Source of the DNA: Dehalococcoidia bacterium
GTDB taxonomy: Bacteria; Chloroflexota; Dehalococcoidia; SHXV01
Assembly (NCBI GenBank): GCA_009693105.1
Contig: SHXV01000009.1
Location: 1 to 40,820, forward strand
Length of the DNA: 40,820 bases
Reading direction: 5' to 3'
The translations under genes were made by a program, and so were the position numbers. The notes below the pieces were generated by a model. The model was given only the letters and a program-made list of their open reading frames with translations, was not told the DNA's origin and did no database searches. Position 1 is the stretch's first letter, and every line of letters begins with the position of its first letter. This document shows positions 1 through 40,820 of this stretch, one piece after another.

Positions 1-659
1 TCCGGGCAGACTTCGGTGCAGCACTTGGTGATGTTGCACATGGAGATCATCGCCTCGTCCTTGATAAAGTCGATCCGATCGAGCCCATCCATCGGGTGCA
101 TATCCAGGCTGGCCAGCCGCACCAGGAAGCGGGGGCCGGCGAAGCGGTCGAAGTTCTCATGCGTGCGCAGGACATGGCAGACGTCCTGGCAGAGGAAGCA
201 TTCGATGCACTTGCGGAACTCCTGTACCCGGTCGATGTCCTCTTGCTTGAAGATGAAGTCCGCGCCCGGCTTGGGGGTGAACGGCTTGATCTTTTTGTTG
301 ATCTCGTAGTTCCAGGACACGTCGGTGACCAGGTCCTTGATATGGGGGAACGCCTTGAGCGGGTAGACGTACAACGGCTCGCTGGGGTCGAAGTCGTCCA
401 GGCGTGTCTTGCACATCAGCCGGGGCTTGCCGTTCACCTCGGCGCTGCAGGAGCCGCACTTCGCTGCCTTGCAGTTCCAGCGGACGGCCAGATCGGGCTG
501 GTGATGGGACTGGATGTAGTGGATGGCGTCCAGTACCACCCAGCCCGCGCCGACGGGGATGGTGTAGGTCGTCTCCTTTAGCGCCCCGCCTTCGCCACGG
601 GGAAGGTGCACGGTCACGGACTGGCCGGTGGTGGTTTGCATCGTGGTTTGTATTGTCAT
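1..659 (-). CDS. sdhB: Succinate dehydrogenase/fumarate reductase iron-sulfur subunit (C-terminus cut by window edge)
   Basis: The iron-sulfur subunit of complex II carries electrons from the SdhA flavin to the membrane anchor. The ORF track omits it because the stop lies left of the window. I translated it from ATG at 659, whose codon overlaps the sdhA stop as ATGA. About 219 residues are visible. The N-terminal plant-type ferredoxin domain shows the [2Fe-2S] ligands in CKAAKCGSCSAEV with a later Cys in RLMC. The C-terminal alpha-helical domain shows CIECFLCQDVC and CNITKCCTEVCP, which supply ligands for the [4Fe-4S] and [3Fe-4S] clusters. It is the last gene of sdhC-sdhA-sdhB and is translationally coupled to sdhA. 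Whether the enzyme oxidises succinate or reduces fumarate cannot be told from sequence. The ORF at 157-678 on the same strand is a shadow. Confidence 0.95.
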   Translation of the reverse strand, partial: MTIQTTMQTTTGQSVTVHLPRGEGGALKETTYTIPVGAGWVVLDAIHYIQSHHQPDLAVRWNCKAAKCGSCSAEVNGKPRLMCKTRLDDFDPSEPLYVYPLKAFPHIKDLVTDVSWNYEINKKIKPFTPKPGADFIFKQEDIDRVQEFRKCIECFLCQDVCHVLRTHENFDRFAGPRFLVRLASLDMHPMDGLDRIDFIKDEAMISMCNITKCCTEVCP

Positions 660-2386
660 GGTACGGCCCTCGATTCACTCGTCGCTAAGGCGCGGAGATC
701 CTCCGGCATCTCTGGTTTGGGTGTCGTCGTGACTTCCATCTCGTCGCCACGGCGGCGGCTGACGCTGCTGACGGACTCCCAGTGGCCGTGGTCCGTCTCC
801 GGGAAGTCATCGCGGGTGTGGCCGCCGCGGCTCTCCTCCCGCTGCAGGGCGCAACGGGAAACGGCCTCCGCCACGGTGAGCATGTGGCGCATGTCCCAAC
901 TCAGGTGCCAGCCCGGGTTGTAGAGCCGGCTGCCCTCGACGTACATTGCGGGCATCCGCTGCGCGATCTCGCGGATGGTTTCGATGCACTTGCGCAGGTC
1001 GTCGGCGGTGCGGATGATCCCCGCCCCCGTCTGCATCGCGTCCTGGAGGGCGTTCTGCAGATCGTACGGCGTCTCGCCCCTGGCGCGCTCGAACGGGGCG
1101 GCCATCTCCTTCGCCGTGTCATCCACGACCTGCTGGTTAATCGCCGTCGTGGATTGCCCCCTGGCGAAGTCCGCCGCCGCTTGTCCCGCCCGCTTGCCGA
1201 ACACCAGCAGGTCGGACAGGGAGTTGCCGCCCAGCCGGTTTGCGCCGTGCATGCCGCCCGCGCATTCGCCGCAGGCGAACAGCCCAGGCACGGTGGTTTG
1301 GGCCGTCTCCGGTTCCACGCGGATGCCGCCCATCATGTAGTGCATCGTCGGCCCGACTTCCATCGGTTCCTTGGTGATGTCGACGTCCGCCAGGTCCTTG
1401 AACTGGTGGTACATGCTAGGCAGCTTGCGCTTGATGTACTCCGCCTCCCGGTGGGAGATGTCCAGGAATACGCCGCCGTGGGGGGAGCCCCGGCCCGCGC
1501 GCACCTCGGAGTTGATCGCCTTGGCCACGATGTCCCGGGTGGAGAGCTCCATGCGCGCGGCGTCGTAATTCTCCATAAAGCGCTCGCCGTTGGAGTTCTT
1601 GAGGAGGCCGCCCTCCCCGCGGACCGCTTCCGTGATCAGGATGCCACGCACGCCGGGAGGCCAGACCATGCCGGTGGGGTGGAACTGGGTGAACTCCATG
1701 TCCAGCAGATCCGCCCCCACTTCGTAGGCCATGCCCATGCCATCGCCCGTGTATTCCCATGAGTTGGAGGTGATGTGGTACATCTTGCCGATGCCGCCCG
1801 TAGCCATGATCACCGCCTTGGCCCGGAAGATGATGAAGCGGCCGTTCTCACGCCAGTAGGCGAATGCGCCGGTGACGCGGCCGTCCTCCGTGAGCAGGCG
1901 CCCTACCGTGCACTCCATGAATACGTCGATGCCGGCGTGGATGCCCCGGTCCTGCAGCGTCCGGATGATCTCCAGGCCGGTGCGGTCGCCCACGTGGGCA
2001 AGGCGGCGGAAGGAGTGGCCGCCGAAGGCGCGTTGCAGGATGCGGCCGTCATCGGTGCGGTCCCACACGGCGCCCCATTCTTCCAGCTCCTTCACGCGCT
2101 CCGGGGCCTCCTGGGCGTGGATCTGGGCCATGCGCCAGTTGTTCATGAACTTGCCGCCCTGGATCGTGTCCCGGAAGTGGGTTTTCCAGCCGTCCTCCGG
2201 ATCGACGTTGCCCAGCGCGGCGGCGACGCCGCCCTCCGCCATGACGGTGTGGGCCTTGCCCAGCAGCGACTTGCAGACCAGCGCTACTTTCACCCCGTTC
2301 GCCGATGCCTCGATGGCGGCGCGTATTCCGGCGCCGCCCGCGCCGATTACCAGGATGTCGTAATCGTGTGTATCAAAATCGGCCAT
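656..2386 (-). CDS. sdhA: Succinate dehydrogenase/fumarate reductase flavoprotein subunit
   Basis: The catalytic flavoprotein of complex II is 576 residues from the chosen start, the usual family size. The track start at 2485 adds an Arg/His-rich leader that lies inside sdhC, so I use ATG at 2386 (MADFDTHDYD), two bases after the sdhC stop. An N-terminal Rossmann FAD motif (GAGGAGIRAAIEA) is followed by HTVMAEGGVAAAL, whose His is the expected site of covalent FAD attachment. The substrate-site motifs QFHPTG, RGEGG and HGANRLGGNSL are present, the last with the catalytic Arg region. It overlaps sdhB by ATGA. The enzyme is expected to sit on the inner face of the membrane, bound to SdhB and the anchor. 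Confidence 0.97.
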   Translation of the reverse strand: MADFDTHDYDILVIGAGGAGIRAAIEASANGVKVALVCKSLLGKAHTVMAEGGVAAALGNVDPEDGWKTHFRDTIQGGKFMNNWRMAQIHAQEAPERVKELEEWGAVWDRTDDGRILQRAFGGHSFRRLAHVGDRTGLEIIRTLQDRGIHAGIDVFMECTVGRLLTEDGRVTGAFAYWRENGRFIIFRAKAVIMATGGIGKMYHITSNSWEYTGDGMGMAYEVGADLLDMEFTQFHPTGMVWPPGVRGILITEAVRGEGGLLKNSNGERFMENYDAARMELSTRDIVAKAINSEVRAGRGSPHGGVFLDISHREAEYIKRKLPSMYHQFKDLADVDITKEPMEVGPTMHYMMGGIRVEPETAQTTVPGLFACGECAGGMHGANRLGGNSLSDLLVFGKRAGQAAADFARGQSTTAINQQVVDDTAKEMAAPFERARGETPYDLQNALQDAMQTGAGIIRTADDLRKCIETIREIAQRMPAMYVEGSRLYNPGWHLSWDMRHMLTVAEAVSRCALQREESRGGHTRDDFPETDHGHWESVSSVSRRRGDEMEVTTTPKPEMPEDLRALATSESRAVP

Positions 2387-2388
2387 AA

Positions 2389-3162
2389 CTAGAATGCGCT
2401 CCAGGTGTTTAGGTCGGTGATCGTGCCGGTGGCGACGAGCCGAATGTAGAGGTCGGTGCTGCCGACGACGATGAGGCTTGTCCACGCCCAGAAGCGGTGG
2501 TGCTCATTCCACACCGTCGCGAGGTCCCAGACACGCTTGCGGGCGCGGCTACCGACAGAGCAACTGAAGCAGTTCAGGCTTCCGCCGATGAAGTGCCGCA
2601 GTGAGTGGCAGGAGAACGTGTACATCATCAGCAGGAAAGCGTTTAGCGTCATGATGATCGACCCCACGCCAACCCCGAACTCGCCCTCGTAGCGGAACGC
2701 CTTCAGCGTCCCCCACCAGAGGAAGATGTTAAACACCAGCGCCACGTACATGAAGTAGCGATGCAGGTTTTGCACCAGCAGCGGGCCGCGTTCGCCCGGG
2801 TACTTCCCGGGGGCGACGCCCTGCACGGCGCAGGCGGGTGGGCTGAAGAAGAAGGAGCGGTAGTAAGCGCGGCGGTAGTAATAGCAGGTAGCCCGGAAGC
2901 CGCCCGGCGCCCAGAGGATGAGGAAGGCGGGCGAAATCCAGCCGGGCAGCCAGCCGGGCCGGATCAGCGGCTCATAGAGCGGCGAGAGGTACGGCCCCGC
3001 TTCAAAGTCCCTGCCGATGGCGGCAGCGACCGTGAGATAGACACCGAAGAGCCCGAGGGTGATGACGACGAGCAGCGGTTCGACCCACCAGCGATCCGTG
3101 CGCTGGGTCGTGCCCGGGCCGGGCTGCGTGTTCCACTGTTGGGAAGCCGTGACTTGCGCCAT
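2389..3162 (-). CDS. sdhC: Succinate dehydrogenase membrane anchor, single-polypeptide type
   Basis: This 257-residue membrane protein has about five or six hydrophobic segments, among them VEPLLVVITLGLFGVYLTV, the stretch around WISPAFLILW, YVALVFNIFLWW, IIMTLNAFLLMMYTF and WTSLIVVG. It sits directly upstream of sdhA and sdhB, which identifies it as the quinone-reactive anchor. There is one long anchor gene instead of the usual sdhC plus sdhD. His residues in NLHRY, SCHSLRHF and NEHHRFW are candidate haem or quinone-site ligands. The first ATG (3168) has AAAGG directly against it. The second ATG (3162, MAQVTAS) lies at a normal distance from that Shine-Dalgarno site, so I prefer it. The role rests mainly on context and size. 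Confidence 0.85.
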   Translation of the reverse strand: MAQVTASQQWNTQPGPGTTQRTDRWWVEPLLVVITLGLFGVYLTVAAAIGRDFEAGPYLSPLYEPLIRPGWLPGWISPAFLILWAPGGFRATCYYYRRAYYRSFFFSPPACAVQGVAPGKYPGERGPLLVQNLHRYFMYVALVFNIFLWWGTLKAFRYEGEFGVGVGSIIMTLNAFLLMMYTFSCHSLRHFIGGSLNCFSCSVGSRARKRVWDLATVWNEHHRFWAWTSLIVVGSTDLYIRLVATGTITDLNTWSAF

Positions 3163-3246
3163 GTCCATCCTTTCTTGCGTCAGGACGCTAAGAGTGGGGG
3201 CGTGAACCTGGGTGGGCGGCGGGACAGTGTGTGAAAACCCGTCGCA

Positions 3247-3275
3247 ACAGTAGCACAGGCAACGGCTGTGAACAA
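3247..3275 (-). promoter_or_regulatory. Predicted promoter of sdhCAB
   Basis: On the minus strand TTGTTC is followed, after 17 bases, by TACTGT preceded by TGC, giving an extended -10. It lies in the 126-base gap between mnmE and sdhC, so the sdh genes probably have their own transcription start. The -10 itself is a weak match. Confidence 0.4.
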
Positions 3276-3288
3276 CCGACGGCGTCCT

Positions 3289-4632
3289 TCATTTGCCGAT
3301 GCAGAACCGGCTGAAGATGGCGTCCAGCAGGTCCTCCGTCACGTCCTCTCCCGTGATCTCGCCCAGGGCGCGCACGGCCTCCGCCAGGTCCACGCCGGCC
3401 ATGTCCTCCGGAGCACCGGCGGCGACCCCGCGCAGCGCCTCCTCGACGGCCAGGCGGGCGCGCCGGATGGCATCCACCTGGCGTGCGGAGGCCATGAGCG
3501 CCTGTTCCAGCGATGACGCGCCGCTCCCGTGCGCTCCCAGCCGGGCGACGATGGCGTCCGCCAGCTCCTCCATGCCCACGCCGGTGAGGGCGGAGACCCG
3601 GACCGCCGACAGCGGCAGCGCTGCCGTTTCGAACGCGGGGGACAGGTCGGCCTTGTTCACGACGGCGATGGCGGGGCGTTCACCCGCCGCCTCCAGCAGG
3701 GCGCGATCATCCGCGCTCAACGGGGTAGAGCCGTCCAGCACCAGCAGGATGAGATCGGCGGAGCGCAAAGCGGCGCGGCTGCGCTCCACGCCGAGCCGCT
3801 CCACCGGATCGATGGCCTCGTTGATGCCCGCCGTGTCGATCAGGACCAGGGGGACGCCGCGCACGCTCGCCGTCTCCTCGATCACGTCTCGCGTGGTGCC
3901 GGGGACAGCGGTGACGATAGCGCGCTCCCGCTCCAGCATCCGGTTGAGCAGGCTGGATTTGCCCACGTTGGGCCGCCCGACGATCGCCGTGCGCACGCCT
4001 TCGCGGTAGAGCGCGCCCACCGTCGCGCCCGCCAGCAACCGGGCCAGGGCGTCGTGCGCCGCGGTCAGCTGGGGGCGGATATCGTCCGGGGGGACGTCAT
4101 CATCGGGGAAGTCGACGCGAGCGCTGAGGTAGGCCAGCACGTCGAGCAGCGTCCGCCGCACCTCGCCCACCCGCCGCGAGAGCGATCCCTCCAGCCCGGC
4201 GATGGCCAGCCGCTGGGCTGCGTCCGTCTGTGCGGCGATGGTGGCCAGCACCGCCTCCGCCTGCGCCAGGTCCAGTCGCCGGTTGAGGAAGGCGCGCAGG
4301 GTGAACTCCCCCGCCTCCGCCGCTCGCGCCCCCGCGGCCAGCGTCGCGCCCAGGGCGCGCCGCAGGACCACGGGTCCGCCGTGGCACTGGAACTCCACCA
4401 CATCCTCCCCCGTGTAGGTGTGGGGGGCCAGCATAAGCGCGCCCAGCGCGTGGTCGATGATGGAGCCGTCGGCGGGGTCGTGGATGCCACCGTAGACGAG
4501 GCGGTGGTCGCCGAGGGGGCGGTCGAACAGCGCCGCTCCCATCGCCCGCGCCTCCGGCCCGGAGATGCGCACGATGCCGACGCCGCCCAGGCCCAGCGGC
4601 GTCGCGATGGCGGCGATGGTGTCGTCTTTCAT
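3289..4632 (-). CDS. mnmE: tRNA uridine-5-carboxymethylaminomethyl(34) synthesis GTPase MnmE
   Basis: With MnmG, MnmE builds the cmnm5 or nm5 group on wobble uridine 34 of certain tRNAs. The 447-residue protein has the normal length. The N-terminal formyl-THF-binding dimerisation domain (DTIAAIATPLGLGGVGIVRISG) is followed by a helical domain that brackets the G domain. G-domain motifs are G1 GRPNVGKSS, G2/switch PGTTRDVIEE, G3 DTAGI and G4 NKAD. The protein ends in FCIGK, the conserved C-x-G-K tail whose Cys is needed for modification. Its ATG overlaps the stop of the 45-residue micro-ORF upstream. No mnmG lies in the window. Confidence 0.97.
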   Translation of the reverse strand: MKDDTIAAIATPLGLGGVGIVRISGPEARAMGAALFDRPLGDHRLVYGGIHDPADGSIIDHALGALMLAPHTYTGEDVVEFQCHGGPVVLRRALGATLAAGARAAEAGEFTLRAFLNRRLDLAQAEAVLATIAAQTDAAQRLAIAGLEGSLSRRVGEVRRTLLDVLAYLSARVDFPDDDVPPDDIRPQLTAAHDALARLLAGATVGALYREGVRTAIVGRPNVGKSSLLNRMLERERAIVTAVPGTTRDVIEETASVRGVPLVLIDTAGINEAIDPVERLGVERSRAALRSADLILLVLDGSTPLSADDRALLEAAGERPAIAVVNKADLSPAFETAALPLSAVRVSALTGVGMEELADAIVARLGAHGSGASSLEQALMASARQVDAIRRARLAVEEALRGVAAGAPEDMAGVDLAEAVRALGEITGEDVTEDLLDAIFSRFCIGK

Positions 4633-4766
4633 GGAGCCAGCGCCACGGCGACCGTCCAGCCGTCGCCCAAGGAACCGAGGCGGTCGGTGTTCGTGAGCCG
4701 CTCGGAGAGCGCGACGAGTCGTGCTTGTTCCGCCTCGTTCGCGGCGACTGCGTCCGTTATTCCCAC
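4629..4766 (-). CDS. Possible 45-residue protein coupled to ftsK and mnmE
   Basis: This ORF is too short for the track. It starts at GTG inside the last codons of ftsK and stops with a TGA that overlaps the mnmE ATG as ATGA. It therefore fills the whole ftsK-mnmE gap in one frame. The translation is a short Ala/Glu-rich helix followed by a Gly-rich hydrophobic tail (GDGWTVAVALAP). GGAAG lies upstream of the GTG inside ftsK. The tight coupling on both sides argues for translation, but no family is recognised. It could instead be a chance open frame in GC-rich DNA or a remnant of a longer gene. Confidence 0.4.
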   Translation of the reverse strand: MGITDAVAANEAEQARLVALSERLTNTDRLGSLGDGWTVAVALAP

Positions 4767-7192
4767 GTCACGTCCGCTTCCAGGCTGCCGGCGGACACGA
4801 GCACCTCCCGTGAGGCACCGCCCTCGGCCACACCGACGATGCCCTCTTCCTCCAGCTCGTCCATCAGCCGGGCGGCGCGTGGGTAGCCGATGCGCAGCCG
4901 GCGCTGCAGCATCGATGTGGAGATGCGGGTGTGCTCCAGCGCCAGGTCTTTCGCCCGCTCGAACAACGCGTCCTTGCGGCTCTCGGCCTCCTCGATGTCG
5001 TGGGCGTGGCGCGCTTCCTCTAGCAGGTGGTCGTAGATCACCGGCTTGTGCTTGACCCCGGCCCTGGCCCAGAACTGGACCAGGGCCTCGATCTCCTGGT
5101 CAGACACGTACACGCCCTGGATCCGCCGCGGCTGCGCCGAATCCGTGCTCATGTACAGCATATCGCCCCGTCCCAGCAGCTTCTCCGCCCCCACCGAGTC
5201 CAGGATGGTGCGCGAGTCCACCTGTGAGCTGACGGCGAAGGCGATGCGGGTGGGGAAATTCGCCTTGATCAGGCCGGTGACGACGTCTACGGACGGCCGC
5301 TGCGTCGCCACGATGAGGTGGATGCCGGTGGCGCGGGCGAGCTGGGCCAGCCGGCAGATCTGCTTCTCCACTTCGTACGGCGCTGCCATCATTAAATCTG
5401 CCAGCTCATCGATGACTAGCACCCAGTAAGGGAGCTTCTCCGCCACTTTCGGGTGGCGGTTGTACCCTTCGATGTTGCGCACAGCGAGCTGGGCGAACTT
5501 GCGGTAGCGCGCCTCCATCTCGCTGATCACGGCGGCCAGCGCGCCCGGCACTTCGTCAACGTCGACGATGATGCGGGAGAATGCCAGGTGCGGCGTCATC
5601 GCGAACGGGGTCAGTTCCACCCGCTTGGGGTCCACCATGATGAAGCGGATGTCCTCCGGGGAGCAGCGCATCAGTAGGGAAGCGATGATCGCGTTGAGGC
5701 ATACGCTCTTGCCGGAGCCGGTCGCCCCGGCGATCAGGAGGTGGGGCATCTTGGCGAGGTCGGCCACGAGGGGCTCCCCGGATACGCCCTGCCCCAGGGC
5801 GATGCCCAGCCGGGAGCGCGCGGACAGCCGGGCGAACTGCGGGCTCTCCAGCACGGAGCGCAGCGTCACCACCGACGCGTCGTGGTTCGGCACCTCAATG
5901 CCGACGATGGGCTTGCCCGGCACCGGCGCCTCGATGCGCAGGGAGGGGGCGGCCAGTGCCAGCGCCAGGTCGTTGGCCAGGGAGGTGATCTGGTTCACGC
6001 GTACCCGTGTGCGGGAGACCTCCTCCGTCCGCACGCGGGGGCGGCCATCCCGGTCCAGGATGGGCCGTCCGTCCCTATCCCGCTCCTGCACCGCGCGCGT
6101 CTTCACTTCCCAGCCCGGCTCGACGCCGAACTGAGTGACGGTGGGGCCTTCGCTAATTTCGACCACGCGGGCGTCCACGCCGAAGCTCCCCAGCGTTTGC
6201 ACGATCAGCTCGGCGCGGCGGGCGTTGTCCATCGCCGCGGCTTCGCGCGTGCCGGCGGGCTTGAGCAGGTCCATCGCCGGCAGCTCCCAGCCGGTCGCGC
6301 TGTGCGTTGGCGTGTCCGCTGGCGCCGCCATGTCCGCCATGTGCGTAGGCGAAGGGCGATCAGGCAGGGTGAGCGGAGAAAGTGGACGGGCGCTGGCGAA
6401 CAAGGCGGGGGCCTCAACGCTCCTGCTGAGCGTGGCGATGCGCCGGAAGCCGGGGCCGTCCGCCGTATCGCCGCCCCCGTCGTCGCTGCCGTACCGTGCG
6501 CGCGACCGTCCCACGTCCAGCGGCACCATGTCCTCATCGTCGCCGCGGCGGAACAGCCAGCGCAGGCCGCCGATGGCCACCGTGCCCAGGCTCCAGGCCA
6601 GTTCCGGCAATCGCAGCGCGAGGAGCGCGTCCCAGAGCGCCGGGGAGCGGCGGGCGAGCGCCGCCATCGTTCGGGGAGCGACCAGCGTGGTCCCCGCAAG
6701 CGAGAGGGCGAGCCAGCTGAGCACGGCGAGGGCACCGGAGAAGAGCGACTTTCCGATCTCGCCGCCCGCGCTGACTTCATCGAGATGGGCGTTGCCGGCG
6801 GTCCAGTCCGGGCGATAGAACGAGAGCAACCCTAGCAGAACGACGCCCAGCACCAGCACCCCCGTCAGCCGGCGCCAGAAGACGAGCGAACGGGGCAGCA
6901 TGCGGCGGGAGAGGCCCATGCCGATCGCGACGGCGACCAGCACCGCGGGCAGGGCGCCCACGCCTAACCAGCGCACGAAGAAGCCGACGACGGCGGCGAC
7001 AAGGTCTGTGATCGGGATCAGCCAGGGGACAACCGCCACCGCGAGCAGCGCCAGGGTAAGCCCCACGTAGTCAGGACGTAGCGCGGCGACGATGGCCTCC
7101 CCCAGCCGGGGGCCGCCGCGGGCGCGCGCTGCACGGTACGATCGCCTTGGGGCGACGCCCCGGCGGCGGGTGGTCTGCCGTGCTCTTGCCAT
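4757..7192 (-). CDS. ftsK: DNA translocase FtsK/SpoIIIE
   Basis: This septal DNA pump clears chromosome DNA at division and aligns dif sites. It is 811 residues from ATG at 7192, which sits five bases after AAGGAGG; the track start at 7225 lies upstream of that site. The basic N-terminus is followed by about four membrane spans (roughly residues 45-215), then a Pro/Ala/Thr-rich linker. The RecA-like motor has Walker A GATGSGKSV and a Walker B region VLVIDELADLMM. The C-terminal winged-helix gamma domain ends near ISTSMLQRRLRIGYPRAARL, which normally reads KOPS sites. It lies 78 bases downstream of the RNase J gene. Confidence 0.96.
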   Translation of the reverse strand: MARARQTTRRRGVAPRRSYRAARARGGPRLGEAIVAALRPDYVGLTLALLAVAVVPWLIPITDLVAAVVGFFVRWLGVGALPAVLVAVAIGMGLSRRMLPRSLVFWRRLTGVLVLGVVLLGLLSFYRPDWTAGNAHLDEVSAGGEIGKSLFSGALAVLSWLALSLAGTTLVAPRTMAALARRSPALWDALLALRLPELAWSLGTVAIGGLRWLFRRGDDEDMVPLDVGRSRARYGSDDGGGDTADGPGFRRIATLSRSVEAPALFASARPLSPLTLPDRPSPTHMADMAAPADTPTHSATGWELPAMDLLKPAGTREAAAMDNARRAELIVQTLGSFGVDARVVEISEGPTVTQFGVEPGWEVKTRAVQERDRDGRPILDRDGRPRVRTEEVSRTRVRVNQITSLANDLALALAAPSLRIEAPVPGKPIVGIEVPNHDASVVTLRSVLESPQFARLSARSRLGIALGQGVSGEPLVADLAKMPHLLIAGATGSGKSVCLNAIIASLLMRCSPEDIRFIMVDPKRVELTPFAMTPHLAFSRIIVDVDEVPGALAAVISEMEARYRKFAQLAVRNIEGYNRHPKVAEKLPYWVLVIDELADLMMAAPYEVEKQICRLAQLARATGIHLIVATQRPSVDVVTGLIKANFPTRIAFAVSSQVDSRTILDSVGAEKLLGRGDMLYMSTDSAQPRRIQGVYVSDQEIEALVQFWARAGVKHKPVIYDHLLEEARHAHDIEEAESRKDALFERAKDLALEHTRISTSMLQRRLRIGYPRAARLMDELEEEGIVGVAEGGASREVLVSAGSLEADVTWE

Positions 7193-7270
7193 GCCGCCCT
7201 CCTTGCCCTGTCTCGCCGTCCGCATCCCCCCACGGACGTTCGGCGCCCCGGAGCCTCAGGTGCCGGCCCG

Positions 7271-8935
7271 CTAGACCTCCACCGCCACCGGCAACACCAT
7301 GGGGCGCCGGTGGGTCTCATCGTGGAGGAAGCGCGCCACCCCATCCTTTACCCTGGTGTTGACCAGCGCCCAGTCCACGGCGTGCCCCTCCCCGGGGAGG
7401 GAGTGGAGTGCCACCTCTCTGGTGCGCTGGAGCAGGTCCTCCGATTCTTCAACATCGACAAAGCCGCGGGACACCACCTCCGGCAGCCCCAGCACCTTGC
7501 CCGTTCGCTTCTCGATGGTCACGATGACGACGACCATGCCGTCCGAGGCCAGGTGCTTGCGGTCGCGCAGCACCAGGCTGTCCACGTCGCCGACACCGAG
7601 GCCGTCCACGTACACGTAGTCGCCGGAGACGTGCCCCTCGATGTACGCTTCCTGGTCGTCGATCTCAAGGACATCCCCATCCTCCAGGACGAAGATGTTC
7701 TGGGGGTCGATACCCATCTGCGTGCCCAGCTGGGCGTGGTGGACCAGGTGCCGGTACTCGCCGTGAATCGGCAGGAAGTAGCGGGGCCGCACCAGGCTCA
7801 GGACGAGCTTGAGCTCCTCCTGTGCGGCGTGGCCGCGCACGTGGACCCCCGGCGCGATCCGGCTGTAGAGCACGCGGGCGCCCATCTTGTACAGGTTATC
7901 GATCACGCGATCGACCAACGCTTCGTTGCCGGGAATGGGGGTGGATGACGTGATCACCGTATCCCCCGGGACGATATCGACGTACTGGTGATCGCGCCGC
8001 GCCATCCGCGCCAGCGCCGACGTCGGCTCACCCTGGCTTCCGGTGCAGATGATGACGAGCTTCTCATGCGGGGTCTTTCGCATCTCATCCGGGCGGAGCA
8101 GCGTTCCGGGCTTGGCGCGGAGGTAGCCCAGCTCCTGCGCCATCTGGGAGTTGTCCATCATGCTGCGGCCGGTGATGAAGACCTTGCGGCCGTGGCGCTC
8201 CGCCGCGTCGATCACCTGCTGCACGCGGGCGATCAGCGAGGCGAACGTGGCGATGATGACCCGCCCCTCCGCGTTTCCGATGATCTGGGCCAGCGCTTCC
8301 CCCACCACCTGCTCGGACGGCGTAAAGCCGCTTACCTCCGCGTAGGTGGAATCGGAGCAGAGTAGCAGGATGCCCTTGTCGCCCTCGGCGGAGAGGCGGG
8401 AGAGGTCGGTGTGCTGGCCCATCACGGGAGTGTGGTCCAGCTTGAAGTCGCCCGTGTGGATAATCGTGCCCAGCGGGGTGCGGATCACCAGGCCCGCGGC
8501 GTCCGGGATGCTGTGGGCTACGCGGAAGAACTCCACCTCAAACACGCCCGCCCGGATCGGCGGCGAGGGTGGCTCCACCACATGCAGGTCCTGCAGCGCG
8601 TCGTTCAGGCGGGCCTCCTTCAGCTTGACGGAGACGAGCCCGTTGGTGAGGCGGGTACAGTAGATGGGCGCCCGCACCTCCCGCAGGAGGTAGGGGAGCG
8701 CGCCGATGTGGTCTTCATGGCCGTGGGTGAGGAATATCCCGCGCAGCCGGTCGGCGCGCTCTCTCAGGTAGGAGATGTCCGGGATGACGAGGTCCACCCC
8801 CAGCATCTCTTCTTCCGGGAACATCAGCCCGGCATCGACCATGATGATGTCGTTGCCGTACTCAATGAGCATGCAATTGCGGCCGATCTCCCCAAGGCCG
8901 CCAAGCGGAATAACGCGAAGTTTAGATTCAGGCAT
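7271..8935 (-). CDS. rnj: Ribonuclease J
   Basis: RNase J is a metallo-beta-lactamase/beta-CASP ribonuclease with 5'-3' exo- and endonuclease activity in RNA decay and rRNA maturation. The 554-residue length is typical. The N-terminal segment LRVIPLGGLGEIGRNCMLIEY and the zinc motif THGHEDHIGALPYLL are diagnostic. HTGDFKLDHTP, the beta-CASP region (ITGRSMMDNSQMAQELGYL, GSQGEP) and HVRGHAAQEEL follow in order. The start has GGAG five bases upstream. The 41-base gap to the uracil-DNA glycosylase gene upstream is AT-rich and could hold a promoter, but no clean pair of boxes is seen. Confidence 0.96.
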   Translation of the reverse strand: MPESKLRVIPLGGLGEIGRNCMLIEYGNDIIMVDAGLMFPEEEMLGVDLVIPDISYLRERADRLRGIFLTHGHEDHIGALPYLLREVRAPIYCTRLTNGLVSVKLKEARLNDALQDLHVVEPPSPPIRAGVFEVEFFRVAHSIPDAAGLVIRTPLGTIIHTGDFKLDHTPVMGQHTDLSRLSAEGDKGILLLCSDSTYAEVSGFTPSEQVVGEALAQIIGNAEGRVIIATFASLIARVQQVIDAAERHGRKVFITGRSMMDNSQMAQELGYLRAKPGTLLRPDEMRKTPHEKLVIICTGSQGEPTSALARMARRDHQYVDIVPGDTVITSSTPIPGNEALVDRVIDNLYKMGARVLYSRIAPGVHVRGHAAQEELKLVLSLVRPRYFLPIHGEYRHLVHHAQLGTQMGIDPQNIFVLEDGDVLEIDDQEAYIEGHVSGDYVYVDGLGVGDVDSLVLRDRKHLASDGMVVVIVTIEKRTGKVLGLPEVVSRGFVDVEESEDLLQRTREVALHSLPGEGHAVDWALVNTRVKDGVARFLHDETHRRPMVLPVAVEV

Positions 8936-8976
8936 AACGCTCCACTGCTCTTTGAATTCTTCTTATCGACATAATA

Positions 8977-9591
8977 CTACATCAACCTTAGTTGTTCCGT
9001 TTGCGCTGTTGGTTTCGGCGCTGACTCCGCCTCCCCCGGCTCGCCGAGCGCAGCGATGATCTCGCCCAGCTTGCGGAAGTCGGCCTCGATCGCCTGCCGC
9101 AGCGCCTGCTGACGTAAGGCCGCTGCCGGGTGGTACATCGCCATGTAGGTGACGTTGCCGATGACCTCCGAGTGGCCGTGGATGCGGCTGATCGTTTGGC
9201 CGGGGAAGAACCGTGCCATGGAGTAACGCCCCAGCGTCACGACGATCCGTGGCGCGATCGTCTCCAGTTGGCCCGTGAGGTAGCCGGAGCAGGCTTCGAT
9301 CTCGTTCGGCAGTGGGTCGCGATTGCCGGGCGGGCGGCACTTGACGATGTTGGTGATGAACACGTCCTGCCGGCGCAACCCCGCCAGCTCGATGAGCTGA
9401 TCCAGGAGCTTCCCCGCCTGGCCCACAAAGGGCCGCCCCTGCTGATCCTCGTTGAAGCCCGGCCCTTCGCCGATGAACATCACCTCGGCGTCCGCCGGCC
9501 CTTCACCGGGCACGGCGCGGGTGCGCGTGCGGGCAAGCTCACAGCGGGTGCAGGCGCGGACCTGGTCGTGGATGAGCGGCAGCGCGGTCAT
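8977..9591 (-). CDS. Uracil-DNA glycosylase, family 4 (iron-sulfur type)
   Basis: The enzyme excises uracil arising from cytosine deamination. The 204-residue protein shows family-4 features: the N-terminal pair CTRCELA, the water-activating and uracil-binding region GEGPGFNEDQQGRPFVGQAG, the further Fe-S segment KCRPPGNRDPLPNEIEAC, and the DNA-loop motif MYHPAA. Four cysteines (CxxC, then KC and AC) fit a [4Fe-4S] site. The last 25 residues are a Gln/Glu/Ala-rich tail. The ATG overlaps the stop of the TauE-like gene as ATGA. Family 4 is common in thermophiles, consistent with a heat-tolerant host but not proof of one. Confidence 0.93.
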   Translation of the reverse strand: MTALPLIHDQVRACTRCELARTRTRAVPGEGPADAEVMFIGEGPGFNEDQQGRPFVGQAGKLLDQLIELAGLRRQDVFITNIVKCRPPGNRDPLPNEIEACSGYLTGQLETIAPRIVVTLGRYSMARFFPGQTISRIHGHSEVIGNVTYMAMYHPAAALRQQALRQAIEADFRKLGEIIAALGEPGEAESAPKPTAQTEQLRLM

Positions 9592-9998
9592 CCACGACCC
9601 CCCGGTTGCGGTGTTGGGGAGGCTTTGCGCGGCCAGCCCGTGCCGGCCAGCATGCGCACCGCCAGGAAGATCAGCACCAGTGCGAAGATGCGCCGTAGCG
9701 CCTCGCCCGGAAGCTGGATGGCCAGCGCCCCGCCCAGGAAGCCGAAGATCATGGCCACCGGCGTCACCAGCCGCGCCACGCCCATATCGATGTTGCCGTG
9801 ACGCCGGTGCACGATGCTTCCGGCGATGGCGGTGGCGATGATCACGGCCAGAGAGGTGCCCTGCGACATGTGCTGGCTCCGGTCCAGCAGCAGCACCATG
9901 GCGGGGACGAAGATGGCACCCCCGCCGATGCCCAGCATGCCGGAGAGCCAGCCTCCCACAACCCCGATGACCAGGGCGACAACGATTTCAGGCATCAT
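9588..9998 (-). CDS. TauE/SafE-type permease, second half-size gene
   Basis: This 136-residue protein has four predicted spans. It starts with the family signature GGWLSGMLGIGGGAIFVPAMV and continues with GTSLAVIIATAIAGSIVH. TauE/SafE proteins (anion or organosulfur exporters) normally have about 250 residues, eight spans and two homologous halves. Here the halves are two separate genes separated by three bases, this being the downstream one. Two adjacent ATGs (9998, 9995) are possible starts. The C-terminus is a short hydrophilic tail (PTPQPGGRG). Together with its partner it probably forms a heterodimeric or heteromeric permease of unknown substrate. Confidence 0.85.
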   Translation of the reverse strand: MMPEIVVALVIGVVGGWLSGMLGIGGGAIFVPAMVLLLDRSQHMSQGTSLAVIIATAIAGSIVHRRHGNIDMGVARLVTPVAMIFGFLGGALAIQLPGEALRRIFALVLIFLAVRMLAGTGWPRKASPTPQPGGRG

Positions 9999-10001
9999 CG
10001 C

Positions 10002-10364
10002 TCATCCCAGCAGCAATCGCAGCGCGACAAACAGGATGAACACAGCGAAGGCGCGCCGTAACCACAGCTCCGGCACCAGCGTCATCGTCCGGGCGCCCAC
10101 CATCGCTGCGCCCGTGCTGCCGATCGCCAGCGCCGCCGCTAGCTTCCACTCGACGTCACCATCGGCGATGTAGGGGAGCACGCCCAGCGCGGCGACGAAG
10201 ATGATGATCGCCAGCGATGTTCCGTGGGCCACGTGCTGGGGCATGCGCAGCAGGTTAGTGAGCAGCGGCACCATGACCGCGCCTCCGCCGACGCCGGTGA
10301 GTCCGCTAAACAATCCGGCCAGGGCGCCCGTGAGGAGCGCACGCCCGGTTCGTGCTTCCGTAAT
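10002..10364 (-). CDS. TauE/SafE-type permease, first half-size gene, probable ATT start
   Basis: The track begins at TTG 10313 (MFSGLTGVGGG), which cuts the first membrane span. The frame stays open upstream and reads ITEARTGRALLTGALAGL before FSGLTGVGGG, a normal TauE first helix. There is no in-frame ATG, GTG or earlier TTG. An ATT codon at 10364 lies six bases after GGGAGG, and a promoter-like pair lies just upstream, so ATT is the best start and gives 120 residues. Four spans are predicted, with GTSLAIIIFVAALGVLPYI matching the partner gene segment. Stop and next start are three bases apart. A CTG start or the TTG start remain alternatives. Confidence 0.8.
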   Translation of the reverse strand: MTEARTGRALLTGALAGLFSGLTGVGGGAVMVPLLTNLLRMPQHVAHGTSLAIIIFVAALGVLPYIADGDVEWKLAAALAIGSTGAAMVGARTMTLVPELWLRRAFAVFILFVALRLLLG

Positions 10365-10385
10365 GCTGAGCCTCCCGTGAGGCGA

Positions 10386-10414
10386 ATGGTAACAGGGACG
10401 GCCATCGGTTGCAA
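10386..10414 (-). promoter_or_regulatory. Predicted promoter of the split TauE-uracil glycosylase genes
   Basis: On the minus strand TTGCAA is followed after 17 bases by TACCAT preceded by TGT (extended -10). It lies in the 78-base gap after tatC and predicts a leader of about 15 bases before the GGGAGG site. Confidence 0.45.
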
Positions 10415-10442
10415 CGGCGTATGCGCCTTTGCATATCCGAAT

Positions 10443-11225
10443 CTATCGGGGCGTCCGTCGGCCGAACAGCCGCGCCAGGACAATGCCGATCGCGTAGAGC
10501 AGGATGATCGGGCCGGCAACCAGGCTCTGTGTCACCGGGTCGATGGTAGGGGTGATCACGGCGGAGGCGACGAAGGCCAGCACGATGGCGTAGCGCCACC
10601 AGCCGATGAGCTTGCGGTAGTTCACGATCCCGATTCGCGCCAGGAACATGATGATCAGCGGCGTCTCAAACGTGGCGCCGACGCCGGCGATCATGCGGGT
10701 GACGAAATCGATGTAGGAGCCGATTTCGATGTAGGGCTCGGCGGTCCCCTGGCCAAAAGTGAGGAGGAATTGCATCGCCGGGGGGAGCGCCACGTAATAG
10801 GCGAAGGCGCACCCCGCCACGAAGGACAGCGCGGCGCCCACCACGGTGGGGACGATCCACCGCTTCTCTTGCGGTGTCAGCGCTGGGGTGAGGTACATCA
10901 GCACCTCGTACACGATGATCGGCATGGAGAGGGTGATGCCGCCCAGCAGTCCCACGCGGAAGTAGGCGCCGACGTAGCCGAACGGCTTGGTGTAGATGAG
11001 CCGGAACTGGTCCTCGCTGACGTGAGACTTTGCGGGCTCCGCCAGGAAATCGATGAGGCGCTCCGCGAACACGATGGTCAGTACGGTGGTGATCAGGATG
11101 GCGGCGGAGGTGATGACCAGCCGGTCGCGGAGCTCGCGCAGGTGCTCCAGCAGCGTCATCTCGCCGGCGGCGCGGCTTGCCCCGGCCGGGTTGTCCTCTG
11201 GGAATGCGGGTTCCTGAATGCTCAT
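10443..11225 (-). CDS. tatC: Sec-independent protein translocase TatC
   Basis: TatC is the twin-arginine signal receptor in the membrane. The 260-residue protein has six spans. The conserved N-terminal motif MTLLEHLRELRDRL sits near residue 23 after a hydrophilic lead, and the first periplasmic loop region, the segment ALTPQEKRW, and the glycine/proline-rich later spans follow in the usual order. It lies 12 bases downstream of the TatA/B gene. The solute-binding protein at 24044-25189 in this window carries a twin-arginine signal and is a likely client. Confidence 0.96.
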   Translation of the reverse strand: MSIQEPAFPEDNPAGASRAAGEMTLLEHLRELRDRLVITSAAILITTVLTIVFAERLIDFLAEPAKSHVSEDQFRLIYTKPFGYVGAYFRVGLLGGITLSMPIIVYEVLMYLTPALTPQEKRWIVPTVVGAALSFVAGCAFAYYVALPPAMQFLLTFGQGTAEPYIEIGSYIDFVTRMIAGVGATFETPLIIMFLARIGIVNYRKLIGWWRYAIVLAFVASAVITPTIDPVTQSLVAGPIILLYAIGIVLARLFGRRTPR

Positions 11226-11237
11226 CGTGCCATTCGC

Positions 11238-11696
11238 CTAGTGGCGCTGTCGTTCCGGCTGGGGGGGCTGGGCCGGCGGCGAAGGTTCGGCCGCCTCTCC
11301 CCCCGTGCCGGGCATCGCGACCACGTTGGCGGGCGGCGTGTCCGGCAGAATACGCGCGGTGGAATCGACAGCCTGCAGCGTGGCGTTCACTTCGCCGGCG
11401 GCGCGGGAGAAGTCCTCGTCCAGCCCGCGTATCTCCGTGTTGATGCTGGCGGAGGCGTCGGAGAGTTGCCGCCGCACCGTTACCACGTCCCGCGTGGTGG
11501 CCTCAACCTCGGACTTCAAGTCGGAGAGTTCACTCAGGTACTCATCGCGGAAGGCGCGGGCATACTGCTGCATTTGCCCCACCATGCGGCCGACCTGGCG
11601 CGCGACGGTAGGGAGGCGTTCCGGCCCCACCACGATGAGGAGCAGGATGACGACGACCAGAACTTCCGGAATGCCGATGCCGAAGATATTGCTCAT
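11238..11696 (-). CDS. TatA/TatB-family translocase subunit
   Basis: A single N-terminal span (EVLVVVILLLIVVGPERLP) followed by an amphipathic helix is the TatA/TatB fold. GPERLP resembles TatB more than the FGxKKLP hinge of TatA. At 152 residues it has a long, charged, probably coiled-coil cytoplasmic tail (DEYLSELSDLKSEVEATTRDV) and a Pro-rich end. It is the only such gene here, so it may serve both roles or TatA may lie elsewhere. It overlaps nothing and leads into tatC. A TATGAT box lies six bases upstream of the ATG with no Shine-Dalgarno site between. Confidence 0.9.
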   Translation of the reverse strand: MSNIFGIGIPEVLVVVILLLIVVGPERLPTVARQVGRMVGQMQQYARAFRDEYLSELSDLKSEVEATTRDVVTVRRQLSDASASINTEIRGLDEDFSRAAGEVNATLQAVDSTARILPDTPPANVVAMPGTGGEAAEPSPPAQPPQPERQRH

Positions 11697-11702
11697 GTGC
11701 GG

Positions 11703-11708
11703 ATCATA
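11703..11708 (-). promoter_or_regulatory. -10-like box directly before tatA/B
   Basis: TATGAT lies six bases from the ATG, so transcription would begin at or next to the start codon (leaderless). No good -35 is seen 16-18 bases upstream. Confidence 0.35.
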
Positions 11709-11742
11709 CGCGCTCTACTCCGGAAAACGGAACGCCGCGCTT

Positions 11743-11760
11743 GCTCACGGCCCGGTGAGC
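11743..11760. terminator. Short inverted repeat between acpP and tatA/B
   Basis: GCTCAC and GTGAGC flank a six-base GC loop, 46 bases past the acpP stop. There is no T-run, so it is at best a weak terminator or a processing hairpin. Confidence 0.3.
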
Positions 11761-11794
11761 GTGGTGCGGCGAGACGTTTAGGAGAGGGGAGGTG

Positions 11795-12055
11795 CTAATT
11801 ATCCTGGACGCCAAACTCGTGGATGAAATCCACCGCATCGGCGACGGTAATGAGCTTCTCTGCGTCCTCATCAGAGATCTCGACCTGTTTATCAGGGGAG
11901 CTGAACTCTTCTTCCAGGGACATGATCAACTCCACAAGGTCCAGGGAGTCGGCATTGAGGTCTTCAGCGAAGGATGCTGTCGAGACGACCTGGTCCTCGT
12001 CAACACCGAGTTGCTCCACGATGATCGTGCGGACGCGCTCGAAGACGGTCGCCAA
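11795..12055 (-). CDS. acpP: Acyl carrier protein
   Basis: ACP carries growing fatty-acyl chains on phosphopantetheine. The true protein is 86 residues, starting at TTG 12055 ([19 protein letters not shown]), six bases after AGGAGG; the track start at 12250 adds sequence that lies inside nusB. The prosthetic-group Ser is in [14 protein letters not shown]. The protein is acidic and helical, as usual. The Shine-Dalgarno site begins at the nusB stop, so translation is probably coupled. fabD and fabG lie upstream in the same operon; fabH, fabF and plsX are not in the window. Confidence 0.96.
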
Positions 12056-12065
12056 CGGTTTCCTC

Positions 12066-12524
12066 CTAGGTGTATGTCCCGCCGGATGCGGAGTCGTTTG
12101 TCGGTTTCGCGCGGTCGGCGACAGCGCCGAGCACACCATTGACGAATCGGCTGGAGCTTTCGCTCCCGTAGCGCTTGGCCAGTTGGACAGCCTCATCGAT
12201 GATCGCCCCGATGGGCGCCCTATTATCGAATAGCGCCTCAAAGAGCGCAACCCTGAGGATGCCCCGATCGATGGGGGCGATCTGCTCGATCGGGCGGCTG
12301 CGGGCCGTTTCCCTCAGCACCTGGTCGATCTCCTCCTGGTGTTCTTCCACGCCGCGCAGCAAGTGCTCCGCGAATCTCGCGGCCGCCGCCGGGGTGTTTT
12401 CCGCCGCCACAAGGCGCGCGAGGGTGAGGTCAGGCTCGTGCCCAACCGTATCCGCCTCATACAGGGCCTGCATGGCCAGGGTGCGCGCCTTGCGCTTGCC
12501 CCGGGGTGCGGTGGAGGTCGCCAT
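12066..12524 (-). CDS. nusB: Transcription antitermination factor NusB
   Basis: NusB with NusE (S10) binds boxA RNA in rRNA antitermination. The 152-residue protein has the basic N-terminus [18 protein letters not shown], and the conserved C-terminal part [18 protein letters not shown]...[31 protein letters not shown] slightly extended Thr/Ser-rich tail follows. It starts one base after the fabG stop and ends 10 bases before acpP, an unusual place for nusB inside a fatty-acid gene block. Confidence 0.96.
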
Positions 12525-13283
12525 CTAGGCTGATAACCCCCCATCCACGGCGATGGTCTGCCCGGTGATGTAGGAAGCGGCATCGGAGGCGAAGAACGCC
12601 ACCATCTCCGCCACATCGTCCGGGGTTCCCCAGCGGCCCAGGAGCAGCTCCTCCAGGTAGTGCTGTTTCACATCCGGCGTAAGGTGCGCCGTCATCTCCG
12701 TCTCCGTCACGCCGGGGGCGATGGTATTCGCCGTGATGTTGCGGGAGCCCATTTCTTTGGCGACGGAGCGGATGAACATGATCACGCCCGCCTTGGCTGC
12801 GGCGTAGTTCGATTGTCCGGCGCTGCCCCGTATGCCGGCCACGCTGGAGATGGCGATGATGCGTCCCCAGCGCGCGCGCATCATCCCCCGCAGCGCCGCC
12901 CGTGTGGTGAGGTAGGTGCCACGCAGGTTGGTGTTGATCACGTGGTCCCAGGTTTCCTCGGACATGCGGACCACGAGGTCATCGGCGGTGGCGCCGGCGT
13001 TGGCGATCAGAATATCGGGCGTGCCCAGGTTGTCGATGACGTCTTTCATCATCGCCTCCACCTGGGCGGCTTCGGCCACGTCCGCCTGCACGGCGTATGC
13101 CCGCCGGCCCATCGCGGTGATGGCGGCCACTACTTCATCGGCGGCGTCCCGGCGGGTGTGGTAGTTCACGGCGATGTCCGCCCCGCGCGACGCCATGAGC
13201 AGCGATGACGCCCGGCCGATGCCGCGGGACCCCCCCGTCACAAGGGCGATGTGTCCGGTGAGGTCTAGCTTGTCGGTACTCAT
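12525..13283 (-). CDS. fabG: 3-oxoacyl-[ACP] reductase FabG
   Basis: FabG is the NADPH-dependent ketoreductase of fatty-acid elongation. It is 252 residues with short-chain dehydrogenase features: the cofactor loop TGGSRGIG, NAGAT, the catalytic Ser in IAISSVAG, and Tyr/Lys in SNYAAAKAG. The C-terminus ends TGQTIAVDGG, typical of FabG. Its ATG overlaps the fabD stop by four bases, and its stop abuts nusB. Confidence 0.95.
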   Translation of the reverse strand: MSTDKLDLTGHIALVTGGSRGIGRASSLLMASRGADIAVNYHTRRDAADEVVAAITAMGRRAYAVQADVAEAAQVEAMMKDVIDNLGTPDILIANAGATADDLVVRMSEETWDHVINTNLRGTYLTTRAALRGMMRARWGRIIAISSVAGIRGSAGQSNYAAAKAGVIMFIRSVAKEMGSRNITANTIAPGVTETEMTAHLTPDVKQHYLEELLLGRWGTPDDVAEMVAFFASDAASYITGQTIAVDGGLSA

Positions 13284-14230
13284 GAGGACGCCTCACTGAG
13301 GATCGCATCGTTAATGTTGCGGGTGAGGGCATCGGGGAGGATGCGCTTCACCAGCCCGGTGAGCACTCTGCCGGGGCCGATCTCGATGAATGACCTGGCC
13401 CCATCGCGCCCCAGCCGCTGCACGCTGCTCTGCCAGAGGACGCGATGATTGACCTGGAGCGCCAGCTCCTGGCGAATGGCCGCCACGCGGGTCAGCGGCT
13501 CTGCACTCCCGTTGGCGATCACGGGGATGACGGGATCGACGATGTTGGCGGCACCGATGGCGGGGCGAAGGCCATCCGCCGCCGGTTGCATCAGGGATGT
13601 GTGGAAGGCGCCGCTCACCGCCAGGGGGGCGACCCGCCGGGCGCCGCGCTCCCGGGCCAGCGCCATGGCGTTCTCCACGAGGTCAGGCACGCCGCCGATG
13701 ACGGTCTGATCAGGGGAATTGCAGTTGCAGACCTCCGCCCCCGTCTCCCGGCATATCGCTTCGATGGTGGCCAAGTCCAGCCCGATGATCGCCGCCAGCG
13801 TGCCCGGTGTCCGCTGTCCGGTCTCCAGCATGAGACGGCCGCGTTCCCGCACCAGCCGGACTCCGTCCTCAAAGGAGAGCGCCCCTGCCGCGACAAGGGC
13901 GGTGTATTCACCCAGGCTGTGTCCGGCCATCGCCCCCGGACGCTCCGTGAGGGCGCCGGTTTCCAGCGCCGCGGCAAGGCAGGCCAGGCTGACGGTCATG
14001 ATCGCGGGCTGGGCGTTATCGGTGCTGGTCAGCGTCTCGGCGGGACCTTCAAAGCAAAGGCGGGAAAGGGGGAAGTCCAGTGCGCGGTCCGCCGCATCGA
14101 ACACCACGCGGGCGGCGGAGGAGCCTTCGTAGAGGGCGCGGCCCATCCCGGGTTCCTGCGTGCCCTGGCCGGGGAAGAGCCAGGCGGTGGCCGCGTTGGC
14201 GGAACTGGGCGGGAGCCATCGTTCGGGCAC
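13280..14230 (-). CDS. fabD: Malonyl-CoA:ACP transacylase FabD
   Basis: FabD loads malonate onto ACP. It is 316 residues from a GTG start with GGAGG upstream. Key motifs are LFPGQGTQEPGMG near the N-terminus, the nucleophile in GHSLGEYTAL, the substrate Arg region VRERGRLM, and the catalytic His in VSGAFHTSLM. It overlaps fabG by ATGA. A 94-base gap without a recognisable gene separates it from rpmF. Confidence 0.95.
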   Translation of the reverse strand: MPERWLPPSSANAATAWLFPGQGTQEPGMGRALYEGSSAARVVFDAADRALDFPLSRLCFEGPAETLTSTDNAQPAIMTVSLACLAAALETGALTERPGAMAGHSLGEYTALVAAGALSFEDGVRLVRERGRLMLETGQRTPGTLAAIIGLDLATIEAICRETGAEVCNCNSPDQTVIGGVPDLVENAMALARERGARRVAPLAVSGAFHTSLMQPAADGLRPAIGAANIVDPVIPVIANGSAEPLTRVAAIRQELALQVNHRVLWQSSVQRLGRDGARSFIEIGPGRVLTGLVKRILPDALTRNINDAILSEASS

Positions 14231-14324
14231 GGTCGCCTCCGGCGTCGCTATGGGCGATGGGCGGAATCGGGGAAGCCGCTCGCGGCCTGGCCCGCGTTGG
14301 GCCGAAGACGCCCGGCGGCCATCG

Positions 14325-14522
14325 CTAGCTTTGCAACTCCGGTTGCTTCAGCGCGATGGCCTGCCGGCCACGGTACCAGCCGCAGGTCTTGCAAACGTGG
14401 TGCGCCAGCCGGGGGCTATGGCAGTGGGTGCACTCCACTACCTTGCCCATGAGCACGCGGTGGTGGCTACGCCGGGCGTGTTGCCGGGCCTTGGGGTATT
14501 TTCGCTTCGGCAGCGGCGCCAT
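14325..14522 (-). CDS. rpmF: 50S ribosomal protein L32
   Basis: L32 is 65 residues from ATG at 14522 (MAPLPKRKYPKARQHARRSHH); the track start 28 codons upstream overlaps yceD. The N-terminus is basic. A zinc ribbon has Cys pairs CTHCHS and CKTCGWY, so this is the zinc-binding form. It follows yceD by 11 bases, the widespread yceD-rpmF-fatty acid arrangement, here without plsX or fabH. Confidence 0.96.
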   Translation of the reverse strand: MAPLPKRKYPKARQHARRSHHRVLMGKVVECTHCHSPRLAHHVCKTCGWYRGRQAIALKQPELQS

Positions 14523-14533
14523 GATTACCTCCG

Positions 14534-15049
14534 TTAGGAATCCCGCAAGGCGTTTCGCAGTGGTTCCAGCGCCGCCCAGCGGGGATCGATCGTTTCGCAT
14601 GTACACGGGTCGGTGTTGCGGTTATTGCCGCACACCGCGCAGAGCCCGGCGCAATCGGCGTGGCAGAGCGGCTTCATCGGCTCCGCCAGCAGCCAAGCTT
14701 GCCGCACCGCTTCCGCAAGGTCCAGCGTGTGCCCCTCATCGATGAGCAGCGCCTCGGGCTCGTCCGCTTCGTTCACGGGCAAGCCGGTCAGCGGGGCGCT
14801 GGTCGGCAGGTATTCCTCATCCAGCCGGAGCCGGACCTCCCCCGTAACGGGAGCCAGACACCGGCTGCACTCGTATTGCGCCGGCGTGGTCAACTCTGCC
14901 TGGACCAGAATCCCGCGGTCGGTCCGCACCAGTTCCACCCGCCCAGTCAGCCGATGGCGCTCCTCTTCGAGCGCGATGTCATCGTCGATATCGTAATCGC
15001 GGCTCGCCCCGATGGGCTCGCGCAACAGCTGGGCTACGTTGAACTGCAT
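14534..15049 (-). CDS. YceD/DUF177 family protein
   Basis: This family is linked to 23S rRNA accumulation in bacteria and plants and usually precedes rpmF. The 171-residue protein has the family Cys pair in YECSRCLAPV. A C-terminal cluster adds CHADCAGLCAVCGNN and CTCETIDPRWAAL, the extended metal-binding-like end seen in many members. It is the first gene of the six-gene yceD-to-acpP operon, and a strong promoter lies 17 bases upstream. Confidence 0.9.
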   Translation of the reverse strand: MQFNVAQLLREPIGASRDYDIDDDIALEEERHRLTGRVELVRTDRGILVQAELTTPAQYECSRCLAPVTGEVRLRLDEEYLPTSAPLTGLPVNEADEPEALLIDEGHTLDLAEAVRQAWLLAEPMKPLCHADCAGLCAVCGNNRNTDPCTCETIDPRWAALEPLRNALRDS

Positions 15050-15066
15050 GGGAACCGTCCCGAAGC

Positions 15067-15096
15067 ATTGTACGGATGGTCAGGAATCGCGGTCAA
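15067..15096 (-). promoter_or_regulatory. Promoter of the yceD-rpmF-fabD-fabG-nusB-acpP operon
   Basis: On the minus strand TTGACC is followed after 18 bases by TACAAT. Both boxes are close to the housekeeping consensus. It faces away from the acuI promoter, with 20 bases between the two -35 boxes. Confidence 0.7.
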
Positions 15097-15116
15097 GCAA
15101 ACGGCCCGCGGCGCCC

Positions 15117-15146
15117 TTGCCGTTTGGGGGTTGGCGCACCTACACT
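15117..15146 (+). promoter_or_regulatory. Promoter of the acuI-like gene
   Basis: TTGCCG is followed after 18 bases by TACACT, 39 bases before the chosen ATG. It is arranged back to back with the yceD promoter. Confidence 0.6.
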
Positions 15147-15185
15147 CCGCCCAAACGAGCCAGATGAGAGGGGGTGGAACGCAAC

Positions 15186-16184
15186 ATGCCTGAGCCGTTC
15201 GACGCTTTCGTCGTCAACAAGGCGGATGACACGTTCACCGCGGGCCTCCGGCAGCTTTCGCTGGCCGACCTGCCGCCGGGCGAGGTCACCATCCGCGTGG
15301 AGTACTCCAGCGTCAACTACAAAGATGGCCTGGCCAGCACCTCCGATGGGCGGGTCGCCCGCGCTTACCCGCTCGTCCCCGGGATCGATATGGCCGGTGT
15401 GGTGGAGGCTTCCCAGGACGCGCGCTTCCGCCCGGGCGACGCCGTCATCGCCCAGTCTTACGATATCGGCGTCGCCCGCCACGGTGGCTTCGCCGGGTAC
15501 GCGCGCGTTCCCGCGAACTGGGTCTTTTCCCTGCCGGAAGGGCTGACGACGCGGGAGGCGATGGCGCTGGGCACCGCCGGATTTACCGCCGCCCTCTCCA
15601 TCGTCACGCTGGAGGAGCACGGGCTCCGTCCGGAACGGGGGCCGGTGCTGGTGAGTGGGGCGACCGGCGGTGTGGGCAGCGTTGCCGTGAGCATGCTGGC
15701 GCGGCTGGGCTACGAGGTGGCGGCCAGCACCGGCAAGGCGGCGGAGCACGAGTACCTTCGCTCGCTGGGAGCGGGCGATATCCTGAGCCGGGAAGAGGCC
15801 AGCGCCAAGAGCGATCGCCCGCTCGATCGGGAGCGCTGGGCCGCCTGCATCGATCCGGTCGGCGGGGACACGCTGGCCTACATGCTCCGTACGACGAAGT
15901 ACGGCGGCGCCATTGCGTCATCCGGCCTCACGGGGGGCAGCGCGCTGCAGACCACGGTGTTCCCCTTCATCCTCCGCGCCGTTAGCCTCGTGGGCATCGA
16001 TACGGCACTCACGCCCATGCCGCTACGGCAGCGTGTGTGGGGGAGGATGGCGAAGGACATGAAGCCGCAACGGCTGAGTGAAAGCATCGCCCGAGAGGTG
16101 AGCCTCGATACGCTCCCCGGCGCGCTCGCCGCCATCCTCCGGGGCGAGGTGCGCGGTCGCACGGTGGTGCGGCTGCGGCCCTGA
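15186..16184 (+). CDS. AcuI/YhdH-type quinone oxidoreductase (acrylyl-CoA reductase family)
   Basis: This zinc-free medium-chain reductase uses NADPH and probably reduces an enoyl-CoA such as acrylyl-CoA; the substrate is inferred from the family. From ATG at 15186 (MPEPFDAFVV) it is 332 residues; the track GTG at 15174 sits directly on the GGGGGTGG site and is less likely. The GroES-like N-terminal part contains VEYSSVNYKDGLA and PLVPGIDMAGVV, and the Rossmann half has VLVSGATGGVGSVAV. The end (GEVRGRTVVRL) is typical of the family. It is a single gene with its own promoter. Confidence 0.9.
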   Translation: MPEPFDAFVVNKADDTFTAGLRQLSLADLPPGEVTIRVEYSSVNYKDGLASTSDGRVARAYPLVPGIDMAGVVEASQDARFRPGDAVIAQSYDIGVARHGGFAGYARVPANWVFSLPEGLTTREAMALGTAGFTAALSIVTLEEHGLRPERGPVLVSGATGGVGSVAVSMLARLGYEVAASTGKAAEHEYLRSLGAGDILSREEASAKSDRPLDRERWAACIDPVGGDTLAYMLRTTKYGGAIASSGLTGGSALQTTVFPFILRAVSLVGIDTALTPMPLRQRVWGRMAKDMKPQRLSESIAREVSLDTLPGALAAILRGEVRGRTVVRLRP

Positions 16185-16198
16185 CGTTTGCGTAAACG
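16185..16198. repeat. Small inverted repeat just after the acuI-like stop
   Basis: CGTTT and AAACG flank GCGT, directly after the stop codon. It could be an operator or weak hairpin in the 154-base gap before the hydrolase gene; no clear promoter is seen in the rest of that gap. Confidence 0.25.
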
Positions 16199-16338
16199 AT
16201 TGCCTCGCTTAGCCGGGTGTGCCATCCTTACGCGAAGAAACCAACCCGCGCGAACATGGAGGGACATCTCGCGCTGTGGGCGATGGCGATGGCGGCGCAT
16301 GCGGCGCGGAGCGCAGCGCCCGCCGGCAAGGAGATAGC

Positions 16339-17334
16339 ATGGCCGTAGAAGTCGTCCCCGGGATTCAGCAGCTCAAGGTCCCGCTCCCCATGGCATTTCT
16401 GCCCTACGTGCTCGTCTACGTCATCAAGGGAGCCGACGGCTACACGCTGATCGATAGCGGCTGGGCCACGGACGATTCCTGGAACGCGCTCATCGAGCAG
16501 CTGCATGAGCTGGGCATCGACATCAAGGATGTCGCCCACGTCATTGCCACGCACATCCACCCGGACCACTACGGACTGGCCGGCCGCATTCGGGATGCCT
16601 CCGGCTGCGAAGTGGTCCTGCATGAGAAGGAGCACTGGATGGGCGGCGGCGGTACCAGCACCCCGGAGGAGATGGCGGAGCAGAGCCGCCGCTGGCTACA
16701 CCGCCACGGCACGCCCGCGGCCACCATCCAGGAAATGGTGCGGGCCAGCACCCCCGCGCGGGGCTGGCAGGCGCCGCCGGAACCGGACACGCGGCTGAAG
16801 GGCGGCGAGCGGCTGAAGATCGGCCCCTACACGCTGGAGGTCACGTGGACGCCCGGACACACCGCCGGGCACATCTGCCTGGTGGAGCACGAGGCGAACT
16901 TTATGATGACGGGCGATCACGTCCTCCCCACGATCACCCCTAACGTAAGCATCTACGGCGATCAGCAGGGCGATCCGCTCAAGGATTTTCTCGATTCCAT
17001 GGACAAGCTCAAGCCGATGGGCATCCAACGCGGCCTTGCCGCCCATGAGCACGTCATCGAGGATCTGCCCGCCCGCCTTGACGAGCTCAAGGAGCATCAC
17101 GCCAACCGCCTCAATGAGATGTTCACGGCGATTAGGAACGGGGCAGAGACGACGTACGACATCGCTGCCGGCATTCTCTGGGGGCCGGGGAGCTTCCACA
17201 AGTTCGGGGGCTGGCAGCAGCGCGCTGCCATGGCGGAAACGCTGGCCCACCTGGTCTACGCGCGCAACCGGGGGCTGCTGAAGGAGGAAGAGCGGCTGGG
17301 GGTGATGGTGTATACGCTGGCGGGCGAACGCTAG
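16339..17334 (+). CDS. Metallo-beta-lactamase-fold hydrolase
   Basis: This is a 331-residue MBL-fold enzyme. I start at ATG 16339 (MAVEVVPGIQQLKVPLP), after AAGGAG; the track start 40 codons upstream gives an unconvincing leader. The zinc motif ATHIHPDHYGLAG (HxHxDH), then TWTPGHTAGHICL and MTGDHVLP supply the metal ligands. A helical C-terminal extension (ERLGVMVYTLAGER end) is of the type seen in MBL hydrolases close to thioesterase or lactonase groups. Neighbours do not fix a substrate. Confidence 0.9.
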   Translation: MAVEVVPGIQQLKVPLPMAFLPYVLVYVIKGADGYTLIDSGWATDDSWNALIEQLHELGIDIKDVAHVIATHIHPDHYGLAGRIRDASGCEVVLHEKEHWMGGGGTSTPEEMAEQSRRWLHRHGTPAATIQEMVRASTPARGWQAPPEPDTRLKGGERLKIGPYTLEVTWTPGHTAGHICLVEHEANFMMTGDHVLPTITPNVSIYGDQQGDPLKDFLDSMDKLKPMGIQRGLAAHEHVIEDLPARLDELKEHHANRLNEMFTAIRNGAETTYDIAAGILWGPGSFHKFGGWQQRAAMAETLAHLVYARNRGLLKEEERLGVMVYTLAGER

Positions 17335-17355
17335 GGCGACATCTCGACATAACAC

Positions 17356-17391
17356 GAGGGAAAGGGCCACCGCTGGGTGGCCCTTTCCCTC
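17356..17391. terminator. Perfect 16-bp-arm hairpin after the MBL gene
   Basis: Arms GAGGGAAAGGGCCACC and its exact complement flank the loop GCTG, 21 bases past the MBL stop. No T-tract follows, so it may act as a Rho-independent-like block, an mRNA end stabiliser or a protein site. Confidence 0.65.
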
Positions 17392-17402
17392 ACCCCGTGC
17401 GG

Positions 17403-17408
17403 TACAAT
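17403..17408 (+). promoter_or_regulatory. -10-like box of the zinc-ribbon mini-gene
   Basis: TACAAT lies 18 bases before the ATG. The -35 position falls inside the hairpin's right arm and shows no consensus. Confidence 0.35.
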
Positions 17409-17426
17409 GCGGGCCGGAGGATCACC

Positions 17427-17615
17427 ATGCCGGAAGGGGCAGCGGAACAGGACGAGACGCGGGAGCAGCACGGGGATCGCAGGGTCGTTGTCGGGGACCA
17501 GCAGTGCCCCCGTTGCCGGGAGTGGTTCACCATCAGCTACTGGAACGGGAAGTTCCTCGTGCAGGCTCGCTGCTTCAGCTGTGAACTGCGCTGGCCCCGC
17601 CCGGACGTGGTCTAG
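17427..17615 (+). CDS. 62-residue zinc-ribbon protein of unknown function
   Basis: ATG at 17427 follows GGAGGATCACC; the track start ten codons earlier lacks a site. An acidic N-terminal third (MPEGAAEQDETREQ) is followed by CPRCREWFTISYW and CFSCELRW, two CxxC pairs separated by about 20 residues, making a single zinc-ribbon. The aromatic residues between the pairs are typical of RNA- or protein-binding ribbons. It is convergent with glcD, with only three bases between the two stops. The function is unknown. Confidence 0.7.
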   Translation: MPEGAAEQDETREQHGDRRVVVGDQQCPRCREWFTISYWNGKFLVQARCFSCELRWPRPDVV

Positions 17616-17618
17616 CGG

Positions 17619-19070
17619 TTACCCCGGCAGCTGCCCGTCCAGCGTCGGCAGGGTGGCCAGGAACCCCGCGGGCGCCGGGCCGGGGGCGTCCGGGAACACC
17701 TTGTGCGGGTTGAGGATGCCTTTGGGGTCCAGCGCGTCCTTGATCGCCCGCATGACCGCCACCGTGTCCGGCCCCAGGTCTTCCTCCAGGAACGCCTTCT
17801 TCAGCGTCCCGATGCCGTGCTCCCCGGAGAGCGTGCCCCCTAACGCGAGCGCCGCCCGGAAGATGGCGGCGGCGGCGATTTCCACCCGCTCCATCTCGCC
17901 CTCCCGCTGCCGGTCGAACAGGATGTTCGGGTGCAGGTTGCCATCGCCCGCGTGACCGAACACGGCGATAGGCAGCCCCGCCTCCGCGCTGATCGCGTGC
18001 AGGCGGCGCACCATCGCTGGCACCTCCGCTCGTGGCACCACCACGTCCTCGCCGATGCGGTTTGGCCGCAGGCGCGCCAGCGCGCTGTTCGTCCCGCGCC
18101 GTGCCGCCCACAGCGTCTCGCGCTCGGCGTCGGAGCGGGCCACGCGCACTTCCGTGGCGCCGTGCCGGCGACAGACCTCCGCCACGGCCCCCAGCTCCGC
18201 CGAGACCGCTGCGTCATCGTTCCCGTCCATCTCCAGGATGAGCATTGCCCCCGCGTCCGCGGGCAGGCCAAGGTGGGCGTGCTCCTCCACCACCCGCATG
18301 CAGACGTCGTCCAGTAACTCCACGGCCACCGGCAGGTAGCCCGCCGCGCCGATCGCGGCGACGCTCTCACTGGCGTCGTCGATGCGGAGGAAGAACGCGG
18401 CTGCGGTCCGGCGCACACGCGGCAGCGGGCGGAGGCGCAGCACCAGCTCCGTCACCACGGCCAGCGTGCCCTCTGACCCCACGATGAGCTGCATGATCTG
18501 GTAGCCGGTGACGTTTTTCAGCAGCTTGCCGCCCAGGCGCAGCACGCGCCCATCCGCCAGGACCGCGGTCATGCCCAGCACGTAGTCCTTCGTCACGCCG
18601 TACTTCAGGCAGCGAGGGCCGCCGGCGTTGCAAGCCACGTTGCCGCCCAGCGTCGCCTGCTCCAGGCTCGCCGGGTCCGGGGGGTAGAACAACCCGGCCT
18701 GCTCCGCCGCCCGCTGCAGATGCGCCGTGACGCATCCCGCCTCCACCACAGCGCAGGAGTTCGCCACGTCAATCTCGATGAGGCGGTTCATGCGAGCCAA
18801 GTTTAGCACCAGCCCTCCGTCGACGGGGATCGTCCCTCCTGCAAGTGATGTGCCCGCCCCACGTGCGATGACGGCGATGCCTTCCCGGTGGGCCACGCGC
18901 ACCACGGCCGCCACCTCCTCCGTTGTCGCCGGGGAGACGACGATGTCCGGCGGGTACTGCTGGAACGTGGCGTCGTAGGAATAGGCGATGCGCGCGGCTG
19001 TGTCGGTGCGGGCGTGGTCCTCCCCGACGATAGCGGCGATCTCGCGGACGACCGATTCAGCAAGCGGCAT
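17619..19070 (-). CDS. glcD: FAD-linked oxidase, GlcD type
   Basis: This is a glycolate/D-lactate-type flavoprotein of the VAO/PCMH fold. It is 483 residues from ATG 19070 (MPLAESVVREIAAIVG), which has GAGG eight bases upstream; TTG 19085, overlapping the glcF stop, is the alternative. FAD-binding segments VIARGAGTSLAGG and LGGNVACNAGGPRCLKYGVTKDYVLG are clear. The C-terminal half has FGHAGDGNLHPNI and SGEHGIGTLKK, the family active-site and FAD motifs. Glycolate oxidase normally also needs GlcE, which is absent here. D-lactate or another 2-hydroxyacid is equally possible. Confidence 0.93.
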   Translation of the reverse strand: MPLAESVVREIAAIVGEDHARTDTAARIAYSYDATFQQYPPDIVVSPATTEEVAAVVRVAHREGIAVIARGAGTSLAGGTIPVDGGLVLNLARMNRLIEIDVANSCAVVEAGCVTAHLQRAAEQAGLFYPPDPASLEQATLGGNVACNAGGPRCLKYGVTKDYVLGMTAVLADGRVLRLGGKLLKNVTGYQIMQLIVGSEGTLAVVTELVLRLRPLPRVRRTAAAFFLRIDDASESVAAIGAAGYLPVAVELLDDVCMRVVEEHAHLGLPADAGAMLILEMDGNDDAAVSAELGAVAEVCRRHGATEVRVARSDAERETLWAARRGTNSALARLRPNRIGEDVVVPRAEVPAMVRRLHAISAEAGLPIAVFGHAGDGNLHPNILFDRQREGEMERVEIAAAAIFRAALALGGTLSGEHGIGTLKKAFLEEDLGPDTVAVMRAIKDALDPKGILNPHKVFPDAPGPAPAGFLATLPTLDGQLPG

Positions 19071-19081
19071 GGGCGACCTCG

Positions 19082-20386
19082 TCAATCCTCGACATCGCGG
19101 GCCAGGTCCAGCACTTCTGCCAGGTGCATCACACGCACGCCGGAGCCGCGGGCGGCGAGCCCGGCGGCAAGCTGGAGCTGGCAGCCGGGATTGGCCGTGA
19201 CGATGATCTCGGCGCCCGTCGCCAGCGCGTTATCGAGCTTGCGTTCCAGCAGGGCATCCGCGCTCTCGCCCTGGGTCAGGTTGTAGACACCGGCGCTGCC
19301 GCAGCACATCGCGCTCTCCGCCATCTCCACCAGCCGTAGCCCCGGCACCGCTTCCAGCAGGGTGCGCGGTGCGCTCCGAATGCGCTGGGCGTGGGCCAGG
19401 TGGCACGGCTCCTGGTAGGTCACCGTCGCATCAACCCGGCGAGCAGCCCTCGTGAACGACGGCCTCTCGGCCAGGAACTCGCTCAGGTCACGCACCTTCG
19501 CGGAGAAGGCCGGGGCGCGCGCACGGTAGGACGCATCGTTCGCCAGCAGGTGACCATACCCCTTCATCGCAGCGCCGCACCCGGCCGCATTCACGACGAT
19601 AGCGTCGAGCTGCTCCCGCTCGAAGGCGTCGATGGTCCGACGTGCGCGCTGCCGCGCCTCCGCCACGAACCCGTTATGGGCGGCCAGGGAGCCGCAGCAG
19701 CCCTGCCCCGCGACGACGATGACTTCGCAGCCGGCGGCGGCGAGCACGCGTGCGGTGGCGAAATCGACCCCGGACAGCGCCGTGCTCATGACGCAGCCCG
19801 CGAGCAGCCCGATCCGGGGGGCGCCGGCGGCTGCATCGCCGGACGGGGGCCAGTGCTGCCCCTTGGCCACAAAGAAGCGGGCGGGCATGGCCGGGAGCAG
19901 CCGGTCGGCGCGACGCAACCGGAGCAGACGGAGGGCGCCGCTGTGGCGCAGCAGCCAGCGCAGCCCGCTCCGCTGGTAGAGCCAAATCGAGCGGGAGAGC
20001 AGCCGTAGTTGCCAGGGGTGGGCGAGCGGTCCCCGCAGGGCGAGTCGCAGCGCTAGCCCTCCGCCCGACCCCGCGCGCTGCCGGATCTCGTTGCGGAGGG
20101 CGATGCCCATGTCCTCCATCCGGAAGCCGGCGGGGCAGATCGCGGTGCAGGCTTCGCAGAGAAGACAGCTCCGTTGATGGGCGATGACGTCCGGTGTGAG
20201 CGCTATCGCACCGTCCGCCAGCGCCCGGGCGGCGGCGATCCGGCCGCGTGGCGACTCTTCTTCCATCAGGGTGATCTGGTACGTGGGGCAGGCGGACAGA
20301 CATAGCCCGCAGCGAATGCAGGCGTCCATGTTGGCGATCTGGTCGTGGAGGGGTCCGGCCTTCCGTATCACCGGACGATCATACAC
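19082..20386 (-). CDS. glcF: GlcF-type (Fe-S)-binding subunit
   Basis: The electron-transfer partner of GlcD, about 434 residues. The track start gives an Arg-rich leader lying in rlpA; plausible starts are GTG 20386 or GTG 20371, both just before the first cluster motif. Two [4Fe-4S] motifs are CIRCGLCLSACPTY and CLLCEACTAICPAGF. Two CCG/cysteine-rich repeats of the heterodisulfide-reductase type follow: GQGCCGSLAAHNG and SAMCCGSAGVYN, with GCAAMKGYG and EPCHLAH. It starts about 14 bases after rlpA and overlaps or abuts glcD, so the three may share a transcript. Confidence 0.92.
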   Translation of the reverse strand: MYDRPVIRKAGPLHDQIANMDACIRCGLCLSACPTYQITLMEEESPRGRIAAARALADGAIALTPDVIAHQRSCLLCEACTAICPAGFRMEDMGIALRNEIRQRAGSGGGLALRLALRGPLAHPWQLRLLSRSIWLYQRSGLRWLLRHSGALRLLRLRRADRLLPAMPARFFVAKGQHWPPSGDAAAGAPRIGLLAGCVMSTALSGVDFATARVLAAAGCEVIVVAGQGCCGSLAAHNGFVAEARQRARRTIDAFEREQLDAIVVNAAGCGAAMKGYGHLLANDASYRARAPAFSAKVRDLSEFLAERPSFTRAARRVDATVTYQEPCHLAHAQRIRSAPRTLLEAVPGLRLVEMAESAMCCGSAGVYNLTQGESADALLERKLDNALATGAEIIVTANPGCQLQLAAGLAARGSGVRVMHLAEVLDLARDVED

Positions 20387-20400
20387 CCGTCCGCGCCGGC

Positions 20401-21087
20401 CTACTGGATCTCGATGATGACGGGGATGACACCGCCGCTCGCCGGCGCGATGGCGTCGAAGGCGGCCCATGCGAGATCGATCATGAGCGGGGGGCGGAAT
20501 CCGCCCCGGTCATTGATCCGGACGATGACGGACAGGTCGCTGTTCGTGTTCGTCACCCGCGCGACCGTCCCGCAGGGCAGCGTGTTGCTCGCCGCGGTGA
20601 ACTCGGACGGGTTGAATATCTCTCCGCAGGCCGTGCCGTTGCCTTCGAACCCCGGGCCGTACCAGGTGGCGCGCCCCTGTTCCACCACGCGCCAGCCCTC
20701 CCCCGGCGCTGATGGCGGCGTCGGTGTGGGGGCGGGGGCCGGGACGAACGCGCCCGCCCGGCTCAGGCTGATCCAGTACACCTGTCCTGGGGTCACGGTG
20801 GTCAGCGTGTTCAGCCCCGGCGCGAGGGAGGGGAGGTAGTGGGCCCAATCGGCCCCGCTGCCGGCGGGCGGCACGGCGTAGACGGCGGAGAGCGCATCGC
20901 CGAGGGATGCGAACGCCTCCACCGGCGGCAGGGCTGTCCCATCGTAGACGATGCTGTTCCAGCCGGGGTAGAGGGCTTCCGCCGCATCCGCGCCCGCACC
21001 GGGCCGCAGCAGGACGCCGGTGGCCAGCGCAAGCAGCAGCGCGATGCCGCTCAGTGCGAGGAACCGCGGGCGCCGGTGTATTTCCAA
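20401..21087 (-). CDS. Secreted RlpA-like double-psi beta-barrel protein
   Basis: I start at TTG 21087 (reads LEIHRRPRFLALSG), about ten bases after GGGAGG and downstream of a predicted promoter; the track ATG 21144 lies upstream of that promoter's start. The 228-residue product has a basic N-terminus, a hydrophobic signal segment (LALSGIALLLALATGVLL) and a likely cleavage after AGA. Next come a GWNSIVYDG...VYWISLS domain of the kind common in secreted Chloroflexota proteins, a Pro/Thr linker (PAPAPTPTPP), and a C-terminal RlpA barrel: GRATWYGPGFEGNGTACGE, NTLPCGTVARVTN and VRINDRGGF. The RlpA Asp in NDRG is present. Probable cell-wall glycan enzyme or binder. Confidence 0.88.
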   Translation of the reverse strand: MEIHRRPRFLALSGIALLLALATGVLLRPGAGADAAEALYPGWNSIVYDGTALPPVEAFASLGDALSAVYAVPPAGSGADWAHYLPSLAPGLNTLTTVTPGQVYWISLSRAGAFVPAPAPTPTPPSAPGEGWRVVEQGRATWYGPGFEGNGTACGEIFNPSEFTAASNTLPCGTVARVTNTNSDLSVIVRINDRGGFRPPLMIDLAWAAFDAIAPASGGVIPVIIEIQ

Positions 21088-21122
21088 TCTGGCGGGGCCT
21101 CCCTTAAGCCCAAAGCTCCGCC

Positions 21123-21151
21123 ATGCTAGCAAATGGGCCACCATGAAGCAA
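21123..21151 (-). promoter_or_regulatory. Predicted promoter of rlpA-like gene
   Basis: On the minus strand TTGCTT is followed after 17 bases by TAGCAT. It lies downstream of the track ATG, which supports the TTG start for the rlpA-like gene. Confidence 0.45.
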
Positions 21152-21166
21152 ACATAACGCTGGGCA

Positions 21167-22327
21167 TCAATCCCCGGGCTGGTTGGTGAGGATGAGCGTA
21201 GCGGCGGCGGAGAACATGCCGCCGGGCCCGTGGACCAGCCCGACCTCCACCCCCGGCACCTGCCGTTCGCCCGCCTCGCCCCGGAGCTGCCGCACCGATT
21301 CCTGGATGGCGAACATGCCGTACATGCCGGTGTGGGTGTAGGAGAGCCCCCCGCCGTTCGTGTTCATCGGCAGGTCGCCGCCGGGCGCGCCGTGCATTTC
21401 CGCCATCCAGGGGCCGCCCTCCCCTTTCTTGACGAAGCCGAGGTCCTCCAGTGAGTAGATGGGGGTGTGGGTGAAGGCGTCGTAGAACATGACGTGTTGA
21501 ATATCGCGGTGGGTCACTTCGGCCATGCGGAAGGCCTCCTCACCGGCCTTGCGGTAGCCGGCGGAGGAGGTGAAGTCGACCATCTGGCTGATCATCTGCT
21601 GCTCCACCGCCTCCCCCGCGCCCAGCAGGTACACGGGGGGATGATCGAGCCCCATGCTGCGCGCCCGCTCCGCGGAGACGACGATGAGGGCGGCCCCGCC
21701 ATCGGTGACCAGGCAGCAGTCCAGCAGGTGCATCGGCCAGCAGATCATCCGCGAATTGAGCACGTCCTCGATCGTGATAGGGTCGCGCATCATGGCGCGC
21801 GGGTTCTTCATCGCCCACTGCCGCGTGGACACGGCGACGGCGGCAAGCTGCTCGCTGGTGGTGCCGTACTTCGCCATGTGCCGGGCCACGCCCATGGTGA
21901 ACATGGTGGACGGCCCGAATGGCCCGTACGGCGCTTCGAATTGCCCCATCGGCGACTGTGGGTCAGTGGCGGGGCGGGTCGCGCCGACGCGGGAGCGGCC
22001 GCTCTCTCCGTGCGTGATAAGGGCCACGTCGCACAGCCCCGCCTTGATCGCGGCGGCGGCGTGGCGGACCAGGATCATGAAAGAGCAGCCGCCCACCGAC
22101 GTCCCATCGAGGTGGCGGGGGACGATGCCCAGGTACTCCGCCAGCAGGGCGGGGGAGATGCCGGCCGTGAACACGCCATCGATGTCATCCCGGCGGATGC
22201 CGGCGTCCTGGATGGCGTTGCGGGCGGCCTGCGCGTGCAGGTGGGGGACGGACATGTCCGGCAGGAAGCCGACTGCGTCCGTCTCCTGCGCCCCGATGAT
22301 CGCCACGCTGTATTTCAATGTCATCAT
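21167..22327 (-). CDS. SCP2-type thiolase family protein
   Basis: This 386-residue protein belongs to the lipid-transfer/SCP2-like thiolase group, which works in acyl-CoA or aromatic degradation and sterol metabolism. MTLKYSVAIIGAQETDAVG is the typical N-terminus. The nucleophile position is in SVGGCSFMIL, and the active-site His regions are MFYDAFTHTPI and NTNGGGLSYTHTGMYG, followed by GPGGMFSAAATLIL. Two adjacent ATGs after GAGG are possible. It is preceded by a DUF35 protein six bases upstream, the usual thiolase-DUF35 pairing that forms a complex in archaea and many bacteria. The substrate is unknown. Confidence 0.9.
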   Translation of the reverse strand: MMTLKYSVAIIGAQETDAVGFLPDMSVPHLHAQAARNAIQDAGIRRDDIDGVFTAGISPALLAEYLGIVPRHLDGTSVGGCSFMILVRHAAAAIKAGLCDVALITHGESGRSRVGATRPATDPQSPMGQFEAPYGPFGPSTMFTMGVARHMAKYGTTSEQLAAVAVSTRQWAMKNPRAMMRDPITIEDVLNSRMICWPMHLLDCCLVTDGGAALIVVSAERARSMGLDHPPVYLLGAGEAVEQQMISQMVDFTSSAGYRKAGEEAFRMAEVTHRDIQHVMFYDAFTHTPIYSLEDLGFVKKGEGGPWMAEMHGAPGGDLPMNTNGGGLSYTHTGMYGMFAIQESVRQLRGEAGERQVPGVEVGLVHGPGGMFSAAATLILTNQPGD

Positions 22328-22333
22328 TGCACC

Positions 22334-22741
22334 TCAAACAAGCCGGAAATGGGGCAGCGTTATCTCATCGCTCACATCTGCCCAGACGACCTCGACCGGA
22401 GCGTCGATCGGCAGCTTGTCCGGCGTCGGGTCGGTTATGCCCACGATGTTCGTCATCAGGCGCGGCCCCTCCGCCAGCTCGACTATGGCAATGACGTAGG
22501 GGGCGTCCTCCTCCCAGCCGGGTGGGGGCCGGTGGTTGATGACGTAGGTGTGCAGCGTTCCCCGGCCGCTCAGCGTGCGCCACTCCGTGTTGGCGGAGAA
22601 GCAGTGGCGGCAGTAGGGGCGAGGATAGAAGAAGAACTGGGCGCAGTCGTTGCAGCGCTGCATCCGTAGTTCGTGGCGCTTCGTCCCATCCCAGAAGGGG
22701 GCGGTCTCCGGTGTTGGCACGGGCAGTGCTTTGGCGGGCAT
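22334..22741 (-). CDS. DUF35 zinc-ribbon/OB-fold acyl-CoA-binding protein
   Basis: A 135-residue DUF35 protein. The rubredoxin-like zinc ribbon is CNDCAQFFFYPRPYCRHC. The OB-fold part starts at GRGTLHTYVINHRP and contains APYVIAIVELAEGPRLMTNIVG, the conserved family core. GGGAGGAACGC precedes the ATG. It partners the thiolase encoded just downstream. In the archaeal HMG-CoA synthase-thiolase complex the homologue shares the CoA site, so a similar role is inferred here. Confidence 0.93.
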   Translation of the reverse strand: MPAKALPVPTPETAPFWDGTKRHELRMQRCNDCAQFFFYPRPYCRHCFSANTEWRTLSGRGTLHTYVINHRPPPGWEEDAPYVIAIVELAEGPRLMTNIVGITDPTPDKLPIDAPVEVVWADVSDEITLPHFRLV

Positions 22742-22764
22742 GCGTTCCTCCCATCATCCACCCC

Positions 22765-22796
22765 GCTCAGGGGCGAACGGCAGCGATTGTAACAGA
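22765..22796 (-). promoter_or_regulatory. Repeat copy 1 with extended -10, before DUF35 gene
   Basis: Read on the minus strand this copy contains TGTTACAAT (extended -10), about 45 bases before the DUF35 ATG. A near-identical copy lies at 23710-23740; they differ by one G in a run. Confidence 0.55.
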
Positions 22797-22968
22797 TGGG
22801 AGCGGCCCGGCCCGCGCGATCAGCGGGGATGGCCTTCCCGTCTATGCTTCTCGGGCGGTGGCGTCGTCGTAATCGTGGCCTCGGCGGAAGGGGTTCCGCT
22901 CCGCCCCCCGCTGCGGCGTTGGCCCTCGACGTGGTCGTAATCTCGCCACAGGGGGTGGTCACCGTTAT

Positions 22969-23011
22969 CGAAGACGAAGACGAAGACGAGGACGAGGACG
23001 AGGACGAGGAG
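22969..23011. repeat. GACGAA/GACGAG microsatellite
   Basis: About seven six-base units run without interruption. On the minus strand they code for a run of 14 serines at the tail of the broken membrane-protein gene; on the plus strand they give an Asp-Glu run. Confidence 0.9.
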
Positions 23012-23671
23012 GTGGCGGGTGGGTCCCTCGTCGTCTTGTCCAGCGCAGGGCTGCTTGGCTCAGCGATGGCGGCGAGGACGAATATCGCGAGGAACGAGAC
23101 GACGATGAAGGCCCATCCGTAGCGCGTCGCGCGCCTTGCGGCCTTTGGCTCGTCCGTTGCTGGGGCTGCCGCTTTCTTTATCGCTTTCGATGCGACGATG
23201 ATCCGGAGAGCCCATCCGCCGCAGGCAAGCACTGTGAGCGTACCACCGAGGATCGCGATCTCCCAGTAGAACTCTCCAAACATGCATCTCGCAGCGACAA
23301 TCAGCACGGCGATGAATAGGACGGGAACTACTGAACCGCAGATCAACGACCACCCATAGTGCTCTCGGAAGTACGAACGGTTGGCGAGCAGCAGCGACAG
23401 GGCGATCAGCCCCGCAACGAACGCCCCACGAATCCGAACCAAATCGCGCGGCCGATGTTCGGCTCGACGGCGGATTCAGAGAACTCCTGTGTGATGACAT
23501 GGGTGATATAGAGCGGCATCCACCCGGTGTAATGAAGGCGACGACGAGCGCCCACACGACCGTCTCCGCGAGGGCGTCCCGGGTTTCCATCTGGCTCGGG
23601 AGTGTGGGCCACGGCGGGCGGTGCCTTGAAGGCAGGGCTAAAAAGGCAGCATGTAGCGCATCCGCGACCAT
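22969..23671 (-). pseudogene. Frameshifted multi-span membrane protein
   Basis: Three reading frames join into one plausible membrane protein. Frame one reads METRDALAETVVWALVVAFI, frame two YTGWMPLYITHVITQEF to IGRAIWFGFV, frame three FVAGLIALSLLLANRSYF onward. Adding one T near 23532 and one G in the C-run at 23424-23427 restores a single frame. The third part has four or five spans (WSLICGSVVPVLFIAVLIV, WEIAILGGTLTVLACGGWAL, YGWAFIVVSFLAIFVLAAI) and then the poly-Ser tract. After that the frame stays open to 22570, inside the DUF35 gene, with no sensible content. Start may be ATG 23671 or 23590. It is either a decayed gene or carries two homopolymer sequencing errors. No family recognised. 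Confidence 0.6.
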
Positions 23672-23709
23672 CCTCAACCGGCCACCGCGCCCCTCCCTTC
23701 GTCTGCCCT

Positions 23710-23740
23710 GCTCAGGGCGAACGGCAGCGATTGTAACAGA
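23710..23740 (-). promoter_or_regulatory. Repeat copy 2 with extended -10, before the broken gene
   Basis: Same sequence as the copy at 22765-22796 apart from one missing G. TGTTACAAT reads toward the frameshifted membrane-protein gene. Confidence 0.55.
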
Positions 23741-23790
23741 GGGCGACAAGGGGATGGGGGAGCTAGATCCAGGCGTCCCGAGGGGCGATG

Positions 23791-23970
23791 TCAGGCGCGG
23801 TAGGTGGGACGGGGGGCGTCGTTCCGGCCGGCGCGGTCGGAGGGGATCGCCTTCAGTGCAACGAGCGTGATCACGATCGCGGCGAGGAGGAGGGTGGTCA
23901 GCGCGGTGGGGAGCAGCCGCGCCAGCGGGCCGGAGATTTCGTGTTCAAGATAGGCACGCGACAGGATCAT
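23791..23970 (-). CDS. 59-residue single-span membrane protein
   Basis: Absent from the ORF track because of its length. ATG 23970 begins MILSRAYLEHEISGPLARLL. One clear membrane span follows (ALTTLLLAAIVITLVAL), and the tail is basic and Pro/Arg-rich (SDRAGRNDAPRPTYRA). A GGAAAGAG stretch lies upstream of the ATG. It lies 73 bases downstream of the solute-binding-protein gene on the same strand and upstream of repeat copy 2. No family is recognised. The regular membrane topology and clean ends make a chance ORF unlikely. Confidence 0.6.
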   Translation of the reverse strand: MILSRAYLEHEISGPLARLLPTALTTLLLAAIVITLVALKAIPSDRAGRNDAPRPTYRA

Positions 23971-24043
23971 TGGCTTCGCTCTTTCCGCTTCAATCTCTAG
24001 CGTAGCGCGCCACTGCTAAAACGGGAAACGCACGAACCTCACC

Positions 24044-25189
24044 TCATTCCTTGAGCACCTGCGCCGCCCGCTCCGCCATCGTCGGCTCCAGGCGCGCCAC
24101 ATCCGCCAGCGCCGGCGACCCGACGCGGATGCCATCGGGCGGCGCCGCGTGGGAGCGCGGGACGGCGATGCCGGGCCGGGCGGGAAACTCGTAGCCTTGC
24201 TCCGCCATGATCCGTGCCGCTTCCGCGCTGATGAGGAAGTCCAGCAGCCGCGCTGGCCCGGCGCCATCGCGCAGCCGCGTCACCGTGGTTAGCCCCACCC
24301 CCAACCCGTCCAGCCCGATGCTGTTCCCTTGCTCCGGGTAGGCGAGGGCGATGTCGTTTCCGTTGCTTGCGATGTGGGCGAGCGCCAGCGGTGCCTCCAC
24401 GATGCCGAGCGCGTAGCGCCGCTTCGCCAGTCCAGCGAGCAGCGTCGTCTCGTCGCCGACGATGGCCGCCCGCTGGCGATGCAATGCCCGGAAGTACTCC
24501 GTCGCCGCTTGCGGATCGAGGGCGGCCGCGAGCCATCCCAGCCAGTACCGCAGGGAAGGGCGGGCCGGGTCCGGCAGCGCGATCACCGCTTCGCCGCGCC
24601 ATGCCCCCAGTGTGTTGTCGGACCAGGTCCTATCGGAGAGGCTCAGCACGGAAACGGGCGGGCTGACGCGGGCATCGCGCAGGATGGCGCGGTTGTAGGC
24701 CATGACGTAGGGGCGCAGACTCACGGCGTACCAGCGACCCCGGCTGTCCCGGTAGCGGGAGGGGAGGCGCCCGTCCTCCGGCGATCGGTGGTCGCGCAGG
24801 ACGCCTGCGCTTGCCAGCGGTAGCAGGTCCGTCACGTAGGGATGAATCCAGACATCGGCGCCCGGATCGGCCCGCTCCCGCGATACTCGCGCCGCCGCAT
24901 CGGACGGGGTGAGCTCGATCAGGTGCAAGCGCTCCTTTGGGTAGGCCCGGAGGTAGCGGAGAAGCACAGCCTTCACAGCCGGCGAATCGTGGCTGTTATA
25001 GACGACGAGCGGCCCGGAATCCGGCAGGGCCCGCACGCGGGCAGCGTCCAGCCTGGTCTGGCGGTCCCTGTCCCCGCCGGAGAGGATCGCCGCGGCGCCG
25101 ATGCTGATCAGCCCGAGTCCGGCAAGGCGAAGCACCTTGCGCCGGGTCAGGAGCCGTTGTTCAGCGCCGGATTCTGCTGGTCCCGTCAT
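24044..25189 (-). CDS. Tat-exported ABC solute-binding protein, iron(III) type
   Basis: A 381-residue family-1 extracellular solute-binding protein. ATG 25189 gives MTGPAESGAEQRLLTRRKVLR; the track start at 25762 is antisense to ftsY. TRRKVLRLAG followed by LGLISIGAAAILSG is a twin-arginine signal without a lipobox Cys. The mature part has VVYNSHDSPAVKAVL, GADVWIHPYVTDLLPLASAGVL, and GRWYAVSLRPYVMAYNRAIL, the pattern of FutA/AfuA-like ferric-iron binders. No permease or ATPase gene is adjacent, so the transporter must lie elsewhere. The substrate is inferred from the family only. Confidence 0.88.
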   Translation of the reverse strand: MTGPAESGAEQRLLTRRKVLRLAGLGLISIGAAAILSGGDRDRQTRLDAARVRALPDSGPLVVYNSHDSPAVKAVLLRYLRAYPKERLHLIELTPSDAAARVSRERADPGADVWIHPYVTDLLPLASAGVLRDHRSPEDGRLPSRYRDSRGRWYAVSLRPYVMAYNRAILRDARVSPPVSVLSLSDRTWSDNTLGAWRGEAVIALPDPARPSLRYWLGWLAAALDPQAATEYFRALHRQRAAIVGDETTLLAGLAKRRYALGIVEAPLALAHIASNGNDIALAYPEQGNSIGLDGLGVGLTTVTRLRDGAGPARLLDFLISAEAARIMAEQGYEFPARPGIAVPRSHAAPPDGIRVGSPALADVARLEPTMAERAAQVLKE

Positions 25190-25234
25190 AGCGGAAGCGT
25201 AGCCGCCGCCAGAGGGTGGGCGCAAGCGCGTTCC

Positions 25235-25264
25235 TTGACCCTGTTTCTCCGCCGATGCTACGAT
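25235..25264 (+). promoter_or_regulatory. Promoter of ftsY
   Basis: TTGACC is followed after 18 bases by TACGAT, preceded by TGC (extended -10). It lies in the 111-base divergent gap between the solute-binding-protein gene and ftsY. Confidence 0.65.
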
Positions 25265-25300
25265 CCGCTCGCCCCGACCCCGACTTCCATGAGGTGGTGT

Positions 25301-26305
25301 GTGCGCTTTTTCCGCTCCTCCCGCGCCGGCGTCGACCCGATCAGCGGTGAGCAGGCGCGCGCCGCGGAGGAGGATGTTCGCCGTACCGTGAGCGCGACGG
25401 AACGCACCCGGCGCGGCTGGTTTGGCCGCATGTCCGGCGTGTTCTCCCGCAGCAGCATCGATGACGAGCTGTGGGATGAGCTGGAGGAAATACTGCTGGG
25501 GGCCGATACAGGCCTCGCCACCGCCGAACACATCCTGAACCAGCTCCGGGAGCGCGCCTCCGCGGGCCAACTCCGCGACCCCGACGCCGTAAAGCAGGCG
25601 CTCAAGGAACTGCTGGTGGACCTGCTCAAGGGCCAGGAATCGCATGGGGGGAAGCTCTGGTCGGCCAGCGCCGGGGCGGATCCGCCGCCTCCGCCTGCGA
25701 TCATCCTTGTCGTCGGCGTCAACGGGGTGGGCAAGACGACGAGCATCGCCAAGCTGGCGCACAAGTACGTCCAGGACGGCGCCCGGGTCATGCTAGCCGC
25801 GGGCGATACCTTTCGCGCGGCCGCCATAGATCAGCTCCGGGAGTGGGGCGCCCGCGTGGGAGCGGAGGTCATCGCCCAGGGGCCGAACTCCGACCCCGGC
25901 GCGGTCACGTTCGATGCGCTCACGGCGGCGGACGCCCGCGGCGCCGATGTGCTCATCATCGACACGGCCGGCCGCCTGCACACCAAGTTCAACCTCATGG
26001 AGGAGCTGCGCAAGCTCCGCCGCGTCATCGAACGGAAGTACCCGGACGCGCCGCATGAGGTCCTGCTGGTACTGGACGCGACGACGGGGCAGAACGGGCT
26101 AGCGCAGGCGCGCACCTTCGCCGGGATCATCGGCGTCACGTCCATCCTCCTCACCAAGCTGGATGGCACGTCCAAGGGGGGGATCGTCTTCGCCGTCACG
26201 GATGAGCTTGGCATCCCCGTCCGCTTCGTCGGCACGGGGGAGACGGTGGACGACCTGGCGCCGTTCGTGCCGGAAGACTTCGTGGACGCACTGTTCGCCG
26301 AATAA
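25301..26305 (+). CDS. ftsY: Signal recognition particle receptor FtsY
   Basis: FtsY is the SRP receptor GTPase that delivers membrane-protein ribosomes. Of the two possible starts, GTG 25301 (MRFFRSSRAG) has GAGGTGG at a proper distance while ATG 25289 has no site; 334 residues result. The track extension back to 24842 is antisense to the neighbour. The N domain contains IDDELWDELEEILLGADTGL. The G domain has G1 GVNGVGKTTS, DTFRAAAIDQL, G3 DTAGRLHTKFNLMEEL, G4 TKLDGTSKGG and G5 GTGETVDDLAPF. It is followed after 51 bases by the membrane glycosylation-like genes. Confidence 0.96.
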   Translation: MRFFRSSRAGVDPISGEQARAAEEDVRRTVSATERTRRGWFGRMSGVFSRSSIDDELWDELEEILLGADTGLATAEHILNQLRERASAGQLRDPDAVKQALKELLVDLLKGQESHGGKLWSASAGADPPPPPAIILVVGVNGVGKTTSIAKLAHKYVQDGARVMLAAGDTFRAAAIDQLREWGARVGAEVIAQGPNSDPGAVTFDALTAADARGADVLIIDTAGRLHTKFNLMEELRKLRRVIERKYPDAPHEVLLVLDATTGQNGLAQARTFAGIIGVTSILLTKLDGTSKGGIVFAVTDELGIPVRFVGTGETVDDLAPFVPEDFVDALFAE

Positions 26306-26356
26306 CGCGGCGGATTCAGCCCCCCGCGCGCCGCATTCCCACCGGGAGGGGCCTCC

Positions 26357-28699
26357 ATGCTCTCGTGGTTCACCTGGTGGGCGCTCTCGCTTGTCATCTC
26401 CGCCGTGGCGACACCGTTCGCCGTCGCGCTGCTGCCCCGCTTCCGGGGGGGCGGGTACGCCTTCGCGCGGCCGCTGGGGGTGCTCATTTTGGGATACCTC
26501 TACTGGCTGGGCTCCACGGCGCGCGTCCTGCCCAATTCCCGTCTGGGCGTGGCGCTCGCCCTGCTCGGGCTGGCGATGGCGGCGGTGACCGTCGGCTGGC
26601 GGTGGCGGGCGGCGGTCCGCTCCGCCCTGGTGGGGGACCGTGCCTTCGTCCTGGCGGTGGAGGCGCTGTTCCTCCTCGCCTTCGCGGCGGCGGCGTTTCT
26701 GCGCTCCTATGTCCCCGAGATCGCGGCGACGGAGAAGCCGATGGAGTTCGGGTTCTTCAACGCCGTCCTCCGCGCCGATCACTTCCCGCCGGGTGACCCG
26801 TGGCTGGCCGGCAGCCCGATCAGCTATTACTACTTCGGCTATGTGTTGCTCGCGGCGGTCACCCACCTGGCGGGAACGGCGGCGTCCGTGGCGTTCAACC
26901 TGGGGCTGGCGTTCACCTTCGCGCTGGCGGCGGTCGCCATCTTCGGACTGGGCGCGGAGCTTGTCTCCCGCGCCGGGGCGGGGCGTCGTCTGGCGCGCCC
27001 GCTCATCTTCGGCACGCTCGCGGTGGGGCTGGCGCTGGTGTTGGCGAATCTGGAGGGCGGGCTGGAGCTGGGGGCGGCGCAGGGCTGGCTCTCCCCCCGG
27101 CTCTACGATCGTCTCGGCATCGATGGCTTGTCCGGGCTGAAGGCGACGGAGCACTGGTATCCGGATGAGTTCTGGTGGTGGTGGCGGGCCACGCGCATTG
27201 TCCCCGCCACGATCACGGAGTTCCCCTTCTTCAGCTTCCTGCTGGGCGATCTGCACCCCCACGTCATGGCGATCCCGTTCCGCTTCCTCCTCCTCGCCAT
27301 CGGCGGCGCCGTGCTGATGGGGGACTGGCAGCCCGGATTCGATGGCTGGCGCCGTCACCCCTTTCGGCTCCTGATCGTGGCGCTGATCTTAGGGACGATG
27401 GGCCCGCTCTCCACCTGGGACCTGCCGGCGATGATCGCGCTGCTCTTCGGCGCGGCCCTTCTCCGCGGGCTGCGCGCGGGCGCTGCGGCCCGGGAGGCGC
27501 TGGCCAAGGGGGTGGCCTTCGTGGCGGCGCCGCTCTTGCTGGGGACGGTGGCGCTGTTGCCCTTCTGGCTCAGCATCGACAATCCGGGCTGGGGGCCGCG
27601 CGCCGTTCGCGGCGACATGACCCGTCCCGATGACGCGCTCCTGCTCTGGGCGCCGCTGGGGGTGATCGTCCTGGCGTTCACCCTGGGCGCGCTTCGGCGA
27701 GGAAGCAGGACGACCGCCCTCCGCCACGGGCGGCTGCTGGCCACCGCATTAGCGATCGCGGTAGCGCCGGCGATCGTCTGGGCTGGCTGGATCGCCCTGG
27801 CCGATGGCGCTGGCGGGCTGGGGACCGCCGTAGGGGAGCGAGGGGTGGGCTGGATCACTGACGGCGCGCTGATGGCGATCGTCGCGGCGACGGTGCTGGC
27901 GCTGGGCCAGCATGCTCGGCCCGGCGGTGACGGCGGAGACTACGAGGACGGCCCCGCCTCGCTCGCGCTCCTGGCGGCGTTGCTGGGCTGGCTGCTCATC
28001 CTGGGCGTCGAGTTCTTCTACCTCGACGATATCCTCCACAGCCGCCTGAACAGCGTGTTCAAGCTCTCATTCCAGGGATGGCTGCTCCTTGCCGCGGCGG
28101 CCGGCTACGGGCTGTACGATCTACTTGGTCGAAGCGCCGGCAGGGGTCTCGGAAGGGTGGGCGCGGTACTCGCGGGCGGCATCCTTGCGGTTGTTCTCGC
28201 CGGGGGGCTCGTCTACCCTGTAACGGCGATGTTCGCCCGCACGGACGGGTTCGGCAACGCGCGGACGCTGGACGGCCTCGCCTGGCTGCGCGAGGAGCAG
28301 CCGGAGGAAGCGCGGGCGCAGGCGTGGCTGCGGGCGAACAGCGAGCAGGGTGACGTGATGCTGGAGTCCTACGGCGATGCCTACACGGAGGCGGGGCGCG
28401 TCTCCTCCCGCACGGGAACGCCGACGCTGCTGGGCTGGTGGATCCACGAGATCAACTGGCGCGGGGACCGGCCGGAATACGCTGAGCGCGCGCAGGCGGT
28501 GGAGGACATCTACCGTTCCGCCGATCTGGCCCGTGTGGAGGCGCTGCTTCGCCGCTATGGCGTGCGCTGGGTGTACGTGGGAGCGCTGGAGCGTTCCCGT
28601 TACACAGGGGCAGATCTGGACAGGTTCGGGCGGTTCATGGATGTGGCGTACCGGGAGGGGAATGTGACGATCTACCGCAGGCGCGGGGACGGACGGTGA
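26357..28699 (+). CDS. DUF2298 (Chlor_Arch_YYY) polytopic membrane protein
   Basis: A 780-residue protein with many spans, preceded by GGGAGGGG. The family is found mainly in Chloroflexota and Archaea and is thought to be a GT-C-fold glycosyltransferase-like protein. The conserved first exoplasmic loop reads ATEKPMEFGFFNAVLRADHFPPGDPWL, followed by SPISYYYFGYVLLA. Other family landmarks are TEFPFFSFLLGDLHPHVMA and EFFYLDDIL...RLNSVFKLSFQGWLL. The C-terminus is soluble, with GDVMLESYGDAYTEAGRVSSRTGTPTLLGWW. The stop overlaps the next GTG start (GTGA), so the two are coupled. Biochemical activity is not established. Confidence 0.9.
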   Translation: MLSWFTWWALSLVISAVATPFAVALLPRFRGGGYAFARPLGVLILGYLYWLGSTARVLPNSRLGVALALLGLAMAAVTVGWRWRAAVRSALVGDRAFVLAVEALFLLAFAAAAFLRSYVPEIAATEKPMEFGFFNAVLRADHFPPGDPWLAGSPISYYYFGYVLLAAVTHLAGTAASVAFNLGLAFTFALAAVAIFGLGAELVSRAGAGRRLARPLIFGTLAVGLALVLANLEGGLELGAAQGWLSPRLYDRLGIDGLSGLKATEHWYPDEFWWWWRATRIVPATITEFPFFSFLLGDLHPHVMAIPFRFLLLAIGGAVLMGDWQPGFDGWRRHPFRLLIVALILGTMGPLSTWDLPAMIALLFGAALLRGLRAGAAAREALAKGVAFVAAPLLLGTVALLPFWLSIDNPGWGPRAVRGDMTRPDDALLLWAPLGVIVLAFTLGALRRGSRTTALRHGRLLATALAIAVAPAIVWAGWIALADGAGGLGTAVGERGVGWITDGALMAIVAATVLALGQHARPGGDGGDYEDGPASLALLAALLGWLLILGVEFFYLDDILHSRLNSVFKLSFQGWLLLAAAAGYGLYDLLGRSAGRGLGRVGAVLAGGILAVVLAGGLVYPVTAMFARTDGFGNARTLDGLAWLREEQPEEARAQAWLRANSEQGDVMLESYGDAYTEAGRVSSRTGTPTLLGWWIHEINWRGDRPEYAERAQAVEDIYRSADLARVEALLRRYGVRWVYVGALERSRYTGADLDRFGRFMDVAYREGNVTIYRRRGDGR

Positions 28700-30741
28700 G
28701 CGTCGCGGGGGACCAGCCCCGGAAGGGGGCGGCCGCGCCCTTCGCCGCCGTTGCCGCACCTGCACGGGTGTGGGCGCGCCTGCACTCCATGCCGCGCCCG
28801 GTCCTCCTCGCCTTTGCGCTGGTGCTCGCCCTCACGGTTGTGGCGGCGATCCTCCACTTCTGGCAACTGGGGGACCGCGCCTTCCATCACGATGAGAGCC
28901 TCCACGCCGTCTACAGCTGGTATCTGGCGGAAGGGCGCGGCTACCACCACGATCCGCTCATGCACGGGCCTTTCCTCTTTCACAGCACCGCCCTGACGTT
29001 CCTCCTCTTCGGTGACGGCGATGCCCAGGCGCGCTCCGTCCCGGCGCTGCTGGGAGCGGCGCTCATCCCCCTGGCGTGGCTGCTGCGGGATCGCATCGGG
29101 CTGGCGGGCGCGGTCATCCTGGCGGCGATGCTCACCATCTCCCCCACCATCCTCTACTTCTCCCGCTTCGCTCGGAACGACGCCATCATCGCGTTCTGGA
29201 CGCTGGGCATGGTCATCGCCATCTGGCGCTACGTGGACCGCGGGCAGGTGCGTTACCTGGTGGCGACGGCGGCGCTGCTGGCCCTGTCCTTCGCCACCAA
29301 GGAGACGACGTTCATCACGGTGGCGCTGTTCCTACTCTACTTCGACCTGTACGCCGCCTGGCAGATGGCGATGCAACTCACCGGGCCGATGGGCGATGCC
29401 CGCGGCTGGTTGCCCCAGCGGCGCTTGGCGTTCGCCGCGCTCCTGGCCCTGCTCCTTGCGCCGGTGGCGTGGTTCATCGTCGCCGCCTGGCCGCTGATCG
29501 CGCCATGGCGACAGCGGCTGGGGCTGATCGAGCGGACGCCGGTCGTGGACGTGCTGCTGGTGCTGGGCACGTTCGCGCTGCCCCAGTTCGCCGCGGGCGT
29601 GCAGGTGCCGCTGGAGAAGGCGGGGGTGGACCTGGCCCGTCCGGTGAGCGCGCTCCTGGGGCTGTCCCCCACGTATGAGGCGCGGGTCGGGCTGGTTGCG
29701 GTCGTGGGGCTGCTGCTGGCGACGGCGATAGTGGGGCTGGCGTGGACCCGGCGCGCCTGGCTGTGGTGCGCCCTGGCGTTCTACCTCATCTTCTTCACGC
29801 TGTTCACGACGTTCTACACCAACCGCGATGGCTTCGCCTCCGGCACCTGGGGGTCGCTGGATTACTGGCTCTCTCAGCAGGATGTCCGCCGCGGCAGCCA
29901 GCCCGCCTACTACTACCTGATGGTGCTGCCGGTCTACGAGTTTCTGCCGCTGCTCGCCAGCCTTCTCGCCGCGATCCCGTTGCTGCTGAAGGGCACCCCT
30001 TTCCACCGCTTTTTGCTGTTCTGGTTTGGTGGCACGCTGTTCGGGCTGTCGGTGGCGGGGGAGAAGATGCCGTGGCTCACCGTGCACCTGGCGCTGCCGC
30101 TCGCCGTCATCGCCGCCGCCGCCCTGGGCACGCTGGTCCGGGCCGTGGGGCGCGACCTTCGGCGACCGGCGGGCATGCTTGCCGGGGGCGGGCTGGCCCT
30201 CGCCCTGCTCCTTGGCGTGCTGACCGCGCGGGCGGGGCTGATCGCCAGTTTCGATCATGGAGAGGACGGGGCGAAGCCGGTCGAGCTGCTGGTCTACACC
30301 CAGACCTCGCCCCAGCTGTTGGACGCCCGCGATCGCATCGTCGCCTATGCGCGGGAGTCCGGGCAGGGGGCGGCCCTGCCCATTTACGTCGATGCCGCGG
30401 AAGGGCTGAGCTGGCCCTGGGCGTGGTATCTTCGTGACCATCGGGCGGTGAGCTACGCCGACTTCGCCAGCGGCTATCGCCCGTCGGCGGGCTCGGTTGC
30501 CATCGTTTACCGGCCGAACACAGCGGCGCTCGCCGCCACGCCCCAGACGTGGCGCGAAGCCAGCGTCTTCGTGCACCGGGCCTGGTTCCCGGAGGTCTAC
30601 CGCGGCGTCACGTTCCGCTCGTTTCGCGATGACCTGAGGGATGGCGATAGCTGGCGGGCGTCGTGGCGTTACTTCTACCGGCGCGAAATCCCGGAAGAGA
30701 TCGGAAACCTGTATGCGGTGCTGTATCTTCCCGCTCAGTAG
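28696..30741 (+). CDS. Agl23/TIGR03663-type membrane glycosyltransferase-like protein
   Basis: A 681-residue GTG-started protein with a short hydrophilic lead and about a dozen spans. LGDRAFHHDESLHAVYSWYL and YHHDPLMHGPFLFH in the first loop match the PMT/ArnT-like GT-C signature with an acidic metal or substrate residue (HHDES). FSRFARNDAIIAFW is the next conserved block. The Agl23 name comes from a family associated with flippase function in archaeal glycosylation. The C-terminal soluble part (VELLVYTQTSPQLLDARDRI...) is typical. It overlaps the DUF2298 gene and is followed by a nine-base gap. Confidence 0.88.
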   Translation: MSVAGDQPRKGAAAPFAAVAAPARVWARLHSMPRPVLLAFALVLALTVVAAILHFWQLGDRAFHHDESLHAVYSWYLAEGRGYHHDPLMHGPFLFHSTALTFLLFGDGDAQARSVPALLGAALIPLAWLLRDRIGLAGAVILAAMLTISPTILYFSRFARNDAIIAFWTLGMVIAIWRYVDRGQVRYLVATAALLALSFATKETTFITVALFLLYFDLYAAWQMAMQLTGPMGDARGWLPQRRLAFAALLALLLAPVAWFIVAAWPLIAPWRQRLGLIERTPVVDVLLVLGTFALPQFAAGVQVPLEKAGVDLARPVSALLGLSPTYEARVGLVAVVGLLLATAIVGLAWTRRAWLWCALAFYLIFFTLFTTFYTNRDGFASGTWGSLDYWLSQQDVRRGSQPAYYYLMVLPVYEFLPLLASLLAAIPLLLKGTPFHRFLLFWFGGTLFGLSVAGEKMPWLTVHLALPLAVIAAAALGTLVRAVGRDLRRPAGMLAGGGLALALLLGVLTARAGLIASFDHGEDGAKPVELLVYTQTSPQLLDARDRIVAYARESGQGAALPIYVDAAEGLSWPWAWYLRDHRAVSYADFASGYRPSAGSVAIVYRPNTAALAATPQTWREASVFVHRAWFPEVYRGVTFRSFRDDLRDGDSWRASWRYFYRREIPEEIGNLYAVLYLPAQ

Positions 30742-30750
30742 GCGCCGGCG

Positions 30751-31773
30751 ATGAGCCGCCGCATGGCCCTCGGTGTGGGGATTGGGCTGCTCTTCGTCAC
30801 CCTGCTCGTCCTCCGCACTGACCTGGATGAAACGTGGAGGGCGTTCCGGGAAGCGGAGTACGGCTACGTGGCGCCGGCGGTGCTGCTCTCCTCCGTCGTT
30901 ACCGTTTGGCTTCGTGCCGCCCGCTGGACCTACCTGCTCCGGCCGCTGGTGCAGACCCGCACGCACCGGATATACCCCATCCTGACGGTGGGCTATATGG
31001 CGAACAACCTGCTGCCCCTGAGGGCGGGGGAGCTGGTGCGCGCCCACCTTGTGCGGGCGCGCTACGGGGTGCGCCGGATGGCGGTGCTGGGGACGATCGC
31101 CCTGGAGCGGCTGTTTGATGGCGCCATTCTCGTCGCGCTCCTGATCGTGGCGGCGGGATTCGTTCACCTGGACGGCGATCTGCGCCGGCTCGCCGTGATC
31201 ATGGCGGTGCTCTACCTGCTGGCGATCGGCCTGGTGCTCCTCGTCGCCTGGTCGGAGGCGGGGAGCGAGCGTCTGGCGCGCCGGGTGCTCTCCCGCCTGC
31301 CACTGCGGCTTGCTGCGCCCGCAGGGAACTGGGCGGGTTCGTTCCTCACCGGGCTGCGGGCCATCCGATCGCCCTCCGCGCTGGGGCTGATCGCCGCGTC
31401 ATCGCTCGCCATCTGGTGCATCGATGCTCTGGCCTATGGCCTGATGGGCCGCGCCTTCGGGATCGAGCAGGGGTATGCCACTTACCTGCTCATCGCCGCG
31501 GTGGCCAACCTCTCGCTCACCATTCCGTCGTCGCAGGGTGGCATCGGCCCGTTCGAGTTCTTCGCCCGGGAGGTGCTGGTCGTCTCCGGGGTAGGGGTGC
31601 CGGTGGCGACGGCCTACGCCATCGCCCTTCACGCCGTGCTGCTGCTGCCGATGGTGGCCGCCGGGCTCGTCATTGTCTGGGCGACGGACATTACGCTGCG
31701 CGGCGCCACCGGACGCGATCCGGGGGAGCTCGATCCCGCCGGACCGGAGTCGGAGAGGGGGCTGCTGCGATGA
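30751..31773 (+). CDS. AglD/YbhN-like flippase-type membrane protein
   Basis: A 340-residue protein of the lysylphosphatidylglycerol-synthase transmembrane (LPG_synthase_TM/YbhN) family, with about eight spans. Family landmarks are FREAEYGYVAPAVLLSSVVT, WTYLLRP, TVGYMANNLLPLRAGELVRAHLV, ALERLFDGAIL and IPSSQGGIGPFEFFAREVL. AglD of haloarchaea, a family member, acts in lipid-linked glycan assembly. Its stop overlaps the next ATG as ATGA. A flippase or lipid-linked sugar-transfer role is inferred from family and neighbours. Confidence 0.88.
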   Translation: MSRRMALGVGIGLLFVTLLVLRTDLDETWRAFREAEYGYVAPAVLLSSVVTVWLRAARWTYLLRPLVQTRTHRIYPILTVGYMANNLLPLRAGELVRAHLVRARYGVRRMAVLGTIALERLFDGAILVALLIVAAGFVHLDGDLRRLAVIMAVLYLLAIGLVLLVAWSEAGSERLARRVLSRLPLRLAAPAGNWAGSFLTGLRAIRSPSALGLIAASSLAIWCIDALAYGLMGRAFGIEQGYATYLLIAAVANLSLTIPSSQGGIGPFEFFAREVLVVSGVGVPVATAYAIALHAVLLLPMVAAGLVIVWATDITLRGATGRDPGELDPAGPESERGLLR

Positions 31774-33122
31774 AAGTGGTGGTGATCGGCGGCGGTGTCG
31801 CGGGGCTGGCGGCGGCCTATCGGCTTCTGCAGCAGGGCCACGAGGTTGCCCTGTTCGAGGCGGGGCCCCAGCTTGGCGGCCTCGTCCGCACGTTCGAGGT
31901 CGGTGGTGAGCGGCTGGAAGCGTTCTACCACCACATCTTTACCACCGATACGACGATCATCGGCCTGATCGAAGAGCTTGGCATGGGTGGGGATCTGACC
32001 TGGCGCGACTCCAAGGTGGGCTTCTTCCACGGCGGCAGGATCTATGACTTCGTCACCCCGATCGACCTGCTGCGATTCTCGCCGCTGCCCCTCCTCGACC
32101 GGCTCCGGCTGGGGCTCGCCGGGCTCTACCTTCGCCGCCAGGATGACTGGCGCCGCTACGAGTCGATCACGGCGTGGGAGTGGGTGCGCCGCTACGCCGG
32201 CCAGCGGGCGCTGGACGTGGTGTGGGGGCCGCTCTTGCGGGGCAAGTTTGGCGATCAGGCGGAAGAGGTCAGCATGGCCTGGCTGTGGAGCAAGATCCAC
32301 CTGCGGTTCGCCTCTCGCGGGAGCGGCGCCGCCCAGCGGGAGAAGCTGGGCTACCTGCTAGGCAGCTTCGGCGCCTATATCGACGAGCTCGGGAATCGGG
32401 TGCGGACCGCCGGCGCGCACATCGAGACCGGGATGCCGGTGCAGCGCATCGCCCTGTCCGAGGGCCGGGTCAGTGGGGTCGTGCTGGGGGACGGCCGGAC
32501 ATGGGAGGCGGACGCTGTCATCGCCGCGGTGCCGGCGGAGCCGTTTCTGCGCATGGTGCCGCCGCTGGGGGAGGAGTACGAGCGCCGCGTTCGCTCCGCC
32601 CGCTGGCAATGGGCGCTCTGTTACGTCCTGGCGCTGCGCCAGCCGCTCTCCCACGTCTACTGGCTGAACATGGGCGATCCCGATATCCCATTCATCGCCA
32701 CCGTGGAGCACACGAACTTTATCGAGCGTGAGCGCTACGGTGGACTGAACATCGTCTACCTCTCCAACTATCTAGAGCCGGGGCACCCCTACTTTGCGCT
32801 GACGCCCGAGGAGCTGGACGAGCTGTTCCTCCCTCACCTGACCAAGATCAACCCGAACTTTAGCCGGGACTGGATCGCCGATCGATGGGTGTTCAAAGGC
32901 CCCAACGCCCAGCCGGTGATAGGCCGCGGTTACCGGGAGGATATGCCTGACCCGCGCACCCCTGTCCCCGGACTCTACCTGGCGAATATGCAGCAGATCT
33001 ACCCGGAGGACCGCGGGCAGAACTATAGCCTCCGGCTTGGGCAGCAGGTGGCGGCCATGGCGATGGACGATCGCGCTCGATCGGGAGCCGGTGGCTTGAA
33101 CGCCGACGGGGAGCAAGCGTAA
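31770..33122 (+). CDS. UDP-galactopyranose-mutase-like FAD oxidoreductase
   Basis: A 450-residue NAD(P)/FAD flavoprotein; the ATG at 31770 overlaps the upstream stop, and the track start at 31416 lies within that gene. The N-terminal dinucleotide motif is VVVIGGGVAGLAAAYRLLQQGHEVALFEA, followed by GGLVRTFEVGGERLEAFYHHIF. The C-terminal FAD segment is PVPGLYLANMQQIYPEDRGQNYSLRLGQQVA. The sequence is closest by eye to amine-oxidase-like sugar mutases and desaturases found in polysaccharide clusters. A sugar or polyprenol modification role is inferred. It ends the coupled set that begins with the DUF2298 gene. Confidence 0.85.
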   Translation: MKVVVIGGGVAGLAAAYRLLQQGHEVALFEAGPQLGGLVRTFEVGGERLEAFYHHIFTTDTTIIGLIEELGMGGDLTWRDSKVGFFHGGRIYDFVTPIDLLRFSPLPLLDRLRLGLAGLYLRRQDDWRRYESITAWEWVRRYAGQRALDVVWGPLLRGKFGDQAEEVSMAWLWSKIHLRFASRGSGAAQREKLGYLLGSFGAYIDELGNRVRTAGAHIETGMPVQRIALSEGRVSGVVLGDGRTWEADAVIAAVPAEPFLRMVPPLGEEYERRVRSARWQWALCYVLALRQPLSHVYWLNMGDPDIPFIATVEHTNFIERERYGGLNIVYLSNYLEPGHPYFALTPEELDELFLPHLTKINPNFSRDWIADRWVFKGPNAQPVIGRGYREDMPDPRTPVPGLYLANMQQIYPEDRGQNYSLRLGQQVAAMAMDDRARSGAGGLNADGEQA

Positions 33123-33192
33123 GATTAGAGAGCCCACGCACAAGCTCGACCTCCGATGCCGTCCCGGAACCGGTCCCGTTCAGGAGCAGGGC

Positions 33193-33693
33193 ATGAGGAC
33201 ACAATCGACGCACGATGGCCCCGCCTTCCGCCGAGCGGTGAGGGAGCTGGTGGCCGCGTTCCGGCCGGGAGGGGATGATCTCCTTCCTGCTTTACATAAA
33301 GTTCACCACGAGTACGGCTACATCCCGCGCGCCGCGGCGGAGGAGGTGGCCCGCCAGGTCGGCCTTCCCGCCGCCCGCGTCTGGGGGGCGATCACGTTCT
33401 ACTCCGAGTTTCGCACCGAGCCTCCGGCCGATGTCACGGTGGGGTGGTGCAGCGGCCCCGCCTGCCGGCTGAAGGGCGGGGACCGCGTTCGCCGCATCTT
33501 TGAAGTGGAGCTCGGCATCGGCATGGGCGGGAAGACGGTCGATAATCGGGCCGGGCTGCACATGGCGCAGTGCAACGGCCAGTGTGAGCTGGCGCCGATG
33601 GTGTGGCTTAACGGTAGGGAGCGGGGCAACCTTTCGATGGCGGACGCCGTCCGGATCGCGCGGGAGTTGAAGGCGGGAAAGACGGGCGAATGA
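33193..33693 (+). CDS. nuoE: NADH-dehydrogenase-type subunit E ([2Fe-2S] thioredoxin-like)
   Basis: A 166-residue protein of the 24-kDa/NuoE family, with AGGAG before the ATG. The N-terminal helical part (DDLLPALHKVHHEYGYIP, VWGAITFYSEF) is typical. The thioredoxin-like domain holds the four [2Fe-2S] cysteines in WCSGPACRLKG and QCNGQCELAP. It passes electrons to or from the FMN subunit encoded next, with which it overlaps by ATGA. As nuoG and the membrane subunits are not adjacent, the pair could belong to a formate dehydrogenase, hydrogenase or other NAD-linked enzyme. Confidence 0.92.
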   Translation: MRTQSTHDGPAFRRAVRELVAAFRPGGDDLLPALHKVHHEYGYIPRAAAEEVARQVGLPAARVWGAITFYSEFRTEPPADVTVGWCSGPACRLKGGDRVRRIFEVELGIGMGGKTVDNRAGLHMAQCNGQCELAPMVWLNGRERGNLSMADAVRIARELKAGKTGE

Positions 33694-35573
33694 GTGATTA
33701 CCTTGACCTACGGCAACGAGCGGAAGAAACGTGGAACGCCTGGCAGCGGCCGGGGAAGACCCGGATCATCTACAGCAGCGACACGACATCCGTGGGCCGC
33801 GGGCTCGCGGACACGGTGGCGGCCCTGGAGCAGGGGATCGCGGCGCGCGGTCTGGACGTCGCCCTCCAGCGCGTCGGCAGCCGCGGCCTCCACTACATGG
33901 AGCCGGTGGTGGAAGTCGCCGATGCTGCCGGCGGACATGTCTTGTACGGCAACGTCACTGCTAATCGCGTCCCGGCGCTGCTGAGCGCGGTCGAGCGGGG
34001 TGAGCTCGCGCGCGACCTCGCCGTCGCCGTCGTGTCCGGACCGGACGTCGCCGGGCTGCCGCGACTGGAGGATCTGCCGTTCTGGCAGGGGCAGGTGCGC
34101 CGGCTGATGCAGTTTTGCGGCCTGATCGATCCGGAAGTGATCGACCACTACCTGGCGCAGGCAGGCTACAGCGGTCTCGCCCGCGCTCTGCAAATGACGC
34201 CGGAAGAAGTGATCAAAGAGATGCTGGACTCCGGCATCTGGGGCCGCGGCGGCGCGGCGTTCCCGGCGGGTCGCAAGTGGGACTTCCTCCGAACCGCCCG
34301 TGGCGAGCCCAAGTACCTCATCTGCAACGCGGACGAGGGCGACCCCGGGGCATGGGTGAACCGCATGCTGCTGGAGTGCGACCCCCACGTCATCATCGAG
34401 GGCATGCTGATCGCGGCGCGGGCCACGGGCGCCACCTACGGCTACATCTACGTTCGGGATGAGTACGGACTCGCCGTGGAGCGCATGAACATGGCGCTGG
34501 CGCAGGCGCGGGAGCGCGGGCTGCTGGGGGAAAACATCCTCGGGCTGGGCATGACGTATGACATGGAGGTGTTCCGCGGGGCGGGCGCCTACGTCTGCGG
34601 CGATGAGACCGGCCTCCTCTCCTCCATCGATGACGACCGCGGCATGCCCCGGATCAAGCCGCCCTTCCCTGCCCAGGCGGGGGTGCACAACAAGCCCACC
34701 AACGTGAACAACGTGGAGACCTACGCCAACGCGCCGCTGTTGTTCCGTAACAGCGTGGCGTGGTACCGGGAGATGGGGACGGAGCGCAACTCCGGCACGA
34801 AGATGTTCAGCATCTCCGGCGATATCGTCCGTGTCGGCGTGGTGGAAGTGCCGTTCGGCGTGCCGATGTCCACCGTGCTGTTGGGGATGGGCGGCGGCGT
34901 CCCCGGAGGGCGCGCCCTTAAGGCCATCCAGCCCGGCGGCCCGCTCAGCGGCGTCATCCCCGGCAGCCTCGTCGACCTGCCGCTGGAGCCGGAAGCGTTC
35001 CGGCCCCACGCGGTAATGATGGGCGGCGGCGGCCTCACCGTGGCCAGCGAGGACCGCTGCGTCCTGGACCTGGTCAAGTACTTCCTTATCTTCTGCGAGG
35101 ACGAATCTTGCGGCCGCTGCACCACCTGTCACGGCGGCTCCCAGCGCATGGTGGAGATATTCGAGCGGATCACGTCCGGGCAGGGTAAGCCGAGCGACAT
35201 CGATACCCTGCAACTGCTGGCCCAGACGCTGCAGTGGTCCAACTGCGCCCACGGGCAGCTCACGCCCACGGCCCCGCTTTCGGCGATCCGTAACTTTCGG
35301 GAGGAGCTGGATGCCCACATCCGGGAGAAGCGCTGTCCCGCCCGTGCCTGTCCCGGACTGATCAACTACGAAGTTGCGGCGCAGGGGAGCGGGCTTGCGG
35401 AAGCCGCCGCCATCTGCCCCACGGGCGCCGTGGTCCAAGAGGGCGCCCGCTACCGCATCGATGACGCCCGCTGCATCCGCTGCGACGCCTGCCGCGAAGT
35501 GGCGGCGCCCGGGGTGATCCAGGTGACCGACCGCTTCTTGCCGGTAGAGGTGGTGGCCGCTCCGGCGCGCTAA
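33690..35573 (+). CDS. nuoF: NuoF-like NADH-binding FMN subunit with N-terminal thioredoxin-like and C-terminal ferredoxin domains
   Basis: A 627-residue diaphorase subunit. Residues about 25-115 form a thioredoxin-like domain without cysteines. The core has GRGGAAFPAGRKWDF, NADEGDPGAWVNRMLLE and GAGAYVCGDETGLLSS for FMN and NADH, and SCGRCTTCHGGSQRMVEIF plus a later NCAHG Cys for [4Fe-4S]. The C-terminal ferredoxin has CPARACPGLINYEV as a linker. Its first CxxCxxC is missing (GSGLAEAAAICPTGAV) and its second lacks the last CP (CIRCDACREVAAPGVIQV), so only one cluster can form. This architecture is typical of HydB/FdhB-type subunits, not of complex I. Confidence 0.92.
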   Translation: MSDYLDLRQRAEETWNAWQRPGKTRIIYSSDTTSVGRGLADTVAALEQGIAARGLDVALQRVGSRGLHYMEPVVEVADAAGGHVLYGNVTANRVPALLSAVERGELARDLAVAVVSGPDVAGLPRLEDLPFWQGQVRRLMQFCGLIDPEVIDHYLAQAGYSGLARALQMTPEEVIKEMLDSGIWGRGGAAFPAGRKWDFLRTARGEPKYLICNADEGDPGAWVNRMLLECDPHVIIEGMLIAARATGATYGYIYVRDEYGLAVERMNMALAQARERGLLGENILGLGMTYDMEVFRGAGAYVCGDETGLLSSIDDDRGMPRIKPPFPAQAGVHNKPTNVNNVETYANAPLLFRNSVAWYREMGTERNSGTKMFSISGDIVRVGVVEVPFGVPMSTVLLGMGGGVPGGRALKAIQPGGPLSGVIPGSLVDLPLEPEAFRPHAVMMGGGGLTVASEDRCVLDLVKYFLIFCEDESCGRCTTCHGGSQRMVEIFERITSGQGKPSDIDTLQLLAQTLQWSNCAHGQLTPTAPLSAIRNFREELDAHIREKRCPARACPGLINYEVAAQGSGLAEAAAICPTGAVVQEGARYRIDDARCIRCDACREVAAPGVIQVTDRFLPVEVVAAPAR

Positions 35574-35593
35574 CCTCACGCACCCGTGAACGA

Positions 35594-35627
35594 AAGAGGG
35601 ACCCCGGCAGGGGGTCCCTCTTCTTGT
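35594..35627. terminator. Terminator between nuoF and queD
   Basis: AAGAGGGACCCC and its exact complement flank GGCAG, followed by TCTTGT on the plus strand. A-rich sequence on the other side makes it usable from both convergent genes. Confidence 0.85.
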
Positions 35628-35644
35628 CATAACGCTACTGCGCC

Positions 35645-36133
35645 CTAGCGCGCGATGTCCTCGCTGTACCAGCCGGCCTGGCCCGGCGCTTCCTCCACGC
35701 CGATGGTGATGTTGGTCAGGTTTGGCCAGCGCGGCAGCATCTCCTCGCGCAGCTTGCCGGCGAACCACTCGGCGATGCGCTCCGCGGTGGAGTTATCGGC
35801 GGGCAGGGGGTACACGTCCTGGCGGGGGAAGACGTAACGCCGCCCCTTACCGAACCGGATCTCGTACTCTTGGGGGCGTTCGGTGATCGACAGGACGCGG
35901 CTTTGCATCTGGAGGATGAACTTGTGGTCCAGCTCATCGCAGAACCGCCGCGTGGTGCGCTTGAGATCGCTGAAGTCCGCCACCCAGGAATCGTTGGTAA
36001 TGTCGCCCGTGACCTCGACGATGACGGCGTAGTTATGGCCGTGCACGGGCTCGCATTCTCCGCAGAAGGTAGCGAAGTGGGCGGCAGCGAACTTCAGGGA
36101 GTTGCGCTCCACCGTGACCTTGCGCTGCATCAT
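35645..36133 (-). CDS. queD: 6-carboxytetrahydropterin synthase QueD family
   Basis: QueD makes 6-carboxy-tetrahydropterin for queuosine and other deazapurines. The protein is 162 residues from the first of two adjacent ATGs (36133, after GAGGTGG). The zinc His residues are in FAAAHFATF and PVHGHNY, with the catalytic Cys in FCGECEPVHGH and the catalytic Glu in GVEEAPGQ. The DH pair is in ELDHKFI. The insert around YEIRFGKGRRYVFPRQDVY is longer than in E. coli QueD. No other queuosine genes lie in the window, and no preQ1 riboswitch is visible before the gene. A related pterin synthase is the alternative. Confidence 0.9.
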   Translation of the reverse strand: MMQRKVTVERNSLKFAAAHFATFCGECEPVHGHNYAVIVEVTGDITNDSWVADFSDLKRTTRRFCDELDHKFILQMQSRVLSITERPQEYEIRFGKGRRYVFPRQDVYPLPADNSTAERIAEWFAGKLREEMLPRWPNLTNITIGVEEAPGQAGWYSEDIAR

Positions 36134-36168
36134 GTCCACCTCGATCAATTCGGATTTGTATCGACCGG

Positions 36169-36198
36169 AGTGTAGCACCTGGGGGACGGCGCATTCAA
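36169..36198 (-). promoter_or_regulatory. Promoter of queD
   Basis: TTGAAT is followed after 18 bases by TACACT preceded by TGC (extended -10), giving a leader of about 30 bases that contains the GAGGTGG site. Confidence 0.6.
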
Positions 36199-36744
36199 AG
36201 GCGGGCGGGGAGCCCGTGTATCCGCCCTGCACTACTTCGCACTATATATGTTATGTACTGCCGGAGTGTGGTAGTTATCGTTCTCCCGTGCTCCTTACCA
36301 GCCGCAGCGGCGCTCGCGATAGCCGTAAGGCGGCTGACCCGGGTGTGCCGGAGGCGACGGCGTAGGCGGCGCGCCAGAACGCGGGGCACGCTTCCGTCTG
36401 CTGGACCACGCACATGTGATCAGTCCAGAGGCAGAGGCAGAGGCAACGGCGACAGCGCCAGAGCGTCCGAAGCTTGCCGCTGAGCCGGTCGCGCAGCTTA
36501 CTAAAGGTTCCGCCGCAGTGAGCACAGGGTCGGAAACATTCGATGGGGGTGCCGTACATAGGCTGCGACCTCCGTGGAGGAATGTTCTTTACGTAAGACC
36601 GGCCGGGCACCCGATTCCTTACAACTTTACATAGTATTTACGCTTCCCTGCCCCAATCCGTAGGAGGGTCACCGGCGTTGCATAGACGGCGCTCACGCGG
36701 TCATCTAGACTTAATCGTGAATTCAGCGCACAGGAGCCGCTCCC
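36199..36744. other. Gene-poor stretch before the protease gene
   Basis: This 546-base stretch is AT-richer at both ends (36236-36262 and 36620-36650). Apart from the possible zinc-ribbon ORF at 36275-36559, I see no RNA gene and no clear protein. An 8-bp palindrome TTACGTAA lies at 36589-36596. Confidence 0.6.
36275..36559 (-). CDS. Possible zinc-ribbon protein
   Basis: From ATG 36559 (MYGTPIECFRPCAHCGGTF) the ORF codes for 94 residues. PCAHCGGTF and WRCRRCLCLCLW give two CxxC pairs 20-odd residues apart, a zinc-ribbon pattern. GGAGG lies upstream of the ATG but inside a short CCTC/GAGG hairpin. The C-terminal half is Arg/Ser/Ala-rich without visible structure. It may be real or a partly decayed gene. 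No family is recognised. Confidence 0.35.
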   Translation of the reverse strand: MYGTPIECFRPCAHCGGTFSKLRDRLSGKLRTLWRCRRCLCLCLWTDHMCVVQQTEACPAFWRAAYAVASGTPGSAALRLSRAPLRLVRSTGER

Positions 36745-38025
36745 ATGCTCATCCGGATCGCCCGCTGGTCCCTCATCTCGCTGTTCGGCGTGTCCGCTCT
36801 GGGCTTCGCCTTCGCCGTCGGGTACGCCCTGCACGATGGCGACGACCCGGCGCAGCAAGGCTCGGCCGCCTCCGATGCCGATCCGTTCGCCGTCCTGAAC
36901 GAGATCTACGCTGTCCTCAAAGAGGATTTCGTCAACAAGAAACAGCTCAACGAGGATGTGCTGGTGGAGAGCGCGGTCAACGGCCTGCTCGGCTCGTTGG
37001 GCGATCCGCACACCGTCTATATCGATCCACAGTCATATCAGCTGGGTCGGGGGGACGCCAGCGGTCGATTTGAAGGCATCGGCGCCACCGTGCGACGCGA
37101 TTCGGCGACCGGGGCTATCATCATCGCGCGGCCATTCACGGATTCCCCCGCTGAGCGGGCGGGCATCCGTCCCGGCGATGTCGTCCTCAAAGTTGATGGA
37201 CAATCGACTTCCGGGTGGTCGGTGCAGGAAGCGCAGCTGCGCATCCGGGGCGCCCGCGGCACCACGGTGCGCCTTACCGTGCGGCACAGCGATGGCAAGC
37301 AGCAGGACCTCGACATCGTCCGCGATGAAATCCTCGTCGCCACCGTCCTTGCCTGCCCTGCGATTAAGCTCCCCAGCGGCCATTCCAGCACGGAAGGGAT
37401 CGAGGTGTTCTGCCCGATCAAGGACGCGCAGGGGCAGCCGGCGCCGGACCTGCTCTACCTCCGCATCGACCAGTTCACCGATTCGACGGCCGCGGACGTG
37501 ACCGCCGTGCTTCGGGGCATCGATCAATCGAAGTATCGTGGCATCATCCTGGACGTCCGGGGGAACCCCGGTGGACTGCTGAGCGCGACCGTGGATACGG
37601 TCGACATCTTCCTGGGCAACGCCGTTGTTCTCGTCCAGGAGAACGTGGATGGCAGCCGGCAGGAGTTCCGCGCCCGGACCGGCACCCTCACCACCCTCCC
37701 CATCGCCGTGTTGCAGGATGGCCAGAGCGCGAGCGGCAGCGAGGTGCTGTCCGCCGCCCTGCGCGATGGCGCCCGCGCCGTCCTCATCGGCCAGAAGACG
37801 TTTGGGAAAGGCACCGTGAACCAACTCCGCCCTCTCCCCAACGGCGGCGCCCTGTACGTCAGCATCGCCCGCTGGCTCACCCCGGCGGGTGTCGGCATCG
37901 AAGGACGCGGTGTGGCGCCGGACATCGAAGTGATCCCGACCAACGCGGATTTCGATGCGGCGGCGCTGAACCCGGACTGGGATCCTCAGCTCTTCCGCGC
38001 CATCCAGTATCTGCGGAACCGCTGA
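36745..38025 (+). CDS. S41-family C-terminal processing peptidase (CtpA type)
   Basis: A 426-residue periplasmic-type serine protease. A signal or anchor segment (SLISLFGVSALGFAFAVGYAL) is followed by the helical part YAVLKEDFVNKKQLNEDVLV. The PDZ domain is GRFEGIGATVRRD...ERAGIRPGDVVLKVDG, and the core reads LLYLRIDQF, GIILDVRGNPGGLL. The catalytic Ser/Lys pair is in DGQSASGSEVLSAAL and GQKTFGKGTVN. A Cys-containing insert (VLACPAIKLPSGHSS...EVFCPIKDA) is unusual and could form a disulfide. AGGAG precedes the ATG. It is transcribed toward smpB and ssrA. Confidence 0.93.
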   Translation: MLIRIARWSLISLFGVSALGFAFAVGYALHDGDDPAQQGSAASDADPFAVLNEIYAVLKEDFVNKKQLNEDVLVESAVNGLLGSLGDPHTVYIDPQSYQLGRGDASGRFEGIGATVRRDSATGAIIIARPFTDSPAERAGIRPGDVVLKVDGQSTSGWSVQEAQLRIRGARGTTVRLTVRHSDGKQQDLDIVRDEILVATVLACPAIKLPSGHSSTEGIEVFCPIKDAQGQPAPDLLYLRIDQFTDSTAADVTAVLRGIDQSKYRGIILDVRGNPGGLLSATVDTVDIFLGNAVVLVQENVDGSRQEFRARTGTLTTLPIAVLQDGQSASGSEVLSAALRDGARAVLIGQKTFGKGTVNQLRPLPNGGALYVSIARWLTPAGVGIEGRGVAPDIEVIPTNADFDAAALNPDWDPQLFRAIQYLRNR

Positions 38026-38059
38026 CCCGGCCCTCCCCTGCTTCCCATCCGAGCCCGGA

Positions 38060-38088
38060 TTGCGGCTCGCATTAGTGTTATGTAAAAT
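38060..38088 (+). promoter_or_regulatory. Promoter of smpB-ssrA
   Basis: TTGCGG is followed after 17 bases by TAAAAT. The -10 box ends seven bases before the smpB ATG, so transcription should start at or next to the start codon. Confidence 0.65.
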
Positions 38089-38095
38089 AGGAAGC

Positions 38096-38572
38096 ATGGC
38101 GGAAGAGGAAAACTACAAGACAATTGCCCAGAATCGGCGGGCGACGCACGATTACGAGATCAACCAGCGGTGGGAGGCGGGAATCGCCCTCACAGGCACA
38201 GAGATCAAGTCCGTGCGGGAAGGTCGCGTCAACATTCGAGAGGCCTATGCCCGCCCGATCCGGGGGGAACTCTGGCTCATCGGCGCCAACATCGCCGCCT
38301 ACGGCCCGGGCGGCCCCTTCGGCCATGAGCCCAACCGCACCCGCAAGCTCCTGCTCCACAAGAAGGAACTCGCGGAGATCGAACGGGCCATTGGAGAGCG
38401 TGGGCTTACCCTGGTTCCGCTTCGCCTCTACCTCAAGCGAGGTCTGGCAAAGGTGGAGCTGGGCATGGGGCGCGGCCGAAAAGTGTATGATAAGAGACAG
38501 GCCATCGCCAAGCGTGATGCCGACCGCCAGATGCAGCGCGCTGTGCGCCATGCGGCGGACGGCCGGCGCTGA
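38096..38572 (+). CDS. smpB: SsrA-binding protein SmpB
   Basis: SmpB delivers tmRNA to stalled ribosomes. It is 158 residues from ATG 38096 (MAEEENYKTIAQNRRATHDYE); the track start at 38060 lies upstream of the predicted promoter's start. GIALTGTEIKSVREGRVNIREAYARP, HEPNRTRKLLLHKKE and LVPLRLYLKRGLAKVELGMGRGRKVYDKR are the family landmarks in order. The positively charged tail ends MQRAVRHAADGRR. Its partner RNA gene begins 13 bases after the stop. Confidence 0.97.
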   Translation: MAEEENYKTIAQNRRATHDYEINQRWEAGIALTGTEIKSVREGRVNIREAYARPIRGELWLIGANIAAYGPGGPFGHEPNRTRKLLLHKKELAEIERAIGERGLTLVPLRLYLKRGLAKVELGMGRGRKVYDKRQAIAKRDADRQMQRAVRHAADGRR

Positions 38573-38585
38573 CGATGATCTCTAT

Positions 38586-38943
38586 GGGGACGAAGGGGAT
38601 CGACAGGAAGGAGTCGGATTCGGATTGCGGGCCGAGGTTGCCATTACCCTCGTTAATCCTGGTGGCAAAATGTAACTGGCGAACACGAATTCGCCCTCGC
38701 TGCCTAATTAAGTAGCGACATCGCCTCCACCCTCACCCTGACGGGGTGGAAGGCGGTGCAAATTAGTCAGGGTGCGGTTGGCCCCACGCTGCTAAGGCCG
38801 ATCTAAGACCAGTGGCTGGGTCGACCGGGAGCCCGTCGGTGGGCGCCCGGACGACCGAGACCAAAATCGCCGAATACGTCCGTAGCATATCCGAGGCGGT
38901 CCTTGACCTGGACGGGGAGTTCAACTCTCCCCCGTCTCCACCA
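38586..38943 (+). ncRNA. ssrA: Transfer-messenger RNA
   Basis: tmRNA frees stalled ribosomes and tags their products. The 5' end GGGGACG pairs over seven bases with CGTCTCC before a discriminator A and an encoded CCA. A T-arm with GTTCAAC precedes the acceptor strand. A tag reading frame ending in ALAA lies a third of the way in. The 358-base length is normal. It follows smpB by 13 bases and probably shares its transcript; a hairpin terminator lies eight bases past CCA. Confidence 0.95.
38678..38707 (+). other. tmRNA tag-coding frame
   Basis: The resume codon is GGC. The frame reads Gly-Glu-His-Glu-Phe-Ala-Leu-Ala-Ala then TAA, with a second in-register TAG nearby. ALAA is the ClpXP/ClpAP degron end. 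The exact resume codon is inferred from the usual nine- to ten-codon tag length. Confidence 0.75.
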
Positions 38944-38951
38944 GTAATCCC

Positions 38952-38984
38952 GCCCCCGGTAAGGGTTTTATCCCTGCCGGGGGC
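38952..38984 (+). terminator. Terminator after ssrA
   Basis: GCCCCCGG and CCGGGGGC enclose an inner AGGG/CCCT stem with a T-rich loop, followed by TGTTTG. Confidence 0.8.
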
Positions 38985-38995
38985 TGTTTGACCGC

Positions 38996-39148
38996 CTATC
39001 TGACCGCCAATGCGTCAGACGGAGGCGGTCTCAGCATCCGATCCCACGCGTTGGCGGCCTGCTCGTGAGCGGTCGGCAATACGTGCGCGTACACGCGCAG
39101 CGTGGTCGTTATGTCGCTAGGCCCGAGCATTTCTGAGATCGCCTTGAG
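38996..39148 (-). pseudogene. C-terminal remnant of a tyrosine-recombinase integrase
   Basis: The stretch LKAISEMLGPSDITTTLRVYAHVLP matches the last active-site block of phage-type integrases. The Tyr nucleophile (VYAHV) is kept, but the usual LGH His is Pro and the upstream R...HxxR part is absent; sequence before LKAIS is unrelated. It reads toward the 3' end of ssrA and stops 52 bases from it. A short repeat TGACCGCC lies at its end. It is the tail of a decayed element that had used ssrA as its attachment site. Confidence 0.8.
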
Positions 39149-39313
39149 GGAACCCCCTCTGCCATCAGAGCTCATCGTTGGCCACATGTCAGGGGGCCAC
39201 GCAGGGGGCCACGGCCCTGTTCCCTGGTGCACTTCCCCGCACGATTAGGGACGCCTCGAAAGTCTAACCGGGTAGAGTTAGGCACCCACTCGCGGCACAC
39301 GTTGGAGTCCGGA

Positions 39314-39823
39314 ATGCCCCGCAGCTTCAAGAACTACCTCACAGGAAAACTCGGTGAGAGCTTGGTCGTGGCTGAGCTAGCCCGGCGGGACATCGTTGCG
39401 ACTGCTTTCGCCGGGAACGTTCCCGACATCGACATTCTTGCCTACCGGGATGGAGCCAGCGCTGCTCTGCAGGTGAAGACCTGGCGCGGAGGTGGCGTTC
39501 AGTTCGACGCGGACAGGTTTCTGACCATTGAGCAAACGGGTGCCCGTCAGTTCGTACGCGAGGAACTGGTACTCGCAGGCGACCTGATCTACGTATTCGT
39601 TCTTGTCACATATCAGACATCGGCCGACCGCTTTTTTATCCTCGACCAAACAGAAGTCGAACGCGTCATCGCCAAGAATTACCAAGATCACCTTGATAGG
39701 AATGGCGGGGTGAGGCCACGCAACGCGCACTCAACGCACGTCGCGGTTTACGAGCCTGATCTAAGGCCATTCGAAAACAAGTGGGATCTTGTCAGGGAGA
39801 AACTGAGCGCGGCGGCTCGGTAA
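39314..39823 (+). CDS. PD-(D/E)XK-like nuclease-fold protein
   Basis: A 169-residue protein from ATG 39314 (MPRSFKNYLTGKLGESLVVA), with GGAG seven bases upstream; the track start at 39227 gives an unconvincing leader. GKLGESLVVAELARRD, PDIDILAYRD and ALQVKTWRGG form the E...D...QxK pattern of the PD-(D/E)XK fold at about residues 15, 38-40 and 53-55. Such small proteins occur as restriction-like or unknown-function (DUF4365-like) genes on islands. Its base composition is visibly lower in GC than its neighbours. Nuclease activity is not shown. Confidence 0.65.
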   Translation: MPRSFKNYLTGKLGESLVVAELARRDIVATAFAGNVPDIDILAYRDGASAALQVKTWRGGGVQFDADRFLTIEQTGARQFVREELVLAGDLIYVFVLVTYQTSADRFFILDQTEVERVIAKNYQDHLDRNGGVRPRNAHSTHVAVYEPDLRPFENKWDLVREKLSAAAR

Positions 39824-39910
39824 GCCCAGCCAACACCGCTGTGCAAGAGCAGATAACTGGACAACATTTCGCTCTGTTCCCACGTCTGTAGCACAGCGCA
39901 TATGGGATAA

Positions 39911-39958
39911 TGCTTCCCAAGCAGAGGGTCGCCGGTTCGAATCCGGTCTCCCGCTCCA
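39911..39958 (+). other. 3' half of tRNA-Gly(CCC), likely attachment-site scar
   Basis: Anticodon loop TTCCCAA, stem strand GCAGA, variable part, T-arm GCCGGTTCGAATCCGGT, acceptor strand CTCCCGC, discriminator T and CCA are all intact. The sequence before it lacks a GCGGGAG acceptor strand, a D-arm and the TCTGC stem strand, so no tRNA can form. Identity to a tRNA begins at the anticodon stem, the usual crossover place for tyrosine integrases. Confidence 0.8.
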
Positions 39959-40073
39959 ATGACCCGCAGATATATAGAGAAGCAGCTCGCCTCAAGTTCC
40001 GGGCCGGCGTCGGGCCCGGCGCTATCCCGATCAGGTGCGGCAGTAGCGCCAGCAGCCGTCACGGCTGGTCTCA

Positions 40074-40820
40074 CTACCTTCCCAGCGTCACGCTCTGCAG
40101 GACGTACCCGTCCGCCGTCCGCTGGAACACGAGGCGATCCGTGCCGACGGTCACCAGAAGTTCGGCGCCACGCACCTCCTGCATCACAAGCGTCCCCTGC
40201 GCGCCGTTGGGCGGCTGCGGGATGAGCGCCGTAGCGAGCGTGAGCTGGCCCAGCGGCTGCTTGCTCACGATGCGCAGCAGGTTTACCGGGCGGATCCAAC
40301 CGCTCGGTGCCTCGATCGATCCGCTTATTTCCGGCGTCTGGGCCGGCACGACGTCGAGTGCCGAGTCGCCCTGCGTGACCGTCCAGCCGCCGCTCGGTCG
40401 ATGGGTAATGCTGCCGTAAGAGTGGAAGCGCAGCTCGATTGAGGCGGTTGAAGCGGGGGCGACATCGTCAAGGAGGACGTAGTAGCGACGGTCCACGAAC
40501 ACGACATGCCGCCGCGCGTGAGGTGTCGGCAGCTCGTAACTTCCATCGGCGACGCCTACGAACGCCGTGAAGTTGGGTCCCTCGAGCGGCCCCTGGAGCG
40601 CGCCCGGACGGTCGAACACCTGCCCCTTGCCACCAACAAGCACCGAGTTGTGACCGGCGGTCGTGATCTCGTAGTACCGAGCGCGCGCCGTGCGTTGGAA
40701 GTAATCAGCGGGATACGGACGGCTGCCCAGATCGACGAGAAGCATGTTGTTGCCCATGCCGACAGTTACATGGTTGAGATCGAGATGCGAATGATTCGCC
40801 GCGAGCGACCCGGACTTGAA
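40074..40820 (-). CDS. Heparinase II/III-like protein (N-terminus cut by window edge)
   Basis: The track lists only the part after an internal Met; the same frame runs to the window edge and begins FKSGSLAANHSHLDLNHVTVG. NHSHLDLNHV is the motif of the heparinase II/III C-terminal domain, with the conserved His that binds metal or substrate. LLVDLGSRPYPADYFQRTARARYYEITTAGHNSVLVGGKGQ follows, then beta-sheet-rich sequence to the stop. Substrate is likely an acidic polysaccharide, inferred from the family. About 249 residues are visible; the rest lies to the right. Confidence 0.85.
   Translation of the reverse strand, partial: FKSGSLAANHSHLDLNHVTVGMGNNMLLVDLGSRPYPADYFQRTARARYYEITTAGHNSVLVGGKGQVFDRPGALQGPLEGPNFTAFVGVADGSYELPTPHARRHVVFVDRRYYVLLDDVAPASTASIELRFHSYGSITHRPSGGWTVTQGDSALDVVPAQTPEISGSIEAPSGWIRPVNLLRIVSKQPLGQLTLATALIPQPPNGAQGTLVMQEVRGAELLVTVGTDRLVFQRTADGYVLQSVTLGR

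Follow-up and report, generated by a model that had tools for sequence, protein, structure and literature searches.

IMEs that carry a tyrosine integrase insert into tRNA genes and accrete to tandem arrays, in which decayed CIMEs are also found (PMC5704250). The ssrA islands of Dehalococcoides rely on a serine recombinase (DsiB), carry a 20-bp repeat of ssrA, and are inserted in the T loop of this gene (PMC3146451). Tycheposons are given a size range of 4 to 200 kb in a second-hand description (PMC10872708). In a literature search that covered few subscription papers, we found no account of the att arm described below or of tRNA-Gly arrays in Chloroflexota.

Here, we analyze a locus from a Dehalococcoidia bacterium (the host, G000) in which ssrA and one half of a tRNA gene lie close together. 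The window, that is, the whole stretch of DNA that was analyzed, comprises 40,820 nucleotides and is the entire contig C35 of the host, whose genome is a metagenome-type draft of 1.23 Mb in 55 contigs, estimated to be 83.6% complete. Much of the comparison concerns another family of the same class, called f2 here, which includes genomes G294, G338, G272, and G153. A preliminary description of this DNA had placed an orphan 3′ half of tRNA-Gly(CCC), ending in CCA and lacking a 5′ half, at 968 bases from ssrA; both its coordinates and this distance are correct, with the 3′ end of ssrA at position 38943. The features of the right end of the window are the following.

38060 to 38572: smpB, located 5′ of ssrA, with an SmpB Pfam match
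38586 to 38943, plus strand: ssrA, an intact tmRNA gene (ARAGORN; Rfam, 152.6 bits)
38988 to 39012, plus strand: TGACCGCC repeats at the ssrA junction (25 bases identical in G343:C10:564-726)
38996 to 39145, minus strand: C-terminal remnant of a tyrosine integrase, 49 residues, facing ssrA and resembling G153:C90
39314 to 39823, plus strand: cargo gene for a protein of 169 aa with a PDDEXK-like motif (PDIDILA ... LQVKT)
39825 to 39924, plus strand: mobile att arm with the core TTCCCAAGCAG at its end, 99% identical to G001:C26:8518-8617
39911 to 39958, plus strand: 3′ half of tRNA-Gly(CCC), identical at 48 of 48 positions to the intact tRNA-Gly(CCC) of G294 and G338
39959 to 39983, plus strand: remains of the tRNA leader/terminator region 3′ of the half, common to G272:C42, where they stand behind that contig's own arm and half
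39990 to 40820 (open reading frame, 40074 to 40757), minus strand: heparinase II/III-like gene segment, cut by the contig end (Pfam PF07940)

The tRNA half and its right flank match another family

The half tRNA, read off the window as TGCTTCCCAAGCAGAGGGTCGCCGGTTCGAATCCGGTCTCCCGCTCCA, contains the TGC of the 5′ anticodon stem, the loop TTCCCAA (39914 to 39920), the T arm, the acceptor strand, and the terminal CCA. Neither ARAGORN nor Rfam calls a tRNA at 39911 to 39958, because the 5′ half is absent. When aligned with the 3′ part of the intact tRNA-Gly(CCC) genes of G294 and G338, the window half is identical at all 48 positions, so it is no chance match, and on the upstream side identity with the intact gene does not extend past the anticodon-stem TGC. 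The orphan half found in G343 and the two found in G272 are likewise identical to it. The call of an orphan half is thereby borne out as an exact 3′ half of this gene.

A different result was obtained for the host's own genes. The intact host tRNA-Gly(GCC), tRNA-Gly(CCC), and tRNA-Gly(TCC) align with the half at 39, 39, and 38 of the 48 positions, respectively. We located 29 tRNA matches in the host and aligned the tRNAs predicted there to the half; none of them exceeded 39 of 48, so the half does not come from any tRNA gene found in the host. By this alignment, a host tRNA-Gly is rejected as its source, and with it the idea that crossover in a tRNA-Gly gene of the host itself left the half behind. 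The search for an intact host tRNA-Gly as the partner that brackets an island, which the preliminary description had proposed, turned up the three genes above, none of which brackets an island with the half by sequence. Since an intact tRNA-Gly of the same allele, as expected at the other border, does not occur in the 83.6% complete host, we read the half as an imported or displaced scar rather than as the border of a resident island.

The DNA to the right of the half is foreign as well. Behind the half, the terminator shared with G272:C42 breaks off inside the window copy at about position 39983. From there, positions 39990 to 40820 are 89.7% identical to G272:C72 (f2) over 831 bases, and the next best relative of the heparinase-like protein among the 393 class genomes reaches 33% identity; between the host family and f2, ssrA itself is 68 to 80% identical. 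The heparinase gene of G272 has no adjoining tRNA half, which makes the tail of the window a mosaic. Judged from sequence, the half, the 100-base arm on its 5′ side, and its right flank each have their match in another family of this class.

A conserved arm adjoins the crossover point

Directly upstream of the presumed crossover lies element-specific sequence that is common to other element ends, as seen both in f2 genomes and in a model search (see below). Within this arm, two boxes, ATAACTGGAC and GCACAGCGC, occupy positions 39853 to 39899 and span 47 bases edge to edge. Over its 100 bases, the window arm is 99% identical to G001:C26:8518-8617 and 93% identical to the arm in G343, and it matches two sites in G186 with 96 to 99% identity over 82 to 95 bases. 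In the f2 elements, both boxes again span 47 bases edge to edge and keep a fixed distance to the anticodon-loop core, and the sequence between them varies. Because of this fixed spacing, we infer that the arm serves as a binding site for the integrase or an accessory protein; it has the look of a protein-bound recombination arm. With up to two mismatches allowed, the two boxes are absent from 60 control loci (175,687 bases, mostly from around other tRNA genes), and the box pattern misses one diverged arm that carries an insertion (L033).

The match to G001:C26 is sharp at both ends, and the gene that adjoins this arm is unrelated to the nuclease-like gene of the window, so the arm is not bound to one cargo gene. 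At this site (8518 to 8617; L066), the arm and its core TTCCCAAGCAG are followed by non-tRNA sequence, perhaps as the result of a secondary-site insertion or a deletion. The host carries a second arm on another contig (G000:C36:151-222; L091), which is 94% identical, has the core GCTATTCCAAATAG, lacks a tRNA half, and stands just 3′ of the stop codon of an unrelated gene. Two other identities of the arm were considered and rejected. An integron attC site did not fit, given a weak hairpin (z = −1.97) and the absence, by eye, of integron core motifs. A viral or plasmid origin fared no better: the arm has no match in IMG/VR, and the matches to one phage and one plasmid (E = 5e-6 each) span only about the tRNA part.

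Tandem arrays of related elements in f2

Related junctions occur in f2 in an ordered context. In G294:C145, G338:C93, G186:C18, and G378:C61, one or two junctions of arm and half, 2 to 8 kb apart, lie behind an intact tRNA-Gly and on its strand, and G338:C93 has an extra half at 54446 with a degenerate arm. A tyrosine integrase of 311 to 333 aa starts about 100 bases after the tRNA or half in G294 and G338, and in G186:C9 a tyrosine integrase stands behind tRNA-Gly(TCC). Related elements thus display an intact tRNA and an integrase at their other end (G294:C145 and G338:C93, with G186:C9 for the tRNA-integrase end), and the tRNA is restored at the integrase end, as seen from the intact genes in G294, G338, G186, and G378. 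The halves in G186 and G378 are the same or nearly the same as their own genome's tRNA. The cargo of the f2 islands includes a Rep_trans protein, two DNA methylases, HicA/HicB, and a type I restriction subunit; element G338_E1 combines the integrase with Rep_trans (PF02486), a homologue of which was recognized by eye in G294_E1. One 1.8-kb unit (G338:C93:52683-54490; L097:10084-11891) holds a tyrosine integrase, a HicA/HicB pair, and little else between two tRNA-Gly halves. The f2 arrays are cases of site-specific accretion, as in IMEs (PMC5704250) and the ssrA islands of Dehalococcoides (PMC3146451).

G001 has seven halves in differing stages of decay with two arm types, and the array on its contig C5 showed no integrase within the section that was read. 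The second arm type, AGTCTCATSATTCCCAAGCAG (G001:C5; L062:8543, L063:7983, and L064:9173), does not have the two boxes and has the same tRNA-Gly half as its target, so this site must be common to two or more families of elements.

Distribution of the arm across the class

We built a sequence model of the arm (R1, 78 positions) and searched 393 class genomes with it at E ≤ 0.001. Matches were obtained in 26 of the 393 genomes, from ten families; the weakest of these matches may be due to chance. Downstream of strong and medium matches, we identified by eye 3′ halves of tRNA-Gly(CCC), tRNA-Gly(TCC), tRNA-Val, and tRNA-Arg and likewise reversed 5′ halves of tRNA-Thr, tRNA-Gly, and tRNA-Val; the arm therefore adjoins a displaced half in either layout. 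Some matches have no recognizable tRNA. The sites with reversed 5′ halves of tRNA-Thr, tRNA-Val, and tRNA-Gly (G084:C18 [L235:7027-8000], G369:C79, G136:C46, and G282:C4) have the mirror layout of the window junction, and in G084 an intact tRNA-Thr(CGT) lies only 0.8 kb from the arm and reversed 5′ half. In the single-contig genome G152, two junctions of the arm with a tRNA-Val(CAC) half (C1:23922 and 28420; L229) stand 4.5 kb apart on the same strand, and an intact tRNA-Val(CAC) is absent from the first 50 kb.

Close relatives of the f2 integrase are present in some carriers (G330, G084, G282, and G164); in others, among them G001, G136, and G015, none were found. Many arm carriers are without a close cognate integrase. 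One speculative possibility, to which we attach limited weight, is that a single modular arm, whose two boxes span 47 bases edge to edge, is common to small elements of many families, with targets that switch among Gly(CCC), Gly(TCC), Val, Arg, and Thr and between 3′- and 5′-half layouts. A common arm-binding factor, possibly acting in trans, may then serve these elements, much like a dispersed cassette system on tRNA genes. What was less expected is how widely the arm occurs in the class, with four or more tRNA identities. Its model finds the borders of small islands with defense and modification genes throughout the class and raises the question of how elements sharing one arm come to use different tRNA genes.

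The ssrA side of the locus

Next to ssrA, the only trace of an integrase in the window is the 49-residue remnant. A longer integrase reading frame that resembles it stands beside ssrA in G153:C90 (f2), with 73% identity at the DNA level. The TGACCGCC repeats at the junction are probably the arm of an ssrA-specific element. In G343:C10:564-726 (L224), where an orphan ssrA 3′ end follows the same repeats, the ssrA element family has left an attR-type scar. Both the integrase remnant and the repeats are thus common to f2 genomes (G153 and G343), in favor of an f2 origin. The cargo protein of 169 aa is 63 to 64% identical to its G153 homologue and has no match in Pfam, PADLOC, or PDB; its PDDEXK-like motif is kept in four homologues, and the gene presumably encodes a restriction-type nuclease, a reading made by eye. 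A second ssrA 3′ end does not occur in the contig at up to three mismatches. A direct repeat of ssrA was considered as the right border and was not found in the window; the far border of the ssrA island may lie beyond the contig end.

Origin of the double scar

In the simplest reading, all of the DNA to the right of ssrA stems from an f2-like donor and is an island that has since decayed. We consider it probable that the half is the distal (attR-type) junction of a small tyrosine-integrase element that came from such a donor, was imported at ssrA, and then decayed. The integrase of the small element would have crossed over in the anticodon loop of tRNA-Gly(CCC), a position supported by the fact that identity starts there in many copies, and the element arm (from about 39825 to the core) would thereby have been joined to the 3′ half displaced from the tRNA-Gly gene of the f2-type donor and not of the host. 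This junction would have formed earlier, in an f2-type genome, with the arm presumably bound by a recombination protein, and would have been carried on an island; a composite or already scarred f2-like island would then have entered the host, with ssrA as the likely entry point, and decayed there. Several observations go against import: the right border of the ssrA island leaves no sign in the window, the host assembly contains no intact element of this kind (its two integrase matches are distant), the half is only 0.9 kb away from the end of its contig in a draft assembly of metagenome type, which leaves room for a chimeric join, and the arm without a half on G000:C36 indicates that arms can persist without their target.

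The main rival is that the right contig end is a chimeric assembly, in which the assembler passed from the host, which has the arm, into an f2 genome that has arm, half, and heparinase gene; the crossing would have occurred inside the arm or half, both nearly identical among populations that live together. In favor of such a join, the arm is 99% identical across families over 100 bases and stands about 1 kb before the contig end, the DNA that follows it shows 90% identity to f2, and the bin is a draft of 55 contigs. However, two regions to the left of the arm, the ssrA-proximal part and the cargo gene, have relatives in f2 as well, and a join at the arm leaves this unexplained; moreover, the heparinase gene of G272 has no adjoining tRNA half, and the other host arm on C36 implies that arms are at home in the host. 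We therefore regard a chimera as unlikely, yet as the alternative to be taken most seriously. A good deal less plausible is a native scar after rearrangement, for which the host would have an f2-type tRNA-Gly(CCC) in the unassembled 16% of its genome and the element would have inserted there. While an assembly completeness of 83.6% leaves room for such a gene, a tRNA-Gly(CCC) of another type is already present in the host along with TCC and GCC, the scar could have reached ssrA only through a further rearrangement, and the right flank resembles f2.

Finally, the perfect preservation of the half, including its CCA, might hint at a function, either in a split tRNA, which the preliminary description had also considered, or as the source of a small RNA. 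We deem this very improbable: the host has intact tRNA-Gly for all three anticodons (GCC, CCC, and TCC), recent import explains the preservation, and comparable halves in G001 are variably decayed. The preliminary description had further weighed the case of an intact tRNA-Gly elsewhere with no island boundary here; intact genes do exist elsewhere, but the arm and the f2 arrays reveal a boundary at this site. Its two main proposals, an integrase crossover in a tRNA-Gly(CCC) gene as the origin of the half and two scars of different kinds, at ssrA and tRNA-Gly, side by side, are supported by our analysis. Taken as a single site, and with respect to mechanism, this is an ordinary attachment scar of a familiar kind; it is of use mainly because it marks gene flow between two families of the class, as well as the import of an island at ssrA.

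Comparison with known systems

The f2 elements resemble the IMEs in tRNA genes (PMC5704250) in that the tRNA gene is restored at one border after insertion, in their tandem arrays, in having members without an integrase, and, for some f2 members, in a Rep_trans protein and toxin-antitoxin cargo. They differ in the host phylum, in the very small size of the f2 units (2 to 8 kb), and in the use of one arm with different tRNA targets. With the ssrA islands of Dehalococcoides (PMC3146451), they share the tandem arrangement, repeats of the target RNA gene at the borders, a conserved motif just outside the repeat, and many units without integration genes, and ssrA is also a target in the window. In contrast to these islands, with their serine recombinase and T-loop insertion, the window remnant and the f2 integrases are of the tyrosine type, and crossover in tRNA-Gly takes place in the anticodon loop. 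Tycheposons, going by a second-hand description (PMC10872708), are likewise islands that are bordered by tRNA genes, encode a tyrosine recombinase, and bring environmental cargo to free-living bacteria. By that description, they range from 4 to 200 kb, whereas the f2 units measure 2 to 8 kb.
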